A stretch of DNA of 64,000 nucleotides. Origin: Halarchaeum nitratireducens (GTDB lineage: Archaea; Halobacteriota; Halobacteria; Halobacteriales; Halobacteriaceae). Position 1 is the stretch's first letter. Each line of letters begins with the position of its first letter. The stretch lies in NCBI RefSeq assembly GCF_014647155.1, contig NZ_BMOQ01000003.1, forward strand, positions 124,001 through 188,000, written 5' to 3'. Positions 1 to 64,000 of the stretch are shown here, one piece after another. Below the pieces are notes generated by a model, which saw only the letters and a list, made by a program, of their open reading frames with translations, was not told the DNA's origin and searched no databases. Both the position numbers and the translations under genes were made by a program.

Positions 1-36
1 CAGAAGACCTATCCACGCCCGCCGGTATGCTCCGGT

Positions 37-420
37 ATGAGCGAGAGCGAGAGCGGCTTCGGCGTGGACCTCGACTTCGGGGACGACGGCCTCGTACCAG
101 CCGTCGCGCAGGACGCCGAGACCGGCGACGTTCTGATGCTGGCGTACGCGAACCGCGACGCCCTCGAACGCACCGTCGAGACGGGGGTCGCGCACTACTA
201 TTCGCGCTCGCGCGAGGAACTCTGGGAGAAGGGCGCGACGAGCGGGCACACCCAATCGATCGAGGAGGTCCGCGTCGACTGCGACGGCGACGCGCTCCTC
301 TACGTCGTCGAGCAGACCGGCGGGGCGTGCCACACCGGTCATCGTTCCTGCTTCTACCGCACCGTCGAGGGCGAGACCGTCGGCGAACGCGTCTTCGACC
401 CCGACGACGTCTACGAGTGA
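37..420 (+). CDS. hisI: Phosphoribosyl-AMP cyclohydrolase
   Basis: This 127-residue protein has the usual length for a stand-alone HisI, which hydrolyses the purine ring of phosphoribosyl-AMP in cytoplasmic histidine synthesis. The start of the family domain is visible ([19 protein letters not shown]), as is the C-terminal metal-binding segment with CDGD near residue 88 and [14 protein letters not shown] near 101-114. These hold the conserved cysteines and histidines that bind zinc and magnesium. No fused HisE pyrophosphatase domain is present. The ATG at 37 directly precedes the family domain. The next gene starts three bases after the stop, so the two are probably co-transcribed. Confidence 0.95.
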
Positions 421-422
421 CG

Positions 423-1559
423 ATGGCCGGCGCCACGAGCGACGACCCCGCCGACGTCTCGGGACTGCTCGCGCGCCTCCGCGACGCCCGCGAGCGCCGC
501 ACCGACGCCGAAGCCGCCGTCGACGAGTACGGCACCGACACCCTCGAACGCCTCCGCGAGCACCGCGCGGACGCGCTCGCCCTCCTCCGGCGGTACGAGG
601 ACTCGGCGACCGGCTCCGGCGACTTCCAGTCGTACATCGAGTTCGAGGGGAAGGTCGCCGAACTCGTCGAGCGCGTCGACGACGACCTCCCGCGCGCCGA
701 CGCCTTCGACGACTACGACGACGCGCTCGACAAGCGCCGCGTCACCGAGTCGGACTTCGAGCGCGCCCGCGACGCCCTCGACCCCGTCACCGACCTCACC
801 GATCGCCTCGACGAACGCGAGGCCGCGCGCGACGCCTATCGCGCCGTCCGCTACGACGCCGAGGACCGACTCGACGCGCTCGACGACGAGATCGCCCGCC
901 TCGAACGCGTCGCCCGGCTCGCCGACGCCGACCTCGACGCCCCGGTCGCCGACCTCCGCGACCCCGTCGAGGCCTACGACACGGCGGCGCGGACCGTCGT
1001 CGAGGACGCCCTCGCTCAGCGGTCCGCGCGCGACGTCCTCGGGTGGCTCGACGCGCTCACGGCGTTCCCGCTCGTCGACGCGCCGACCGTCCCGCCCGCC
1101 CTCCTCACGTACGTCCGCGAGCACGACGCCGGCGACGAACCCGTCCCGACGCTCCTCGACCACGGCGACGAGTCGCTCTCGAAGCTCGAACACTACGTCG
1201 ACGACCCCGCGGCGCTCAAGCGCGTCGTCGGCGCGAACCGGTCCTTCCTCCAGCGTCTCGACGGCGGCTTCCTGACGCTCGGCTGGCCGCCCGACCCCGC
1301 GGACGTCCTGCGCTACCGAGCGAACGAGCTCGTCTCCGCGCTCGCGCGTCTCGACGCCGATACGGCGATCGACCGTCTCCGGACCGTGACCGCGCTCGCC
1401 CGCACCGAGCGCTACGAGCGGCTCCGCGAGGCCGCGCTCGCCCGCGCGGAACTCGACGACGCCGAACGCGAGCGCGTCGCCAACGGAACGGTCGCCGCGG
1501 CGCTCGAAGACGCCCGCGACGCCCGCGAGCGCCTCGCCTCGGCGCTCGAAGACGCTTAA
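423..1559 (+). CDS. Coiled-coil haloarchaeal protein (DUF7118-like)
   Basis: This 378-residue, very acidic protein is dominated by long helices with heptad-like Leu/Glu/Arg spacing, especially residues 10-75 and 100-170. The middle and C-terminal parts carry segments I associate with a conserved haloarchaeal family of unknown role (FQSYIEFEGKVAELVERVDD, SKLEHYVDDP, LTLGWPPDP). It has no signal peptide, membrane segment or enzyme motif. The ATG is three bases after the hisI stop, which implies translation from the same message. The family name comes from memory of similar proteins and the function is unknown. Confidence 0.75.
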   Translation: MAGATSDDPADVSGLLARLRDARERRTDAEAAVDEYGTDTLERLREHRADALALLRRYEDSATGSGDFQSYIEFEGKVAELVERVDDDLPRADAFDDYDDALDKRRVTESDFERARDALDPVTDLTDRLDEREAARDAYRAVRYDAEDRLDALDDEIARLERVARLADADLDAPVADLRDPVEAYDTAARTVVEDALAQRSARDVLGWLDALTAFPLVDAPTVPPALLTYVREHDAGDEPVPTLLDHGDESLSKLEHYVDDPAALKRVVGANRSFLQRLDGGFLTLGWPPDPADVLRYRANELVSALARLDADTAIDRLRTVTALARTERYERLREAALARAELDDAERERVANGTVAAALEDARDARERLASALEDA

Positions 1560-1572
1560 TTGTCGCGGCTCG

Positions 1573-2946
1573 CTACTCGATCGCCGCCCGGAGCGCCGCC
1601 GCGAGGTCGTCGGCGAGCTCGCCGGCGCGCGCCTCCGTACGCGCCTCCGCGTAGACGCGCACGACCGGCTCCGTCCCCGACGGGCGCGCGAGCACCCACG
1701 CGTCGCCGTAGTCGAGGCGGTGTCCGTCGATGGTCGTGAGTCCGGCGCCGTCGTCGGCGGTCGCCGCGTCGGCGTACGCCTCCGCGGCCGCGAGCAGCGC
1801 CTCCCGTTCCGCCTCGCCGTCGTACTCGGCGTTCACGCGGACGTTCGCGTAGTCGTCGTAGGGCGCGACGACGTCGCTCGCCGCTGCCCCGTCCGCGAGC
1901 AGTTCGAGGAAGCGCGCGCCGATGTACGCCCCGTCGCGGCTGATCCGGTACCCCGGGAAGATCACGCCGCCGTTCCCCTCGCCCGCGATCGGTACGCGCT
2001 CGCCCTCGGCTTCGAGCTGGCCGATCCGCGTCATGATGCGCGTCGAGCCGATCGGCGTCAGGTCGAGCTCCGCGTTCGCGGCCTCACAGACGTCGACGAG
2101 ACGCTGGCTGACGTTCACCGCGGAGACGACGGTGTCGCCCGCTTCCACCTCGGCGGCGGCGAGCGCCGCGAACGACGCGCTCCCGTCGATCGGCTCGCCG
2201 CGCTCGTCGTAGAAGACCGCACGATCGCCGTCCCCGTCGTGGGCGATGCCGACGTCCGCGTCGCTCGCGCGCACGAGCCGTCCGAGCGCGTCGAGGTTCT
2301 CCGGGACGGGCTCGGGATCGCGCCCCGGGAAGTGGCCGTCCGGCTGGGCGTTCACCGTGACGACGCGACAGCCGAGCTCGCGGTAGACGTCGGGGCTCGT
2401 CAGCGCGCCCGCGCCGTGGCCGGGATCGAGCGCGACCGTCAGCTCCGCGTCCGCGATCCGCTCGCGCTCGACGGATTCGAGTACCAGCTCGACGTACCGC
2501 CGATTCGCGCCGTCGACCGCCCGGTCCGTACCGGTGCGGTCCCACGCGACGGCCTCGAACGCCTCGCCGAGGAGCGCCTCTTCGATCCGTTCGAGGGCCT
2601 CCACGGGGAGTTCGACGCCGTCCGGACCGACGAGCTTCAGCCCGTTGTACGCGGCCGGGTTGTGCGACGCCGTCACCATTACCGCCGGGACGCCCTCGTC
2701 GGCCGCGTACGCTTGCACCCCGGGCGTCGGGACGACGCCGAGGCGATCGACGTCCGCGCCGACGGCCGCGAGCCCCGACGCCACCGCGTTCTCCAACATC
2801 CGTCCCGTCAACCGGGTGTCGCGCCCGACGGCGAAGCGCGACTCCTCGCGGACGGTCCCAACCGCCCTCGCGACCCGGAGCGCGAACGCCGGCGTCAGCT
2901 CCTCGTTGGCGACGCCGCGCGTCCCGCTCGACCCGAACACCTGCAT
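1573..2946 (-). CDS. glmM: Phosphoglucosamine mutase (phosphohexomutase family)
   Basis: This 457-residue alpha-D-phosphohexomutase shows all four family signatures: the phosphoserine loop TASHNP near residue 92, the metal-binding loop DGDGDRAVF near 239-247, the sugar-binding segment GEGNGGVIF near 324, and the C-terminal phosphate-binding loop RPSGTEP near 419. It should isomerise glucosamine-6-phosphate and glucosamine-1-phosphate for UDP-N-acetylglucosamine synthesis. Archaeal members of this family are often also annotated as phosphomannomutases, and specificity cannot be fixed from sequence. It starts with MQVFGSSGTRG, typical of the archaeal group. It converges on the preceding coiled-coil gene. 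Confidence 0.9.
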   Translation of the reverse strand: MQVFGSSGTRGVANEELTPAFALRVARAVGTVREESRFAVGRDTRLTGRMLENAVASGLAAVGADVDRLGVVPTPGVQAYAADEGVPAVMVTASHNPAAYNGLKLVGPDGVELPVEALERIEEALLGEAFEAVAWDRTGTDRAVDGANRRYVELVLESVERERIADAELTVALDPGHGAGALTSPDVYRELGCRVVTVNAQPDGHFPGRDPEPVPENLDALGRLVRASDADVGIAHDGDGDRAVFYDERGEPIDGSASFAALAAAEVEAGDTVVSAVNVSQRLVDVCEAANAELDLTPIGSTRIMTRIGQLEAEGERVPIAGEGNGGVIFPGYRISRDGAYIGARFLELLADGAAASDVVAPYDDYANVRVNAEYDGEAEREALLAAAEAYADAATADDGAGLTTIDGHRLDYGDAWVLARPSGTEPVVRVYAEARTEARAGELADDLAAALRAAIE

Positions 2947-2982
2947 ACCTCACCTGACGGCGGCCGTCCCAAAGCCGTTTCC

Positions 2983-3384
2983 CTAGTGGTCGTGGCCCTT
3001 CCCGTTGCCCGGCTTGCGGTCGATCAGGCTCACAAAGAACGCGTCGCCGTCGTAGAAGTAGACGCCCCGGAAGCCCCCCTTACAGTAGTCGGCCATGTCC
3101 GCGCCGAGTTCGTTGCCGGTCTCCGCGTCGAGATACACCGGATCGGACCACGACCCGCGCTCGCCGTCCGCCGCCCGCGAGAGCGCCGTCTCCAAGTTCG
3201 GGTGCGCGGTGACGAACGACTCCTCCAAGGTGCACGTGTAGTCGCTCGCCTCCGGATCCGCCGGCATCGCGCGGAGCTTCCACTCGCCGGACGGCCCGAG
3301 AACCCCGAGACCGAGGCCGTTACAGCCAGCGAGCGCGCCCGCGAGACCGGTCGCCGCCGCCGCGAGGTACCGACGTCGTCGCAT
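2983..3384 (-). CDS. Predicted secreted lipoprotein of unknown function
   Basis: This 133-residue protein begins with an arginine-rich segment (MRRRRYLAAAATGLAGALAG) followed by Cys. That fits a haloarchaeal twin-arginine-type signal with a lipobox (LAGC), giving an N-terminal lipid anchor on the outer face of the membrane. I chose this ATG because it sits directly before the signal; an in-frame start 45 bases upstream would bury it. The mature part ends in a His/Gly/Asp-rich tail (GNGKGHDH) and matches no family I recognise. It lies 36 bases upstream of glmM on the same strand. Confidence 0.7.
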   Translation of the reverse strand: MRRRRYLAAAATGLAGALAGCNGLGLGVLGPSGEWKLRAMPADPEASDYTCTLEESFVTAHPNLETALSRAADGERGSWSDPVYLDAETGNELGADMADYCKGGFRGVYFYDGDAFFVSLIDRKPGNGKGHDH

Positions 3385-3556
3385 ACTCGCCACTCGGAGC
3401 GGCGACGTGAAGTACCGTGCGGTCCGCACAGGACGACGGCGCGCGTCTCACGGGTCGTTCCTCCCCGCTCGCGTTCGCGGTCCCGCGGCTCCTCGCGTCG
3501 CTCGGAACCGCGCTCCGTGCGCAACCCTTTCCGCCCCCGCACTCACTTCTTCACGC

Positions 3557-4381
3557 ATGAGCGACCACGACATCAGCATCGACGAGAAACGCGTCTACGC
3601 CGAGCAGACCGGCACCGAGACCCTGCTCGTCGGTACCGATCGCGGCCTCGCCGCCGTCGCGATCTCCGGCGACCAGATCGGCGAGTTCGCCCTCCTCACC
3701 ACCACTGAAGTGCGCGACGTCGCCGTCTCGGACGGGACAGCGGCCGTCGCCGACCGCGAAGACGTCCGGACCACCGACGCCGGCCGGAACGCCGTCGGCG
3801 GCGATCCCACGTTCACCGAGACCGGCTTCGGCGACGCCGTCGCCGTGGGCTACGACGACGACACGCTCCTCGCTACCGGGCCCGAGGGCCGCGTCGCCGC
3901 CCGCGACGGCGACGTGTGGGACGACCGCGGGATCGCCCCCGAGGCCCGGCGCGCCGACGGCTCGCTCCTCGCCACCGTCGACGGCGTCTATCGAGTCACC
4001 GACGACGACGTGGTACACGCCGGGTTGGACGACGTGAACGACGTCTCCGGCGCCGGTCCGTGGGCCGCCACCGACGACGGCGCCTATCGGCTCGGTAACG
4101 GCTGGCTCGCCGAGCGCGACGGCCGCGCGACGGCCGTCGCCGCCCGCGCCGATCACGCCGCCGCGATCGTCGACGACACCCTGTACGAGCACGACGGCGA
4201 CGGCTGGCGCGAACGCGCGTGTCCCCTCACCGATCTCGCGGACGTCGACTACGGCGCGGGCGCGCTCTACGCGGCCGACTCCACGGGGACGGTCGCCGTC
4301 GACGCCGGCCACGGCTGGCGCACCCGGACGATCGGACTCCCCGGCGTGGCCGCCGTCGCCGCCGTCGCGGACGAGCGCTGA
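3557..4381 (+). CDS. HVO_0234-like beta-propeller protein
   Basis: This cytoplasmic protein of 274 residues is made of short repeated beta-rich units. They alternate small hydrophobic strands with Asp-rich turns (TETLLVGTDRGLAAVAISGD, DTLLATGPEGRVAARDGDVW, DDTLYEHDGDGWRERAC). This pattern resembles a WD/YVTN-like propeller and the haloarchaeal family typified by Haloferax HVO_0234, which I recall also lies beside prs. There are no catalytic motifs, signal peptide or membrane helix. The ATG at 3557 begins the acidic N-terminus MSDHDIS. The next gene, prs, starts 45 bases after the stop on the same strand. Confidence 0.75.
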   Translation: MSDHDISIDEKRVYAEQTGTETLLVGTDRGLAAVAISGDQIGEFALLTTTEVRDVAVSDGTAAVADREDVRTTDAGRNAVGGDPTFTETGFGDAVAVGYDDDTLLATGPEGRVAARDGDVWDDRGIAPEARRADGSLLATVDGVYRVTDDDVVHAGLDDVNDVSGAGPWAATDDGAYRLGNGWLAERDGRATAVAARADHAAAIVDDTLYEHDGDGWRERACPLTDLADVDYGAGALYAADSTGTVAVDAGHGWRTRTIGLPGVAAVAAVADER

Positions 4382-4426
4382 CCCCGGACGGAAACGCCTA
4401 ACCCCGCGCTACTACACCGTACAGCC

Positions 4427-5275
4427 ATGATCGTCAGTGGCTCCGCCTCGCAGGGCCTCGCCGCCGCGCTGGCCGCCGAGCTCGGCGAAGAGCTCGCGCG
4501 CGTCGAGTACGAGTCGTTCCCGGACGGCGAGCGGATCGTCCGCGTTCCGCCCGTCGAGGGCCGCGCCGTCGTCGTCGCCTCCACCGTCGACGACGGCTCG
4601 TTCGTCGAACTCCTCCAGTTGCAGGACGCCGTCCGCGAGGCCGGCGCCGACCGCGTCGTCACCGTCGTCCCCTACATGGGCTACGCGAGACAGGACGAGG
4701 CGTTCGAACCCGGCGAACCGGTCTCCGCCCGCGCGATGGCGCGCGCGATCTCAACGGGCACCGACGCCGTCTACACCGTGAACGTCCATGAACCCGCCGT
4801 CGGAGAGTTCTTCGACGTGCCGACGACGAACGTCGACGCCACCCCGCACCTGGCCGACCCGCTCCCCGAGGACCTCCACGATCCGGTCTTCCTCGCGCCC
4901 GACGCCTCCGCGTTGCCGCTCGCCGAATCGGTCCGGGACGCCTACGGGCCGGGGGACGCCGACTTCTTCGAGAAGGTGCGCCACTCGGGGACGGACGTCG
5001 AGATCACGCCGAGCGAGACCGACGTGTCCGGCCGCGACGTCGTCGTCGTCGACGACATCGTCGCCACCGGCTCCACGATGAGCGAGGCGATCGGCCTGCT
5101 CGACGATCCGCGTCGCGTGTTCGTCGCGTGCGTTCACCCGCTGCTCGCCGCGAACGCGCGCACGAAACTCTCGAAGGCCGGCGTCGACGCCGTCGTCGCC
5201 ACCGACACCATCGAGCGCGCCGTCAGCGAGGCCTCGGCCGCGCCCGCAGTCGCGACGGCGCTCGGCCGGGAGTAG
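4427..5275 (+). CDS. prs: Ribose-phosphate pyrophosphokinase
   Basis: This 282-residue class III-like archaeal PRPP synthetase transfers pyrophosphate from ATP to ribose-5-phosphate, supplying PRPP for nucleotide, histidine and tryptophan synthesis. The visible signatures are the N-terminal segment MIVSGSASQGLAAALA, the FPDGE loop near residue 27, the MGYARQDE substrate loop near 84-91, and the PRPP-binding loop VVVVDDIVATGSTMSEA near 204-220. The length suits archaeal enzymes, which are shorter than bacterial ones. PRPP users in this window are the hisI pathway and pyrE. Confidence 0.95.
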   Translation: MIVSGSASQGLAAALAAELGEELARVEYESFPDGERIVRVPPVEGRAVVVASTVDDGSFVELLQLQDAVREAGADRVVTVVPYMGYARQDEAFEPGEPVSARAMARAISTGTDAVYTVNVHEPAVGEFFDVPTTNVDATPHLADPLPEDLHDPVFLAPDASALPLAESVRDAYGPGDADFFEKVRHSGTDVEITPSETDVSGRDVVVVDDIVATGSTMSEAIGLLDDPRRVFVACVHPLLAANARTKLSKAGVDAVVATDTIERAVSEASAAPAVATALGRE

Positions 5276-5314
5276 CGCCACAGGCTTTTCGACTCGGCGT
5301 GCGGACACGTCGGC

Positions 5315-5500
5315 ATGGACGACGCGACCGCCTTCGAGTTCAAACTCCTCGTCGCCGGCACCGCCCTCATGGTGACGGGCGCGGTACTCCTCGGTACCGC
5401 GCCGACGCTCGTGCCGCTCGCCTACTTCGGCCTCGTCGCCGGCCTCCTCATGCTCCTCGGCGGCCTCACCGACCAGTCCGCGCGCGTTCGCGGGGACTGA
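5315..5500 (+). CDS. Small two-helix membrane protein
   Basis: This 61-residue protein has two predicted membrane helices, about residues 9-27 (LLVAGTALMVTGAVLLGTA) and 30-50 (LVPLAYFGLVAGLLMLLGGL), linked by a short Pro-containing turn. It ends in a basic tail. It is a typical haloarchaeal small integral membrane protein with no recognisable function. The ATG lies 39 bases after the prs stop, so it may be translated from the prs message. Confidence 0.65.
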   Translation: MDDATAFEFKLLVAGTALMVTGAVLLGTAPTLVPLAYFGLVAGLLMLLGGLTDQSARVRGD

Positions 5501-5556
5501 GGGGGTGCCGCGTCCGAACCGTTATCCGTACCGGATCGATAGCTGACGACGCCCTC

Positions 5557-6108
5557 ATGTCCGACTCGCGAACGCTCGCCACTGTCGCCGTCGTCGCGCT
5601 CGTCGTTGGCGTCGGCATCGGCCTTACTCTCCCATCGCTATCCGCTCCGAACGCCGCGCCCGATGACGCCGCCGAGCCGTCGCCGCCGACGGGGCTCGTG
5701 CTCGGTTCGAGCGGCGCGCACTGCTTGGCCAACGGTTCACACGACGGCTGGCTCTACAGCGTCGCGGACGGCGACCACTACAATTACGCGTTCAACGTGA
5801 CGGTCCGCCACAAGCAGGGCGCATCGGTCGCCGCGAACGTGACCGGTGGGGCTGCCGGTGACTACACCGTCGCCGTTGAGACGACCGGCTCGGAGCGAAA
5901 ACAGCCGGTCACGGACAGGGATTGTGCGGTCGGAACGACGCTCACCGGTGCGGGCACGCTCCCGACGAACTACAGTTCCGTCGACGTCGAGGTGGACGGT
6001 CGCGTCGTCACGACCGTCGAGAACGAGGGCACTATGCCGACGCTCCACCGTATCGACGGCGCGGTGCGCGCCGACGGGGCGAACGCGTCGGATTGGGGCG
6101 CCAGTTAG
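5557..6108 (+). CDS. Membrane-anchored exported protein of unknown function
   Basis: This 183-residue protein has an N-terminal hydrophobic segment at about residues 7-28 (LATVAVVALVVGVGIGLTLP), followed by a Pro/Ala/Asp-rich linker and an extracellular domain. That domain has several Asn-X-Ser/Thr sites (NGS, NVT, NYS, NAS), fitting a surface-exposed, possibly N-glycosylated haloarchaeal protein. Two cysteines (GAHCLANGSHD and RDCAVGTT) could form a disulphide. No family was recognised. Its last four bases overlap the ileS stop on the opposite strand. Confidence 0.65.
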   Translation: MSDSRTLATVAVVALVVGVGIGLTLPSLSAPNAAPDDAAEPSPPTGLVLGSSGAHCLANGSHDGWLYSVADGDHYNYAFNVTVRHKQGASVAANVTGGAAGDYTVAVETTGSERKQPVTDRDCAVGTTLTGAGTLPTNYSSVDVEVDGRVVTTVENEGTMPTLHRIDGAVRADGANASDWGAS

Positions 6109-9100
6109 ACCTTCTGCACGCCGAGGCGCATCCGGACTCCTTCGACGTCGTCGTACTCCTCGACGGCCGTGTTCGCGTCGTCGGGGTCGACCTCCGCGAA
6201 CTCGCGGGCGCGGACCTCCTCGGCGATGAGATCCTCGCGCTCGCTGACGAGCGGCGCGACGCGGTCGTCGAAGACGAGGACATCGAGGCGGACCTCCGCC
6301 TCCATGTCGAGGTCGAGGTCCTTGCGGAGCTCTTGGGCGCGGCGCACGACCTCGCGGGCGTACCCCTCGGCCTCCAAGTCGTCGTCGAGTTCGGTGTCGA
6401 CGTAGACCGTGCCGCCCTCGAAGCCCGCGGCGGCGACGTCGTCCGGCGTCTCCTCGCGGAACTCGACCATCTCGGGGGTGAGTTGCACCTCTCGGTCGAG
6501 GGCGTCGCGGACGGCGTCCTCCAGCAGGTCGAGGTCGTCGTCGGCGACGCGCGCGGCGTTCAGCGCCTCCATGACCTCGCCGGCGTCCCCGCCGAACGCG
6601 GGTCCGAGGACGCTCATGTCCGCCTCCGCGGAGTACTCGACGTCGCCGAACGTCTCGTCGGGGTCGAGCACCTCGATGCGGCGGGCGTTCAGGCGATCCG
6701 CGAGGAGGCCGCGGTAGTCATCGACCTGCCCGGCGACGCGCTCGCTGTCGGGGGAGACGACGACGCGCGCGACCGGCCAGCGGAGCTTCCGGCCGGCCTG
6801 TTGGCGCGCGTGATTGCCGGCCTCCTCGATGGAGCGCGCGGTGTCGATCGCGTCCTCCAGGGCGGGCTGTCGGAAGCGCTCCTCGATCGCGGGCCAGTCG
6901 CACATGTGGACGGTCGGGTGGCCCGACTCCCCGGTGAGGTAGCCGTACATCTCCTCGGTGACGAACGGCGCGTACGGCGCGAGGAGCGCGACGACCTCCC
7001 GGAGGACCTTGTGGAGCGTCGCGTAGGCGGCGGTCTTGTTCTCACCCGCCTGCTCGGTCCAGACGCGTTCGCGGATGAGCTGGATGTAGTAGCGCGAGAG
7101 GTCCTCGACGACGAACTCGCGCAGCGCCTGCAGGGCGCGGTGCTGCTCGCGGTTCTCCCAGTACTCCTCGGTGTCGTGTTTGAGCTTCTGGAGCGTCGAG
7201 AGGAGCCAGTCGTCCTCGACGGCGAGGTCGAGCTCGTCGACCGTCTGCGCCGTCGGGTCGAAGCCGTCCGCGCGCATGTAGGGCAGCGGGAAGCGAAAGA
7301 CGTTCCAGAGGACGTTCAGGTCCCGTTGCATGTTCTGCATCTCGTCCCACGAGAAGCGCATGTCCTCGCCCTGCGGGTCCTGCCCGAGGAGGAACATCCG
7401 CATCGCGTCCGCGCCGTGCTTCTCGATGGCCTCGTGGGGCTGGACGACGTTCCCGACCGACTTGCTCATCTTCCGGCCGTCCTCGTCGTTGGCGAAGCCG
7501 TGCATCAACACCTCGTCGTAGGGGACGTCGCCCATCGCCGCGGTGCCCATGCCCAGCTGACTCCAGAACCACCCGCGGGTCTGGTCGTGGGCCTCCATGA
7601 TGAGGTCCGCCGGCCAGAGCTCCTCGAAGTCGCCCTCCTCTTCGGGGTAGTCGAGCGTCCCCCACGAGGCGACCGAACTGTCGAGCCACACGTCGAAGAC
7701 GTCGGGGACGCGCTCGTACGTCACGCCCTCTTCCGTGATCGTGACGTCGTCGACGGCGGGCTTGTGGATGTCCATCCCGGCGTCGAGGTCTTGATCGGCG
7801 CGCTCGACGAGCTCGTCGCGCGTCCCGATGACGATCCGGTCGTCGGGCCGTTCGCCCTTCGTCCCCTCAGCGACCCAGATGGGGACGGGGATGCCCCAGT
7901 AGCGCTGGCGCGAGACGTTCCAGTCCGGCGCGCTCTCGATGAAGTCGCGGAAGCGGTTGTCCCGCGCCCACTGCGGGTGCCACTCCGAGTCCTCCATGTT
8001 CTCGAGCAGCTCGTCTTTCACGTCGGTGATCGTGATGAACCACTGGTCGGTGGCAAGCTGGAGGATCGGGGTGTCACAGCGCCAACAGTGGCCGTAGGAG
8101 TGGGTGACGGTGCCGGAGGCGAGGAGCAACCCCTTGCGCGCGAGGTCCTGCGTGATGGCCTCGTCGGCGTCCTTCACGAACTCGCCCGCGTACGTGCCCG
8201 CTTCGTCGGTGTAGACGCCGTCGCCGCCGACGGGGCAGAAGACCGGGAGACCGAGCTCCTCGCCGCGCTCGAAGTCCACGTCACCGTGGCCGGGCGCGGA
8301 GTGGACGAGCCCCGTGTCCTCGGCTTCGACGTAATCCGCGTGGTAGACCTCGCCGACGCCCCGTTCGTCCGGCCGGTCCGGTACCTCCTCGGCGAGCGGG
8401 TGGTCGTACTCCCAGCCGAGCATGTGCGCGCCGGGGAAGGAGTCGACGACCTCGTAGTCGTCGTAGCGCCCCTCCTTCAGGACCTCCTCGACGCAGGCCT
8501 CCGCGAGGTAGAGCGTCTCCGTCTCGCCGTCCTTCGTCGCCGCCACCCGCTGGTAGGTGATGTCCTCGCCGACCGCGACGAACTCGTTCGCCGGAATCGT
8601 CCACGGCGTCGTCGTGTAGATGACGAGACTCCCCTCGCGCTCCGCGAGTGGGAACTTCACGTGGACGGTCGGGTCCTCGACGTCCTCGTACTCCACCTCG
8701 TTGTTGGCGATCGCGGTCTCGCAGCGCGGACACTGGCTGATCGAGCGTTTGCCCTGCTCGACGAGGCCGCGATCGGCGGCGCGGTTGAACGCCCACCAGG
8801 CCGCCTCCATGTACGTCGGATCGACCGTCTTGTAGGGGTTCTCCCAGTCCATCCAGACGCCGAAGGATTGGAAGTCGGATTGGAGGCCCTCGAGCTGTTC
8901 GTTTGCGAACTGCTTGCACTCCTCGATGAAGGCCTCGACGCCGAACGCCTCGATGTCCTGTTTCGAGTCGAAGTCGAGGCGCTCCTCGACCTTCGTCTCG
9001 ATGGGGAGGCCGTGCATGTCGTAGCCCGGCCGGTCGGTCACGTCGTAGCCGTTCATCCGGTAGTAGCGGATGTAGGCGTCCTTCAGGGACTTGTTCCACG

Positions 9101-9281
9101 TCGTCCCCATGTGGGCCGCACCGCTCGTGTAGGGGGGGCCGTCGACGAAGAAGAAGTCCTCACCGTCCTCGCGGTGGGCCTTCGTCCGCTCGTAGGCGTC
9201 CACCTCGTCCCAGTAGTCGAACACCCGGTCCCGAACCGCCTCGGGGTCGTACTGCTCCGGGGGCTCGGCGAATCGGTCCAT
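6105..9281 (-). CDS. ileS: Isoleucyl-tRNA synthetase
   Basis: This 1058-residue class Ia synthetase charges tRNA-Ile. It carries the HIGH-type signature (GPPYTSGAAHMGT near residues 49-61, with HMGT for HIGH), the large CP1 editing insertion (FVAVGEDITYQRV, GHGDVDFERG), the WLDSS motif near 530, and KMSKS (GRKMSKSVGN near 598). These are followed by an anticodon-binding domain (LLAPYAPFVTEEMY) and a long archaeal/eukaryal-type C-terminal extension. The length matches archaeal IleRS. The ATG at 9281 starts MDRFAEPPEQYDP, typical of haloarchaeal homologues. It converges on the exported-protein gene with a four-base overlap. Confidence 0.96.
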   Translation of the reverse strand: MDRFAEPPEQYDPEAVRDRVFDYWDEVDAYERTKAHREDGEDFFFVDGPPYTSGAAHMGTTWNKSLKDAYIRYYRMNGYDVTDRPGYDMHGLPIETKVEERLDFDSKQDIEAFGVEAFIEECKQFANEQLEGLQSDFQSFGVWMDWENPYKTVDPTYMEAAWWAFNRAADRGLVEQGKRSISQCPRCETAIANNEVEYEDVEDPTVHVKFPLAEREGSLVIYTTTPWTIPANEFVAVGEDITYQRVAATKDGETETLYLAEACVEEVLKEGRYDDYEVVDSFPGAHMLGWEYDHPLAEEVPDRPDERGVGEVYHADYVEAEDTGLVHSAPGHGDVDFERGEELGLPVFCPVGGDGVYTDEAGTYAGEFVKDADEAITQDLARKGLLLASGTVTHSYGHCWRCDTPILQLATDQWFITITDVKDELLENMEDSEWHPQWARDNRFRDFIESAPDWNVSRQRYWGIPVPIWVAEGTKGERPDDRIVIGTRDELVERADQDLDAGMDIHKPAVDDVTITEEGVTYERVPDVFDVWLDSSVASWGTLDYPEEEGDFEELWPADLIMEAHDQTRGWFWSQLGMGTAAMGDVPYDEVLMHGFANDEDGRKMSKSVGNVVQPHEAIEKHGADAMRMFLLGQDPQGEDMRFSWDEMQNMQRDLNVLWNVFRFPLPYMRADGFDPTAQTVDELDLAVEDDWLLSTLQKLKHDTEEYWENREQHRALQALREFVVEDLSRYYIQLIRERVWTEQAGENKTAAYATLHKVLREVVALLAPYAPFVTEEMYGYLTGESGHPTVHMCDWPAIEERFRQPALEDAIDTARSIEEAGNHARQQAGRKLRWPVARVVVSPDSERVAGQVDDYRGLLADRLNARRIEVLDPDETFGDVEYSAEADMSVLGPAFGGDAGEVMEALNAARVADDDLDLLEDAVRDALDREVQLTPEMVEFREETPDDVAAAGFEGGTVYVDTELDDDLEAEGYAREVVRRAQELRKDLDLDMEAEVRLDVLVFDDRVAPLVSEREDLIAEEVRAREFAEVDPDDANTAVEEYDDVEGVRMRLGVQKV

Positions 9282-9384
9282 GCCCCATGCCTCACTCTCC
9301 TCGGTGAAAGGAGAATCGGTCCCGCGCCCGCGGGCGCGCCGACGCGAGCGAAACGCTTTCGACGCGCTCTCGCCTTCGGGGCGT

Positions 9385-9612
9385 ATGGGACGCTACGGGA
9401 ACGTCGACTACCCGACGCTGACGAAACGCACGACGCTCTGCTCTCTCGCCCTCGTCGTCGGGGGGTTCCTCCTCGCCGACGCCGGGACGGCGCTCTTCGG
9501 GACGCTCCCCGGCTGGGCGATGACCGTCGCCGTCGACGCCGAAGGGCTGGGTGCGCTCGGCATCATCCTCTGCCCGCTCGTCTTCGGCGTCGTCCTCCCG
9601 CTCACCGAATAA
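9385..9612 (+). CDS. Small membrane protein (DUF7860-like)
   Basis: This 75-residue protein has a conserved-looking polar N-terminus (MGRYGNVDYPTLTKRTT) followed by two hydrophobic helices at about residues 19-38 and 52-71. I recall similar two-helix haloarchaeal proteins starting with the same motif, but the family assignment is tentative and the function unknown. The ATG at 9385 was chosen over upstream in-frame codons because the motif begins there. It is divergent from ileS, and the HIT gene follows 30 bases downstream. Confidence 0.65.
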   Translation: MGRYGNVDYPTLTKRTTLCSLALVVGGFLLADAGTALFGTLPGWAMTVAVDAEGLGALGIILCPLVFGVVLPLTE

Positions 9613-9642
9613 CTAAGGCCGCCGCGCGCGCACCACACGCAC

Positions 9643-10062
9643 GTGAGTGACGACTGCATCTTCTGCTCGATCGTCGCGGGCGACATCCCCGGCCGCATCG
9701 TCGCCGAGACCGACGACGCCGTCGCGTTCCTCGACGCCAACCCGCTCGCGCCCGGCCACACCCTCGTCGTACCGGCGAGCCACCGCCAGCGCCTCGCCGA
9801 CCTCGACGCCGCCGAGTCGAGCGCCGTCTTCGACCTCGTTCACGCCCTCGCTCCCGACGTGGAGGCCGCCGTCGACGCCGACGCGCTGACCGTCGGAATC
9901 AACGACGGCGAGGCCGCCGGCCAGGAGGTCCCGCACGTCCACGCCCACGTCGTCCCGCGCTTCGAGGGCGACGGCGGCGGCCCCATCCACGCCGTCGCGG
10001 GCGAACGCCCCCACCTCGACGACGACGAACTCGACGAGATCGCCGCGCGGATCGCGGACTGA
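9643..10062 (+). CDS. HIT-family nucleotide hydrolase/transferase
   Basis: This 139-residue histidine-triad protein has the zinc-like N-terminal motif CIFCSIVAGDIPGRIV, the segment AFLDANPLAPGHTLVVP, and the HIT signature QEVPHVHAHVVPRF near residues 88-101. The central histidine of the signature is the nucleophile. HIT proteins hydrolyse nucleoside phosphoramidates or dinucleoside polyphosphates, and the substrate here is unknown. Translation begins at a GTG (residues MSDDCIF). No upstream ATG fits the family's N-terminus. Confidence 0.9.
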   Translation: MSDDCIFCSIVAGDIPGRIVAETDDAVAFLDANPLAPGHTLVVPASHRQRLADLDAAESSAVFDLVHALAPDVEAAVDADALTVGINDGEAAGQEVPHVHAHVVPRFEGDGGGPIHAVAGERPHLDDDELDEIAARIAD

Positions 10063-10139
10063 GCCGTCGCCCGTCGCGGGCACGCGTCCGAATCGCCGCC
10101 GGCGGAACGACTAACATCGACCCGGACGCCCCTCACCGT

Positions 10140-10979
10140 ATGGACGCACCAACGGTGACGCTAGCGAGCGGCGACGAACTCCCGGCGGTCGGCGTCGGAA
10201 CGTGGGACATCGGCGGCGAGACGGTGAAAGACGCCGCCCGCGCGGGCCTCGACGCCGGCTACGCGCACGTCGACACCGCCGAGGGGTATCACAACGAGGC
10301 CGCCATCGGCGAGGTCCTCGCCGACTACGACCGCGAGGAGTACTGGCTCACCTCGAAGGTCCTCCCCAAACACCTCAGCTACGACGCGCTCATCGAGTCC
10401 TGCGAGGCCTCCCTCGATCGCCTCGGCGTCGACTCCCTCGATCTCTACCTCGTCCACTGGCCGAACCCCGCGGTGTCCATCCGCGAGACGATGGACGCGA
10501 TGGCCACCCTGAAACGGCGCGGTCTCGTGGAGAACGTCGGCGTCTCGAACTTCAGCGCCTATCAACTCTCCTGCGCACAGCACGTCAGCGACGTTCCCAT
10601 CGTCGTCAACCAGATCGAGTACCACCCGTGGTTCCAGCGCGACGACCTCCTCCAGTACTGCCGCGAGACGGACACCGTCGTCGAGGCCGCCGCGCCGCTC
10701 GCGCGCACCGAGGTCTTCGCGGACGAAGTCGTCCGGGAACTCGCCGCGTCGTACGACAAATCGCCCGCCCAGATCGTTCTCAAGTGGGCCGTGGAGAACG
10801 GCGTCGCCGTCCTCCCGAAATCCTCCTCGCCCGAGCACGTCCGCGCGAACCGCGAGCTCTTCGACTGGGACCTCGACGAGTCCGACCGCGCGCGCCTCGA
10901 CGCGCGCGACCGGAACCACCCGGTGTACGACACGCCCGCCCGCGACTGGTCCGGTGACGTCTACGGCATCAACAGCTAG
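10140..10979 (+). CDS. Aldo/keto reductase
   Basis: This 279-residue TIM-barrel NAD(P)H-dependent oxidoreductase has the catalytic tetrad in place: Asp in YAHVDTAEGYHNE (near residue 41) with its Tyr, Lys in WLTSKVL (near 70), and His in DLYLVHWPNP (near 103). The C-terminal cofactor site PKSSSPEHVRANRELFDWDL is also clear. It should reduce aldehydes or ketones, and the physiological substrate is unknown. The length is normal for the family. It stands alone; the following gene is a broken ParA-like frame 41 bases on. Confidence 0.93.
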   Translation: MDAPTVTLASGDELPAVGVGTWDIGGETVKDAARAGLDAGYAHVDTAEGYHNEAAIGEVLADYDREEYWLTSKVLPKHLSYDALIESCEASLDRLGVDSLDLYLVHWPNPAVSIRETMDAMATLKRRGLVENVGVSNFSAYQLSCAQHVSDVPIVVNQIEYHPWFQRDDLLQYCRETDTVVEAAAPLARTEVFADEVVRELAASYDKSPAQIVLKWAVENGVAVLPKSSSPEHVRANRELFDWDLDESDRARLDARDRNHPVYDTPARDWSGDVYGINS

Positions 10980-11020
10980 ACGCCACCGCACTTTCGTTCG
11001 GGCCGCCCGCCCGTGGACGT

Positions 11021-11554
11021 ATGTCGAATCCCGAATCGAACACCCTCGCCGTCGTCGGGACGGCCGGCGGCGTCGGCGCGACTCGCCTCTCCGTCGAGGC
11101 CGCCGCGCTTCTCGCCGCGGCCGGCCGCGACGCGCTCGTGCTCGATGCGAACTACGCGACGCAGGGGCTCTCGACGTACGTCGACGACCGCCTCGATCCC
11201 GACGTGACGGCGCTCGTCACCGACCCCGAACTCGGCGTCGACGACGCCGCCTCCCCGCTCGACGCGCCCGGGACGCCCCCGCGCGCGAGCGCGATCGCCT
11301 CACGGACGTCGGCGTCGACACGGAGGCGACCGTCGTTGCCAACTCCAGCGACGAGGACGCGCTCGCCGATGCAGACGTCGCCGTCGCCGACGCCGACCTC
11401 GGTCCCGAGAGCGCGCCCCCGCCGTCACGCCAGCCGACTCGGACGACTACACGCGCGCGGTCGCGTCGCTCGTCGAACGGGCGTTCGCCCTCGACGACCT
11501 CGTCCCCGAGGACGCCCGGGCTTCCTCGCGGGCCTTCGTCGTCGGCTCGACTGA
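11021..11554 (+). pseudogene. Decayed ParA/MinD-like ATPase gene (internal deletion and frameshifts)
   Basis: The first frame reads MSNPESNTLAVVGTAGGVGA and continues for about 80 residues like a haloarchaeal ParA-like protein (ALVLDANYATQGLSTYVDD, DVTALVTDPELG). Coding character then moves to another frame from about 11270 (RDRLTDVGVDTEATVVAN, DADVAVADADLGPESAP). It moves again at about 11424 to a third frame (TPADSDDYTRAVASLVERAF). The central part expected in this family, between the TDP segment and the RDRL helix, is missing. The call is therefore a pseudogene with an internal deletion and at least two frame changes. The 3' end is approximate. It converges on the next gene. Confidence 0.75.
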
Positions 11555-11555
11555 G

Positions 11556-12074
11556 CTATCGGAGGTCGTCGGGCGTCCCGCACGCGCCGGCGAGCGCGTC
11601 CCGGCTCCGTCGATCGAGCGTCCGCGAGTCGGGTTCGCGCGCCGCCGCGACGACCGCCGCGGCCTCTTCGAGCGGCGGGTGCGTCGCGCAGTACGCCCCG
11701 AGAGCGAACTCGGCGTCGCTCGCCCCGGAGAGCGCCACCGCTTCGCTCCGCGTCAGCTCGCCGTCCAGCCAATCCGCGACGATCTCGCGCGCGAGCGGCG
11801 AGACGGGGTTCACGCCGCCGACGCCGAGGACGTGTAACACCTTCGCACCGGTCGTCGGCGCGACCCCCGCGGTGGCCGCCGCGGCCCCCACGCTCGTCCC
11901 CGCCCCGTAGGCGTCGAGGAGCGCCGCCGCGACCGCTACGCGGCACGGGAGGTCGTCCGCGTACGGCGTCAACCGTTCCGCGAGCGGTGCCTCCGTCGCG
12001 TCGACGGTCGCCACCCCGCGCTCGCGCTGCGGCGTCGTGACCGTCAACCCGGCCGCGATGTCCGAGAGCCCCAT
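11556..12074 (-). CDS. Conserved haloarchaeal protein of unknown function next to TFB
   Basis: This 172-residue alpha-helical protein is rich in Ala and Val and has no membrane segment or catalytic motif. Its central part (DAYGAGTSVGAAAATAGVAP, TTGAKVLHVLGVGGVNPVSP) resembles a helix-turn-helix-like bundle, and the C-terminal half ends DALAGACGTPDDLR. I recognise the type from other haloarchaea but cannot give it a role. The ATG at 12074 (MGLSDIAAG) was chosen as the first start with normal codon use; the frame stays open far upstream by GC bias alone. It is divergent from the TFB gene. Confidence 0.6.
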   Translation of the reverse strand: MGLSDIAAGLTVTTPQRERGVATVDATEAPLAERLTPYADDLPCRVAVAAALLDAYGAGTSVGAAAATAGVAPTTGAKVLHVLGVGGVNPVSPLAREIVADWLDGELTRSEAVALSGASDAEFALGAYCATHPPLEEAAAVVAAAREPDSRTLDRRSRDALAGACGTPDDLR

Positions 12075-12215
12075 CACTCTCCTATCCGTCGGCTCACCTA
12101 CATGAAGGTGCCGTTCGGTGCGGCGCCCGCGGGCGAACCCGCACGGTTCCGAACGTACCGGTGACCGGTACGTTCCCGCCGCGCTCGACTCTCTCGCGGT
12201 CACGATCCGCCCCTC

Positions 12216-12224
12216 GCTTAAGTA
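12216..12224 (+). promoter_or_regulatory. TATA element of the TFB gene
   Basis: The A/T-rich stretch GCTTAAGTA stands out in GC-rich surroundings and lies 25-32 bases before the ATG at 12249. That spacing would give a nearly leaderless transcript, as is common in haloarchaea. No Shine-Dalgarno sequence is visible before the ATG, which supports leaderless initiation. Confidence 0.6.
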
Positions 12225-12248
12225 CCGGTTCGGCACCAAGTCGTGTGT

Positions 12249-13109
12249 ATGAGCCAATCGACGGCGACGACCTGCCCCGAGTGTGCCGGTAGCCTCGAAC
12301 GCGACAGCCATGAGATGGTCTGCACCGACTGCGGGCTCGTCGTCGACACCGACCGCCTCGATCGCGGTCCCGAGTGGCGCTCGTTCGCGGACGACGACCG
12401 AAACCGCGAGCGCGTCGGCGCGCCCCTCACCCGCTCGCGCCACGACCGCGGCCTCAGCACCGAGATCGGGTACTCCTCGCGGCTCACCGGCCGTAAGCGC
12501 CGTCAGTTCGCGCGCCTCCGCCGTCAACACAGCCGCGCGAACGTCGCAAGCAAGGCGGAACGCAACCAGATCTACGCGTTCACCGAGATCCGTCGGCTCG
12601 TGAGCTCGCTCTCGCTCACGTACAGCGTCCGCGATCAGGCCTGCGCGCTCTTCGACAGCGCACAGACCGAGGGGCTCCTCCGCGGACGCTCACTCGAAGG
12701 GTTCGCCGCGGCCGCCGTCTACGCCGTCTGCCGGACGAACGGCGTCGCGCGAACCGTCGACGAGACCGTCGCGGTCGCCCGCGCCGACGAGAACGAACTC
12801 CACGCCGCGTACGCCGCGATGAACCGCGACCTCGGCCTCCGGACCGGTCCGATCGACGCCCGCGAGTACATCCCGCGTTTCGCCACTGAGCTCGACGTGC
12901 CCCGCGCCGTCGAGCGCCGCGCGACCACGCTCGCCGCCGGCGCCGCCGAGACCGGATCGACCGGCGGCCGCAAACCCAGCGGCGTCGCCGCCGCCTGCCT
13001 CTACGCCGCCGCCCGCGAGGCGGATCACCCGCTCACCCAACGCCGAGCCGCCGACGCCGCCGGCGTCACGCCCGCGACGCTCCGAAACGCCTACTACGCC
13101 CTCGACTGA
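12249..13109 (+). CDS. Transcription initiation factor IIB (TFB)
   Basis: This 286-residue basal factor recruits RNA polymerase to TBP-bound promoters. It has an N-terminal zinc ribbon (CPECAGS and CTDCGLV, residues 10-31), a linker with GPEWRSFADDD and GAPLTRSRHDRGLSTEIGY, and two cyclin-like repeats. The first repeat begins near residue 105 and the second near 195 (ALRRIT-like helices; KPSGVAAACLYAAAREADHP). It is somewhat shorter than the usual 310-330 residues, with a short N-terminus. Haloarchaea carry several TFB paralogues, so this is probably one of a set. The ATG at 12249 was preferred to a GTG six bases upstream. Confidence 0.93.
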   Translation: MSQSTATTCPECAGSLERDSHEMVCTDCGLVVDTDRLDRGPEWRSFADDDRNRERVGAPLTRSRHDRGLSTEIGYSSRLTGRKRRQFARLRRQHSRANVASKAERNQIYAFTEIRRLVSSLSLTYSVRDQACALFDSAQTEGLLRGRSLEGFAAAAVYAVCRTNGVARTVDETVAVARADENELHAAYAAMNRDLGLRTGPIDAREYIPRFATELDVPRAVERRATTLAAGAAETGSTGGRKPSGVAAACLYAAAREADHPLTQRRAADAAGVTPATLRNAYYALD

Positions 13110-13152
13110 CCCTCCGAACTCGGCTCTTCTCGCGTCCGCGTCGCCCGCTCCC

Positions 13153-13809
13153 CTACAGCCCGCACGCCCGCACCGCGTCCGCGAGCGCCTCGAATCCCGC
13201 ACTCGCCGGCGCGTCCGGGAACAGCGCACCCGCCGGATAGCCGCTTCGGCGCGCCCGCCGTACCGTTTCGTCTTTCGGGATCGCCACGCCGGGCGCCCCG
13301 AGCGTCCGCTCCACCGCGTCCGGCACGCCGTCGGCGCGGTTGTACGCGATCGCCGCCAACCCCGCGTCGAACGACCGGGCGAGCTCGCGCACCCGGATCG
13401 CGTCGGCGAACGCCGGTCGCGCCGGTGCGGTGACGACGACGCAGGCGTCCGCGACCGCGAGCGGCACGCCCACGTCTGCGCGCATCCCGGCCGCGCAGTC
13501 CACGACGACGTCGCCGTATTGGCGCGCCACCGCGCCCAGCGCCTCGCCGAGTCGGCCCACGTCGCACGCCCGCGCCCCGGCGAGCGTGCGTCCGCACGGG
13601 AGGATCGACACCGCGCCGCCCTCGCGGACGGCCTCGACCGGCGACGCGCGCCCCGCGAGCACGTCGTGGAGATCCGGCCCGCGCGCCGTCGGGAGGTCCG
13701 CCATCGAGAGGTCGGCGTCGACCACGACCGCGTCCAGTCGCAGACCGAGTTCGAGCGCGACCGTCGACGTCCCGACGCCGCCCTTGCCGCCGACGACGGC
13801 GAGTATCAC
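13153..13809 (-). CDS. MinD/ParA-like protein lacking the P-loop lysine
   Basis: This 218-residue protein has the MinD-type fold: a deviant Walker A (GGKGGVGTSTVALELG, residues 7-22), the strand AVVVDADLSMADLP, and VVVDCAAGMRADVGVPLAVA in the Walker B region. In the P-loop the signature lysine (KGG) is kept, but the second lysine, normally GKT or GKS, is Thr (GTS). ATP hydrolysis is therefore doubtful. The role is unknown. Start: a GTG at 13807-13809 whose bases overlap the TGA of the upstream gene (GTGA), implying coupled translation. It is the last gene of the run that begins with mcm. Confidence 0.75.
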   Translation of the reverse strand: MILAVVGGKGGVGTSTVALELGLRLDAVVVDADLSMADLPTARGPDLHDVLAGRASPVEAVREGGAVSILPCGRTLAGARACDVGRLGEALGAVARQYGDVVVDCAAGMRADVGVPLAVADACVVVTAPARPAFADAIRVRELARSFDAGLAAIAYNRADGVPDAVERTLGAPGVAIPKDETVRRARRSGYPAGALFPDAPASAGFEALADAVRACGL

Positions 13810-14326
13810 GGGCCCCTCGCGAGCGATCGCAGGCGGTCGTCCACGACCTCCAGCGCGCGCCGATCCGCCTCGCTCGCCGTCCCCTCGCTCACTCGACTCG
13901 CCACGTCGCCGAGCCACGCCGCCACCGCCGGTGGGACCGGCTCCGTCTCCGACGCCCCGTGCGGTCCGCTCTCTGCGGACGGGCGGGGATCGCCGAGGTC
14001 GCGTAGCGCGTCGGCGACCGTCGCCGCCCTCCTCCCGCCCGTCCCGGCACGATCCGTCCACGCGACGCGACACGGCCGGTCAGCGGGAGCGCCCCCGCAC
14101 GCGTATCCGAGCGCGAGCGTCCCCCCCCGCCCGGAACGACGCCCTCGAAGCCGTCCGCGTCCCACCCCTCAACGGCGACGCCGTCCCGCGCCGGGGGACG
14201 GACGACGCCGTCCAGTTCGTTCGTGACCCGGACCCGTCGGTCCGCGTCATCGTCGTTCCGCACGACCGCCGTGACGAGCGTCACGCCGCCGTGCTCCCTC
14301 GCGTCGCTGTCGATGCCGATGGACAC
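13806..14326 (-). pseudogene. Conserved haloarchaeal protein, frameshifted at a C8 tract
   Basis: The N-terminal part starts at a GTG (MSIGIDSDAREHGGVTLVTA) and reads through RVRVTNELDGVVRPPARDG to GFEGVVPGGG. Coding then continues one frame over as TLALGYACGGAPADRPCRV and runs to RALEVVDDRLRSLARG. The break falls at the run of eight C (14121-14128, G8 on the coding strand). One extra G would give GVVPGGGGTLALGYAC and an intact frame of about 173 residues. The frame could be a true mutation, a slippage (phase-variable) site or an assembly error. It resembles a haloarchaeal family of unknown role (DUF7857-like from memory). Its end overlaps the MinD-like start by four bases. Confidence 0.7.
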
Positions 14327-14352
14327 GTGCCATCGTGGTCCCGCGTTCGGGC

Positions 14353-15144
14353 TTAAACGCGTGCCGCGACGAGCACCACGGGTGCGTCGAGACACGCCGC
14401 CGCCCGCGTTGCGCGCTCGAACGGCCCGCCCGCGAGTACCAGCGGCGCCCGCACCCGCGACACCCGCGCGAGGGCGAGGGCGTCGCGCCACGATCCCCCG
14501 GGAACGGCGCGCCGCGCTCGCTCGTACGACGACCGGATCTCCGCCACCAGCGCCGCATCGCGCTCCCGCTTCAGCCGCCGCTCCTCGTCCGCGAGCCGGA
14601 GCCGCCGCTCCCGCTCGTCGCGGACGATGCGCGCCTCCCGACGGAGCCGCTCGTACGTCTCGGTGGCCGCGATCACCTCCGTCTCCGCGTCGGTGAGCGC
14701 CGCGATAGCCGTCCCGTGTGCGTCCATCACGTCGGCGTCCACCATCCCCGCATTTCTGAGCGCCGCGACCTGTCCGCCGAGGCGCTCGACGCGTTCCCGG
14801 CGCGCCACGACGTCCGCGCCGAGCGTCGCGAGTCGCTCGCGCGCTGCGCGGAGCCCCCGGACCTCCGCGATCGGGTCGGCCAGCGCCCCCCGGAGCGTGC
14901 GGAGCCTCGCCGTCACCGGAGCGTCGTGTCCGCGCGAGCGCGCCGCTGCGGCCAGCATCGCCGGCCCGACCGTCCGCGGTCGGTCGAGTAACCCGACGGT
15001 GTCGTGCACCGCCGTCGGCGTCGGACAGTCGAGCCATCCGTCGGCATCGCGGATCGCGCGTACCACGTCGGCCGCGGACACGTCGGCGTCACGGAAGTCC
15101 AGGGCGTCGGATCGCATCGTTCGCCCGTCGACGCGCGCCCGCAT
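14353..15144 (-). CDS. Coiled-coil haloarchaeal protein (DUF7856-like)
   Basis: This 263-residue protein has a long charged coiled-coil region at about residues 115-190 (EVIAATETYERLRREARIVR, DEERRLKRERDAALVAEI). Around it are an N-terminal globular part (MRSDALDFRDADVSAADVVR; LDCPTPTAVHDTVGLLD) and a C-terminal part ending APVVLVAARV. It has no membrane segment or catalytic motif. Its ATG overlaps the stop of the upstream gene (ATGA at 15143-15146), so the two are translationally coupled within the mcm run. The function is unknown, and the DUF number is from memory. Confidence 0.7.
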   Translation of the reverse strand: MRARVDGRTMRSDALDFRDADVSAADVVRAIRDADGWLDCPTPTAVHDTVGLLDRPRTVGPAMLAAAARSRGHDAPVTARLRTLRGALADPIAEVRGLRAARERLATLGADVVARRERVERLGGQVAALRNAGMVDADVMDAHGTAIAALTDAETEVIAATETYERLRREARIVRDERERRLRLADEERRLKRERDAALVAEIRSSYERARRAVPGGSWRDALALARVSRVRAPLVLAGGPFERATRAAACLDAPVVLVAARV

Positions 15145-15488
15145 CAGTCCGCGAGCGGCGTCTCGCGCATCGCGTCCGGCTCCGGGAGACCGCGTCCCGC
15201 CGCGAACTTCGCGTACGGCGTGCTCGGCGACTCGCGCGCCTCGTACGCCGCCGCGGCGTCGCGGACGTGCTCGGGGACGTCGCGGTACTCGTTCAGCGGT
15301 TCCGTCCGCGCCACTTCCACCGCCGTCCCGAAGCGCTCTCGGAGGCGACACGCGACGAACGCGCCGTACTCCGTCTCGCACAAGAGGACCGCCCGACCGA
15401 AGCGACGGATCACGGCCTCCGCGTGCGTCGAACAACTGTTCCGCAGGGCCTGTCTCGCGGCCCGCGAGTACGCGACGATCAGTAACAC
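15144..15488 (-). CDS. Small conserved haloarchaeal protein (DUF7855-like)
   Basis: This 114-residue protein begins MLLIVAYSRAARQALRNSCS and contains CETEYGAFVACRLRERFG in the middle. The pattern suggests a small alpha/beta fold. No family with a known role was recognised. It lies between two coiled-coil genes in the mcm run. A hairpin with an A/T-rich loop sits 14 bases upstream of its ATG and could hold an internal promoter. The stop overlaps the next start by four bases. Confidence 0.7.
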   Translation of the reverse strand: MLLIVAYSRAARQALRNSCSTHAEAVIRRFGRAVLLCETEYGAFVACRLRERFGTAVEVARTEPLNEYRDVPEHVRDAAAAYEARESPSTPYAKFAAGRGLPEPDAMRETPLAD

Positions 15489-15501
15489 CTCGGTAGAAGA
15501 G

Positions 15502-15529
15502 CGACCGGCGGATAAAACGTCGCCGGTCG
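15502..15529 (-). promoter_or_regulatory. Inverted repeat with a TATA-like loop inside the mcm run
   Basis: A perfect 9-bp inverted repeat (CGACCGGCG and CGCCGGTCG) encloses a ten-base A/T-rich loop. On the minus strand the loop reads ACGTTTTATC, 23-32 bases before the ATG at 15488, which is the usual TATA spacing for a leaderless haloarchaeal start. It could be an internal promoter, an attenuating hairpin, or both. Confidence 0.4.
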
Positions 15530-15533
15530 GACA

Positions 15534-15809
15534 CTACGCGAGCCGCGACACGGAGACCCGCCCGGTCGTGTCGTCGACGAGCGCCGCGACCCGCTCGCGC
15601 GCTTCGCGCTCGCTCGCCGCGAGCACGACGAGGCCCTCGGCGCCCGGGTCGCCCGACGCCCGCCACGCCACGAGGTCGCCGTCGTAGTCCGTCGCGTACG
15701 TCCGCAGGATCGAACACACTCGCTCCTCCGCGCTCGCGAGATCCGTCTCGCCGCGCTCCAGGTCCCCGAGGGTCTCCTCGACGTTCCGGAGCGCGCTGAT
15801 GCGGTCCAT
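15534..15809 (-). CDS. Small conserved haloarchaeal protein downstream of mcm (DUF7854-like)
   Basis: This 91-residue protein (MDRISALRNVEETLGDLERG) has a helical first half and a beta-rich second half (LVAWRASGDPGAEGLVVLAA) ending in TTGRVSVSRLA. The ATG shares bases with the mcm stop codon (ATGA), so translation is probably coupled to MCM. It has no catalytic or membrane features and its function is unknown. Tight coupling to the replicative helicase suggests, but does not show, a replication-linked role. Confidence 0.7.
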   Translation of the reverse strand: MDRISALRNVEETLGDLERGETDLASAEERVCSILRTYATDYDGDLVAWRASGDPGAEGLVVLAASEREARERVAALVDDTTGRVSVSRLA

Positions 15810-18800
15810 CAGGTCGTCCGCAAGTGGCCAGTCGAGGGCTCGTAGACCTCTCCCTGTTTCTTCAGCTTCTCGATCTCGTGTTCGGCCTTCGAGCGCTCCA
15901 TCCCGACCTCCTCGGCGCGCGCCATGACCTCCTCGGTCGGCGCGCCCTCCTCGAAGTCGTCCTCGATGTCCTCGATGAGCGCCCGCAGGTTCTTGATACG
16001 GTCGCGCTGGCTCTTCGACGTCCCCGTCTCGACGACGTCCGCGTCGAACTCCCCGGTCTCGGGGTCGACCCCGATGGCTTCCAGACACGAGCGCACGATG
16101 GCGATGACCCGCTCCGCGTCCTTCTCCTCGACCGTATCCGAGAGCCGAACGCGCGCCGAGGCCTCCGCGAGGCGCACGAGCGCTTCGAGCTTGCGAGCCG
16201 TCACCGGCACCGGCGCGTCCTCGTCCGCGCCCTCCGCGCGCAGATCGACGTAGAACTGCTCGATCGCCGCGCGCGCTTCGTCGCTCATCGCCGGGTAGAC
16301 GTTCCGGCGGGCGTACGCGATGTACTTCCGCAGGAGCTCAGCGTCGATCTCCGGGGCGACCTCGTCCGTCTGTGCCGCGACCTCGTCCTCCGTGTAGTTC
16401 GCCGAGGCGAGATGTTCGCGCTGCGTGTGGAGCTCGCCCGCGTAGTTCGTCTGCAGGATGTGCTCCGCGAGCCGCGCGTCCTCCTCCGGGTCCGGCTGGT
16501 CGGCCACCGTGAAGATCAGGTCGAAGCGCGAGATGAGCGCCGGCTCCAAGTCGATCTGCTCGCCGATCGGCTCGTACTGGTCGAAGCGCCCGTATTTCGG
16601 GTTCGCCGCGCCGAGCAGCGAACACCGCGACTTCAGCGTGGCGTTTATCCCCGCCTTGCTGATACTGATCGATTGCTGCTCCAGTGCCTCGTGCATGGCC
16701 GAGCGGTCGTCGGGAGCCATCTTGTCGAGCTCGTCGACCGCCGCGATCCCCCGATCCGCGAGGACGAGCGCGCCCGCCTCCAGCGTCCACTGCTGACCGT
16801 CACCGAAGTCGTCGCGCACGGCGGCCGCGGTGAGGCCCGCGCTCGACGATCCCTTCCCGGAGGTGTAGACGGAGCGCGGCGCTATGTTCTGTACATATGA
16901 CAGGAGCTGGGAGTTGTGAGAGACGACGCCATTCGAGATGTACGTGTGCGTCCCTTCGACTTCGAGGTCGTACACCCACTCCTCGGCGGGTTCGACGCGC
17001 TCGATGTAGTCGATCCGGTCCCACGAGACATCGTTCTCGGCGAGCGATCGGAGGCGTTCGACGTCGTCTGCTACACCGAGCGAGTCCTCCACTCGTTCGA
17101 CGAGCCCGCTCTGCGCCGCAGACACTTTCCCGCCGTCCGGGACGACATCGTTTTGCTCGTAGTAGCTCACGGCGGTCTGTTCGACGCCCATCCTGTCAGC
17201 GAGCGCAGCCTGCGAGACGTTCAACTCCCGCCTGATCGCCGTGACGTCGTTCCACTCTCCGGCTTCGAGTCGCCGCTTCGTCTCGCGGAGCCACGCAAGA
17301 CGGGCCTCGAATGCGTCGACGACCGATTGGAGGTTCCCCCTGCTCGGGTTCCGGTCACCGCGCTCGTAGTGCTGGTACGTCGTGCGCGTGAGCCCGCACT
17401 CGGCCTGTGAGAGTTGGAGCGCCTTCCGGATCCGCCGGAGTTCGTCGCCCACTTCGGGGACGACGTCGACGTTCGTGTTCGACGATCGGTCATCGAACGC
17501 ATGCGAGGCCGTTGTCTTCCGGTCAGTGACGAATCCGATGGCGTCGACGTAGCGACGGAAGCTGTCCCCGCCGATCCGCAGCCGATAGCTCCCGTCGTGT
17601 CGTTCCTCGACGCTGCCGGTGACGTCGAACGCGAGCAGGAGTGTTCGGACGCCTTCGAGGAGGTCACAGCTCATCGAGGCGACCGTGATCTCCCGCTGTG
17701 TCGTCGAGACGTGACCCTCCGCGTCGACGTACGCGCGGAGGAACGCGCGTTTCGTCTCTAGCGTCGCACTCTTAATCGCGTCGGGGACGCGTTGCCCGGC
17801 CGAGCGTTCGAGGGTAGCGGGTTCGAGGTTCTTGAGGAAGCTCGCGAACTCGCCCGAATTACAGCGCACTGTCCTCGCGGACTTCCCCTCCCGTGGTTCG
17901 TCGACGCTGTAGTTGAGGCCGAGCGCGTCGAACGCGCCCGTGACATCGTCTACGATCTCGGCGTCGTTGTTCGTCACACGGACGTCCGCCGTGTGATCGT
18001 CACGGAGGACGACGTGCCCCTCGGCGACGACGTAGGCGACGAGTCGCGCGAGCGACGGCGTCCACTCGTTCGGGAGGTCGAGGTGGACCGCGTTCGGCGC
18101 TCTCGACATACGGTACTCGACGTCGAGCGCGTCGTCTCCATCCGTGTCGAGCGTCCGCGGTGTCGCGACGAACTCGCCCTCCCTGAGGTCGTCGGCCCGC
18201 TTGGCTTCGATGCGCCCGTTCGACTGTACGAAAAGCGGGTGTGACGGCGTCACGTCGAGCTCGCGCCCGCTCGACGTGCGGACGCGACACATCTCCTCGG
18301 GAGCCTCGCGCTTCCACACCTTCGTCGCCCGCCGTTCGACGAGCGATCCGTCGGCCTCCATCGACGGCAGCGGGATGTCCACGGCGTCCCAGACGCCGTC
18401 GTCGACCGGGGTCGGGTCGTCGAGGTTCTCCTCGACGAGATCCCGTATCGGCCGCTCCGTCCCGTCGGCGAGCGTGACGCCGGTGTCGCCGTCGAGACAT
18501 TTCCCCGTACCCGGGTCCCCGATCAGGAGCATGTGGAGGTCGCCCCGGATCCGCGAGCCGTCCGGGAGGTGTTTGGTGACGCCGCTGAAGAGCTGGAGGA
18601 GCATCGCCAGCTTCGCCTGGCGGTGGCCGTAGATGGAGGGCGCGACCGAATCGACCATGTCCTCGTAGATGTCCGGACGCTGGGAGATCTCGACGATGGC
18701 CTCCTTGTCCTCGTTCGTGATCTCCATGTCCTCGAACTGCTCGTCCTCGATCTCGACGTAGTTGCCCTCCATGTAGACGTCGAAGACCGGACTCTCGTTC

Positions 18801-19489
18801 GACCCCTCGCTCTGATCGAGGCGCAGCGATCCCGTCGCGGTGACGTGATCGCCCGGCGTCACCTGTCCCGTGAGGTCGTCCTCGATGTGGACGTCGATGT
18901 TCTCCGGCGTCTCGCCGCCCGCGAGCCCCTCGGGGTTCTCCTGGATCCGGAGCTTCTGTGCGTCGATGAACTCCGACTTCTCCGGGTCGAGTTTGAACGG
19001 GCCCTGGCGCTCGCAGGACTCGCACTGGTAGGGCTCTTGGAAACCGGAGTCCGATTGGGGGATCTGCGTCTCGTAGTTACAGCGCTGGCAGACGAACACC
19101 GCCTGCTCGATCTTCGGGCGGACCTCCGTCGCCTTCCGGACGATGCCCTGCACGGCGACGAAGGTGTTGAGGTGCTCGGAGCGCAGCGCACGGATCTCCG
19201 TCGCCTCGGCGAGCCCGCGCACGCGGACGTGCGCCTGTCCGAGAGAGACGTCGATCGGGAGGTCGTAGCGTCGCAGCGCCTCCTCGGCGGCCTCCTGATA
19301 CCGATCGGGGTAGCGGAGGTAGTCGTCCGCGAGGTCCGCGTCGAACTGATAGAGGTCCCCCCAGTCGATGCGCAGGCTCTTCCGATCGCGCGGGTAGTTC
19401 CGTGCGAGGTCGCCGACCTCGTCCGAGTAGTACCGTCGGAAGAACGCCTCGAAGCGGTCGACGAGTTCCTGATCCGTAGCCTGAGCCAT
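15809..19489 (-). CDS. mcm: Replicative DNA helicase MCM with intein
   Basis: This 1226-residue precursor gives, after removal of a 529-residue intein, a mature MCM of about 697 residues, the usual haloarchaeal size. MCM unwinds DNA at the replication fork as a hexamer. Visible features are an N-terminal domain with a four-cysteine zinc site (CQRCNYETQ and CESCERQ), the Walker A GDPGTGK/S split by the intein, Walker B LADRGIAAVDELDKM, the arginine-finger motif LISRFDLIF, and a C-terminal winged helix (GAPTEEVMARAEEVGMERSK). Start: ATG with MAQATDQELV. It heads a run of co-oriented genes ending in a MinD-like protein. Confidence 0.95.
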   Translation of the reverse strand: MAQATDQELVDRFEAFFRRYYSDEVGDLARNYPRDRKSLRIDWGDLYQFDADLADDYLRYPDRYQEAAEEALRRYDLPIDVSLGQAHVRVRGLAEATEIRALRSEHLNTFVAVQGIVRKATEVRPKIEQAVFVCQRCNYETQIPQSDSGFQEPYQCESCERQGPFKLDPEKSEFIDAQKLRIQENPEGLAGGETPENIDVHIEDDLTGQVTPGDHVTATGSLRLDQSEGSNESPVFDVYMEGNYVEIEDEQFEDMEITNEDKEAIVEISQRPDIYEDMVDSVAPSIYGHRQAKLAMLLQLFSGVTKHLPDGSRIRGDLHMLLIGDPGTGKCLDGDTGVTLADGTERPIRDLVEENLDDPTPVDDGVWDAVDIPLPSMEADGSLVERRATKVWKREAPEEMCRVRTSSGRELDVTPSHPLFVQSNGRIEAKRADDLREGEFVATPRTLDTDGDDALDVEYRMSRAPNAVHLDLPNEWTPSLARLVAYVVAEGHVVLRDDHTADVRVTNNDAEIVDDVTGAFDALGLNYSVDEPREGKSARTVRCNSGEFASFLKNLEPATLERSAGQRVPDAIKSATLETKRAFLRAYVDAEGHVSTTQREITVASMSCDLLEGVRTLLLAFDVTGSVEERHDGSYRLRIGGDSFRRYVDAIGFVTDRKTTASHAFDDRSSNTNVDVVPEVGDELRRIRKALQLSQAECGLTRTTYQHYERGDRNPSRGNLQSVVDAFEARLAWLRETKRRLEAGEWNDVTAIRRELNVSQAALADRMGVEQTAVSYYEQNDVVPDGGKVSAAQSGLVERVEDSLGVADDVERLRSLAENDVSWDRIDYIERVEPAEEWVYDLEVEGTHTYISNGVVSHNSQLLSYVQNIAPRSVYTSGKGSSSAGLTAAAVRDDFGDGQQWTLEAGALVLADRGIAAVDELDKMAPDDRSAMHEALEQQSISISKAGINATLKSRCSLLGAANPKYGRFDQYEPIGEQIDLEPALISRFDLIFTVADQPDPEEDARLAEHILQTNYAGELHTQREHLASANYTEDEVAAQTDEVAPEIDAELLRKYIAYARRNVYPAMSDEARAAIEQFYVDLRAEGADEDAPVPVTARKLEALVRLAEASARVRLSDTVEEKDAERVIAIVRSCLEAIGVDPETGEFDADVVETGTSKSQRDRIKNLRALIEDIEDDFEEGAPTEEVMARAEEVGMERSKAEHEIEKLKKQGEVYEPSTGHLRTT
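16913..18499 (-). other. Intein in the MCM P-loop with DOD endonuclease motifs and two HTH segments
   Basis: The intein covers precursor residues 331-859, between GDPGTGK and SQLLSYV. It starts with Cys (CLDGDTGVTLADG), has a TPSH block B near residue 404, and ends with GVVSHN before a Ser. Two LAGLIDADG-type motifs, LVAYVVAEGHV (near 483) and FLRAYVDAEGHV (near 583), indicate a homing endonuclease domain. Between the endonuclease and the C-terminal splicing block lie two Cro/C1-type helix-turn-helix segments (RIRKALQLSQAECGLTRTT and RRELNVSQAALADRMG). All splice residues look intact, so splicing and possibly homing are expected. Confidence 0.93.
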
Positions 19490-19737
19490 TCGCTCACGTA
19501 GGTAGCGCGTGACGCCGTAAGAAGGTTCGCAAAGGACAGTGAAACTGGACGTCCATCTTTTTCCGACTCGGGTCAGCGAAGCTGACCACTCGTCGCAAAA
19601 ACACGGTCCGCGAGCCAGCGGCGAACGCGGGATCAGCGAGACCTTCGGTCTCGCAGAGGTGAAAAACCCCCGCGCGCCTCCGGCGTGCGGTCCAGTACAG
19701 AAATTACGGCGCAATCGACCACCGCCGGCGATATCGG
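19490..19737. repeat. Spacer upstream of mcm with three triloop hairpins
   Basis: This 248-base non-coding spacer holds three hairpins with three-base loops. They are 19571-19587 (7-bp stem, loop GAA), 19636-19654 (8-bp stem GCGAGACC/GGTCTCGC, loop TTC) and 19670-19690 (9-bp stem with one G-T pair, loop TCC). It probably also contains the mcm promoter near the gene. I see no protein or RNA gene. Confidence 0.7.
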
Positions 19738-20562
19738 CTATGCTGTTCTCTCTGGGCGACCATCGAGTCGTGCCGGTGGCCAGCATCGGCCGAAGGCGTG
19801 CTCCTCGGCGCGATTCGTCCGTCGGTCGTCGTTCCGGGTTGGTTCGACGCGCAGGCTGATCGACTCGTCGTACGCGTCCCGCTCGATCATGTACGTCTCG
19901 TCCGTGTCCCGACACCTCACGAGCACCAGATCTATCGTCTCCGGACCGGGTGCCCGCGTCTTCCCCGTATCGAAGCATACGCGCTCGCCGCTGACGCTTC
20001 CCGGCCGCAGACTCGTCCGGTAGAGCGTGTCCGCGTCGTCGCGGAGGACGACGTCGTACGGTGCGTTCGTCCCTCGGGCGTCCATGACGTCCACGCCGCG
20101 CTCTCGGAGGTCCGCGATCAGCGCGTCGCGCCACCCGCTCGGCGTCGGTTCAGGTGGCCACCGCTCGTCGAAGTCGTAGTCGGCCGCCCAGTTGATCGTC
20201 CGGTGGTCCTGCTTCGCGTCCGCGATGCGGAGACTCATCTGGGACCCGACCTCCGACTCGGGAACGAGGTAGAGTCCGTCGACGTCGTCGCAGTGGACGG
20301 CGAAGTAGTCGACGTCGCCGTCGTAGACTTCGTACGTATGTCCGCTCGCGTTCGTGTGCTGGGACTTCCCGTTGAAGAGAACCTTCCCGTCGCGGAATCC
20401 TCCCGTCTTCACCTGGAGTTTCCACACGTCTCCGCTCTCGTCTTCGGCGAGCAGGTCGTAACGCTCGTTGTCTCCGAACGGCGTCGAGACGGATATCTCG
20501 CGGCGCTTCAACTCCGCGATGACTATGGCTTCGGTGAGGTCGCCTTTTCGGTGTGGTTCCAT
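19738..20562 (-). CDS. PD-(D/E)XK-like nuclease with duplicated domain
   Basis: This 274-residue protein has an N-terminal restriction-endonuclease-like domain, with Glu in HRKGDLTEAIVIAELKRR, Asp in FGDNERYDLL, and QVK in DVWKLQVKTGG. It resembles the PD-(D/E)XK proteins found with mobile introns and inteins. The C-terminal half repeats the fold: DYFAVHCDDVDGLYLVPESE aligns with DLVLVRCRDTDETYMIERDA, and both halves end in a similar Arg/Asn/Trp segment. In the second copy the catalytic lysine is lost (LYRTSLRPG). Start: ATG at 20562 (MEPHRKGDL). It lies just upstream of the intein-bearing mcm. Confidence 0.75.
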   Translation of the reverse strand: MEPHRKGDLTEAIVIAELKRREISVSTPFGDNERYDLLAEDESGDVWKLQVKTGGFRDGKVLFNGKSQHTNASGHTYEVYDGDVDYFAVHCDDVDGLYLVPESEVGSQMSLRIADAKQDHRTINWAADYDFDERWPPEPTPSGWRDALIADLRERGVDVMDARGTNAPYDVVLRDDADTLYRTSLRPGSVSGERVCFDTGKTRAPGPETIDLVLVRCRDTDETYMIERDAYDESISLRVEPTRNDDRRTNRAEEHAFGRCWPPARLDGRPERTA

Positions 20563-20647
20563 ATTATACCGTCCCGCGGTATCAGTATTACACTTTCGCA
20601 TATTCGAAACCACGGTCGTTCAAGACCGCGATCACCCTTCGGGGAGT

Positions 20648-20854
20648 ATGGCGAAATCCCGTGCACTGATCACCGACACGGAACGTGAGCGTCTTACCGG
20701 CGAAGCCGACGTCGAGGACCAGAAACGATACGTGGCCGTCTCACGCGTCCGTCGCCGGATCCAGAACGAACTCCCCGAGGACGTCGCGCTCCTCGCCAAA
20801 CACCGTCCTGATCTGCTCGAAGAACTCCGCGACGTGGTCTGTGACGACGAATAA
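20648..20854 (+). CDS. Small conserved haloarchaeal protein
   Basis: This 68-residue charged, helical protein begins MAKSRALITDTERERLTGEA and contains a basic helix (YVAVSRVRRRIQNELPEDV) followed by LLEELRDVVCDDE. It resembles a widespread group of small haloarchaeal proteins of unknown role, possibly DNA- or RNA-binding. A purine-rich stretch (GGGGAG) precedes the ATG. It is transcribed divergently from the nuclease gene across an 85-base A/T-rich interval (ATATTATACC, CATATTCG) that probably carries both promoters. Confidence 0.7.
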   Translation: MAKSRALITDTERERLTGEADVEDQKRYVAVSRVRRRIQNELPEDVALLAKHRPDLLEELRDVVCDDE

Positions 20855-20916
20855 CGAGAGTGGGACCACCACGAGACGGCCGTCTCGCTGGCTCCCATTT
20901 TCACGCCGTCGAAAAG

Positions 20917-20989
20917 TGGGACCGCCGTGATTTGAACACGGGTGACAGCGTCCCAAACGCTGAAGGATACCAAGCTACCCCACGGTCCC
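20917..20989 (-). tRNA. tRNA-Pro (TGG)
   Basis: Read on the minus strand, the acceptor stem GGGACCG pairs with CGGTCCC, followed by discriminator A. The anticodon stem CAGCG/CGCTG encloses the loop TTTGGGA with anticodon TGG, and the T-arm holds GTTCAAATC. CCA is not encoded. There is no intron. Confidence 0.95.
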
Positions 20990-21040
20990 GCGCCTTAGAG
21001 TAACTGAGCGGCGGCGGTAAGTGTTACGTTGTGAGCCTAC

Positions 21041-21078
21041 TCCTCCTCGCCCAGTAGTTCGATCTCGGCGGTCATCCG
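21041..21078 (-). repeat. Degenerate second copy of the helicase gene 3' end
   Basis: These 38 bases match 21197-21234, the last codons and stop region of the adjacent helicase gene, at 35 of 38 positions. On the minus strand this copy would read TAEIELLGEEE and then a stop, against AAEIELLGEED in the real gene. The 118-base interval between the copies holds two perfect triloop hairpins. Confidence 0.85.
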
Positions 21079-21096
21079 CGACCTTTTACTCCCTCG

Positions 21097-21166
21097 GGTG
21101 CGCTCCGCGCACCGCTCCGTCGCAAAAGCTCGGCCAAAAACTCCCGCGAGCGCCCCGCGCTCGCGG
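21097..21166. repeat. Two perfect triloop hairpins between the 38-bp copies
   Basis: The first hairpin, 21097-21113, has a 7-bp stem GGTGCGC/GCGCACC and loop TCC. The second, 21144-21166, has a 10-bp stem CCGCGAGCGC/GCGCTCGCGG and loop CCC. They resemble hairpins in three other spacers of the window. I see no coding capacity here. Confidence 0.8.
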
Positions 21167-21192
21167 TGAGTGCGCTCCGCCGCCCCTGACGC

Positions 21193-23253
21193 TTAGTCCT
21201 CCTCGCCTAGTAGTTCGATCTCGGCGGCGATCCGGTAGGGGTCGAGCCCCTTGCGGACGCCGTCGAGCATCTTGAACGCCTCGTCGGGGTCGAGGAAGTG
21301 AGTCGTGACGGTCCGCCCGAGGTCCGTCGGTTCGAGGCCGTCGATGAAGCCGTATTCGAGGAGCTTCCCGACCGCGTGTTTCGTGGGGACGTCGCCGACC
21401 ATGCGTTCGCTGAGGCGCTTGGCGGCGCTCCCCCCGACGACGATGTTCGCTAGCACCTCTTCGATCGCCGCGTTCTGGTCGTACGCGGTGACGACGTCCT
21501 CCATCTCGCCCTTGAGGAGTTTGAACGCGACCTCGTCCTCGCTCATTTCCATGGAGTTGTGATAGACGGCGTCGGGTTCGACGAGCATGTACACCTTCCC
21601 GCGGTCGTGGTAGTCGGGTCGGCCGGCGCGCCCGAGCATCTGCTCGAACTCTTGCACGGTTAGCCACTCGATTCCCATGGCGAGCGTGTCGAAGACGACC
21701 TGACTCGCGGGGAAGTCGACGCCGGCGGCGAGCGCGGCGGTCGTCACGACGGCGGCGAGGTCCTGATCGCCGAACTGGCGCTCGACCTGCTTGCGTTTGC
21801 CGTAGTCGAGGCCGGCGTGGTAGGCGGCGGCGGGGTAGTCGAGTTTTCGCGCGACCTCGTGGCACCGCCGCCGCGAGTTCGTGAAGACGATCGTCTGCCC
21901 CCGATACCCCTTCGAGGACTCCTTGTCGTACTCGCGGCGGACGAGTTTGTTCGTGATGCGCGGTTTCTCCTGGCCGTCCGCGAAGGTGACGTGGCGCTCG
22001 ATGGGGACGGGGCGCTCCTCGAACTCGACGAGGTTCGCGCGGAGCTTCTTCGCCAGTCCGCCGGGGTTGCCGACGGTCGCGGAGAGGTAGATCCACTGCG
22101 CGCCCGCGTACGACTCGCGTGCCTGTGCGCGCTGCTCGCAGTAGTGCTTGAGCCGGGTGATGAGGCCGTCGAGGCGGTGTCCCCGCCCCTCCTCTTGGAG
22201 GGTGTGGACCTCGTCGATGACGACGGTGCCGACGTCACCGAGGTCGCGGCCGGTACGGAGGGCGTGGTCGATGCCCTCGTAGGTCCCGACGATGACGTCG
22301 GCGTTCGGGTCGAACGCCTGGCCGTCGTCGCGGATGCGCGAGGACCCCACTCTGATCGAGACGTCGACGAGGTCGCCGTACTCGTCCTCGAAGTCCTCGT
22401 GTTTCTGGTTGGCGAGCGCGACGAGCGGGACTAAGAAGAGGAGTTTCCCGTTGCCGCTGAGCGCGCGATGGAGGCCTGCGATCTCGCCGATGAGAGTCTT
22501 CCCGGTCGCCGTCGCGGACACCACCAACTGGTCCTCGCCGTCAGTGAGCCCGTTCTGGACGCTGAGACTCTGGACCGGGAGCAGGGTCTCGAAGCGGTCT
22601 TCGAGGAGGACCTGCACGCCCGGGTGGAGGTCGAGGTCCGAGACCGGATACGGGTCGACGTCGTCCGTGTTCGCCGAGACCTCGTCGAACTTCGTGAGGT
22701 CCGGGTCGAGTTGGCCCTCGAGTAGACCGACGATCCGGTCGAGGTCGCCGACGTCGAGGAGGAGCTCTTCGAGGCGGTCCTCAGCGGCGCCCGTCAGGTC
22801 GCCCTTGAACGCGAGTTCGCGTTCGAGCTCGCGGATCGCACAGTCCTGACAGATACGCTCGCCGTCGGCCTCGACCGACCTCTCGTCCGTGATCGGGGAG
22901 TAGCGGCCGTTGCCCGCACAGTACCGGCAGGTGCGGACGACCTTCGCCTTCTCGGCGAGCTGATAGCCATCGAGGAGGTCGCGGACCTCGCGGCGGCCCC
23001 CGCGGGAGGTCTGTTCGGAGACGCGGATGCGGTCGGCCAGCCGAGCGATCTCGACGAACTCGTCGGGCGATCGGGGATCCTCCCCGTTCGCCGTCTTCAC
23101 TCGGAACTTCCCGGGCCGCGGGCCGGCGTCCGTCTCCTTCGTTTGGAGGCGCGCGTGGAACAACCGCTCGCCGTCGCGGCGCGCGACGACCGCGTAGTCG
23201 TCGCCGACCTCGTGGAGGAAGAGCGTATCCACCCGCTGGACCTGCTTCGACAC
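21193..23253 (-). CDS. DEAD/DEAH-box helicase with zinc-ribbon N-terminus
   Basis: This 686-residue superfamily 2 helicase has an N-terminal region with a four-cysteine cluster (CRYCAGNG near residue 109 and CQDC near 136). The motor follows: Walker A SATATGKTLIGE (near 245), Walker B/motif II VVIDEVHTLQEEG (near 348), motif III LSATVGNPGG, motif IV-V segments IVFTNSRRRC and TTAALAAGVDFPASQVVFD, and motif VI QMLGRAGRPDYHD. A C-terminal winged-helix-like part ends AEIELLGEED. It resembles Hel308/Ski2-type archaeal helicases with a haloarchaeal N-terminal extension. DNA or RNA unwinding is expected, and the substrate is not known. Confidence 0.9.
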   Translation of the reverse strand: MSKQVQRVDTLFLHEVGDDYAVVARRDGERLFHARLQTKETDAGPRPGKFRVKTANGEDPRSPDEFVEIARLADRIRVSEQTSRGGRREVRDLLDGYQLAEKAKVVRTCRYCAGNGRYSPITDERSVEADGERICQDCAIRELERELAFKGDLTGAAEDRLEELLLDVGDLDRIVGLLEGQLDPDLTKFDEVSANTDDVDPYPVSDLDLHPGVQVLLEDRFETLLPVQSLSVQNGLTDGEDQLVVSATATGKTLIGEIAGLHRALSGNGKLLFLVPLVALANQKHEDFEDEYGDLVDVSIRVGSSRIRDDGQAFDPNADVIVGTYEGIDHALRTGRDLGDVGTVVIDEVHTLQEEGRGHRLDGLITRLKHYCEQRAQARESYAGAQWIYLSATVGNPGGLAKKLRANLVEFEERPVPIERHVTFADGQEKPRITNKLVRREYDKESSKGYRGQTIVFTNSRRRCHEVARKLDYPAAAYHAGLDYGKRKQVERQFGDQDLAAVVTTAALAAGVDFPASQVVFDTLAMGIEWLTVQEFEQMLGRAGRPDYHDRGKVYMLVEPDAVYHNSMEMSEDEVAFKLLKGEMEDVVTAYDQNAAIEEVLANIVVGGSAAKRLSERMVGDVPTKHAVGKLLEYGFIDGLEPTDLGRTVTTHFLDPDEAFKMLDGVRKGLDPYRIAAEIELLGEED

Positions 23254-23387
23254 GCCCGAGCGTACGGTCGCGGGCTATTTGAGGGGTTCGCTCCCGTGGC
23301 GCGTCCCCGTCAGACCCCGACCGGGCGGCCCTGCGTACCCCGGAACGGCCACAGACGTTTATGCCGTCCACGCCCGAAGCCGGACCC

Positions 23388-24566
23388 ATGCGGAGTTACA
23401 CGGTCGGCAGCGTGTTCGGCATTCCGATCAAGCTCGACGTCACGTTCCTCCTCGTCCTCCCCGCGTTCGCCGCCCTCATCGGCTGGCAGACCGAGCAGTG
23501 GGTGAGCACCCTCAACTCCGTGTGGGCGCTCGGCCTCCCGGTCGGTACGCTCTCGCAGGGCGCGACCCCGTGGCTCCTCGGCGTCGCCGCCGCCGTCGGC
23601 CTCTTCGCCTGCGTCCTCATCCACGAACTCGGCCACAGCGTCGTCTCGATGCACTACGGCTACCCCATCGAGTCGATCACCCTCTGGCTGCTGGGCGGCG
23701 TCGCCAACCTCGAAGAGCAGCCCGAGGACTGGAAGCAGGAGCTCTTCATCGCGCTCGCCGGCCCGGTCGTTAGCGTCGCCCTCGGCGCCGTCTCGTACGT
23801 CGCGCTCGTCGCCGTCCGCGGGACGCCGCCGCTCGCCTTCGTCGTCGGCTACCTCGCCCTGGCGAACGTCGTCCTCGCCGTCTTCAACCTCCTGCCCGGG
23901 TTCCCGATGGACGGCGGGCGCGTCCTGCGCGCCCTCCTCGCGCGTAGACGCCCCTTCGCCCGCGCCACGCAGCTCGCCGCCGAAGTCGGGAAGGCCGTCG
24001 CCGTCGTCCTCGGGATCCTCGGACTCTTCGGCAACCTCCTCCTCGTCGCCATCGCCTTCTTCATCTACATCGGCGCCTCATCGGAGAGCCAGCGCACCGT
24101 CATGAACGCCGCGTTCGAGGGCGTCACCGTCCGCGACGTGATGACCGACGCCGCGGACGTCAAGAGCGTCCATCCCGACGACACCGTGGCCGAACTCACC
24201 GAGCGGATGTTCGAGGAGCGCCACACCGGCTACCCCGTCATGCAGGACGGCCGCGTCGTCGGCGTCGTCACCCTCGGCGACGCCCGCGAGGTCGATCCCG
24301 TCGAGCGCGACGCCTTCACGGTCGGCGACGTGATGACGCGCGACGTCGAGACGACCACCCCCGACGCCGAAGCGATGGACGCCTTAGAGCGCATCCAGAA
24401 CAGCGGCATCGGCCGGCTGATCGTCGTCGACGACGACGGCGCCCTGCTCGGCCTCGTCAGCCGCACCGACCTCGTCACCGCGTTCAACATCATTCAGAGC
24501 GCCGGCCGCGGGGCCCAGACGCCGGCCCCGACGGTGAACGGCGACGATCCCGGCCGGACGCCCTGA
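23388..24566 (+). CDS. Site-2 protease (M50 family) with two CBS domains
   Basis: This 392-residue membrane metalloprotease has several transmembrane helices. The zinc motif HELGH lies near residue 85 (VLIHELGHSVVSMHYGYPIE), and the second catalytic motif is NLLPGFPMDGGRVLRA near 172. Two CBS domains follow in the cytoplasm (TVRDVMTDAADVKSVHPDDT from about 250; FTVGDVMTRDVETTTPDAEA from about 312), which may sense adenosyl ligands. Members of this group cut membrane-bound regulators within the bilayer. The start MRSYTVGSVFGIPI is typical of the group. It is transcribed divergently from the helicase. Confidence 0.92.
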   Translation: MRSYTVGSVFGIPIKLDVTFLLVLPAFAALIGWQTEQWVSTLNSVWALGLPVGTLSQGATPWLLGVAAAVGLFACVLIHELGHSVVSMHYGYPIESITLWLLGGVANLEEQPEDWKQELFIALAGPVVSVALGAVSYVALVAVRGTPPLAFVVGYLALANVVLAVFNLLPGFPMDGGRVLRALLARRRPFARATQLAAEVGKAVAVVLGILGLFGNLLLVAIAFFIYIGASSESQRTVMNAAFEGVTVRDVMTDAADVKSVHPDDTVAELTERMFEERHTGYPVMQDGRVVGVVTLGDAREVDPVERDAFTVGDVMTRDVETTTPDAEAMDALERIQNSGIGRLIVVDDDGALLGLVSRTDLVTAFNIIQSAGRGAQTPAPTVNGDDPGRTP

Positions 24567-24682
24567 GCGGCCCGGGCGCTCGGTGGCGAGCGCTCAGGAG
24601 ATTGACGTCGCGATACGAGAGTCGAATCGGGGCTGACGTCGAGCACACGCGGCGCTCGACGGCTCGTCACGCGAAGAAGGAG

Positions 24683-24756
24683 GTCCAGGTGCGAGAATTG
24701 AACCCGCGTCTCAGCCTCCACAAGGCTGAAGGATAGTCCACTACCCCAACCCGGAC
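24683..24756 (-). tRNA. tRNA-His (GTG)
   Basis: Read on the minus strand, the 5' end GTCCGGGT pairs with ACCTGGAC, giving the extra G at position -1 opposite C73 that is characteristic of tRNA-His. The anticodon stem CAGCC/GGCTG encloses TTGTGGA with anticodon GTG. The T-arm has GTTCAATTC. CCA is not encoded. Confidence 0.95.
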
Positions 24757-24853
24757 ACTGCACCCGTCCGTAGCGCCCTGCCGTTAATAGGCGTTACGAA
24801 ACCGCCGACGGAACGCGACACGCTTTTCGTCGCCGCGCCCCTGAGTGCGGACA

Positions 24854-25312
24854 GTGGCCGTCACGGACAAGATCTACGTCAAGAACCACCGCCAGCTCGT
24901 CAGCCAACTGGACGCGAACTTCCCGAAGGGCGCGTTCAGCGGTGCGACACTCGACGTGCTCTTCGGCGGCGGCAACCTCGACGGGCTGAACGAGGCGACG
25001 GCCGATCGCGTCATCGAGTTCTCGAAGGACTTCCTCGATTGCGACTGTCAGGCCAACCCCTACTGCGGGCACCCCGAGCGGAAGTTCATCGCGTACCTCC
25101 TCGACCTGCGCGCGCAGGGCCTCGATCCCGAGGCGATGGTCGACGTGATGACGGACGACTACATGGTGTACGCCTACCCCGGCGACATCTACGGCTTCTT
25201 GGACGACGCCGTCCGCACGCTGGAGGCGACCGAGGACCTCGCCAACGTCGACGACCGGCCCGAGGAGGCACGTCACGCGGCGAACGCGCGCGCGGAGATC
25301 GAGGGCCGCTGA
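24854..25312 (+). CDS. Conserved haloarchaeal protein with Cys/His cluster
   Basis: This 152-residue protein begins MAVTDKIYVKNHRQLVSQLD and has a cysteine/histidine cluster CDCQANPYCGHP near residue 60, followed by RKFIAYLLDLRAQGLDPEAM and MVYAYPGDIYGFLDDAVRTL. The cluster could bind zinc. I recall near-identical N-termini in other haloarchaea, which supports the GTG at 24854 over a GTG nine bases upstream. There is no known function and no membrane segment. A prenyltransferase gene follows 63 bases later. Confidence 0.75.
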   Translation: MAVTDKIYVKNHRQLVSQLDANFPKGAFSGATLDVLFGGGNLDGLNEATADRVIEFSKDFLDCDCQANPYCGHPERKFIAYLLDLRAQGLDPEAMVDVMTDDYMVYAYPGDIYGFLDDAVRTLEATEDLANVDDRPEEARHAANARAEIEGR

Positions 25313-25375
25313 CGGCGCGTTGCCACCGGGGCGAAAGACGGATGCTTTTGGCGCTGCGGCCCCGAAGCCGTGTCA

Positions 25376-26218
25376 ATGGAGGACGTCGAGGCGCACCGTC
25401 GCGCGGTCGAGGACCGCCTGCGCGAGGTGCTGGAGGCAGTCGAGCCACCGGAGCTCCGCGAGGAGGTCGAAGCGGTGGCGCTCGCCGGCGGGAAACGCGT
25501 CCGGCCGGCGCTCGCCATGTTGTGTTGTGAGGCGGCGGGCGGCGAGGCCGCGGACGCGCTCGACTACGCCGTCGGCGTCGAACTCGTTCACAACGCCTCG
25601 CTCGTCGTGGACGACATCATCGACCGCTCGGAGCTCCGTCGGGGTGAGCCCTCGGCGTGGGCGGCGTACGGCCACGGGCCGGCGATCGTCGCGTCCGACG
25701 GTCTGCTCGGCGAGGCGTTCGCCCTCTTCAGCGACGACCCCAGTGCGCTGGAGACGGCGGCGGACTCGCTCGTCGAACTCGGGCAGGGCGAGGCGACCGA
25801 ACTCGTGGATCGCCCGGAGACCGAAGCGGAGTACATGGAGCTCGCACGCCGGAAGACGGGGGCGCTCTTCCGCGCCGCCGCGGAGCTCGGCGCGATCGCG
25901 GCGGACGCCGACGACGACACGATCGACGCGCTCGGCGAGTACGCGGAGCGCGTCGGCGTCGCGTTCCAACTCCGCGACGACGTCCTCGACGTGACCGCGG
26001 AGACCGGCGACCTCGGGAAGCCAGCCGGCACGGACGAGGAGCTGAACCGCCCGTCGGTGTTGCGCGTGACCGAGCGCTCCGTCGAGGACGTGAACGCGCT
26101 CGCGGACGCGGAGTCGGAGGCGGCCCTCGCGGCGCTCGACGACGCGGCGATCGAGGACGGGAGCGCCCGCGCCTACTTGGAACGCCTCGCGACGTTCGTC
26201 GTCGAGCGCGAACGCTGA
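25376..26218 (+). CDS. Polyprenyl diphosphate synthase
   Basis: This 280-residue all-helical trans-isoprenyl diphosphate synthase has the substrate segment LAGGKRVRPALAM (near residue 38), the first Asp-rich motif VVDDIIDRSELRRGEPS (near 78-94), and the second FQLRDDVLDVTAETGDLGKP (near 200). It condenses isopentenyl diphosphate with an allylic diphosphate and could supply geranylgeranyl or longer chains for archaeal lipids. Product length cannot be read with confidence. The ATG at 25376 was preferred to a GTG two codons upstream. Confidence 0.9.
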   Translation: MEDVEAHRRAVEDRLREVLEAVEPPELREEVEAVALAGGKRVRPALAMLCCEAAGGEAADALDYAVGVELVHNASLVVDDIIDRSELRRGEPSAWAAYGHGPAIVASDGLLGEAFALFSDDPSALETAADSLVELGQGEATELVDRPETEAEYMELARRKTGALFRAAAELGAIAADADDDTIDALGEYAERVGVAFQLRDDVLDVTAETGDLGKPAGTDEELNRPSVLRVTERSVEDVNALADAESEAALAALDDAAIEDGSARAYLERLATFVVERER

Positions 26219-26222
26219 TCGC

Positions 26223-27305
26223 TCACTTCGCCGTCCGCACCCCTCGATCCTCGATGACGGCGAACGCGAGCGTGCTGAGCACGCTCATGAGCGTCCCGAC
26301 GGTGAGGACCGCGGCGAGCGTCGGGAGCGACACCGTCCGGAGGAAGAACCCGCTGAGCGCGTAGAGGACCGCGGCGATGGCGAGCACGTAGAACGGCGCG
26401 TTCAGGTACTGCCACTTGAACCCGTCGTGGAGGTATTCGTCCGTGATCTGGCCGACGCTCGACGTGAGGCCCGCGGCCGCGAACCACGTCGCCGCGCCGT
26501 TGACGAGCGCGGCGATGACGGAGGTCACCGGGAGCGGGCCGCCGGTCGCGGCCCGATAGTCGTTGAGCCGATCGACGCCTTCGACGCCGCCGATGACGAG
26601 GAGCGCGGCGGCGACGACGTACGTGATCAGGGTGACGCGACCCGTGTAGAGGCTATCGCGGGCGCGCTCGACGAGCTCGTCGACCGCGTCGGCGAGGCCG
26701 AGCCCCCGGAAGAGCGCGTAGAGCCCGAGCGCGCCGGACGACAGCCCGAGCACGGCTCCCGGGAGCCCGAGGAACGAGGCGAGCACCGCCAGCGGATAGA
26801 TGAGGAGGAGGACGCCCAGCGGGACGAGGATCGTCCCGCGGGTCTCCGGATCGTTCAGCACCTGCTTGATCGTGTAGTACATCGATTCGAGGTCCTGCGC
26901 CTGCCGGACGACGACGCGACGGACGCCGTCGATCCGGGCCCGCGAGCGGATCACCGGGAGGACGGACTCGTCCTGTGCGCCGTCGGTGACGATGACGGTC
27001 CGGACCTCCTCGCTCGTCTGGAGGCCGGCGAGCACCTCGTCGACCTCCGTGCCGACCGCGCGGTTCGCCTGCACGTCGCTCCCCTCGACGCCCGTGACGG
27101 CCGCGACTTCGACGCGCTCGTCGGTCGAGAGGTCGTCGTAGAGGTGGACGCCCTCGAAGAGGACGTTCACGTCGCTGTCCTCGGGATCGACGGTGGCGAG
27201 CGCGACCGCGGCGTCCTCGACGGCGTCGCGGCCGACGACCGGCGTCGACGTCTCCGTCTTCCGACCGAGATCGTCGTCCAGGTCGACGCAGAGGACCAAC
27301 AGCAT
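26223..27305 (-). CDS. DUF373 family membrane protein
   Basis: This 360-residue protein has a cytoplasmic N-terminal half beginning MLLVLCVDLDDDLGRKTETS and containing VVGRDAVEDAAVALATVDPE and VRTVIVTDGAQDESVLPVIR. The C-terminal half has about six membrane helices, including LVPLGVLLLIYPLAVLASFL and YVVAAALLVIGGVEGVD. This is the layout of the archaeal DUF373 family, whose function is unknown. It converges on the prenyltransferase gene with a four-base gap and is divergent from the radical SAM gene. Confidence 0.88.
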   Translation of the reverse strand: MLLVLCVDLDDDLGRKTETSTPVVGRDAVEDAAVALATVDPEDSDVNVLFEGVHLYDDLSTDERVEVAAVTGVEGSDVQANRAVGTEVDEVLAGLQTSEEVRTVIVTDGAQDESVLPVIRSRARIDGVRRVVVRQAQDLESMYYTIKQVLNDPETRGTILVPLGVLLLIYPLAVLASFLGLPGAVLGLSSGALGLYALFRGLGLADAVDELVERARDSLYTGRVTLITYVVAAALLVIGGVEGVDRLNDYRAATGGPLPVTSVIAALVNGAATWFAAAGLTSSVGQITDEYLHDGFKWQYLNAPFYVLAIAAVLYALSGFFLRTVSLPTLAAVLTVGTLMSVLSTLAFAVIEDRGVRTAK

Positions 27306-27430
27306 TCACGCGGCCGTACGCCGTCGACCGTTAAGGAGGTTCGGGAGACGTCGCCCGTGCGCCGAGCGCACACCCCGCGGGGCGACCCGTGCGGTTTTTG
27401 AGTCCTCAGGGGGTACGTCGGTGATACGCA

Positions 27431-28426
27431 ATGATTTCGAAGGGCTGTGAGCAGTGCGCGCAAGGGGGCAAGATGGTCCTCTTCGTCTACGGGTATTGCG
27501 ACCAGCGCGACTGTTTCTACTGCCCGCTGGGCGAGAACCGGAAGAACGTCACGCAGGTCTACGCGAACGAGCGGCCGGTCGAGAGCGACGAGGACGTCAT
27601 CGCCGAGGCGAAGAAGATGGACGCCCTCGGTACCTCGATCACCGGCGGCGAACCCCAGGAGGCCCTGGAGCGGACGTGTCGCTATCTCCGCCTCCTCAAA
27701 GACGAGTTCGGCGAGGACCACCACACCCACCTCTACACGGGCATCACGGGCGGGCGCGAGAACATGCGTCGCCTCAGCGAGGCGGGCCTCGACGAGATCC
27801 GCTTCCACCCGCCCTACGAGCAGTGGGGCGATCTCCACGGGACCGAGTGGGAGGAGATCCTCTACGTCGCCCGCGAGGAGGGACTTACCCCCGCGTTCGA
27901 GATCCCCGGCATCCGCGCCGAACCGGAGTTCCTCGACTTCCTCGACGAGGGCGCCGCGGACTTCTGCAACGTCAACGAGTTCGAGATGAGCGACGGCAAC
28001 TACGAGCGGATGCAGGAGGCCGGCTACGAACTGCAGGACGGCCACATGTCCGCCGTCGAGGGCTCGAAGGACGCGATCCTCGAGGAGATGGCGAGCCACG
28101 AGCAGGTCTACTTCTGTACGAGCGTCTTCAAGGACGCCGCCCAACACCGCTCGCGTCTGAAGCGCATGGCGAAGAACGTCCGCCGGGAGTTCGACGAGGT
28201 GACTGAGGACGGCACGCTCGTCTACGGGAAGACGTGGACCTCGCCGGAGGAACTCGACGCCCTCGGCGTCCCCGAGGAGTTCTACACCGTCAAGTCCGAG
28301 CACGTCGAGGTCGCGTGGTGGCTCCTCGAGGAGATGGTCGAGGAGGGCGACATCACCGAGGGCGAAATCGTCGAGCAGTACCCGACGTACGACGGCCAAG
28401 TCGTCGAGCGAACGCCCCTCGCGTAG
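27431..28426 (+). CDS. Radical SAM protein with CX4CX2C cluster motif (COG2108-like)
   Basis: This 331-residue protein has the cluster motif YGYCDQRDCFYCPLGENRKN, with cysteines at about 23, 28 and 31. That is CX4CX2C instead of the standard CX3CX2C. It also has an N-terminal CX2C (GCEQC). The SAM-binding GGE motif follows (TSITGGEPQEALE near residue 72), then barrel segments HLYTGITGGRENMRRLSEAG and LDEIRFHPPYEQWG. It should bind a 4Fe-4S cluster and cleave SAM, and the substrate is unknown. It is related to pyruvate formate-lyase-activating-type proteins. The ATG at 27431 begins MISKGCEQC. Confidence 0.88.
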   Translation: MISKGCEQCAQGGKMVLFVYGYCDQRDCFYCPLGENRKNVTQVYANERPVESDEDVIAEAKKMDALGTSITGGEPQEALERTCRYLRLLKDEFGEDHHTHLYTGITGGRENMRRLSEAGLDEIRFHPPYEQWGDLHGTEWEEILYVAREEGLTPAFEIPGIRAEPEFLDFLDEGAADFCNVNEFEMSDGNYERMQEAGYELQDGHMSAVEGSKDAILEEMASHEQVYFCTSVFKDAAQHRSRLKRMAKNVRREFDEVTEDGTLVYGKTWTSPEELDALGVPEEFYTVKSEHVEVAWWLLEEMVEEGDITEGEIVEQYPTYDGQVVERTPLA

Positions 28427-28440
28427 GCGCTTTTCGCGCC
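28426..28440 (+). terminator. Hairpin directly after the radical SAM gene
   Basis: A 5-bp stem GGCGC/GCGCC with loop TTTTC begins at the last base of the stop codon. Its T-run and position fit a short archaeal terminator or 3'-end stabiliser. Haloarchaeal terminators are poorly defined, so this is tentative. Confidence 0.35.
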
Positions 28441-28568
28441 GTGCGGCCCCTCTTCTCCGTGCAGGTCGCTTCGACGAGCGGGCACCACCGGTGTTCCGCG
28501 TCGGGGACCGGTACGCACGTCGGTCGCTGAGCGAACGCCACTTCATCACGGCGCGCGGCGCACGCCGT

Positions 28569-30848
28569 TCAGCCGCGCGGGCAGTCCGTCCGGACCGCCT
28601 CGCAGGCGGCGTCGGGGTCGACCTCGTATATCGTGACGGCGTCGTTCTCGAAGGTCACCTCGACGCCGGGGCGGTCGAACGATCGGACGTCGTAGCGCTC
28701 GCGCTCGTTCGGGCCGACGTAGACGTAGGTCACGTCGTACTCGTCGAGGAGGAGGGCGGCGCTCTCCCAGTCTGCGGCGTATATCGCGTCGACGTCGCGC
28801 GTGCGCGTCTCCCACGCGTCGGGGCCGCGATAGCCCTGCTCGTGGTGCCAGCCGACGACGCTCGGGAGGCCGGTGAGGCTGCTGGCTTCGCTGCGGAACT
28901 GGTACATCGGCGTCCCCGGTGCTTCGACGAGGTGCGAGGCGCCCTCGCGCGCGTCGAGCCAGTCGATGGCGGCGGCTTCTCCGGGATGGCGCTCCTCGAC
29001 GTACTCGGTGGCGTCGAGCGTCGGGTCGGCGCCGTGGGCGGCGACGTGGCCGACGCGGTCGCTGACGGCGAGCGCGGGGAAGGCGAGGCCGGCGCCGAGG
29101 ACGAGCGCGACCGCGGCGACGCGTGCGACGCGTCCGGGTGAGACGTCGATTTCACGGGGGCGAGCGAGCGCGCGGAGGCGCGGGCGGACGTCGGGGAGCA
29201 CGCCCGCGAGCGCGGCGCCGGTGCCGACGCCCCAGAGCACCCACGCCTGCATCGAGACCTTGTAGACGGTGTTCCAGCGCGGCGCGTTCGGGTCGTGCGG
29301 CCAGACCTTCGCGTAGGCGAACTCGACGGCGAGGAGGAGGCCGGCGCCGGCGACGAGGAGCAGGAGGTCGAAGCCGGCGTCGCGGCGCCGGCGGAGGTAC
29401 CAGCCGGCGGCGATACACGCGAGGAGGAGGGCGGCGGTGCCGAGCGACGCGAGCGTGGCGAGCGCGATGCCGGCGACGAGGAGGCCGGCGGCGAGGGCGA
29501 GCGTCCGCCGTGCGACGGTCGCGTCGCGCGCGACGCGGAGGCCGAACGCGGCGAGCGGGACGCCGGACGCGAGCAGGAAGGGGACGACGGGCGTGCGCGG
29601 CGGGAGGACGCCGACGCCGCCGTTGACGGGCGTGTGGAAGAGGAGGAACGGGCTCGCGAGCGCGGCGCCGCCGAGCGCGACGGCGAGCGCGCCCGCGACG
29701 GCGACGACGAGACGGCTGACCTCGTCGCGGAGCGCGTCGTCGGAGCGCAGGCGCGCGCCGTGGCGCCCGAGCAGTCTCCCCGGATGCCGGTCGGCGAACG
29801 CGAGCGCGAGGCCGGTGAGGCCGACGGCGCTCGGGTAGCTCCACGTGGAGACGAGCGCGAGGAGGCCGGCGACGCAGCCCAGCCCGCAGAGGAGCGCGAG
29901 CGCGCGCCGCGTTTCGTCGGTCCGCGAGAGCGCGAACGCGAGCGCGGCGGCGACGAGGAGGAAGGGCGTGGCGAGCATGTGCGCGTGGAGGTCGGCGTTC
30001 GTGTACTCCCACGCGGGCGTGACGTGGAGGGTGCCGGGGGCGACGTAGCGACCGAGCCACGGCGTCCACTCGCCGAGGCTGTGGTAGTGCGCGTAGGCGT
30101 CCGCCGCCTCCATGTGGACGCCGGCGAAGGCGACGTCGAACGCGGGGAGCGCGACGTCCTCGGGGAGCAGGCCGACGACGACGCGGACGGGGGTCACGAG
30201 GTGGCCGGCGACGGCGACGAGGCACGCGCCGAACGCGCCGCCCGCCACGGGGCTGTTGCCGTTCGCGTCCGCGACGGCGGCGGCGACGGCGTACGCCGCG
30301 CTCGCGAGCGTGGCGTAGAACGTCGCGAGTCCGAGGTTGTAAGCGTAGCGGACGGGAACGCCCGATAGCTCCGTGACGCTCGCGACGGCGAGGAGGCCGC
30401 CGTAGTAGTAGCGCACGGGGCGGCCGGCGAACCAGACGTCCTGTGGCGGGAGGGCGCTCGCTCGCGACAGCGATTTCAGGAGCCCGTAGTCGAGGAACTT
30501 CTCGCCGCCCGCGGGATAGACGCCCGGGAACACCGACCGGTAGGCGAGGAGGCCGCAGAACGCGAGGGCGAACGCGAGGACCGGTCCGAGGGGTATCGGC
30601 GGGAGGCCGTCGCGGCGCGCGACGAGGAGGCCGAGGCCGAGCGTGACGAGCGCCGCGACGGCGGCGGTCGCGCGCCCCCACTCGAGGTGGCCGAGCCAGT
30701 ACGCGGGGAGCGTGACGGCGGCGAGTCCGATGGCCGGCGCGAGGCCGGCGGCGTGATCGTCGGGGAGGACGCGGGCGGCGAGGGGGAGGCCGGCCGCCGC
30801 GACGACGAGGAGGGCGGCGAGCCAGCCGAGGGCGTGGAGGGCGCTCAC
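28569..30848 (-). CDS. DUF2298 polytopic membrane protein
   Basis: This 759-residue integral membrane protein has more than a dozen hydrophobic helices. The family motif, with its tyrosine run, is GEKFLDYGLLKSLSRASALP followed by WFAGRPVRYYYGG near residues 113-150. It belongs to the YYY/DUF2298 family, which resembles GT-C glycosyltransferases. A soluble segment near the C-terminus (SLTGLPSVVGWHHEQGYRG) matches the type of large archaeal members. It may transfer a sugar or lipid-linked group at the outer membrane face, which is inferred only. The gtrA gene, encoding a protein linked to polysaccharide precursors, is divergent from it. Confidence 0.88.
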   Translation of the reverse strand: MSALHALGWLAALLVVAAAGLPLAARVLPDDHAAGLAPAIGLAAVTLPAYWLGHLEWGRATAAVAALVTLGLGLLVARRDGLPPIPLGPVLAFALAFCGLLAYRSVFPGVYPAGGEKFLDYGLLKSLSRASALPPQDVWFAGRPVRYYYGGLLAVASVTELSGVPVRYAYNLGLATFYATLASAAYAVAAAVADANGNSPVAGGAFGACLVAVAGHLVTPVRVVVGLLPEDVALPAFDVAFAGVHMEAADAYAHYHSLGEWTPWLGRYVAPGTLHVTPAWEYTNADLHAHMLATPFLLVAAALAFALSRTDETRRALALLCGLGCVAGLLALVSTWSYPSAVGLTGLALAFADRHPGRLLGRHGARLRSDDALRDEVSRLVVAVAGALAVALGGAALASPFLLFHTPVNGGVGVLPPRTPVVPFLLASGVPLAAFGLRVARDATVARRTLALAAGLLVAGIALATLASLGTAALLLACIAAGWYLRRRRDAGFDLLLLVAGAGLLLAVEFAYAKVWPHDPNAPRWNTVYKVSMQAWVLWGVGTGAALAGVLPDVRPRLRALARPREIDVSPGRVARVAAVALVLGAGLAFPALAVSDRVGHVAAHGADPTLDATEYVEERHPGEAAAIDWLDAREGASHLVEAPGTPMYQFRSEASSLTGLPSVVGWHHEQGYRGPDAWETRTRDVDAIYAADWESAALLLDEYDVTYVYVGPNERERYDVRSFDRPGVEVTFENDAVTIYEVDPDAACEAVRTDCPRG

Positions 30849-30950
30849 GCCCTATCGGTGTCGTTCTGTCCGGTATGTGTGTTGTGCTCTGTATCGGGAC
30901 CGAATACAAAGCGTGAAGTATCCCGTAGCTGTCACGGTGTAGACGTCCGC

Positions 30951-31379
30951 ATGGCCTCCATCAGACGTGTCGTCGCCGCCCTCTTCCAGCCCGCGCGCGC
31001 CGGTCAGTTCCTCGCCGTCGGCGCGCTCGGCGCGCTCCTCGATAACGCTGCGCTCGTCGTCCTCCACGACGTCCTCGCGTTCGCGCTGCTCTCCGCGAAA
31101 CTCGTCGCCGCGGAAACCAGCATCATCCTGATGTTCGCCGTGAACGAGCGCTGGACGTTCGACTCGTGGGGCGCGCGTGGCGTCCGCGCGCTCGCGAGGC
31201 GACTCCTCACGTCTAACGCCGTCCGCGCCGTCGGCCTCGCCACCGGCATCGCCGTCCTCTTCGCGCTCACCCGCGCCGGCGTCTGGTACCTCGCCGCGAA
31301 CGTCGTCGGCCTCGGCGTCGGCTTCGTCGTGAACTACTGCTTCGAGAACGTGCTCACGTGGCGCGTCCTCGCCAGTTAG
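30951..31379 (+). CDS. GtrA family membrane protein
   Basis: This 142-residue protein has four membrane helices and the family pattern GQFLAVGALGALLDNAALVV, MFAVNERWTFDSWG, and a C-terminal VGFVVNYCFENVLTWRVLAS. GtrA-like proteins are thought to help move polyprenyl-linked sugars across the membrane. The ATG at 30951 follows a 102-base interval shared with the divergent DUF2298 gene, which would suit joint control of surface glycan genes. The stop overlaps the convergent gene's stop by four bases. Confidence 0.9.
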   Translation: MASIRRVVAALFQPARAGQFLAVGALGALLDNAALVVLHDVLAFALLSAKLVAAETSIILMFAVNERWTFDSWGARGVRALARRLLTSNAVRAVGLATGIAVLFALTRAGVWYLAANVVGLGVGFVVNYCFENVLTWRVLAS

Positions 31380-31777
31380 TTGAGGCGGAAGGACTCCTCG
31401 CCGTCGCTCTCCAGGTCGTCGAGGTGGATGACGTCCTCGACGTCCTCCGCGTCGTCGAGTTCGTCGCGGAGGGCGTTGATGTACGCCTTGTGCTCCTCCA
31501 ACTGCTCGCGGAGGTGCTCGGCCTCGAGCTCGAGGCGCTCGTGCTCGCGGACGAAGCTCTTCGGCACCTCGACCGTCGGCGGGAACTCCCCGTCGACGTC
31601 CTCGCCGACGTCGTCCGTCGGGACGACTTCGACGCGCCCGTCGTTGGCGACGAGCGCGTCGACGTAGTCCCGGAACACCGCGGACAACGAGAGATCGCGC
31701 TCCTCGGCGATGTCGCGGAGCGCGTCGAAGGTGTCCTCGTTCACGCGGAACGAGACGGTCTTGTTCTTGTTGCCCAT
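31376..31777 (-). CDS. Ribbon-helix-helix plus coiled-coil protein
   Basis: This 133-residue protein has an N-terminal segment MGNKNKTVSFRVNEDTFDAL with DIAEERDLSLSAVFRDYVDA. It fits a CopG-like ribbon-helix-helix DNA-binding fold: a basic beta-strand followed by two helices. Residues 75-110 form a charged coiled coil (SFVREHERLELEAEHLREQL). It is probably a dimeric DNA-binding protein. The target is unknown, and no operator can be proposed from the sequence. Confidence 0.75.
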   Translation of the reverse strand: MGNKNKTVSFRVNEDTFDALRDIAEERDLSLSAVFRDYVDALVANDGRVEVVPTDDVGEDVDGEFPPTVEVPKSFVREHERLELEAEHLREQLEEHKAYINALRDELDDAEDVEDVIHLDDLESDGEESFRLN

Positions 31778-31824
31778 ACCCCTAGGTAGCCCCGAACGGG
31801 CCTTAGTTCTTCGTCAGACGATCC

Positions 31825-32451
31825 TCAGACGGACTCGGCGACGCCCTCGTCGCGCGCGTCCGCGCTCCCGTCGTCGCCGTCGGCCTCGTCGAGCGATTCG
31901 AGGGCGTCGATGGCGGCCTGCGTGTAGCGCCGGAGCGGGAGGTCGTACTCCTCCTCGGCGCGCCGAGCGTACTCGTTGCCCTCCTCGTCGAAGGCCTCGA
32001 TGCGCTCTACGGTACGCGCGGCCGTTTCGACGACCCAGCGGTCGCGCGTCGCGGTATCGACTTCGGTGATGGACTCGGGGCGGACGGAGACGTTGACCGT
32101 GCCGTCTTCGGTCTCGTAGGCGCGGGGCTTCCCGACGATGGCGACGTACGCGGGCGTGTCGAGTTCGCGCAGAGCGTTCGCGGCGTCCGGCTGGTACTGG
32201 CCGGCGTAGACGAAGAACGTCCCGGTGGGATCGACGACGCGACCGCGCCAGTACTCGGAGTCCTCGCCGACGTCCTCCGTCTCGGTGAGCGTGCCGACGA
32301 GGAAGACGCGGTTCGCCTTCGCACCCGTGGGGAGGAGGCTGTAGAGCGGCGCGCGCTCGTCGTCGGATTCCTTGAACGTGAACGTGGCGTCGTTGAACTC
32401 GTCGGCGAAGACGCGGCGGGCGACTTCGCGCGTGGGGGCGGATTCGGACAT
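31825..32451 (-). CDS. RPA-associated protein (Rpap, COG3390 type)
   Basis: This 208-residue protein has a single OB-fold-like domain (KANRVFLVGTLTETEDVGED, WRGRVVDPTGTFFVYAGQYQ, TPAYVAIVGKPRAYETEDGT) and a helical acidic C-terminus. It matches the haloarchaeal proteins encoded beside RPA and shown to associate with it in single-strand DNA binding and repair. Its ATG comes one base after the RPA stop, so the pair forms a tight operon. The N-terminus reads MSESAPTREVARRVFADEFN. Confidence 0.9.
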   Translation of the reverse strand: MSESAPTREVARRVFADEFNDATFTFKESDDERAPLYSLLPTGAKANRVFLVGTLTETEDVGEDSEYWRGRVVDPTGTFFVYAGQYQPDAANALRELDTPAYVAIVGKPRAYETEDGTVNVSVRPESITEVDTATRDRWVVETAARTVERIEAFDEEGNEYARRAEEEYDLPLRRYTQAAIDALESLDEADGDDGSADARDEGVAESV

Positions 32452-32452
32452 C

Positions 32453-33382
32453 TTACATCGACCTCGCTTTGATCAGCACCGATTCACCGTCGACCGGGTC
32501 GTTCAGCTCATCGATGTCGTTGGCGAGGACGTAGCGCCCGAGCGTCGGGCCGCTCACGCGGTAGTACTTCCCGAGCAGCGTCTCGCGCATCTCGTCGGCG
32601 ACGACGGTCGTGTCGAGCGCGTCCATCGCCTGTTGTTTCGCCTCTTCGAGCGTGACGCCGGTGAGCTCCGTGGTCGCCTCCTCGTTCAGGATGATCTCGT
32701 GGACCTCCGTCCCGTCGTCGAGGACGCCCTTGATGCGGAGGTCGAACTCGCCCTCGACCTCGCCGTGTTCCGAACAGCGGCCGTTCTGGAGGACGCGCGT
32801 GCAGTCCTCCTCGGGGCAGCGCTTGATGAGGCCGCTCCCGGACTGGATGTCCACGAGCGCGCCCTCGACGGTCGTCTCGTCGTCGCCGACCTCGATGTCC
32901 TCGTCCACTTCGGTGATCGTCGTGGTGCGGTTGAGCTTCACCGAGTAGCGGCCCTGATACTCGTCCGTGACGACGTTCCCGAGGTGGTAGACCTTGCCCT
33001 CGTCGAGCTCGTCGAGATCCGAGGCAGCCCACTTCGTGAACTTGATCGTGCCGGACTCGTCGCCGAGCAGGCCGACCTGCGCGACGCTGTCGCTCCGGGG
33101 GTCCCAGAGGTCGACGACCTTCGCGGTGATGTCGACCCACTCGTCGGGCGCGTCGACGTCCGCGGCCTGTACGGTCGGGTTGCCGCCGCGACCGAGCTCG
33201 TCGCGTTCGATCCCAGCCTCGTCGAGGTAGTGACTCTCGACGGAACGCCGTGCCTCGTCGAGCGGGATCTTGTACTCGTCGACGTAGCGTTCGAGGCGCT
33301 CCTTGATCTCTTTGACATCGACGTCGAGGTGCTCCGAGAACTGATCGTGTAGCTGCTCTGCGGTCTGCTGTATGTCGCTCAT
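32453..33382 (-). CDS. Replication protein A, single-strand DNA-binding (Rpa3-like)
   Basis: This 309-residue RPA has OB folds (WVDITAKVVDLWDPRSDSVA, GTIKFTKWAASDLDELDEGK, YQGRYSVKLNRTTTITEVDE) and a zinc finger in CPEEDCTRVLQNGRCSEHGE near residue 188. It coats single-stranded DNA in replication and repair. The size and the adjacent Rpap gene match the Rpa3 type in Haloferax, but the paralogue number is an inference. It is divergent from a small Cys-rich protein gene across a 166-base interval. Confidence 0.9.
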   Translation of the reverse strand: MSDIQQTAEQLHDQFSEHLDVDVKEIKERLERYVDEYKIPLDEARRSVESHYLDEAGIERDELGRGGNPTVQAADVDAPDEWVDITAKVVDLWDPRSDSVAQVGLLGDESGTIKFTKWAASDLDELDEGKVYHLGNVVTDEYQGRYSVKLNRTTTITEVDEDIEVGDDETTVEGALVDIQSGSGLIKRCPEEDCTRVLQNGRCSEHGEVEGEFDLRIKGVLDDGTEVHEIILNEEATTELTGVTLEEAKQQAMDALDTTVVADEMRETLLGKYYRVSGPTLGRYVLANDIDELNDPVDGESVLIKARSM

Positions 33383-33548
33383 AGTCGGGTTTCCGTCTCC
33401 GCGTGTGTTTCGGTGGGAGACGCCCCGAGATACGCCCTACCGCCGTATAAACCCTCGCGTACCGTGGTGAAAGTGCTCGTCTCCGATCGCGTTCCTCACC
33501 TTGTATCTCGGCCACAGGCCTATACTCTTCCACGCGCTACGACGGTCC

Positions 33549-33815
33549 ATGAGCGAGGACGACGAGGGGTTCGTCGGTCGACTCGCGCGGACTGCCGGTC
33601 GCCGGTACGCGGAGACCGTCGCTGCCTACCGTGACGGGCGACGCGAGCCGCCGCGCGACGACGCCGGGCGCGTCCGCATCGTCTGTCGGCGCCACGCGGA
33701 GAAGCGCGCCGTCACGCTCGACGAGGAGGGACGCCCGGCGTGCTTCGACGCCGACCACCCGGCCTGTGAGGGATGTGTCGAAGACCTCCGCGACGGTCAG
33801 ATCGAAACGTGGTAG
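33549..33815 (+). CDS. Small Cys/His-containing haloarchaeal protein (DUF7091-like)
   Basis: This 88-residue protein begins MSEDDEGFVGRLARTAGRRY, followed by RVRIVCRRHAEKRAVTLDEE and CFDADHPACEGCVEDLRDGQ, and ends IETW. Four cysteines and two histidines could form one zinc site. The same C-terminal pattern is familiar to me from other haloarchaea (DUF7091-like); the function is unknown. The stop is one base before the stop of the convergent SDR gene. Confidence 0.75.
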   Translation: MSEDDEGFVGRLARTAGRRYAETVAAYRDGRREPPRDDAGRVRIVCRRHAEKRAVTLDEEGRPACFDADHPACEGCVEDLRDGQIETW

Positions 33816-33816
33816 C

Positions 33817-34602
33817 TCACTCTAACAGCACGCCGCCGTCGACCGGCAGCGAGACGCCGTTGACGTAGCTCGCGCGATCGCTCGTGAGGAACGCGATCAC
33901 GTCGCCGAGCTCGCGGGGGTCGCCGACCCGTTCTTGGGGGATCCCCGACCCCCACGCTTCGATCCCCTCTTCGTAGTCCGCGTAGTCGCCGCGCTCGACG
34001 CCCTCTTCGACGAGCGAGCCGATCCGCGGCGTCTCGAACGTCCCGGGGAGGACGGCGTTCGCGCGCACGTCCGGCGCGAGCTCCACCGCGAGCGTCTCGA
34101 CGAGCCCGATGACGCCGCGTCGAACGGCGTTCGAGAGGACGAGTCCCTCGATCGGCCGCTCGACCGTGGTGGACGTGATCGCCGTCACGGTGCCGGCGTC
34201 GCTCGCGGCGAGGTGCGGATGCGCGGCGTTCACGGCGCGGACGACGCTCATCACGAGCAGGTCGTAGGCGTCGTACCAGTCGCTCTCGCCGGTGTCGAGG
34301 AACGGTCTGGACGGCGGTCCACCGGCCGAACAGACGAGGTGATCGAGGCCGTCGAAGGACCCGACGGTCGCGTCGACGAGCGCCTCGATGTCGTCGGGGT
34401 CCGTGATGTCGGCGCTGACGCCCTCGACGTCGCCGACCGCCTCCTCGCGGACGTCCGCGATTGCCGATTCGAGTCGATCCTCGTCGCGCCCGCAGAGTAC
34501 GACGTTCGCACCGTCCGCCGCCAGCGCGGTCGCGGACGCCTTGCCGAGGCCGCTCGTGCTCGCGGTCACGAGCGCCGTCTCGCCGTCGTGATCGAATCCC
34601 AT
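33817..34602 (-). CDS. Short-chain dehydrogenase/reductase lacking the YxxxK pair
   Basis: This 261-residue Rossmann protein has the dinucleotide-binding motif ALVTASTSGLGKASATALA, the N-(S)AG equivalent HLVCSAGGPP, and the C-terminal YVNGVSLPVDGG. Where YxxxK is expected, the sequence reads VLSNAVRRGVIG, so Tyr and Lys appear replaced by Ser and Arg. It belongs to a divergent SDR group seen in haloarchaea and bacilli. Either it uses other residues or it is not a classical oxidoreductase. The ATG (MGFDHDGETAL) was preferred to an ATG nine codons upstream. Confidence 0.85.
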   Translation of the reverse strand: MGFDHDGETALVTASTSGLGKASATALAADGANVVLCGRDEDRLESAIADVREEAVGDVEGVSADITDPDDIEALVDATVGSFDGLDHLVCSAGGPPSRPFLDTGESDWYDAYDLLVMSVVRAVNAAHPHLAASDAGTVTAITSTTVERPIEGLVLSNAVRRGVIGLVETLAVELAPDVRANAVLPGTFETPRIGSLVEEGVERGDYADYEEGIEAWGSGIPQERVGDPRELGDVIAFLTSDRASYVNGVSLPVDGGVLLE

Positions 34603-34787
34603 GTCCGTCCGATCGGCGTCCCGACACAAAAACGGTTCTCACGAGTCTCGACGGCCCGTTTCTCCGAAACGTTTGACTCCGTGTGGGCCGTCACCGATCC
34701 CGTGAGCGTTACGTCAGGGGGCTATTCGTGGGCGCGCTCGGGAGCGACCGCCCCGACTCGCCCCGACCGGCGAACGCGGGGGCGAGC

Positions 34788-36893
34788 GTGACCGTCGGCT
34801 TCGAGGCGACCGACCGCGGACTCCGGATCGACGATCGCATCGAGTCCGTGACGTACGAGATCGGTCTCGACGCCGACTCGATCGAGCCCGCGGAGACGGA
34901 GCCGTTCCGCGTCCCGTTGACCCGCGCCGTCGACGTCACGACGAGCGAGCTCGTCTTCCCGACCCTCCCCGAGGTCTTCGCGTATCGCGGCGACGAGGTC
35001 GCGTTCGACGTGACGCCCGGCGGGCGCGCCGAGGCGGACGCCGGGACGTACGAGCTCGACGTCTCCGCCGTCCGCCTCAAACTGTACGTCCGCGTCGTGG
35101 ACTCCCCGGTCACCGTCGACGCCCGCGGCGACGAGACGGTCGTCGACTTCGGCGCGCCGACGCCCGTCCGCATCGGCGTCCGCTCGCTCCACGAGCACCC
35201 CGCGGGGACGGTGACGATCGACGACACGCCCCGCTCTCTGATGCGCGCCGTCTCGACGTTCGGCTCCGCGCTGAAGACGACGAGCCCCGAGCGGTCCTTC
35301 CCGACGATGCGGGGTCACCCACCCACGATCGAACGCGGCGAGCGCTTCGAGGCCCCCGACCACCTCGAACCGCCCGAGACCGACGTCCGGATCGAAGTCC
35401 CGGCGCGCTACGACGCCGTCTACGCCGTCTCGTCGCTCGCCTACTATCTCGGCGCGACGGTCGTCCCGGGCTCGACGCCGCGACTCGTCGCGGGCGATCG
35501 GGCGTTCGACTTCCCGTACGACGACCTCTCGCGCTCCGCGAACGCCGTCCTGCGCCACTGCTTCGTGCTCGACTGCGTCGTCCGGACCGAGGGGATTTAC
35601 CCCATCGACCTCGCGGAGCGCGCGACCGTCCTCGATCGGGTCGACCTCGATCCCGCCACGCTATACGACCGCCCGCTCGCGGACCGGACCGCCGCGTACC
35701 TCGACGTCCCCCTCGACGTCACCGAGGACGTCTTCGCGTGGCACCTCACGGTCGACGTCGAACCGTCGGTCGAGCGCGCCCCGCTTCTCTCCTACCTCGT
35801 CAACGACCTCCCGTTCGTCCGCTCGCCAGTCCCCGACGCCGCCGCGGCCGACACGCCCGACCCGACGGCCGTCTCCGAGTTCTTCCGCTCCGCCGACACC
35901 GACGCGTTCGTCCGTTCGACGCGCGCCGATGACGTGGGGGGCGACGAGACGGCCGATCGACCGGCGGACGCGGGCGGTCGCGTCGTTTCGCCCGTCGACG
36001 CCGAGACCGTCGGGCACGCGTGGGTCGGCGACGACTACCCCCGCGGCGCCTCGAAACCCACGATCGAGTCGTACCGTCGCCAGCTCGACCGGCGAGTCGA
36101 GGAGGACACCGTCATCGACGTCACCGTCGTCTGCAACGATCCCGAGATGCGCGAGGAAGCCGCCGACCTCTACGGCTTCCGGGACATGATCGACTTCGAC
36201 ATCGAGACGTGCTTCGACCTCTCCGTCGCCGAGACGCGGGTGGCCCTCGAAACGGACACCGACTTCCTCCACTTCATCGGCCACATCACCGAGGACGGGA
36301 TCCGCTGCCGCGACGGCGTCCTCGACGCCCGCGGCCTCGACGCCGTCGGCGCCGACGCGTTCATCCTCAACGGGTGTCGCTCGTACGCCCAGGGGATGGC
36401 GCTCGTCGAGGCCGGCGCGCTCGGCGGCGTCGTCACCCTCGCGGATGTCTACGACCACGTGGCGACGACGGTCGGTCGGTCCGTCGCCCGCCTCCTCGAC
36501 GCCGGGTTCGACCTCTACGGTGCGCTCCACGTCGCCACCGAGAGCGTCGCCGCCGACTCACACTACACCATCGTCGGAAACGGCGGCGTCACGCTCTGTC
36601 AGTACCCGTTCGGGTGTCCGAAGGTAGCGGTCGTCAACACCGATGAGATTGGGTCTGAGACGCTTACTATCTCGATTCGTGACTATATTACTCGGGATCT
36701 TGGACCTGGTGTATTTACCACACCATTCCTCCCGGACTCCTCCGCTCGTCACCTTTCTAGTCCTGCCGACCACTACTTCGAAATTCCTCATGAACAGTTC
36801 GACGAGATCCTCTCTTCTGGCCGATCCCCTATGTTGGTCGATGGTAAACTTCGGTGGAGTGATGAGATTGACGTATCAGCTCTTCGTGATTGA
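34788..36893 (+). CDS. CHAT-like caspase-fold protein
   Basis: This protein of about 701 residues has a beta-rich N-terminal half (MTVGFEATDRGLRIDDRIES; FGSALKTTSPERSFPTMRGH) and a C-terminal domain with a CHAT/caspase-like dyad. The candidate His is near 499 in DFLHFIGHITEDG and the Cys near 530 in AFILNGCRSYAQGMALVE. GGVVTLADVYDHVATTVGRS follows. Similar proteins occur across haloarchaea; whether they are proteases is untested. The start is a GTG where family similarity seems to begin; the frame is open to a GTG at 34683. From about 36640 the gene becomes much less GC-rich, yet the family's ending (MLVDGKLRWS) is kept. Confidence 0.75.
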   Translation: MTVGFEATDRGLRIDDRIESVTYEIGLDADSIEPAETEPFRVPLTRAVDVTTSELVFPTLPEVFAYRGDEVAFDVTPGGRAEADAGTYELDVSAVRLKLYVRVVDSPVTVDARGDETVVDFGAPTPVRIGVRSLHEHPAGTVTIDDTPRSLMRAVSTFGSALKTTSPERSFPTMRGHPPTIERGERFEAPDHLEPPETDVRIEVPARYDAVYAVSSLAYYLGATVVPGSTPRLVAGDRAFDFPYDDLSRSANAVLRHCFVLDCVVRTEGIYPIDLAERATVLDRVDLDPATLYDRPLADRTAAYLDVPLDVTEDVFAWHLTVDVEPSVERAPLLSYLVNDLPFVRSPVPDAAAADTPDPTAVSEFFRSADTDAFVRSTRADDVGGDETADRPADAGGRVVSPVDAETVGHAWVGDDYPRGASKPTIESYRRQLDRRVEEDTVIDVTVVCNDPEMREEAADLYGFRDMIDFDIETCFDLSVAETRVALETDTDFLHFIGHITEDGIRCRDGVLDARGLDAVGADAFILNGCRSYAQGMALVEAGALGGVVTLADVYDHVATTVGRSVARLLDAGFDLYGALHVATESVAADSHYTIVGNGGVTLCQYPFGCPKVAVVNTDEIGSETLTISIRDYITRDLGPGVFTTPFLPDSSARHLSSPADHYFEIPHEQFDEILSSGRSPMLVDGKLRWSDEIDVSALRD

Positions 36894-36965
36894 CCAAGTT
36901 AGTCTTCGTCGGGGGATACGACGACAGTACGTGATATGTAAAGGTCTCTGTACAGTCTTAGAGTT

Positions 36966-37100
36966 TCACGGTCCGATGACGTTCGTTCCCCACATCGCCG
37001 CCGAGTTACCGGCCTGGGAGAGCAGGAGCACGAGGGTGAACAGCGCGCCGATCTTTCGCGGGTTGTCCGCCAGGTACGCCGTGATGTCTTTCTCAGACAT
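36966..37100 (-). CDS. 44-residue membrane microprotein (DUF7503-like)
   Basis: The sequence encodes a 44-residue protein beginning MSEKDITAYLADNPRKIG, followed by a single membrane helix (ALFTLVLLLSQAGNSAAMWG) and the end TNVIGP. The same charged N-terminus followed by one helix is familiar from short haloarchaeal proteins (DUF7503-like). A TATA-like GATAAATT lies on the minus strand at 37129-37136, about 30 bases before the ATG. It converges on the CHAT-like gene. It is too short for normal gene finders, and its function is unknown. Confidence 0.7.
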   Translation of the reverse strand: MSEKDITAYLADNPRKIGALFTLVLLLSQAGNSAAMWGTNVIGP

Positions 37101-37253
37101 ACACGATTCGAGGACCGCCCCGTGCGAGAATTTATCTCATAGGTTATGGAATAAAATCAAAGCAATTTTCTAGAGATACTCGATGGCGTCGGCGCGGCGG
37201 CTGCTCGATCGATGCGGACAGAAAAAGGCGGGCCGTGCCCACTCGCGTCGGCG

Positions 37254-37709
37254 TTACTGTCCCCAGAAGTTCTCGCGGCTCCCCAGCCGTTCGCGGGCGG
37301 GGCTGGTGTCCTCCCCCTCCGTTTCGTCGGTCGCCGTCTCGTCCGCCCCCTCGGCGGCCTCGTCGCCGGTGTCGTCCGGGACTCGCTCGACGAGGTCGGC
37401 GCGCGCGTAGTTCGACTTCACGGTCGTAATCTGCACTTTCACGCGCGCGGGCGGGAGAACGCCGTCGACCATCACGATGAAGCCCGTCCCTTCGTGGCGG
37501 CCGACGCCGGCGCCCGACTCGTGCATGTCGTCGACCTCGACGACGATCTCTTCGCCCGGGACGACGGGTGCGGTCTTCAGGTCCTCGATCGGCTGATTGT
37601 ACTGTTGACACCAATCCATGCCGCCGCGATCACCGAGGTGCTGGCATCCCATGCCCGAGATGCGCTCTTGGAAGTTCGGACATTCGTCCGCGAGTGGACA
37701 CTCTGCCAT
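37254..37709 (-). CDS. TRAM-domain protein with N-terminal cysteine cluster
   Basis: This 151-residue protein has cysteines in an N-terminal cluster (MAECPLADECPNFQERISGM, GCQHLGDRGGMDWC) that could bind zinc or an Fe-S cluster. A TRAM domain follows (PGEEIVVEVDDMHESGAGVG and FIVMVDGVLPPARVKVQI), then an acidic tail ending RLGSRENFWGQ. TRAM domains bind tRNA or other RNA. It may be an RNA chaperone or part of an RNA-modifying assembly. The ATG at 37709 is directly before the cysteine cluster. A 153-base spacer separates its 3' end from the microprotein gene. Confidence 0.85.
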   Translation of the reverse strand: MAECPLADECPNFQERISGMGCQHLGDRGGMDWCQQYNQPIEDLKTAPVVPGEEIVVEVDDMHESGAGVGRHEGTGFIVMVDGVLPPARVKVQITTVKSNYARADLVERVPDDTGDEAAEGADETATDETEGEDTSPARERLGSRENFWGQ

Positions 37710-37775
37710 GCGGATAGCTAGTCCCGGCGAACGCAAAACGCTATCGGAGGATCGAACGCGCGAGCACCGGCCGTC

Positions 37776-38864
37776 TCACTGCTCTTCGGCGTCCGGGAGC
37801 GAGATGAGGTTCTCCCGTCCGATACGGAGCTTCTCCACTCGCCCCTCCTCCGCCATCGCCGAGAGCAGCTGTGAGACCTTCGCGTCCGACCACTTCGTCT
37901 CGCTGACGATGTCCCCCTGTTTCATCCGGCCGCCGTTCTCCCGTAGCAGTCGCTCGATGCGCTCCTCGTCGCTCAGCAACTCTTCCGGTTCCCCCTCCGC
38001 TGCGGCGCCGGCGGCGTCGTCTACTCCCGCGTCCGGGGCTCCCTCGGCTCCGTCGTCGTCGGCGTCGTCGGGAGCGGCCCGATCGGGTGGTGAGGGAGCC
38101 TCGTCGGGCTCCGCGGCGTCCGTCTCACGCCGATTTCGGACCTCGAGACTCCCGCGTCCGCCGAAGCCACGCCAGACGTACGCGCCGGCGACGCCGACGC
38201 CGAGCGCGAGCGCGACGAGTCCACCGACGAGGTACCACGGGAGACCGGCGTCCCGGACGAACACCATCTTCGGGCCGCCGTCCCCGAACGTCTGGGGCCC
38301 GCGCCAGGTGAGCGCCCCATCGGCGCGCTGTGCCGACGGCTGCCAGCTCTCGGCCCGGTAGCCGTCCGGCGGGTAGACGCGGAGCGTCTGCCCGGCGTTG
38401 AGGTCGCCGAGCCACCCCGATTCGAAGACGCCGTCGACCTCGACGCGGTCCTGGGTGACGTTCGCGAAGTTCGTCCACGTGAACGCGAGCGTCAGCGTCC
38501 CCACCGGGGCCCCGTCGCCGCGCTCGCTGACGTCGTGGCGCCGCGTCACGTCGCTGATCTCCATCGTCCGGTTCGTCCGGGCGGACGCGGTGTCGGCCGC
38601 CGCGCGAAACGGGGTCACCGACGGGCCGACGTCGCCGGCTTCGAAGTCGCTTGCGACCCGTTCGAACCCGTCGCGTTCCGCGGAGTCGTTGAGGACGTAC
38701 CGGACAGAGACGTGCCAACGGGCGTCACCGTCCGGCTGGACGTGTGCGCCGAGGACGACGTCCCCGCCGGTCGGGGCGCTGTCGCTCTGCGCGACGGCGA
38801 CCCCCGTGGGGACGGTGGCGGCGAGGAGGGCGACGGCGAGCACGAGGAGGGCGGCGTGCCGCAT
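37776..38864 (-). CDS. Membrane-anchored protein with C-terminal winged helix-turn-helix
   Basis: This 362-residue protein has a cleavable-type signal (MRHAALLVLAVALLAATVPT), then an extracellular beta-rich domain (WHVSVRYVLNDSAERDGFER). One membrane helix follows (WYLVGGLVALALGVGVAGAY), then a cytoplasmic acidic linker. It ends in a winged helix (LLSDEERIERLLRENGGRMK; IVSETKWSDAKVSQLLSAMA). The layout suggests a one-component surface sensor that binds DNA from the membrane. It is divergent from a pilin-like gene; a regulatory link is possible but unproven. Confidence 0.8.
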   Translation of the reverse strand: MRHAALLVLAVALLAATVPTGVAVAQSDSAPTGGDVVLGAHVQPDGDARWHVSVRYVLNDSAERDGFERVASDFEAGDVGPSVTPFRAAADTASARTNRTMEISDVTRRHDVSERGDGAPVGTLTLAFTWTNFANVTQDRVEVDGVFESGWLGDLNAGQTLRVYPPDGYRAESWQPSAQRADGALTWRGPQTFGDGGPKMVFVRDAGLPWYLVGGLVALALGVGVAGAYVWRGFGGRGSLEVRNRRETDAAEPDEAPSPPDRAAPDDADDDGAEGAPDAGVDDAAGAAAEGEPEELLSDEERIERLLRENGGRMKQGDIVSETKWSDAKVSQLLSAMAEEGRVEKLRIGRENLISLPDAEEQ

Positions 38865-38993
38865 GGTCAGTTTCGGGTGGAGGCCGCGGTGGCAAAACGC
38901 TTTCCATACCTTCAGATTGTCGTATACGCGCCCGCACTCGAAGAGAGAGCCGACCACGCGGGTTCTTTACGGAGTACGTCACGACGCCGCCCC

Positions 38994-39521
38994 GTGACAG
39001 CTCAGCCCCGCGGGATCGCCCCCGTCGTCGGGACGCTCCTCCTCCTCGCGTGTTGCGTCGTCGTTAGCGGCGTCGTCGCGGCGTCGCTCGCCGACACCGG
39101 TGCCGACATCGCGGCGCCGATACCCGCGGCGTTCGATCTCGCCGCGTCCGCGGACGGGACGATCGCGCTCACCTACCGGAGCGGACCCCCGCTGGACGTC
39201 GCGGCGCTCGGGATCACCGCGACCGTCGACGGTCACCCCCTCCGCTATCAGCCGTCCCCGCCGTTCGTCGGCCAGCGCGGGTTCGACGGCGCGCCGACCG
39301 GGCCGTTCAACGCCGCGAGCGACGCGACGTGGCACGCCGGCGAACGCGCGACGCTTCGGCTCGCCGGGACGAACGCACCGCAGATACACGCGGGCGATCG
39401 CCTCACGGTTCGACTCACTCGTGCGGGGCTCCCGATCGCCACCGTCAGAACGCGCGTCGAACCGGCTCAGTCGTCGTCCGGAACGCGCGCGAGCGTCGTA
39501 ATCGCCACGTCCGGCTTGTAG
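38994..39521 (+). CDS. Type IV pilin-like (archaellin/pilin N-terminal) protein
   Basis: This 175-residue protein starts at a GTG (MTAQPRGIAPVVGTLLLLA) and has one N-terminal hydrophobic helix preceded by Arg-Gly, as in haloarchaeal type IV pilins cut by the prepilin peptidase. The rest is a beta-rich surface domain (GTIALTYRSGPPLDVAALGI; GERATLRLAGTNAPQIHAGD). It could form a pilus or remain in the membrane. It ends 55 bases inside the convergent methyltransferase gene. Confidence 0.75.
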   Translation: MTAQPRGIAPVVGTLLLLACCVVVSGVVAASLADTGADIAAPIPAAFDLAASADGTIALTYRSGPPLDVAALGITATVDGHPLRYQPSPPFVGQRGFDGAPTGPFNAASDATWHAGERATLRLAGTNAPQIHAGDRLTVRLTRAGLPIATVRTRVEPAQSSSGTRASVVIATSGL

Positions 39522-40093
39522 GTCGGCCCCATCGTCCGGTGCTCGATGCGCTCGAAGCCGGCGTCGCGGAACATCCGGTCGGCCTCGGCCTCGTCGTAGA
39601 AGAGCATGATCGCGTCCGCGAGCTTCTGGAAGACGGTCGAGCGCGGATAGTTCGGCCCGACGACGAGGACGTCCCCGCCGGGCTTCACCACGCGGCGGAA
39701 CTCGCGGAGCGCCGCGACGGGGTTCGGCCAATACTCGATCGATCCCGACGACCACACAGCGTCGAAGCTGTCGTCTGCGAACGGGAGGCGCTCGGCGTCG
39801 CCGAACGTGAAGTCGACGCGGTCCGTTTTCCCGAACTTCGCCCACGCCTTCTCCAGTTGCCCCTCGCTCTGATCGAGCCCGTAGACGTGCTCCGTGTACT
39901 GGAGGAGTCCCTCGGTTCCGAACCCGGTGCCACAGCCGACGTCGAGTACGCGGTCGTCGGCGTCGAGCGCGAGCATCTCGAGGGCCTCCGCGCGCATCTC
40001 CTCGTTCCAGATGAACGGGTTGATGCGGTCGTACACCGTCGAGAGGTACCGGTAGAAGAGCCGGGCCCGTCCTTTGTCTTCGAGGACTCCCAT
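39467..40093 (-). CDS. SAM-dependent methyltransferase (quinone-biosynthesis type)
   Basis: This 208-residue class I methyltransferase has motif I VLDVGCGTGFGTEG near residue 49, motif II GLDQSEGQLEKAWAKFG, the post-motif segment FGDAERLPFADDSFDAVWSS near 97, and VKPGGDVLVVGPNYP. The N-terminal segment YRYLSTVYDRINPFIWNEEM is typical of methyltransferases acting on menaquinone or plastoquinone precursors. A role in menaquinone methylation is likely but not proven. The 3' end overlaps the convergent pilin-like gene by 55 bases. Confidence 0.88.
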   Translation of the reverse strand: MGVLEDKGRARLFYRYLSTVYDRINPFIWNEEMRAEALEMLALDADDRVLDVGCGTGFGTEGLLQYTEHVYGLDQSEGQLEKAWAKFGKTDRVDFTFGDAERLPFADDSFDAVWSSGSIEYWPNPVAALREFRRVVKPGGDVLVVGPNYPRSTVFQKLADAIMLFYDEAEADRMFRDAGFERIEHRTMGPTYKPDVAITTLARVPDDD

Positions 40094-40161
40094 CCCCGAC
40101 TCGTAACGCCGCGCGGAACATAAGTTCCCGTCTTTCGGACGCTCGTTCCTTTCGCAACTAC

Positions 40162-40169
40162 CTTATACG
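40162..40169 (+). promoter_or_regulatory. TATA element of the ATP synthase operon
   Basis: CTTATACG stands out 29-36 bases before the first operon ATG at 40198. The upstream TTTCGCAACTAC may serve as the BRE region. The transcript leader would be very short. No other comparable A/T-rich element lies before the operon. Confidence 0.6.
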
Positions 40170-40197
40170 CGTTCGTTCAATTCCCACCCGTTAGCCC

Positions 40198-40530
40198 ATG
40201 CCGAGGCCAGAGGTCTTAGAACGCATTCAGACGGCCGAGCAAGACGCCGACGACATCGTCGCCGACGCCGAGCAAGCCCGCGAGGAGCGCCTCGCCGAGG
40301 CCCGGCAACGGGCCGACGAGATCCGTCAAGAGGCCGAAGAACGCGCGACAGAGCTGAAAGAGGAGCGCCTCGCCGAGGCCCGCGAGCAGATCGAGGCCGA
40401 GCGCGAGCGAATCATCGAGGAGGGCGAAGCGGAGCGCGAACAGCTCCGCGCGACGGCCGACGCGAACACCGACGCGGCCGTCGAGTACGCCCTCGGCCAG
40501 TTCGAGGAGGCGGTAGATGCTCAGACCTGA
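40198..40530 (+). CDS. atpH: A-type ATP synthase subunit H
   Basis: This 110-residue protein is almost entirely a charged coiled coil of Glu/Arg/Ala heptads (ADDIVADAEQAREERLAEAR; EREQLRATADANTDAAVEYA). It matches the peripheral-stalk subunit H (AhaH) that pairs with subunit E and ties the catalytic head to subunit I. It is the first gene of the operon, and its end overlaps the start of atpI by 14 bases. Confidence 0.88.
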   Translation: MPRPEVLERIQTAEQDADDIVADAEQAREERLAEARQRADEIRQEAEERATELKEERLAEAREQIEAERERIIEEGEAEREQLRATADANTDAAVEYALGQFEEAVDAQT

Positions 40531-42628
40531 GCAGATGAGCAAGGTGTCCGTCACGGGCACCAAGAACGTCATCGAGGACGTCATCGACGTGACGCACGAC
40601 CAGCGGGTCCTCCACCTCTCCGATTACGACGGCACCATCGAGGGGTTCGACGCCGGCTCACCCCTTGAGGGTGCCGACGCCGCCTCGGAGAAGCTCGTCA
40701 CCGTCCGCTCGCTGATCAACATCCTCGACGTCACCGAGGAGGACGCCGGACCCGCGCGCATCGTCACGGACGAGGCGCTCGAAGGGGAGTTCGAAAGCGT
40801 CCGACAGCAAGTCAACGAGCTCGACGACGAGCGCGCCGCCGTCGAGGACGACCTCGAAGCCATCGACGAACAGATCGCCGCGGTCGAGCCGTTCGTGACG
40901 CTCGGGATCGATCTCGACCTGCTGTGGGGGTACGACTCCCTCGACGTCGTCGTCGGGGAGGGCGACACCGACGCGGTCGGTCACGCGCTCGCTGACGCCG
41001 GGTCGATCCGGTCCTACCAGGTGTTCGCCGAGGGCGACGTCTTCGCGGTCGTCGCCTACCCCGAGTCGAACGCCCCAGCTGACGCCCTCTCCGAGGCCCT
41101 CGTCGGGCTCGAAGTCGAACGCTACGAGGTCCCCGAGGAGGAGGGGTCGCCCGCCGACTACCTCGAACGCCTCGAACACCGCAAGCAGCAGCTTCGATCC
41201 GATCTGGAGAGCGTCGAAAGCGACCTGCGGAGCCTGCGCCTCGAACACGCCGGCTTCCTCCTCGCGGCCGAGGAGAAGCTCAGCATCGAGGTCCAGAAGG
41301 CAGAAGCGCCGCTCAGCTTCGCCACGACCGAGCACGCCTTCTTCGCGGAGGGGTGGATCCCGACGCGGGACTACGAGTCCTACGCCTCCGCGCTGAAGGA
41401 CGCGCTCGGCGAGCGGATCGAGGTCGAGGAGCTCGAGCGTGCGGCGTACGAGCCCCCGGAGCACGACGTCGGTCACGGCGAGCAGGAAGCCGTCGCCGAC
41501 GGCGGACGGACGGACCGACCGCCGGTCGTTCAGGACAACCCGAAGGTCGCGGAACCCTTCGAGATGCTCGTTCGCGTCATCAACCGACCGAACTACTTCG
41601 ACCTCGACCCGACGCTCATCCTGTTCCTGACGTTCCCGGTCTTCTACGGCTTCATGATCGGCGACGTCGGCTACGGGATCCTCTACACGGCCGTCGGCTG
41701 GCTGATGTACACGCGTCTCGACAGCGACGCGCTCGCCGCCCTCGGCGGCGTCGCCGTCATCTCGGGAGTGGCGACGGTCGTCTTCGGGATCCTCTACGGG
41801 GAGGTGTTCGGCTTCCACCTGATCAGCGAGTACCTCTGGGCCGGCAGCCCGCCGCTCCACAAGGGCCTGATGCCGGCGAACGCGGAGTGGGCGCGCCTCT
41901 GGCTCGTCGTTTCTGTCCTCGCCGCACTCCTCCACCTCACTCTCGGATACGCCATCGACACGTACAAGCGACTCCGACACGGCGCGTGGGAGGCGCTCAC
42001 CGAGGGCGCGTCGTGGGCCATCCTCATGGTCGGGCTGTGGATCTGGATCTTCAGCCGCGCCATGGAGAGCGCGAAGCCCGAACTGCTGTTCACCTCGCTC
42101 TCCGGTCAGCCCCTCGGCTTCACCGGCTTCTCGCCGACCGTCGGCTGGGCGGCCATCGTCGTCGGTCTCGTCGGGTACGCTCTCCTCATCTACGCGGAGG
42201 GCGCCATCGGCGCCGTCGAGGGCGCGCTGAACTCCCTCACGCACGTTCTCTCCTACACCCGGCTCGCCGCGGTCATGCTCGCCAAGGGCGGAATGGCGTT
42301 CGTCGTCAACCTGCTCTTCTTCGGCGCGTACGAGACGCACGGCGAGTTCCACTTCATGCTCAATCACGGCTGGAGCCACGTACAGTCCACCCACCCCGAA
42401 GCGACGCTGATGTTCGGCGGTCTCATCCACGGCCCCATCGCGGCGGTCGTCGGCGGCGTCGTCATCTTCGTCCTCGGTCACGCCTTAGTGCTTGCCCTCG
42501 GTGTTACCAGCGCCGGTCTACAGGCCGTTCGTCTGGAATACGTCGAGTTCTTTGGGAAGTTTTATGAAGGCGGTGGGGAGAAATACGAACCGTTCGGCCA
42601 CCAGCGAACCTACACCACCCAGGATTAA
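40517..42628 (+). CDS. atpI: A-type ATP synthase subunit I (a-subunit homologue)
   Basis: This 703-residue membrane subunit has a large cytoplasmic N-terminal part with coiled coils (LEHRKQQLRSDLESVESDLR). The C-terminal membrane domain has about seven helices (LILFLTFPVFYGFMIGDVGY; LTHVLSYTRLAAVMLAKGGM). The conserved Arg in YTRLAAVM takes part in proton movement against the c-ring. The length suits archaeal subunit I. The chosen ATG (MLRPEQMSKVSVTG) overlaps atpH; an ATG six codons later (MSKVSV) is a possible alternative. Confidence 0.95.
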   Translation: MLRPEQMSKVSVTGTKNVIEDVIDVTHDQRVLHLSDYDGTIEGFDAGSPLEGADAASEKLVTVRSLINILDVTEEDAGPARIVTDEALEGEFESVRQQVNELDDERAAVEDDLEAIDEQIAAVEPFVTLGIDLDLLWGYDSLDVVVGEGDTDAVGHALADAGSIRSYQVFAEGDVFAVVAYPESNAPADALSEALVGLEVERYEVPEEEGSPADYLERLEHRKQQLRSDLESVESDLRSLRLEHAGFLLAAEEKLSIEVQKAEAPLSFATTEHAFFAEGWIPTRDYESYASALKDALGERIEVEELERAAYEPPEHDVGHGEQEAVADGGRTDRPPVVQDNPKVAEPFEMLVRVINRPNYFDLDPTLILFLTFPVFYGFMIGDVGYGILYTAVGWLMYTRLDSDALAALGGVAVISGVATVVFGILYGEVFGFHLISEYLWAGSPPLHKGLMPANAEWARLWLVVSVLAALLHLTLGYAIDTYKRLRHGAWEALTEGASWAILMVGLWIWIFSRAMESAKPELLFTSLSGQPLGFTGFSPTVGWAAIVVGLVGYALLIYAEGAIGAVEGALNSLTHVLSYTRLAAVMLAKGGMAFVVNLLFFGAYETHGEFHFMLNHGWSHVQSTHPEATLMFGGLIHGPIAAVVGGVVIFVLGHALVLALGVTSAGLQAVRLEYVEFFGKFYEGGGEKYEPFGHQRTYTTQD

Positions 42629-42634
42629 CCAATA

Positions 42635-42910
42635 ATGTACGAAACCCTCGTCGCAGCCATCAACATGCTCGGACTGATCGCACAGCAGAGCGCGGAAGCC
42701 GGCTCCACGGTCGCCTTCCCGCCCGCCGCAGGTGCCGCACTCGGCGTCGGTATCGCCGCACTCGGTGCGGGGATCGCTGAGGGCGGCATCGGTGCCGCCG
42801 CCGTCGGTGCCATCGCAGAAGACAGCGACTTCTTCGGTATCGGCCTCCTGTTCACGGTCCTGCCGGAGACGCTCGTCATCCTCGCGATCGTCGTCATCTT
42901 CATCGTCTAA
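42635..42910 (+). CDS. atpK: A-type ATP synthase subunit K (c-ring)
   Basis: This 91-residue proteolipid has two membrane helices: the glycine-rich first (AAGAALGVGIAALGAGIAEG) and the second carrying the ion-binding glutamate in TVLPETLVILAIVVIFIV. It forms the rotor ring that carries protons (or Na+) past subunit I. The N-terminal MYETLVAAINMLGLIAQQ may act as a signal-like segment. It is six bases after atpI. Confidence 0.93.
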   Translation: MYETLVAAINMLGLIAQQSAEAGSTVAFPPAAGAALGVGIAALGAGIAEGGIGAAAVGAIAEDSDFFGIGLLFTVLPETLVILAIVVIFIV

Positions 42911-42917
42911 GCCCACG

Positions 42918-43502
42918 ATGAGTCTCGAAACGGTCGCGGAGGAAATCCGATCGGAGGCCGAGGAGCGAGCCGAGGCCATCCGTCAGCAGGCGGAGGAGCG
43001 AGCCGAAGAGATCGTCGCGGAGGCGGAAGCGGAGGCCGACGAGATCGTCGCCGACGCCGAAGCCGAGGTCGAGCAGGAGATCGACCAGCTGCGCGAGCAG
43101 GAACTCTCCAGCGCGAAGCTCGAAGCCAAACACGAACGGATGAGCGCCCGGCGAGAGGCGCTCGACGACGTCCGTGACCGTGTCGAGTCGCGTCTCACCG
43201 ACCTCGACGCAGAGAAGCGCCGCTCGTTGACCGACTCGCTCCTCACCGACTCCCTCGCGGAGTTCGACGAGGACGAGCAGCTCGCCGTCCACTACGCACC
43301 CGGCGACGAAGCGCTCCTCGAGGACCTCCTCGACGAGCGCCCGAACGTCACGACGGCGGGCGAATACGACTGTCTCGGCGGCGTCGTCGTCGAGAGCGAG
43401 ACGTCCCGCGTTCGCGTGAAGAACACGTTCGACAGCGTCCTCGAGGACGTCTGGGAGAACGAACTGAAGCAGATCTCCGACCGGTTGTTCGACGACCGAT
43501 GA
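42918..43502 (+). CDS. atpE: A-type ATP synthase subunit E
   Basis: This 194-residue subunit has a long coiled-coil N-terminus (MSLETVAEEIRSEAEERAEA; ADEIVADAEAEVEQEIDQLR) and a globular C-terminus ([40 protein letters not shown]). It forms the peripheral stalk with subunit H and touches A/B. Its stop overlaps the atpC start by four bases. The ATG at 42918 was chosen because the upstream in-frame part is the shadow of atpK. Confidence 0.93.
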   Translation: MSLETVAEEIRSEAEERAEAIRQQAEERAEEIVAEAEAEADEIVADAEAEVEQEIDQLREQELSSAKLEAKHERMSARREALDDVRDRVESRLTDLDAEKRRSLTDSLLTDSLAEFDEDEQLAVHYAPGDEALLEDLLDERPNVTTAGEYDCLGGVVVESETSRVRVKNTFDSVLEDVWENELKQISDRLFDDR

Positions 43503-44557
43503 ACGTCATCAGCCGCGACGCGTCGAACTACTCGTACGTGAACGCACGCGTGCGCTCGCGGTGGGCGCTCCTGCTCGACGCCGACGAGTACGACACGCTC
43601 ACGCGGATGGGGCCGAGCGAGATCGCTCGGTCGCTCGGGGAGTCCGAGTACGGCCCGGAGATCGACGCGCTCGGCTCTCGCCACTCCGGCGTCGACCTCG
43701 TCGAGCACGCGCTCAACCGGAACCTCGCGCGGCACTTCGACGACCTCCTCGAATGGTCGCAGGGGACGCTGTACGACCTCATCTCGCGCTACCTCCGGAA
43801 GTTCGACGCGTGGAACGTGAAGACGGCCCTCCGCGGCGTCTACTCGGAGACCGACTCGGGCGTCGTCGACGATGACTTCATCCGCGCCGGGGAGTTCGAC
43901 GAGGCGCTCCTCACGACGCTCGAAGAGTGCGGCAGCGTTCAGGCGATCGTCGACGCGCTCGCCGAGACCGTCTTCGGCGACCCGCTCGCGGACGCGCTCG
44001 CCGAGTACGAGGAGACCGGCGCGCTCGTTCCCCTGGAGAACGCCGTCGACCGGACGTTCTACAGCACGCTCCTCCGCGGGCTGAACGCCACGACGGAGAG
44101 CGGGACGCGGGAGTTCGTGAAGTTCCTCCAGGCGGAGGTCGACTTCCGGAACATCCGCAACGCGTTCCGCCTCGCGCGAAGCGGCGCGAGCATCGATCCC
44201 TCGGAGTACTACATCGCCGGGGGTCGCCTCTTCGAGGCCACCGAGCTCGCGTCGCTCGTGGAGAACCGCGACGAGCTCGTCGCACGCCTCCGCGAGAGCC
44301 GGTACAGCGAGCAACTCGGCCCGGCGCTCGAACGGCTGGAGTCGGCGGACACCCTCATCGGGTTCGAGCACGCGCTCGACACCGCCCTGCTGGGGTACGC
44401 CGATCACCTCTCACACGTCTTCCCGCTCTCGGTCTGTCCCGTCCTCGCGTACGTCCTCGCGAAGGAGCGCGAGGTCGACAACATCCGAGCGATCGCGCGC
44501 GGCCGCGAGGTCGGTCTGAGCGGCGAGGAGATCGAACAGGAACTGGTGATGCTATGA
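43499..44557 (+). CDS. atpC: A-type ATP synthase subunit C
   Basis: This 352-residue helical, funnel-like subunit joins the central stalk to the membrane c-ring. The family pattern includes [19 protein letters not shown] at the N-terminus, [40 protein letters not shown] near residue 205, and [20 protein letters not shown] near the C-terminus. It overlaps atpE by four bases and atpF by four bases (ATGA), indicating coupled translation. Confidence 0.94.
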
Positions 44558-44895
44558 GCCAGGAGATCGCCGTCATCGGTACCGCCGAGTTCACGACGGG
44601 CTTTCGCCTCGCGGGCGTCCGCGAGTTCCGGAACGTCCCCGAGGAGGAGAAAGACGAACGGCTCGACGCCGCGGTCAGCGACGTTCTCGACACCGACGAC
44701 GTCGGGATCGTGGTGATGCACGCGGACGATCTCGACTACCTCTCGCGGCAGGTCCGCGAGGCGGTCGAGACGAGCGTCGAGCCGACGGTCGTCACCATCG
44801 GCGGTGGCAGCGGCGGGAGCAGTGGAATGCGCGAACAGATAAAGCGGGCCATCGGGATCGACTTGATGGACCAAGACGAAGGTGCGAACGAATGA
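44554..44895 (+). CDS. atpF: A-type ATP synthase subunit F
   Basis: This 113-residue central-stalk subunit has an alpha/beta N-terminal domain ([40 protein letters not shown]) and a C-terminal helix ([20 protein letters not shown]). It regulates ATP hydrolysis and couples the head to the rotor. A Gly/Ser-rich loop ([10 protein letters not shown]) precedes the last helix. Start and stop both overlap neighbouring genes by four bases. Confidence 0.94.
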
Positions 44896-46643
44896 GCCAG
44901 ACAGACACCGCAACAGACACCGGCGAAATCGCGAGCGTGAGCGGTCCGGTCGTGACCGCCACGGGCCTCAACGCCCAGATGAACGACGTCGTCTACGTCG
45001 GCGACGAAGGGCTGATGGGCGAGGTCATCGAGATAGAGGGCGAGACGACGACGATCCAGGTATACGAGGAGACGTCCGGGATCTCGCCGGGCCAACCGGT
45101 CGAGAACACGGGCGAACCCCTGACGGTCGATCTCGGCCCGGGGGTCCTCGACACCATCTACGACGGCGTACAGCGCCCGCTCGACGTCCTCGAGGACGAG
45201 ATGGGTGCGTTCCTCGACCGCGGGGTCGACTCCCCGGGGATCGATCTGGAGGCCTCCTGGGACTTCTCCCCGACGGTCTCCGCGGGTGACGTCGTCGAAC
45301 CCGGCGACGTCGTCGGGACCGTCCCCGAGACGGTCAGCATCGAGCACAAAGTTCTCGTGCCCCCGGACTTCGAGGGCGGCGAAGTCGTCGAAGTCAACGA
45401 GGGCGAGCACACCGTCACGGAACCCATCGTCGTCCTCGACAACGGCGAGGAAGTGACGATGCACCAGGAGTGGCCGGTCCGACAGGCCCGTCCCTCTGCG
45501 GAGAAGTTCACGCCGACCGAACCGCTCGTCACGGGCCAGCGCGTGCAGGACGGTCTCTTCCCGATCGCGAAGGGCGGGACGGCGGCCATCCCGGGCCCCT
45601 TCGGCTCCGGGAAGACGGTCACCCAACAGCAACTCGCCAAGTGGTCCGACGCGGACATCGTCGTCTACATCGGCTGTGGCGAGCGCGGGAACGAGATGAC
45701 GGAGGTCATCGAGGACTTCCCCAACCTCACGGACCCGAAGTCCGGCAACCCGCTGATGGCGCGGACGACGCTCATCGCCAACACCTCGAACATGCCGGTC
45801 GCGGCCCGCGAGTCCTGCATCTACACGGGTATCACCATCGCGGAGTTCTACCGCGACATGGGGTACGACGTCGCGCTGATGGCCGACTCCACCTCGCGGT
45901 GGGCGGAGGCCATGCGCGAGATCTCCTCCCGGCTGGAGGAGATGCCCGGGGAGGGCGGCTACCCCGCGTACCTCGCCGCGCGCCTCGCGCAGTTCTACGA
46001 GCGCGCCGGTCGCTTCGAGACGCTGCGCGGCGAGGAGGGCTCCGTCTCCGTCGTGGGCGCGGTCAGCCCGCCCGGCGGGGACTTCTCTGAGCCGGTCACG
46101 CAGAACACCCTCCGTATCGTGAAGTGCTTCTGGGCGCTCGACGCCGACCTCGCCGAGAGCCGTCACTTCCCCTCGATCAACTGGACGGAGTCGTACTCGC
46201 TCTACAAGGACCAGCTCGACCCGTGGTTCGAAGACAACGTCGCCCCCGACTGGCCGGAGGAGCGCCAGTGGGCGGTCGACGTCCTCGACGAGGAGGACGA
46301 ACTGCAGGAGATCGTCCAGCTCGTCGGTCGTGACGCGCTCCCCGACGACCAGCGCCTGACGCTCGACGTCGCGCGTTACATCCGCGAGGCCTTCCTCCAG
46401 CAGGACGCGTTCCACGACGTCGACACGTTCTCCCCGCCGGAGAAGACCTACGAGATCCTCACGGCCATCCACACGTACAACGACGAGGCGTTCGCGGCCC
46501 TCGAGGCCGGCGCGCCGATCGAGGAGATCACCTCCATCGACGCCGCGCCCCGGCTCAACCGGATCGCGACGCAGGAGGAGTACGAGGCGTACGTCGAGGA
46601 GCTCGAGGAAGAGATCACGGAACAGCTGCAGGCCCTCTACTAA
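44892..46643 (+). CDS. atpA: A-type ATP synthase catalytic subunit A
   Basis: This 583-residue catalytic subunit has the P-loop [17 protein letters not shown] near residue 235, the upstream non-homologous insert (EAMRE-less region with [20 protein letters not shown]), the Walker B-type [16 protein letters not shown] near 325, and [19 protein letters not shown]. It synthesises or hydrolyses ATP at the A/B interface. It has no intein, although this gene is an intein host in some archaea. It overlaps atpF by four bases; its stop shares one base with the atpB start. Confidence 0.97.
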
Positions 46644-48067
46644 TGAAAGAGTACCAGACAATCACGGAGGTCAGCGGCCCGCTGGTGTACGTCGAGACCG
46701 ACGAACCGATCGGCTACGACGAGATCGTCGAGATCGAGACGCCGAGCGGCGAAGTCAAGCGCGGCCAGGTCCTCGAAACCGCGGAGGACTACGTCGCCAT
46801 CCAGGTCTTCGAAGGAACGGAGGGTGTCGGGCGGGACGCGTCCGTCCGGTTCCTGGGCGAGACGCTCAAGCTCCCGGTCACGGAGGACCTGCTCGGTCGC
46901 GTCCTCGACGGCTCCGGGAACCCGATCGACGGCGGTCCGGACATCGTGCCCGACGAGCGCCGGAGCATCGTCGGTGCCGCGATCAACCCCACGGCCCGAG
47001 AGTACCCCGAGGAGTTCATCCAGACGGGCATCTCCGCGATCGACGGCATGAACACGCTCGTGCGCGGACAGAAGCTCCCGATCTTCAGCGCCTCCGGGCT
47101 CCCGCACAGCGAACTCGCGCTCCAGATCGCCCGCCAGGCGAGCGTCCCCGAGGACGTCGCCGACGAGGGCGAGGAGACGGAGTTCGCCGTCGTCTTCGCC
47201 GGCATGGGTATCACGCAGGAGGAGGCCAACGAGTTCATGGACGACTTCGAGCGCACGGGCGCGCTCGAACGCTCCGTCGTCTTCCTCAACCTCGCGGACG
47301 ACCCCGCCGTCGAGCGGACGGTCACGCCGCGGATGGCGCTGACGACGGCCGAGTACCTCGCCTTCGAGAAGGGCTATCACGTTCTCACCGTCCTCACGGA
47401 CATGACGAACTACTGTGAGGCGCTCCGCGAGATCGGCGCCGCCCGCGAGGAGGTGCCGGGTCGCCGTGGCTACCCGGGGTACATGTACACGGACCTCGCT
47501 CAGCTCTACGAGCGCGCCGGACGCCTGCAGGGCGAGGACGGCTCCGTCACGCAGATCCCGATCCTCACGATGCCGGGCGACGACGACACCCACCCGATCC
47601 CCGACCTCACGGGGTACATCACGGAGGGGCAGATCATGCTCGGCCGCGAACTGAACAGCCAGGGCGTCGAACCGCCCATCGACGTGCTCCCGTCGCTCTC
47701 CCGCCTGATGGACGACGGCATCGGCGAGGGCGTCACCCGCGCCGACCACAGCGGGGTCTCCGACCAGCTCTTCGCCTCCTACGCGGAGGGGAAGGACCTG
47801 CGCGACCTCGTGAACATCGTCGGCCGCGAGGCGCTCGACGAGCGCGACAACAAGGTCCTCGACTTCGCAGAGGCCTTCGAAGAGGAGTTCGTCGATCAGG
47901 GGTTCCACACGGACCGCGACATCGAGGACACCCTCGACATCGCGTGGGACGTCCTCTCCATCCTCCCGAAGAGCGAGCTCTCGCGCATCGACGAGGAGTT
48001 CATCGAGGAGTACTACCTGGGCGAGGAGCCCGACACGGCGGACGACGCCGAGGAAGCGGAGGCCTAA
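46643..48067 (+). CDS. atpB: A-type ATP synthase regulatory subunit B
   Basis: This 474-residue nucleotide-binding but non-catalytic subunit lacks a GKT P-loop and has [20 protein letters not shown] instead. The family signatures [37 protein letters not shown] and [20 protein letters not shown] are present. It alternates with subunit A in the head. The C-terminal tail is acidic ([13 protein letters not shown]), as is usual in haloarchaea. The ATG shares one base with the atpA stop (TAATG). Confidence 0.97.
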
Positions 48068-48073
48068 CGCACC

Positions 48074-48751
48074 ATGGCCGAGGACGTCAAACCGACGCGC
48101 AAGAACCTGATGGAGATCGAGGACCGGATCGACCTCTCCGAGCGGGGCCACGACACGCTCGAACAGAAGCGTGACGGCCTCATCATGGAGTTCATGGACA
48201 TCCTCGATCAGGCGCAGGACGTCCGCGCGGACCTCGAGCAGAACTACGAGGACGCCCAACAGACGATCAACATGGCGCGCGCCATGGAGGGCGACGTCGC
48301 GGTCCGCGGCGCGGCGGCGGCGCTGAAGGAGCACCCCGAGATCACGGTCCGCTCCAACAACATCATGGGCGTCGTCGTCCCGCAGATCGAGGCCTCGCGC
48401 GTCTCGAAGAGCCTCGACCAGCGCGGCTACGGCGTCATCGGCACCAGCTCCCGAATCGACGAGGCCGCCGAGGCCTACGAGGACCTCCTCGAGACGATCG
48501 TCCTCGCCGCGGAGGTCGAGACGGCGATGAAGAAGCTCCTGGAGGAGATCGAGAGCACGAAACGCCGCGTCAACGCCCTCGAGTTCACCGTCCTACCGGA
48601 CCTCTACGAGTCACAGGACTACATCGAGCAGAAGCTCGAAGAGCAGGAACGCGAGGAGATCTTCCGCATGAAGAAGGTCAAGGACAAAAAAGAGGAGGAA
48701 GAGCGCGCCGAAGCCGAGGCCGCTGCCGCCGACGCCGGCATCGTGGACTAG
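48074..48751 (+). CDS. atpD: A-type ATP synthase subunit D
   Basis: This 225-residue central rotor-shaft subunit has two long helices around a hairpin: [20 protein letters not shown] with [20 protein letters not shown] at the N-terminus, and [20 protein letters not shown] with [20 protein letters not shown] near residues 155-190. The C-terminus is a Glu/Ala-rich haloarchaeal tail. It is the last gene of the operon. A short T-run (CCCTTTTTCACC) lies about 15 bases after the stop and may be the terminator. Confidence 0.96.
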
Positions 48752-48794
48752 CTCTCCCACGTCCCTTTTTCACCGCCGCGCGGCGACTGTCGGT

Positions 48795-49187
48795 ATGTCC
48801 TGCCCGCGCTGTGACGCCCCGACGGTCGCGTTCGCGATCCCCGACGACCTCCGCGATCAGTTACCGGACGACCGACCCGGGGCCGCGCTCTGCACGCGCT
48901 GTCTCTCGGTGACGCCGCTCGACGATCCGCCGACGGCGTCCCCGGACTTCGCGCGCGTCAGCGACGCGTTCCCGGTGAACGACGAGGCGGCCGTCGCGCT
49001 CGCCTGCCTGCTCGCGCTGCTCGACTCGCTCGTCCTCTACCGAGCGGAGATCGACGCCGTCGCGGCGTACGCGGAGACCCGAGGGACCGACGTGCTCCGC
49101 ACCCTCGAACGCCTCGCCGCGGACGACGGAGTGGAGCCGTTCTTGGACCTCGATCGACGAGCGCGGCAGCTCGAACAGCTCATCTGA
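48795..49187 (+). CDS. DUF6276-like zinc-ribbon protein
   Basis: This 130-residue protein has an N-terminal zinc ribbon (MSCPRCDAPTVAFAIPDDLR and CTRCLSVTPLDD) and a helical C-terminal domain (NDEAAVALACLLALLDSLVL; LYRAEIDAVAAYAETRGTDV). It matches the haloarchaeal DUF6276 type as I remember it; the function is unknown. It follows the ATP synthase operon by 43 bases, beyond a likely terminator, so it is probably a separate unit. Confidence 0.8.
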   Translation: MSCPRCDAPTVAFAIPDDLRDQLPDDRPGAALCTRCLSVTPLDDPPTASPDFARVSDAFPVNDEAAVALACLLALLDSLVLYRAEIDAVAAYAETRGTDVLRTLERLAADDGVEPFLDLDRRARQLEQLI

Positions 49188-49238
49188 CGGCTTCTTATCG
49201 CGCGCCGCGAAAAACCGAGGGCCGCGCTTCGGGCCGAC

Positions 49239-49499
49239 CTAGGCGTAGTGTTCGTCGAGGTACTCGACGATGTCGTCGCTCTCGTACATCGTGACTTCGC
49301 GATCGGTGTCGACGAGGTACGGGACCTGATCCTCGCCGCCGGCGAGGAGTTCGTCGTGCGTGACCTCGTTCGTGACGTCGCCGCCCTCGCCGCCGGGGAG
49401 GCGGGGGTTGTGGATGACGTAGGAGATTCCGAGGTCGCTGAGCTTCTGTCGGACCTTCGCGCAGTGCGGGCAGCCTTCGGACTGGTAGAGTTCGAGCAT
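49239..49499 (-). CDS. Glutaredoxin / GST N-terminal-like thioredoxin-fold protein
   Basis: This 86-residue thioredoxin-fold protein has the redox motif CPHC in MLELYQSEGCPHCAKVRQKL, the cis-proline segment QVPYLVDTDREVTMYESDDI, and an acidic end VEYLDEHYA. It should act as a small thiol-disulphide carrier. Haloarchaea use gamma-glutamylcysteine instead of glutathione, so the partner is probably not glutathione. The ATG at 49499 starts directly before the fold. The 233-base spacer upstream shows no gene that I can support. Confidence 0.88.
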   Translation of the reverse strand: MLELYQSEGCPHCAKVRQKLSDLGISYVIHNPRLPGGEGGDVTNEVTHDELLAGGEDQVPYLVDTDREVTMYESDDIVEYLDEHYA

Positions 49500-49732
49500 A
49501 CACGCGTACGGAGGGCGAGGAGCCTCAAAAGCCATGGCGTCGCGGCGAGCGCGTCGGCCTCCGCCCGGGTACGGAGTGAAAGTGAACGATGACGGTCGGA
49601 CGCGTGTGCAGTCGGGTGGTTTCCACGCGAAGGCAGGGGGTCGGGTCGACCGTGCCGGCCCGTCCGGCGACGGGGGGCGTGCCCTCGAACCGTGCGTGGC
49701 GACGAGCCACCGCGGAGAGTCCGAGGCCCCGA

Positions 49733-51163
49733 TCAGGCGAGGAAGACGTGACGCGGCGTATCGGCGAGGACGTCGCGGCCCCAGCTGACGGTGTCGCCGA
49801 AGGCGTCGCTGCGGAAGAAGGCCATGGCGTCCTCCTTGGACTCCCACTGGCTGGCGATGAACATGTCGTTCTCGTCGTCCACGTTGGCGAGGAGTTCGGT
49901 GTCGATGTGGCCGTCCATGTCGGCGAGGAGATCGTCGACCTCGTCGAAGGTCTCGACGAAGTCGTCCCGGTACTCGGGCTTGACGGTGTAGAACATCCCC
50001 ATCGTCCCCCAGCCGTCCTCACGCTCCCCGGCCTTCCGCGTGACCCCGGGAAGGTCGGTGAGGAAGCCCGCGGCGGTGTCGGCGGCGGACTGGGTGTCCC
50101 AGAGGCTGACGACGGCGTGCTCTGCCTCCCCCTCGTAGACGCTCGTGCGGACGTGCGTGTCGTAGTGATCGAAGCTCTCGGTGAGGCCCTCAACCTCTCC
50201 GGTGAGCTCGTCGACGTCCGCCTCGGAGTAGACGACGACGGCGTAGACGTCCTCGCCGTGGGGCTGGCCGGCGTAGACGTCGAGGTCGTCGAGTTCGTCG
50301 CGAATGTCGCCCCCGTCGTCACCGTGGTGGCTGTCGTCACCCGACTCGTGCGCCTGATCGTGGTGGTCCTCGTCCCCGTGGTCGCTCGTCGGCACGGGGT
50401 CGCCGGCCAACACGGCCGGAAGGTCGCTCGGTGGGAAGCGCCGGCCGATGTAGAAGGAGCCGAACTCGCCGTACTTCGAGGTGGACTCGTCGAAGCGCAT
50501 CTCGTAGACGATGTCCTTCAGCTCCACGGGGTCGTTGCTGAACAGCGTCACGCCCCACTCCCAGTCGTCGAGCCCGACCGAGGAGGCGATGACCTGCCGG
50601 ACCTTCCCCGCGTACTCGCGGCCGATGTCGCCGTGACCTTCCATGAGGTCGGCACGCTCCTCGTAGGAAAGGTCGTACCAGTTGTGTTCGGGCCCGCGGC
50701 GCTTGCTCATCGGGTAGAAGCAGACGTAGGCGTCGTCCGGCATGTCCGGCGTGAGCTTCCCCTCGATGTAGCGACGAATGCCCGGATCGACGCTCTCCGG
50801 GTCCTCGAAGTACTCGTCGCTGACGTACCCCGATACCTCCGTCACGGAGACGTAGGAGTAGGTCCGCTCGGTGTACTCGGCGAACGCCGTCGACTCGAAG
50901 GAGCGCTCGATGGCGTCGAGGTCGTCGAGCTCGGGGCGGAAGTGGACGAACAGCAGGTCGGCCTCGTGGCCGAGCATGCTGAAGACCGCCGAATCTCCCG
51001 CCTCGGCGTCGACGAGCGATTCGCGGTCCGCGAGAAACGCCTCGGCCTCCTCGAGCGCGCGCTCGCGTTCGCGCTCGGGGGCGTCCCGCCACGCGTCCCA
51101 GTCGATCGTCCGGAAATCGTGGAGGGAGAACCATCCCTCAGCCGTCTCGGGCGCGTCTACCAT
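49733..51163 (-). CDS. pitA: PitA-type protein: chlorite-dismutase-like heme domain fused to ABM domain
   Basis: This 476-residue fusion has a Cld/HemQ-like N-terminal domain (FSMLGHEADLLFVHFRPELD; MEGHGDIGREYAGKVRQVIA with the likely heme-ligand His near 177; DDWEWGVTLFSNDPVELKDI). It also has a C-terminal antibiotic-biosynthesis-monooxygenase-like domain (FYTVKPEYRDDFVETFDEVD; MFIASQWESKEDAMAFFRSD). HemQ proteins decarboxylate coproheme to heme, a likely role here. The linker at about 260-286 is rich in His and Asp, with six His. The ATG follows an upstream in-frame start that lacks family similarity. Confidence 0.9.
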   Translation of the reverse strand: MVDAPETAEGWFSLHDFRTIDWDAWRDAPERERERALEEAEAFLADRESLVDAEAGDSAVFSMLGHEADLLFVHFRPELDDLDAIERSFESTAFAEYTERTYSYVSVTEVSGYVSDEYFEDPESVDPGIRRYIEGKLTPDMPDDAYVCFYPMSKRRGPEHNWYDLSYEERADLMEGHGDIGREYAGKVRQVIASSVGLDDWEWGVTLFSNDPVELKDIVYEMRFDESTSKYGEFGSFYIGRRFPPSDLPAVLAGDPVPTSDHGDEDHHDQAHESGDDSHHGDDGGDIRDELDDLDVYAGQPHGEDVYAVVVYSEADVDELTGEVEGLTESFDHYDTHVRTSVYEGEAEHAVVSLWDTQSAADTAAGFLTDLPGVTRKAGEREDGWGTMGMFYTVKPEYRDDFVETFDEVDDLLADMDGHIDTELLANVDDENDMFIASQWESKEDAMAFFRSDAFGDTVSWGRDVLADTPRHVFLA

Positions 51164-51212
51164 ACGTCGGTGTTGGGCCAGTGGGCCCAAGGGTCTTTCC
51201 AGTCCGGCGCGC

Positions 51213-53000
51213 TCAACCGAGGAGGCGCGGCCCGAAGACGAGCAACAGGAGACTGACGCCCATGGCGAGACCGACGCCGGTCGTCACCGTCCGAACCGCG
51301 CGGCGTTTCTCGTCGATCGGGAGGCGCGCGATCACGGCCTCCGCGCTCGTGCGCAACAGGTGACCCCCGTCGAGCGGGAACGCGGGGATGCAGTTGAAGA
51401 ACGCGAGATTGAGGTTGATCCACCCGGTCCAGAAGAGGACGTTCGCCAGCAGGAACGTCGCCCCGCCGAGCCCCGCGAGCGCTCCCTCGACCGCGAAGAA
51501 GTTGAGGTTCCACCCGTAGAAGCCCGCGAAGTTGAAGGAGAGCGAGGGGTCAACGAGGCTGATGAACGGGAGGACGAGCGTCGCCGCGACGGCGCGGACG
51601 AACCCGGCGAGCCCGCCGTCGCCGACGTTCCCGCTCATGTAGTCGAGGTAGGACGCGGCGTCGTAGAGGTGGACCCCGAAGTCGGTGAAGGACAGTCCCG
51701 TCGTCCCGTACGTCCCGAGGACGCCCAAGTAGCCGACGTCAGCGTCGGGGCTCGCCCCGAGCGTCACCGTCCGCTCCACGGCCGAGCCGTTCACGTACGC
51801 CGTCAGCGCCACGGTGTCTCCGGGCTCGGTCCCCGCGAGCGCGGCGCTCACGTCATCGTACGTCGTGACGCGCCGTCCGCCGAGTCGTGTGATCACGATC
51901 GGTTCGCCCGTGGGGAGGTCGGTCGATTCCGCGGTCGGACCGTCGACTTGGACGACGGCGAGCGCGCCGATCGGGCCCGTCACCGTCGTCGTCTCGCCCG
52001 ACGTCCCGTTCCGCACTGTCAGCGCTGCGATCGATCGGTTCGTGACCGCGTCCGCGAACCCCGCCCGAGTGTAGACCGGGGTTCCGTTCACGGCCGTGAC
52101 GGTGTTGTTCCGCCCGATCTCCGCGAACGGCCCGGCGGTCGGCGCGGCCCGGACGAGGAGCGAGCGATTCACGGTCGTCGTCTCGCCGGACGCGAGGCCG
52201 ACCGAGACGCGCCGAGTCGCGGAGTCGGCCAGCGCCGCGTCGAATTCGGAGTTGTTGGCGATCGACTCGTTCTCCACGGAGACGATGCGATCGCCCTGCC
52301 CGATCCCCGCCTGCGCGGCCGGTGACGCCGTGAACGCGCTCCCGACCGCCGCGCCGGACGCCACGGAGATACTGCCCGCGACCGGCCCGAACAGGAGGAG
52401 GAAGACGAGCGCCGTCAGGAAGAAGTTGTTCGTCACGCCGGCCGCGAACATCCGCGCTTTCGATCCGCGCGCGGCCTCGCTCTGGCTTTCCTCGTCGGGT
52501 TCGACGAACGCGCCCATCGGTATGGCCGCGAGGAGGACGACGCCCATCGAAGAGATGTCGATGTCCTCGACGCGACAGAGGATCCCGTGGCCCCCCTCGT
52601 GGACGAGCATCCCGATCAGGAGCCCGAGGACGATCTCCGGGGCGACGTCGAGCGGCAGGAAGTCGTTGACGCCCGGGATGACGAGGACGTTTCGCGGTTG
52701 GGAGACCGGCGACGTCGCCGCTGGTGGGTTCTGCACGATGTTCAGGGCGCTCACGACGAGGAACACGAACATCGCCACGCCGACGGTCAGCGCCGCGCCG
52801 AGCCCGAGGTTTCCCCACGCCCGCCACGCCCGTTTGGGCGTCGCGATCCGATCGAGGAGCGCCCGCCCCCGCTTCGTGTGCACGGTCAGCATCGGCCCCA
52901 TCGTCCCGACGTAGTCGGGGAGGTATCCGTTCCGATCCAGCGTCGCCACTCCGATCCACACGACCAATACGGCGGCGAGGACCCACAGCCAGGCGTCCAT
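51213..53000 (-). CDS. Site-2 protease (M50 family) with PDZ domains
   Basis: This 595-residue intramembrane metalloprotease has the zinc motif HEGGH near residue 138 (MLVHEGGHGILCRVEDIDIS) and the second catalytic motif CIPAFPLDGGHLLR near the C-terminus. Two PDZ-like segments lie between them (AAQAGIGQGDRIVSVENESI and EPIVITRLGGRRVTTYDDVS). About eight membrane helices are visible. It would cut membrane-bound regulators or signal-peptide remnants. It differs from the CBS-type protease at 23.4 kb. Start: ATG with MDAWLWVLAAVLVVWIGVAT. Confidence 0.92.
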   Translation of the reverse strand: MDAWLWVLAAVLVVWIGVATLDRNGYLPDYVGTMGPMLTVHTKRGRALLDRIATPKRAWRAWGNLGLGAALTVGVAMFVFLVVSALNIVQNPPAATSPVSQPRNVLVIPGVNDFLPLDVAPEIVLGLLIGMLVHEGGHGILCRVEDIDISSMGVVLLAAIPMGAFVEPDEESQSEAARGSKARMFAAGVTNNFFLTALVFLLLFGPVAGSISVASGAAVGSAFTASPAAQAGIGQGDRIVSVENESIANNSEFDAALADSATRRVSVGLASGETTTVNRSLLVRAAPTAGPFAEIGRNNTVTAVNGTPVYTRAGFADAVTNRSIAALTVRNGTSGETTTVTGPIGALAVVQVDGPTAESTDLPTGEPIVITRLGGRRVTTYDDVSAALAGTEPGDTVALTAYVNGSAVERTVTLGASPDADVGYLGVLGTYGTTGLSFTDFGVHLYDAASYLDYMSGNVGDGGLAGFVRAVAATLVLPFISLVDPSLSFNFAGFYGWNLNFFAVEGALAGLGGATFLLANVLFWTGWINLNLAFFNCIPAFPLDGGHLLRTSAEAVIARLPIDEKRRAVRTVTTGVGLAMGVSLLLLVFGPRLLG

Positions 53001-53303
53001 CGATCCACCCTTTCCGTGCCGCACCGATAAGCCTACCCAACGACCGTCTTCGGGCTCCGGCCGCCTTCGGCGACCGCTCGCGCGCAAAGCCCGACCATCG
53101 GGAGAAGCGTCGCTTCTCCCTACGCAGCGAGCCGACGGCGACGTCGCGCACGCAAAGCCCCGCGAGCGCGACGCGCCGCGCCGTCCCGCCACCGACGCGT
53201 CCGTCTCGTCTCCCTCTCACGCCGGACGGCCACCGCCTCACCTCACCCCCTTTCTCGTTCTCGTCCGATCCCCGCCGCTCGTCCCGTCGCGCCGTCGCCT
53301 CGG
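53001..53303. repeat. Spacer with a triloop hairpin, no gene seen
   Basis: This 303-base spacer carries a perfect 9-bp hairpin, GGGAGAAGC/GCTTCTCCC with loop GTC, at 53100-53120, and a weak 4-bp one at 53062-53072. The motif GCGCAAAGCCC recurs in similar form as GCACGCAAAGCCCC near 53150. I see no open frame with normal haloarchaeal codon use. The promoter of the protease gene should lie at the low-coordinate end. Confidence 0.6.
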
Positions 53304-53978
53304 TCAGCCCGCACCACCGTCCGATCCGTCCGCCGTCCCGTTCGGCCTTCTTCCCGTCTCGTCGCGCTCCTCGTCGTTCTCGCGCTCCGTCTCGTCGAGG
53401 TACTTCGAGACGTCGCTCGCGCCGGTAGTGCTGTTTCCGAACCCGGCCGACAGGACGCGGGTGAGCGCATCCTCCGCCGTTTCGCCGGTCTCGATGACGT
53501 CCTCGGGCTCGACCTCGACGACGTAGCCCGAGGTGATGTTCGGCGACGTCGGGATGAAGAGGATCTCGCGGCCGTCGGGGGCGCGCTGTCCCGTTCGGAA
53601 GGCGGTCATCCGCATCCCGTCCCAGGGTTCGACCTTCACGGGCTTCTGGAACTCCTCGGTGCCGTTCAGCGCCGTCTCGACGGCCATCTTCGAGGCGTTG
53701 TAGACGATCCGCAACCCCGGGAGGCGATTGATCACGTCGTCGAGGCGGTCCTCGAGGAACCGTCCGAGCGCCGTCCGCATCAGGTACCCGACGGCGAACA
53801 CCACGAGGACGAAGACGACGAGCGTCAACAGCACCGCGAGGTACGGGTTCCGGATCTGCGTCGCGATCAGCGCCACGCTCGCCAGCGATCCGAACACCCA
53901 GTAGATGATGTAGAGCGTGACGAGGACGGGGATGATGACGATGAGCCCACTCGCCGCGTCCCGCTTCCACGAACTCAT
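53304..53978 (-). CDS. DUF502 family membrane protein
   Basis: This 224-residue protein has two membrane helices (SGLIVIIPVLVTLYIIYWVF and YLAVLLTLVVFVLVVFAVGY) and the family core VINRLPGLRIVYNASKMAVE with REILFIPTSPNITSGYVVEV. An acidic cytoplasmic tail follows (EDALTRVLSAGFGNSTTGAS onward). DUF502 proteins are found in bacteria and archaea with no firm role. The ATG at 53978 starts directly before the first helix. Confidence 0.9.
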   Translation of the reverse strand: MSSWKRDAASGLIVIIPVLVTLYIIYWVFGSLASVALIATQIRNPYLAVLLTLVVFVLVVFAVGYLMRTALGRFLEDRLDDVINRLPGLRIVYNASKMAVETALNGTEEFQKPVKVEPWDGMRMTAFRTGQRAPDGREILFIPTSPNITSGYVVEVEPEDVIETGETAEDALTRVLSAGFGNSTTGASDVSKYLDETERENDEERDETGRRPNGTADGSDGGAG

Positions 53979-54104
53979 TGTCGAAACGATGCGAGAGGAA
54001 CGGGGATAAACGTCTAGCGTCGGCGGCCGTCGCTGATTCCCTACCGCCCCACCGCCCACGGCGAGACATAAGCCGTTAAGCACCCGGCGACGCACCGACG
54101 AGCC

Positions 54105-54653
54105 ATGCACCCAGTCGAGGCCGTCGTCGTCGCGTTCTGGACGATGCTGCCCGCGTACGTCCCGAACAACGCGGCCGTCCTCGCCGGCGGCGGGCGCCCC
54201 ATCGACGGCGGGCGGACGTGGCGCGACGGCAATCGGATCCTCGGCGACGGGAAGACGTGGCGCGGCACTCTCTTCGGCACGCTCGCCGGCGCGGCGCTCG
54301 CGCTCGCCCTCGACGCCGTCGCGCCGACCGTCGCCGGAGCCGTCGGCACCGCCCTCCCCGGATTCCCGCCGGTCGTCGCCCTCACCCTCCCGTTCGGCGC
54401 GATGCTCGGTGACGTCCTCGCGTCCTTCCTCAAACGCCGCTCGGGCCGCGAGCGCGGCTCCGCCTTCCCCCTCCTCGACCAGCTCGATTTCGTCGTCGTC
54501 GCCCTCGCGCTCACGGCCGTCGCCGCGCCCGGGTGGTTCCGCGATACCTTCACGCTCACCGTCGTCGTCGTCGTGCTGGTGTTGACGCCCGTGCTTCACG
54601 TCCTCACGAACGGCGTCGCGTACCTCCTCGGGCTGAAGGACGAACCCTGGTGA
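54105..54653 (+). CDS. carS: CDP-archaeol synthase
   Basis: This 182-residue integral membrane enzyme transfers CMP from CTP to digeranylgeranylglyceryl phosphate, the step that activates archaeal lipids for polar head-group addition. It shows the family pattern [38 protein letters not shown] near residue 41, and [20 protein letters not shown] near 102. [15 protein letters not shown] follows. About five helices are visible. It is followed by pyrE with an 81-base gap. Confidence 0.94.
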
Positions 54654-54734
54654 GCGACGCGTCGCGGCGAGCGGATGAGGGACGTCCCGCGACCGATCGC
54701 GTCGTTTATCGGCCTCGCCGCCTCTCTTCGGGTA

Positions 54735-55262
54735 ATGACGGACGACGAGCTCATCGCGGCTCTGCAGGACGCCGACGCAGTCCAGTACGGCGAGTTCGAA
54801 CTGTCGCACGGCGGCACCTCCGAGTATTACGTCGACAAGTACCTCTTCGAGACCGACCCGCGCTGTCTGCGCCTCATCGCGGAGGCGTTCGCCGAGCGGA
54901 TCGACGCGGACGCGAAACTCGGCGGCGTCGCCCTCGGCGGGGTGCCGCTCGCCGCCGCGACGGCCGTCACCGCGGACGTGCCGTACGTCATCGCGCGCAA
55001 GAAGGCCAAGGAGTACGGCACCGCGAACCGGATCGAGGGCCGCCTCGCGGACGGCGAGGAGGTCGTCGTCGTCGAGGACATCGCCACCACGGGCCAATCG
55101 GCCGCCGACGCCGTCGAGGCACTGCGCGACGCCGGTGCGGAGGTGAACCGCGCACTCCTCGTCGTGGACCGCGAAGAGGGCGGCGAGGAACGCCTCGCCG
55201 AACACGGCGTCGAGATGGAGGCGCTCGTCACCGCGAGCGACCTGCTCGACGGCGATCGGTAA
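54735..55262 (+). CDS. pyrE: Orotate phosphoribosyltransferase
   Basis: This 175-residue enzyme joins orotate and PRPP to give OMP in pyrimidine synthesis. It has the segment [20 protein letters not shown], the substrate loop [19 protein letters not shown], and the PRPP loop [20 protein letters not shown] near residue 117. The ATG at 54735 ([11 protein letters not shown]) was preferred to an upstream in-frame ATG. The length is normal for archaeal PyrE. Confidence 0.94.
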
Positions 55263-55426
55263 CTCCTCCTCGCGACGAGCGCGACGGCGGGACAGCCCCC
55301 CGTCGGCCGCGCCACGACGCCGTCCTCGACGGCCGCGCACGTGTGACTACACGTTTGCGCAACACTGTCTCTTTCCAGTTGCACTCGATTCGAGATATTC
55401 ATACCTCTGTAATCGTGACTAGGTGT

Positions 55427-56140
55427 ATGAACCGTGCAGAGAAGGCCGCCCTCCAACTGCAGGCCGTCTCCGTCCTGCGGACCCTGAAGGAGACGCGTAC
55501 GTACGACGAACTCGCCGCGGAGACCGGTCTCCCGGCGGGCGACCTGAACCGCTACGTGAACGGCCACGTGCTCCCGAGCGCCGACCGCGCGCGCGCCGTC
55601 GTCTCCGAGGTCGGTGAGCGCGTCCTCCGCGACGAACTCGCGGAGCGCGTCCGCCTCGACGACGAGGGGTACGTGGACAACTCCGACGTCGTCTTCGATC
55701 AGGCATTCCTCGACCTCGTCGCGCCCGTCGCCGCCGAGTCGTTCGACTTCGAGCGGCCGGACGTCGTCCTCACCGCCGCGACGGACGGCATCACGCTCGC
55801 CGCCGCGCTCGCGTCGTACTACGACGCGCGTTGCGCGTACGCGAAGAAGTCGAAGGAGACCGCGGTCGACGAGTTCATCGAGGCCCGCCAGCGCCTCCAG
55901 TCCGGTATCGAACTCACCTACTACCTCCCCGCGTCCGCTGTCGACGCGGGCGAGTCGGTGCTCGTCGTCGACGACCTCATCCGATCCGGCGAGACGCAGG
56001 AGCTCCTCCTCGATATCGTCGCGGCCGCCGAGGCCGACGTCGCGGGCGTCTTCGCGCTCATCGCCGCCGGCGACGAGGGGATCGAACGCGCCCGGACCCG
56101 CACCGACGCGCCGACGGGCGCGCTCGCCGAACTCGACTGA
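55427..56140 (+). CDS. HTH plus phosphoribosyltransferase-type regulator
   Basis: This 237-residue protein has an N-terminal helix-turn-helix-like region (ETRTYDELAAETGLPAGDLN; RYVNGHVLPS) and a type I phosphoribosyltransferase domain with the PRPP loop SVLVVDDLIRSGETQELLLD near residue 181. The layout recalls PurR or GfcR-type regulators, which bind PRPP or nucleobases and control transcription. The NCS2 permease downstream suggests purine or pyrimidine uptake as its target. It could also be a salvage enzyme. A TATA-like GATATTCATA lies 25-34 bases before the ATG. Confidence 0.8.
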   Translation: MNRAEKAALQLQAVSVLRTLKETRTYDELAAETGLPAGDLNRYVNGHVLPSADRARAVVSEVGERVLRDELAERVRLDDEGYVDNSDVVFDQAFLDLVAPVAAESFDFERPDVVLTAATDGITLAAALASYYDARCAYAKKSKETAVDEFIEARQRLQSGIELTYYLPASAVDAGESVLVVDDLIRSGETQELLLDIVAAAEADVAGVFALIAAGDEGIERARTRTDAPTGALAELD

Positions 56141-56263
56141 CTGCCTTATTTTTCGGCACGTTCGTGTCGAACGAGATGACCGAGACGCCTGATACCCACA
56201 GTGTCGTGCAACCCAGGTGGTAACAGTTAAGTCCGCACGACGGGGTATCCACGGACGTACCGC

Positions 56264-57712
56264 ATGGGGTTCACCGATACACTCGCGGCGTACTTCGGTT
56301 TCGAGGAGCACAACACCGACCTGCGCACGGAGGTGGTCGCCGGCATCACGACCTTCCTCGCGATGTCGTACATCGTCGTCGTCAACCCGTCGATCATGAC
56401 GCAGGTCACGGCCGACGGCGAGGTCGTCAAACCCGGCGTCGCGCTCGCCGGCTACAGCCACGACCAGACCGTCCAGATGTTGGCCGTCGTCACGCTCCTC
56501 GCGTCGGCGATCGCGATGCTCGTGATGGCGTTCTACGCGAACCGGCCGTTCGGGCTCGCGCCCGGTCTCGGGCTCAACGCCTTCTTCGCGTTCACCGTCG
56601 TCGGCACGCTCGGCGTCCCGTGGGAGACGGCGCTCGCCGCCGTCGTCGTCGAGGGCCTCGTCTTCATCCTCCTCACCGCCGTCGGCGCCCGCGAGTACGT
56701 CATCAAGCTGTTCCCCGAACCCGTGAAGTTCGCCGTCGGGACCGGGATCGGTCTCTTCCTCGCCATCATCGGTCTGCAGGCGATGGGCGTCGTCGCCGAC
56801 GACCCCGCGACGCTCCTCACGCTCGGAAACCTCGCACAGAACCCCGTCGCCGTCCTCGCGCTCGTCGGCCTCTTCTTCACCCTCGCGCTCTACGCCCGCG
56901 GCGTCACGGGCAGCATCATCATCGGCATCCTCGTCACCTCCGCCGCGGGCGCCGTGCTCACGCTCATCGGCGTCGTCAGCCCCGGCGTCCTGATCGGCGA
57001 TTTCGTCCAGCAGGGCGGCATCGCCGCGAGCGAACTGCCGCAGGCGCAGTACGACATCGGCCCGCTCGTCGGCGCGTTCCTCCGCGGCTTCGCGAACGTC
57101 GAGGCCTTCAGCTTCGCGCTCATCGTCTTCACGTTCTTCTTCGTCGACTTCTTCGACACCGCGGGGACGCTCGTCGGCGTCGGACAGGCCGGCGGCTTCC
57201 TCGACGAGGACGGTGACCTCCCCGACGCCGACCGGCCGCTGATGGCGGACGCGGTCGGCACGACGATCGGCGGGATGCTCGGCACCTCGACCGTCACGAC
57301 GTATGTCGAGTCCGCGACCGGCGTCGAGGAGGGCGGCCGGACGGGCATGGTCGCGCTCGTCGTCGCTGTCCTGTTCCTCCTCTCGCTCGCCGTCGTCCCG
57401 CTCGCGGCCGCGATCCCGCAGTACGCGAGTCACATCGCCCTCGTCGTCGTCGCCATCCTGATGCTCTCGAACGTCACCGCGATCGACTGGGACGACCTCA
57501 CGCACGCGATCCCCGCCGGCCTCACGATCCTCGTGATGCCCTTCACTTACTCCATCGCGTACGGCATCGCCGCCGGCATTATCGCCTACCCCGTCGTCAA
57601 GACCGCCGTCGGGGACGCCGCCGAGGTCCGTATCGGTCAGTGGCTCCTCGCGCTCGCCTTCCTCGTCTACTTCTTCGTCCGCACGAGCGGCGTCCTCCAG
57701 ACTGCAGTCTGA
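56264..57712 (+). CDS. NCS2-family nucleobase permease
   Basis: This 482-residue transporter has about 13 membrane helices. The family features include MGFTDTLAAYFGFEEHNTDL, the substrate segment FAPGLGLNAFF-like GLAPGLGLNAFFAFTVVG near residue 98, and DFFDTAGTLVGVGQAGGFLD near 293. This matches the AzgA/guanine-adenine branch more than the UraA branch. It should take up purines with protons. A TATA-like AGTTAAGT lies 32-39 bases before the ATG. It probably has its own promoter; the regulator upstream ends 123 bases before it. Confidence 0.92.
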   Translation: MGFTDTLAAYFGFEEHNTDLRTEVVAGITTFLAMSYIVVVNPSIMTQVTADGEVVKPGVALAGYSHDQTVQMLAVVTLLASAIAMLVMAFYANRPFGLAPGLGLNAFFAFTVVGTLGVPWETALAAVVVEGLVFILLTAVGAREYVIKLFPEPVKFAVGTGIGLFLAIIGLQAMGVVADDPATLLTLGNLAQNPVAVLALVGLFFTLALYARGVTGSIIIGILVTSAAGAVLTLIGVVSPGVLIGDFVQQGGIAASELPQAQYDIGPLVGAFLRGFANVEAFSFALIVFTFFFVDFFDTAGTLVGVGQAGGFLDEDGDLPDADRPLMADAVGTTIGGMLGTSTVTTYVESATGVEEGGRTGMVALVVAVLFLLSLAVVPLAAAIPQYASHIALVVVAILMLSNVTAIDWDDLTHAIPAGLTILVMPFTYSIAYGIAAGIIAYPVVKTAVGDAAEVRIGQWLLALAFLVYFFVRTSGVLQTAV

Positions 57713-57983
57713 GGCGGACTGTCGCTGCTTTTTCGCTTGCCGGATTCTAACTCGATAACGCGCTCGTGGGCTGAGAGTAACAGACGCTGCTTAGCGCAGC
57801 CGTCGCGGCTGTCGCGTGCGGGTTCGATACTGTACCGCGAGCCGTCGGCTCGCGGGAGATTTTCACCCATGTTTTTGCGGGGACGGGTGCGCTCCGCGTC
57901 GTTCGAAAGGCGCGTCGCGCCTTTCGTGATGACGAGAGAGCGAAGCTCTCTCGAACCACACCCGACTCGGAAAAAGATGGAAA
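57713..57983. repeat. Spacer with four triloop hairpins
   Basis: Four perfect hairpins with three-base loops lie here: 57797-57811 (6-bp stem, loop TCG), 57835-57855 (9 bp, CCGCGAGCC/GGCTCGCGG, loop GTC), 57904-57926 (10 bp, CGAAAGGCGC/GCGCCTTTCG, loop GTC) and 57933-57953 (9 bp, CGAGAGAGC/GCTCTCTCG, loop GAA). A T-run (GCTTTTTCGC) near 57727 may end the permease message. I see no protein gene. Confidence 0.8.
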
Positions 57984-58054
57984 TGCACCGGCCGGGAATT
58001 GAACCCGGGCTATGAGCTTGGGAAGCTCATGTCCTACCACTAGACCACCGGTGC
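57984..58054 (-). tRNA. tRNA-Gly (CCC)
   Basis: Read on the minus strand, the acceptor stem GCACCGG pairs with CCGGTGC, followed by discriminator A. The anticodon stem TGAGC/GCTCA encloses TTCCCAA with anticodon CCC. The T-arm has GTTCAATTC. CCA is not encoded and no intron is visible. Confidence 0.94.
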
Positions 58055-58181
58055 GCTCGCGTCCCGTGCGTCACAGCGTAGTCCGCTCTCCCACTTGAAC
58101 GTAGCGTTTCGATACTGGACGCGCGTCCACCGTTTCGCGTCGGCGAGTGGGTTTTAGTCGTCGCCGGGTGTAGGGTCGCGT

Positions 58182-58991
58182 ATGTCCGACATCGAGCCGC
58201 TCGACTTACAGTTCTCGGAGAAGGAACTCGACGCACAACGCGCTCACATCGAGACGTTCATCGAGGGGCAACTGGCGGACGCGAACGCCGAGCGCGCGGT
58301 CATCGGGCTCTCGGGCGGCGTCGACTCCACGACGACGGCGTACCTCGCGGTCGAGGCCCTCGGCGCGGAGAGCGTCCACGGCCTCGTGATGCCGGGCGAG
58401 GTGAGCGACGCGGACAACATGAGCGATGCCGAACGCGTCGCCGAGACGCTCGGGATCGAGTACGACGTCCTCGAGATCAACCCGATCGTGGACGAGTTCC
58501 TCGACGCCGTGCCGGAGGCGGAGGGCGATCAGATCGCGGTCGGGAACGCCCGCGCGCGCTCGCGGGCGGTGTTGCTCTATCTCGTCGCGAACCACGAGAG
58601 CGGGCTCGTGCTCGGGACGGGGAATCGCACGGAGGCGGCGATCGGCTACTTCACGAAGTACGGCGACGGGGCGGTCGACTGCCACCCGCTCGGCACGCTG
58701 TACAAACAGCAGGTCCGGCAGCTCGCCGCCGACCTCGGCGCGGCGACGGACCTCGTCGAGAAGACGCCGACCGCGGGTCTCTGGGCGGGGCAGACCGACG
58801 AGGAGGAGATCGGGATGGACTACGACACGCTCGACGCCGTCATCGCGCTGACGATCGACGGGAGCGTCCCGCCCGCCGCCACCGCGGAGATCGCGGACAC
58901 GACGATCGAGAACGTCGAGCACGTTCGGGACCTCCACGCGGCGAGCGAGCACAAGCGCCACGTCCCGCCCGCGCCCGACGCGCTCTTCTGA
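58182..58991 (+). CDS. nadE: NAD+ synthase
   Basis: This 269-residue ammonia-dependent NAD synthetase amidates nicotinic acid adenine dinucleotide using ATP. It has the PP-loop IGLSGGVDSTTTAYLA near residue 41, the conserved NARARSRAVLLYLVANHESG near 126, and GTGNRTEAAIGYFTKYGDGA with VDCHPLGTLYKQQVRQLAAD. TPTAGLWAGQTDEEEIG is also typical. No glutaminase domain is fused. The ATG at 58182 starts MSDIEPLDLQFSE. Confidence 0.95.
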   Translation: MSDIEPLDLQFSEKELDAQRAHIETFIEGQLADANAERAVIGLSGGVDSTTTAYLAVEALGAESVHGLVMPGEVSDADNMSDAERVAETLGIEYDVLEINPIVDEFLDAVPEAEGDQIAVGNARARSRAVLLYLVANHESGLVLGTGNRTEAAIGYFTKYGDGAVDCHPLGTLYKQQVRQLAADLGAATDLVEKTPTAGLWAGQTDEEEIGMDYDTLDAVIALTIDGSVPPAATAEIADTTIENVEHVRDLHAASEHKRHVPPAPDALF

Positions 58992-59066
58992 GGCGCGAAA
59001 ATGGACGTGCGGCGGGCGTCCGTGCTTTCCAAAGGCCTTTGCCGTTCGCCGGGCTACGTCGAACCG

Positions 59067-59732
59067 ATGGAAGAGGCCGAGCAGGCTCGGGCCGCCGCAC
59101 GTGAGGCGGTCCGGGACGTCGAACCGTCCGACCTCCAGCGCGCGATGGCCGACCGACTCGCTCAGTGCTCGGTCGTCCCGGGCGCGCTCGTCTTCCTCGC
59201 GGCGAACGCGACGCCCGGCCACACGGGCGACCGACTCGCGGAGCGCGCCGCTGGCGTCCAACTCGTCTACGAGGGACTCGTGCTCACCCGCGACCTCGTC
59301 GAGACGGTCCCGTGGACGGGCGACGAAACGGACACGCCCGCCGACCTCGACGTCCTCGCCGCGGACGTGCTCGTCGCCAAGGGCTTTCGCCTGCTCGCGC
59401 GCACTGAGGCCGCCGACGCGGCCGTCCGGACCGTCCGGGAGTTCGGCCGCGAGCGGACGGACGTGCAGGCGGGGCGCGAGTCGACGACGCGCTCGCTCGA
59501 AGCCTCCGTCTTCGACCTCGCCGTCGTCGCGGGCGCGAGCGCCGTCGGCGCCGACGTCCCGCTCGGTCTCCGACAGTACGCGGTCGGTCTCGCTGATTCG
59601 TGGGGTGAGCGCCCGCTCGGCTCCCCCGCGGAAGTCCTCCCGGAGCGCCCCGCGGACGTGATGGCGCGCGTCGCCGGCCCGTCCGCGCCCGAGAGCGACG
59701 ACGCCGTCCGCCCCTCCGCGACCGATCACTGA
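59067..59732 (+). CDS. Haloarchaeal helical protein (DUF7114-like)
   Basis: This 221-residue all-helical protein begins MEEAEQARAAAREAVRDVEP, followed by GVQLVYEGLVLTRDLVETVP and DLDVLAADVLVAKGFRLLAR. The helix pattern resembles that of isoprenoid synthases, but the Asp-rich DDxxD motifs are missing, so it would be a non-catalytic relative at most. The family number is from memory and the function is unknown. It follows nadE by 75 bases. Confidence 0.7.
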   Translation: MEEAEQARAAAREAVRDVEPSDLQRAMADRLAQCSVVPGALVFLAANATPGHTGDRLAERAAGVQLVYEGLVLTRDLVETVPWTGDETDTPADLDVLAADVLVAKGFRLLARTEAADAAVRTVREFGRERTDVQAGRESTTRSLEASVFDLAVVAGASAVGADVPLGLRQYAVGLADSWGERPLGSPAEVLPERPADVMARVAGPSAPESDDAVRPSATDH

Positions 59733-59797
59733 CGGGTCGCCCTCTCCGACTCGAATCGAAACCCCTAAAGTCGAAACCGGGCTACGGAAGAGTGCCT

Positions 59798-59869
59798 GCC
59801 TGGGTAGCTTAGCGGTAAAGCGCGTCCTTGGTAAGGACGAGACCCCGGGTTCAAATCCCGGCCTAGGCT
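59798..59869 (+). tRNA. tRNA-Thr (GGT)
   Basis: The acceptor stem GCCTGGG pairs with CCTAGGC (one G-T pair), followed by discriminator T. The anticodon stem CGTCC/GGACG encloses TTGGTAA with anticodon GGT. The D-arm holds TAGCTTAGCGGTAAAGC and the T-arm GTTCAAATC. CCA is not encoded. Confidence 0.95.
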
Positions 59870-59897
59870 CTTCTCCTTCCCCTTCCTCTTCGCCGAG

Positions 59898-60599
59898 TCA
59901 CGCTTCCCGCGGCGTCGCACGCGTCGCGGTGGCTTTGAACGACGCGACGATCGAGGCCCCTTCTTCGACGTCGAGGCGTTCGACGCTCGTCGCCGTGAGC
60001 AGCGCGTCGATCGGCGTCCCCGCGCCGATGTCGACGGCGACGCGGACGACCGCGTCACCGCGCTCGACGGCCGTGACGACGCCCTCGAAGCGGTTGCGCG
60101 CGCTCGTGGCGTCGGCGGCCGGCGACGCGTCCGGGTCGTGGAGGGTGACGGCGTCGCCGCGGACGCTCACTTCGACGCGATCGGTGTCCGGTGGGACGAG
60201 CGCGCGGATCGCACCCGCCTCGGTGTCGACGACGCCGAGCTCGCCCGTCCGGTCCGTGACGGTCCCGTCGAGGACGGCTACCGTCGTCTCGGCGATGGCG
60301 GCGTAGCCCGCGCGGAGGCGCTCGAAGCGCGCGACGAGGGCGCGACCGTCGTCGGTGAGCGTCGTGCCGCCGCCGCCGGGGCCGCCGCGCGTTCGCTCGA
60401 CGAGCGGCCCGAAAGCGTTCTCCAAGTCGTCGAGTCGCTCGTGAGCGCGCGAGTAGGAGCGACCGAGGCGGTCGCTCGCGGCGTTCAGCGATCCCGTGGC
60501 GTCGATCGCGCGCAGGAGGGCGGCATCGCGCGCGCCGAACGCCACGTCGTCGGCGCGGAGGCTGGCGTCGAAGCCGGCGTCGGCGTCCATATCGACCAT
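59898..60599 (-). CDS. ModE-like transcriptional regulator with TOBE domain
   Basis: This 233-residue protein has an N-terminal winged helix (ARDAALLRAIDATGSLNAAS; LGRSYSRAHERLDDLENAFG) with the ModE-type glycine-rich wing RGGPGGGGTTLTDDG. One TOBE/Mop-like domain follows (RNRFEGVVTAVERGDAVVRV; IDALLTATSVERLDVEEGAS). Such proteins bind molybdate or tungstate and repress transport genes. It is divergent from the ABC transporter operon across 51 bases, so it is likely to control that operon. Start: ATG at 60599; an ATG three codons later is equally possible. Confidence 0.87.
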   Translation of the reverse strand: MVDMDADAGFDASLRADDVAFGARDAALLRAIDATGSLNAASDRLGRSYSRAHERLDDLENAFGPLVERTRGGPGGGGTTLTDDGRALVARFERLRAGYAAIAETTVAVLDGTVTDRTGELGVVDTEAGAIRALVPPDTDRVEVSVRGDAVTLHDPDASPAADATSARNRFEGVVTAVERGDAVVRVAVDIGAGTPIDALLTATSVERLDVEEGASIVASFKATATRATPREA

Positions 60600-60650
60600 A
60601 TCCGATCCCCGAGCAAAACCGTTATGTCGCCGGCCGCGAGCGTTATATCT

Positions 60651-61727
60651 ATGACGAAACAACGGTCGCGCCGCGACGTTCTCGGTGCGCTCGGTGTCGC
60701 GGGTCTCGGCGGTCTCGCCGGCTGCGTCGGGACTGACGGCGGCTCGGGTGCGAAGAGCGCGACGGATTCGACGGGCTCGGGATCGTCGAGTACGGGCGAA
60801 GCGAGTGCGTCGTCGGACTCGTCCGGGACGGTGCAACTCTTCCACGCCGGGAGTCTCACGGCCGCGTTCGACGACCTCGAGGACGGGTTCACCGAGCGCT
60901 ACGACGCGGCGGTCAGTCAGGAGTCCGCGGGGTCGGTACGCTCGACGAAGAAGATCACGCAGCCGCCCCATCGCGCCGCGGACGTCCTCGCCGTCGCGGA
61001 CTTCCGGCTGCTCCGCGACGACCTCCTCCCCGACTACGGCGACTGGTACGCGATCTTCTCGACGAATGCGATGACGCTCGCGTACACGGACGACTCAGCG
61101 TACGCCGACGAGATCACGCCCGACAACTGGTGGGACGTCCTGACGCGCGACGACGTCTCTGTCGCGCACTCTGACCCCGCGGTCGATCCGAACGGATATC
61201 GCTCGCTCATGTCGATGGATCTCGGTGCGATCCCCTTCCGAGGCGACGCGCTCTACGACGATGCGACCGCGCGGTCGCTGAAGGACAACGCGCACGTCCC
61301 GGCGAGCGACGAAGTCGCCCTCCTGAGTCAGCTCCACTCGGGGAAGATCGACTACGCGTGGGAGTACCAGTCGACGAGCGCGACCCACGACGTGAACACG
61401 CTCGACCTCCAGCACGCGGTCGACCTCTCGAAGGCGACGAGCGCGTACGCCGACCACTACGCGAAGGCCACGGTGAACGCCGGCGGGACGACGTACACGG
61501 GCGCGCCCATCGCGTACGGGATCACCGTCCCGAACACGGCCGAGCACCCCGACTGGGGCGCGAAGTGGATCGCGTACGCGCTCGGCGACGGCGCGGACGT
61601 CGTCGCACGGGACGGCTTCTCCGCGCTCGACACCGCGGTGGTACCGGCGTCGTCGTCGGACGCAGTGCCCGACGCCGTGATGGCGGAAGCGAAAGCGAAG
61701 TCCTCGCTTGGCCCCCTGTCCCTCTGA
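60651..61727 (+). CDS. Tungstate/molybdate-type substrate-binding lipoprotein
   Basis: This 358-residue extracellular binding protein has a twin-arginine lipoprotein signal (SRRDVLGALGVAGLGGLAGC). A Ser/Thr-rich linker follows, then a WtpA/ModA-like domain (GTVQLFHAGSLTAAFDDLED; VDPNGYRSLMSMDLGAIPFR; KIDYAWEYQSTSATHDVNTL). It should deliver tungstate or molybdate to the permease. The substrate is inferred from the family and the ModE-like neighbour. A short A/T-rich CGTTATATCT precedes the ATG. Confidence 0.9.
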   Translation: MTKQRSRRDVLGALGVAGLGGLAGCVGTDGGSGAKSATDSTGSGSSSTGEASASSDSSGTVQLFHAGSLTAAFDDLEDGFTERYDAAVSQESAGSVRSTKKITQPPHRAADVLAVADFRLLRDDLLPDYGDWYAIFSTNAMTLAYTDDSAYADEITPDNWWDVLTRDDVSVAHSDPAVDPNGYRSLMSMDLGAIPFRGDALYDDATARSLKDNAHVPASDEVALLSQLHSGKIDYAWEYQSTSATHDVNTLDLQHAVDLSKATSAYADHYAKATVNAGGTTYTGAPIAYGITVPNTAEHPDWGAKWIAYALGDGADVVARDGFSALDTAVVPASSSDAVPDAVMAEAKAKSSLGPLSL

Positions 61728-61731
61728 ACTC

Positions 61732-62697
61732 GTGTCCACGGACGTTCGCTACGGCGGCGTTCCCGCGCTTGGAGCCCGCGCGCTCGTGCTCGCCGTCGGC
61801 GCCGTGCAGGTCGCGGCGTTCCTCGTCGCCGACGCTCTCGGTCGTCCCACCCTGTACGTCGCGTTCGCGGTCGCCAGCGCCGCCTGCCTCGGTGCGCTCG
61901 CCGACCGCGGCCCGTTCGGCATCGTCGCCGCCTGCCTGAGCGGTGCGCTCCTCGTCGCGCTCGTCTATCCGCTCGTCACGCTCGTCACCGTCGCCTCGCC
62001 CGAGAGCGTGCTCGCCGCGCTCGCCCGTCCAGACGTTCGACGAACGCTCTACCTCTCCGTCTACGCCCCGCTGCTCGCCACGCTGCTCGCCTGTGTCCTC
62101 GGCGTCCCGCTCGCGCTCCTGTTGCGCCGCGGCTTCCCGGGGCGCCCGCTCGTCGAGTCCCTCGTCGACCTCCCGCTCGTCGTCCCGCACAGCGTCGCGG
62201 GTCTCGCCGTCCTCCTCGCGTTCGGCGAGGGCGGGGCGTTCCCGACGCTCCCCGTCCTCGGTGCCGTCCCCGGCCTCGTCCTCGCGCTCGCGTTCGTCAG
62301 CGCGCCCTACGCGGTTGACGGCGCACGCGAGGGATTCGAGACGGTCGATCGCGACGCCGAACGCGCCGCGCGCTCGCTCGGCGCCTCGCGCTTCGAGACC
62401 TTTCGCCGCGTCACCGCGCCGCTCGCGGTCCGGGGCGTCCTCTCCGGCGCCATCCTCTCGTGGGCGCGCGCCGTCTCCGAGTACGGCGCCGTCGCCGTCG
62501 TCGCGTACAACGTCTCTGTCTTCTACCCGCCCGCCGGCGAGCGCGTGCAGGCGATGTTCGGCTCCGTCTTCGTCGTCCGCGAACTCGACGTCAACTTCGA
62601 CGCCGCCGTCGCCGTCGCCGTCTGCCTCCTCGCCGTCTGCGTCGTCGTCTTCCTCGCCGTCCGCGCGCTCACCCGCGACGCCGGGAGGTGGGCCTAG
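61732..62697 (+). CDS. ABC transporter permease (tungstate/molybdate type)
   Basis: This 321-residue membrane protein has about eight helices. The ABC permease signature is RDAERAARSLGASRFETFRR (the EAA loop, near residue 208), and DLPLVVPHSVAGLAVLLAFG precedes it. It should pair with the downstream ATPase. It starts at a GTG four bases after the binding-protein stop (MSTDVRYGG); an in-frame TTG within the previous gene is less likely. The first three helices are an N-terminal extension compared with a minimal ModB. Confidence 0.88.
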   Translation: MSTDVRYGGVPALGARALVLAVGAVQVAAFLVADALGRPTLYVAFAVASAACLGALADRGPFGIVAACLSGALLVALVYPLVTLVTVASPESVLAALARPDVRRTLYLSVYAPLLATLLACVLGVPLALLLRRGFPGRPLVESLVDLPLVVPHSVAGLAVLLAFGEGGAFPTLPVLGAVPGLVLALAFVSAPYAVDGAREGFETVDRDAERAARSLGASRFETFRRVTAPLAVRGVLSGAILSWARAVSEYGAVAVVAYNVSVFYPPAGERVQAMFGSVFVVRELDVNFDAAVAVAVCLLAVCVVVFLAVRALTRDAGRWA

Positions 62698-63656
62698 TGC
62701 TTCGCTTCGACGTCCGCGCCGCGTTCCGCGACGACGCGACGACGTTCGAGGTCGCCGCGGACCTGACCGTCCGCGACGGCGAGACGCTCTGCCTCCTCGG
62801 GCCCTCCGGGAGCGGGAAGACGCTCCTCCTCGAACTCCTCGCGGGGTTCCACGACCACGACGGGTCGATCGAACTCGACGGTCGCTCCCTCGACGACGCG
62901 CCGCCCGAGGAGCGCGATCTCAGCCTCGTCTTTCAGAACTACGCGCTCTTCTCCCACCTCAGCGTCCGCGAAAACGTCGCCTTCGGGGCGACGTACCACG
63001 AGGACGCCCGCGACCCGGACGCCCTCCTCGCGCGCCTCGGCGTCGCGGACCTCGCGACGCGCTCTCCCGAGACGCTCTCCGGGGGAGAGAAACAGCGCGT
63101 CGCGCTCGCGCGCGCGCTCTGCGTCCGCCCCGACGCCTTCCTCCTCGACGAACCGCTCTCCGCGCTCGACGCCCCGACGCGCGAGCGCCTCCGCGACGAC
63201 CTCGTTGACGTCCTCGCCGACGAGACGGCGGTGTACGTCACCCACGACCGGACGACCGCGCGCGCCGTCGCCGATCGCGTCGCCGTCCTCCGCGGCGGTC
63301 GCGTCGCGCAGGTCGGTCCGACGGAGGCGGTGTTCGAGCGCCCCGCGACCCGCTTCGTCGCCGCCTTCACCGGCGCCACCGTCGTCGAGAGTACCGACCT
63401 CCCCGCGGGCCTCGACGCCCCGACGGGGACGCTCGCCGTCCGCCCCGAACACGTCCGCGTCGGCGTCGACACCGGCGTCCCCGCGCGCGTCACGCGCGCC
63501 GTCCGCGAAGACGCCGCGCACCGCGTCACGCTCGCCGTCGGGGACGCCGAACTCGTCGCGTACGCGCCGACCGATCCCCCGACGGAGACGACCGTCGCCG
63601 TCCCGCCCGGGCGCTGGCACGTCCTCCCCCGTGGGGGACGCGACGCCGACGCGTGA
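62697..63656 (+). CDS. ABC transporter ATP-binding protein (tungstate/molybdate type)
   Basis: This 319-residue ATPase has Walker A LLGPSGSGKTLLLELLAG near residue 37, the Q-loop LSLVFQNYALFSHLSVRENV, the signature LSGGEKQRVALARAL near 125, Walker B AFLLDEPLSALDA, and the switch VYVTHDRTTARA. A C-terminal TOBE-like part follows (TGTLAVRPEHVRVGVDTGVP). It energises the permease encoded just upstream. Its GTG shares one base with the permease stop (TAGTG). Confidence 0.94.
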   Translation: MLRFDVRAAFRDDATTFEVAADLTVRDGETLCLLGPSGSGKTLLLELLAGFHDHDGSIELDGRSLDDAPPEERDLSLVFQNYALFSHLSVRENVAFGATYHEDARDPDALLARLGVADLATRSPETLSGGEKQRVALARALCVRPDAFLLDEPLSALDAPTRERLRDDLVDVLADETAVYVTHDRTTARAVADRVAVLRGGRVAQVGPTEAVFERPATRFVAAFTGATVVESTDLPAGLDAPTGTLAVRPEHVRVGVDTGVPARVTRAVREDAAHRVTLAVGDAELVAYAPTDPPTETTVAVPPGRWHVLPRGGRDADA

Positions 63657-63688
63657 CTTTATCCGCGCGCCGACCCTCGCCGTCGCGT

Positions 63689-63790
63689 ATGGAACGTTGG
63701 GACGCCCTCTTCGATCGCGCCGCCGACTACGACGTCGCCCTCGACGACGTGCGCGACGCGCTCGCCGACCGTCGGGGTGCCGATGAGTAG
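63689..63790 (+). CDS. 33-residue microprotein upstream of a PIN-like gene
   Basis: This very short frame begins MERWDALFDRAADYDVALDD and continues VRDALADRRGADE. It is acidic and helical, with normal haloarchaeal codon use. Its last eight bases overlap the next gene (ATGAGTAG), a sign of translational coupling. I recall a similar short frame before the same neighbour in other haloarchaea, but cannot confirm it. It could be a small antitoxin-like or leader protein; this is speculative. Confidence 0.5.
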   Translation: MERWDALFDRAADYDVALDDVRDALADRRGADE

Positions 63791-64000
63791 ACGCGACCCC
63801 GATCCGCCGGACGTCTCGCGCGTCGTCGCCGACGCCGACGTCCTCGCCGCGGACCTCCTCGTCGGCGGGGCCGCCCGCGACGCCCTCGACGTCGTGCGCG
63901 CGCACTCGTGGATGACGCTCGTGGCGAGCGACGCGCTGCTCGACGACGCTGAGGCCGTGATCGCCGACCTCGCCGACGGCGCCCTCGCCACCGACTGGCG
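63783..64000 (+). CDS. PIN-like haloarchaeal protein, cut by the window end (DUF7384-like)
   Basis: Only the first 72 codons are present, with no stop before base 64000. The N-terminal part has VVADADVLAADLLVGGAARD, which looks like the first strand and acidic residue of a PIN domain, and WMTLVASDALLDDAEAVIAD follows. PIN proteins are often RNases, but the other acidic residues lie outside the window. It overlaps the microprotein gene by eight bases. The family number is from memory. Confidence 0.65.
   Translation, partial: MSRRDPDPPDVSRVVADADVLAADLLVGGAARDALDVVRAHSWMTLVASDALLDDAEAVIADLADGALATDW

Follow-up and report, generated by a model that had tools for sequence, protein, structure and literature searches.

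A CHAT-type caspase-fold protein family that is core to haloarchaea and is linked to signalling genes at many of its loci

CHAT domains (PF12770) have roles in defence in bacteria, and a TPR or SAVED domain as N-terminal partner is a common association of CHAT, not a defining feature. In SAVED-CHAT (8tl0) and the TPR-CHAT protein Csx29 the domain has a caspase fold in which a His and a Cys follow successive core strands. Csx29 is an example of a CHAT protein acting in defence (PMC10028731). Metacaspases and orthocaspases also have a caspase fold with a Cys/His pair, and an earlier survey of 114 archaeal genomes detected metacaspases in just 5 (PMC3501461). The caspase-like activity of haloarchaea is strong and tied to stress, and the responsible gene has been missing for more than a decade; in Haloferax volcanii the dominant activity is a zVAD-inhibited LEVDase/VEIDase for which gene homologues were reported to be lacking (PMC3615174). 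A census of archaeal two-component systems mentions no CHAT, caspase or protease (PMC5847659). Our literature search, which covered neither subscription journals nor preprints, found no paper that connects the CHAT domain to haloarchaea or to Haloferax volcanii, nor one in which DUF7504 is named.

We analyzed a gene in a window of 64,000 nucleotides from Halarchaeum nitratireducens (contig NZ_BMOQ01000003.1) that had been proposed to encode a CHAT-like caspase-fold protein, possibly belonging to an undescribed haloarchaeal response system. Its reading frame is open throughout and extends further 5', as far as a GTG at position 34683. The GTG at 34788 was taken as the start because relatives begin in register with it. 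The motifs FIGH, LNGC and GGVVTLADV were located where the original prediction had placed them, at residues 496-499 (ending in H499), 527-530 (ending in C530) and 546-554, respectively.

Table 1. Features of the CHAT-type gene and its product, with positions in the window.
Feature	Position	Strand	Basis
CHAT-type caspase-fold protein, 701 aa, GTG start	34788..36893	+	ORF, alignment of relatives, AlphaFold, Foldseek
N-terminal domain, residues 1-345: a beta-rich segment (1-144) and an alpha/beta segment containing the block of strongest conservation in the family	34788..35822	+	alignment, pLDDT 94
Linker, residues 356-396, predicted disordered	35853..35975	+	pLDDT <50
CHAT/caspase-fold core, residues ~444-600	36117..36587	+	Pfam in relatives, model, Foldseek
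His499 codon, predicted catalytic (FIGH)	36282..36284	+	ORF, conservation
Cys530 codon, predicted catalytic (LNGC)	36375..36377	+	ORF, conservation
C-terminal extension past the CHAT core, residues 601-701: made of strands and a single helix, with P681 conserved	36588..36890	+	alignment, model

An AlphaFold (AF2) model of the full protein, built on an alignment of 49 relatives, had a mean pLDDT of 87.1 and a pTM of 0.87. In the model a strand at residues 491-497 leads directly into H499 and a strand at residues 522-528 directly into C530. This is the caspase arrangement shared with SAVED-CHAT and Csx29, and the assignment of the two residues to the predicted active site rests on this strand order. 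Foldseek comparison with the PDB gave SAVED-CHAT 8tl0 (E = 3.4e-7), gingipain (3.8e-6) and separase (7.4e-6), followed by weaker matches to the Csx29 complex 7zoq (E = 4.7e-4) and procaspase-3 (7e-3). The full-length TM-scores were low because the C-terminal domain alone matches. The Pfam CHAT model was matched weakly by 11 of the 49 relatives (best E 1.3e-4), and its threshold was barely passed (24.1 versus 24 bits) by a paralogue from the window's own genome. The window protein itself was below threshold in every library (Pfam, NCBIfam and PADLOC), and a direct sequence search of the family profile against the PDB gave no match. The structure prediction and fold comparison, together with the Pfam matches in relatives, thus agree with the proposed CHAT-like caspase fold and did not point to a fold unrelated to caspases.

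For separase and gingipain, both clan CD peptidases, the likeness to the window protein was confined to the caspase-like catalytic fold. Foldseek of the full protein and of the N-terminal domain gave no separase match outside that fold, and the helical N-terminus of separases was not found, the N-terminal domain here being beta-rich followed by an alpha/beta part. Membership of the metacaspases was rejected, since the Pfam model Peptidase_C14 was matched by neither the window protein nor any of the 49 relatives. Judged by predicted fold and catalytic residues, the window gene product is a putative CHAT-type protease.

The His and Cys predicted to be catalytic were found to be conserved, as the original prediction required, and to an extent beyond chance. 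Of 49 scorable relatives, 48 carry H499 and 48 carry C530. A wider set of 135 aligned sequences contained two that were incomplete at the pair; both residues were kept in 122 of the remaining 133, and 11 sequences lacked both. Ten of these 11 form one clade with an SH-aLRT support of 100, comprising a copy on contig 7 of the window's own genome (L003/L038, ~104.9-106.9 kb) and L141-L149, while the eleventh (L151) comes from a non-haloarchaeal family and has lost the pair separately. The proteins without the pair retain the N-terminal domain, with R132, R175 and D262 kept without exception and R169 kept in all but the non-haloarchaeal protein, which has a K. In these proteins, dN/dS of the C-terminal domain was mostly 0.37-0.41 where it could be estimated, compared to 0.04-0.21 in pairs of active proteins; distant pairs were near saturation and one pair was inestimable. 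Since dN/dS stays below 1, some purifying selection persists, and selection on the C-terminal domain of these proteins is relaxed yet present.

Over half of the positions that are invariant in the family fall in the N-terminal domain, among them those of its most conserved block (G130, R132, P138, T141, R169, P172, R175, P178, P179, Y220, D262, R266 and G269). The model places about ten strands within residues 3-144, in agreement with the beta-rich half that had been described, followed by an alpha/beta region to about residue 345. Residues 1-350 reached a pLDDT of 94.4. Foldseek of this domain against the PDB and BFVD gave nothing below E = 1e-3, and Pfam found no TPR, SAVED or other domain in the window protein, so the claim that the domain is unlike known CHAT partners holds. 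N-terminal domains of GH31 enzymes gave a weak beta-sandwich match only (E 6e-3, TM ~0.2), accompanied by viral noise, and were discarded. Relative to solved and viral structures, the predicted fold of the N-terminal domain is unmatched.

Of 391 sampled Halobacteria genomes 365 (93%) had a match to the family, often in two copies, and the window's own genome has three. Outside Halobacteria, only four of the sampled genomes of the phylum were holders, all from one non-haloarchaeal family. Twenty-five plasmid records carry a copy, most of them with a hypothetical annotation; the names caspase family protein and CHAT domain-containing protein occur once each. Tandem duplicates of the CHAT gene were seen in L045 and L032/L072, relatives of the window's family. 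Compared to the described CHAT systems, the haloarchaeal family has no SAVED or TPR partner and no visible CRISPR link; it is a near-universal core gene, and the window protein lies under every library threshold.

The genes surrounding the family were surveyed in the loci most similar to the window gene, which are mutually related and phylogenetically non-independent. Among the 95 loci whose full context was available, 42 have a DUF7504 gene within 2.5 kb, usually as the next gene upstream and in the same orientation, and 24 have a REC-HalX or related response regulator; at least one of the two was present in 47. The neighbour families DUF7504, HalX and Response_reg were confirmed by Pfam. The density of DUF7504 genes, ~3.2 per Mb, leads to an expectation of ~2% of loci by chance; since the loci share ancestry and their selection was based on similarity to the window gene, the binomial value overstates the significance of the linkage. 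The linkage was observed across several families, and at least 10 changes of the linkage label are required on the tree. It is compatible with a partnership of the two proteins and is not proof of an interaction. A comparison of the DUF7504 profile with KaiC gave a weak match around the DSL motif (best E = 0.15), which is suggestive of a degenerate KaiC-like ATPase/NTPase. The recurrent neighbours fall in the groups of haloarchaeal two-component and KaiC-like signalling (REC-HalX, iKaiC).

The locus of the window gene has neither a DUF7504 nor a HalX neighbour, and its genome has six DUF7504 genes, all of them away from the CHAT genes. The window gene is flanked by a divergent SDR gene (33817-34629) on one side and a TRAM gene on the other, with an rpa3 cluster nearby. 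The SDR/rpa3/TRAM arrangement is kept within the window's genus and partly in its family. A protein with ribbon-helix-helix and coiled-coil regions is encoded at 31376-33382 (-), beside the rpa3 cluster. Within the window's family its gene remains a neighbour of the CHAT gene, and the protein may be a CdrL-like regulator of cell division. Several other neighbours were observed in relatives. The gene immediately preceding CHAT in L055 encodes FtsZ, and three proteins among the scanned neighbours matched Tubulin/FtsZ. In 13 of the 103 loci surveyed, L097 among them, the CHAT gene is followed directly by an opposite-strand gene for a small DUF7503 protein (~40-60 aa). A separate CHAT subgroup (L037, L154-L159) has the conserved order glyA, CHAT, tbsP, the last encoding the transcriptional regulator TbsP.

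By its N-terminal domain, distribution and neighbours the family represents a hitherto undescribed, signalling-linked type of CHAT protein that is core to haloarchaea. We consider it probable that its members are signal-gated CHAT-clade cysteine endopeptidases that form the output of stress or regulatory signalling. The C-terminal caspase-fold domain would cleave a protein substrate by means of His499 and Cys530, and the N-terminal 350 residues may act as a family-specific sensor or scaffold that keeps the protease inactive until a signal is received. In much of the family this signal could be delivered by the adjacent DUF7504 protein, as a putative degenerate KaiC-like NTPase, and the REC-HalX response regulator. 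On this view, haloarchaeal signal transduction or a stress response would act through the protease, rather than the protease being a phage-defence effector, and the catalytically dead sister clade, present also in the window's genome, may serve as a regulator or decoy.

A separate proposal, compatible with the above, attributes the orphan LEVDase/VEIDase activity of Haloferax volcanii to this family; we regard this as tentative and rather unlikely as it stands. The activity is strong and zVAD-inhibited in Haloferax and has no known gene (PMC3615174). Each of five sampled genomes identified as Haloferax has exactly one copy of the family, and His and Cys are intact in the three Haloferax sequences read. 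The assignment to this genus is based on a plasmid of Haloferax larsenii, to which G113 is 99% identical over 5.7 kb and G211 up to 96% identical; none of the sampled genomes could be identified as Haloferax volcanii. In one Haloferax genome the CHAT gene is preceded by DUF7504 at a distance of 35 bases and followed by a HalX regulator. Against the proposal, CHAT proteases are in general not known to cleave after Asp. The activity has also been reported in Pyrococcus and Sulfolobus; our search outside Halobacteria covered sampled genomes of the phylum and found the family in only the four mentioned above. The proteasome or another enzyme may be the source. Since Haloferax genomes have a single intact copy, the family is nevertheless a testable candidate for the orphan activity of Haloferax volcanii.

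The gene could alternatively encode a housekeeping protease with a role in the cell cycle or on DNA, separase-like in its logic. This would accord with separase being among the top fold matches, with the rpa3 cluster and ribbon-helix-helix regulator adjoining the CHAT gene in the window's family, and with FtsZ-family proteins being neighbours elsewhere. However, the separase likeness is common to all caspase folds, and the rpa3 and FtsZ neighbours are limited to single families or genera whereas DUF7504 recurs across families, which makes a cell-cycle role improbable.

The original prediction pointed to the defence and cell-death roles of CHAT proteases in other prokaryotes. In a defence or abortive-infection role, the CHAT domain would cut a gasdermin-like or other effector upon infection and thereby kill the cell. 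In favor of such a role, the solved structures nearest to the protein, SAVED-CHAT and Csx29, are CRISPR-linked, and some copies are plasmid-borne. The distribution across the class is unlike that of sporadic defence genes, and no family copy was found in the phage collection and viral contigs scanned. No convincing PADLOC match was obtained among the relatives, the sole one (E 0.081) being to the unrelated JetC, and no defence-island context was seen: the survey of neighbours for defence genes that had been proposed gave only isolated matches to HerA, mad8 and capH among 102 neighbour proteins, while the recurrent neighbours, DUF7504 and REC-HalX, were regulatory, alongside housekeeping genes. 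Defence was therefore dropped as the leading reading; it is highly doubtful, and the window gene is probably not a phage-defence gene. The earlier interpretation thus stands for the fold, the His/Cys pair, the N-terminal domain and a response system in the signalling sense, but not for defence; programmed cell death may be an outcome of such signalling.

Returning to the signal-gated protease, a farther-reaching version can be outlined, which we put forward as speculative. A lineage-wide caspase-fold pathway would have a KaiC-like DUF7504 sensor and a HalX regulator gating a CHAT protease whose N-terminal fold has not been seen before; a dead paralogue would regulate it in the manner of the inactive caspase relatives of animals, and the orphan caspase activity of archaea would be accounted for by the pathway. 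In the genetically tractable Haloferax the catalytic residues of this near-universal caspase-fold candidate are intact, which opens the question of the orphan activity to a single knockout. The family would place CHAT proteases outside defence and tie them to archaeal signalling, and the clade of dead paralogues points to a possible regulation by inactive relatives.
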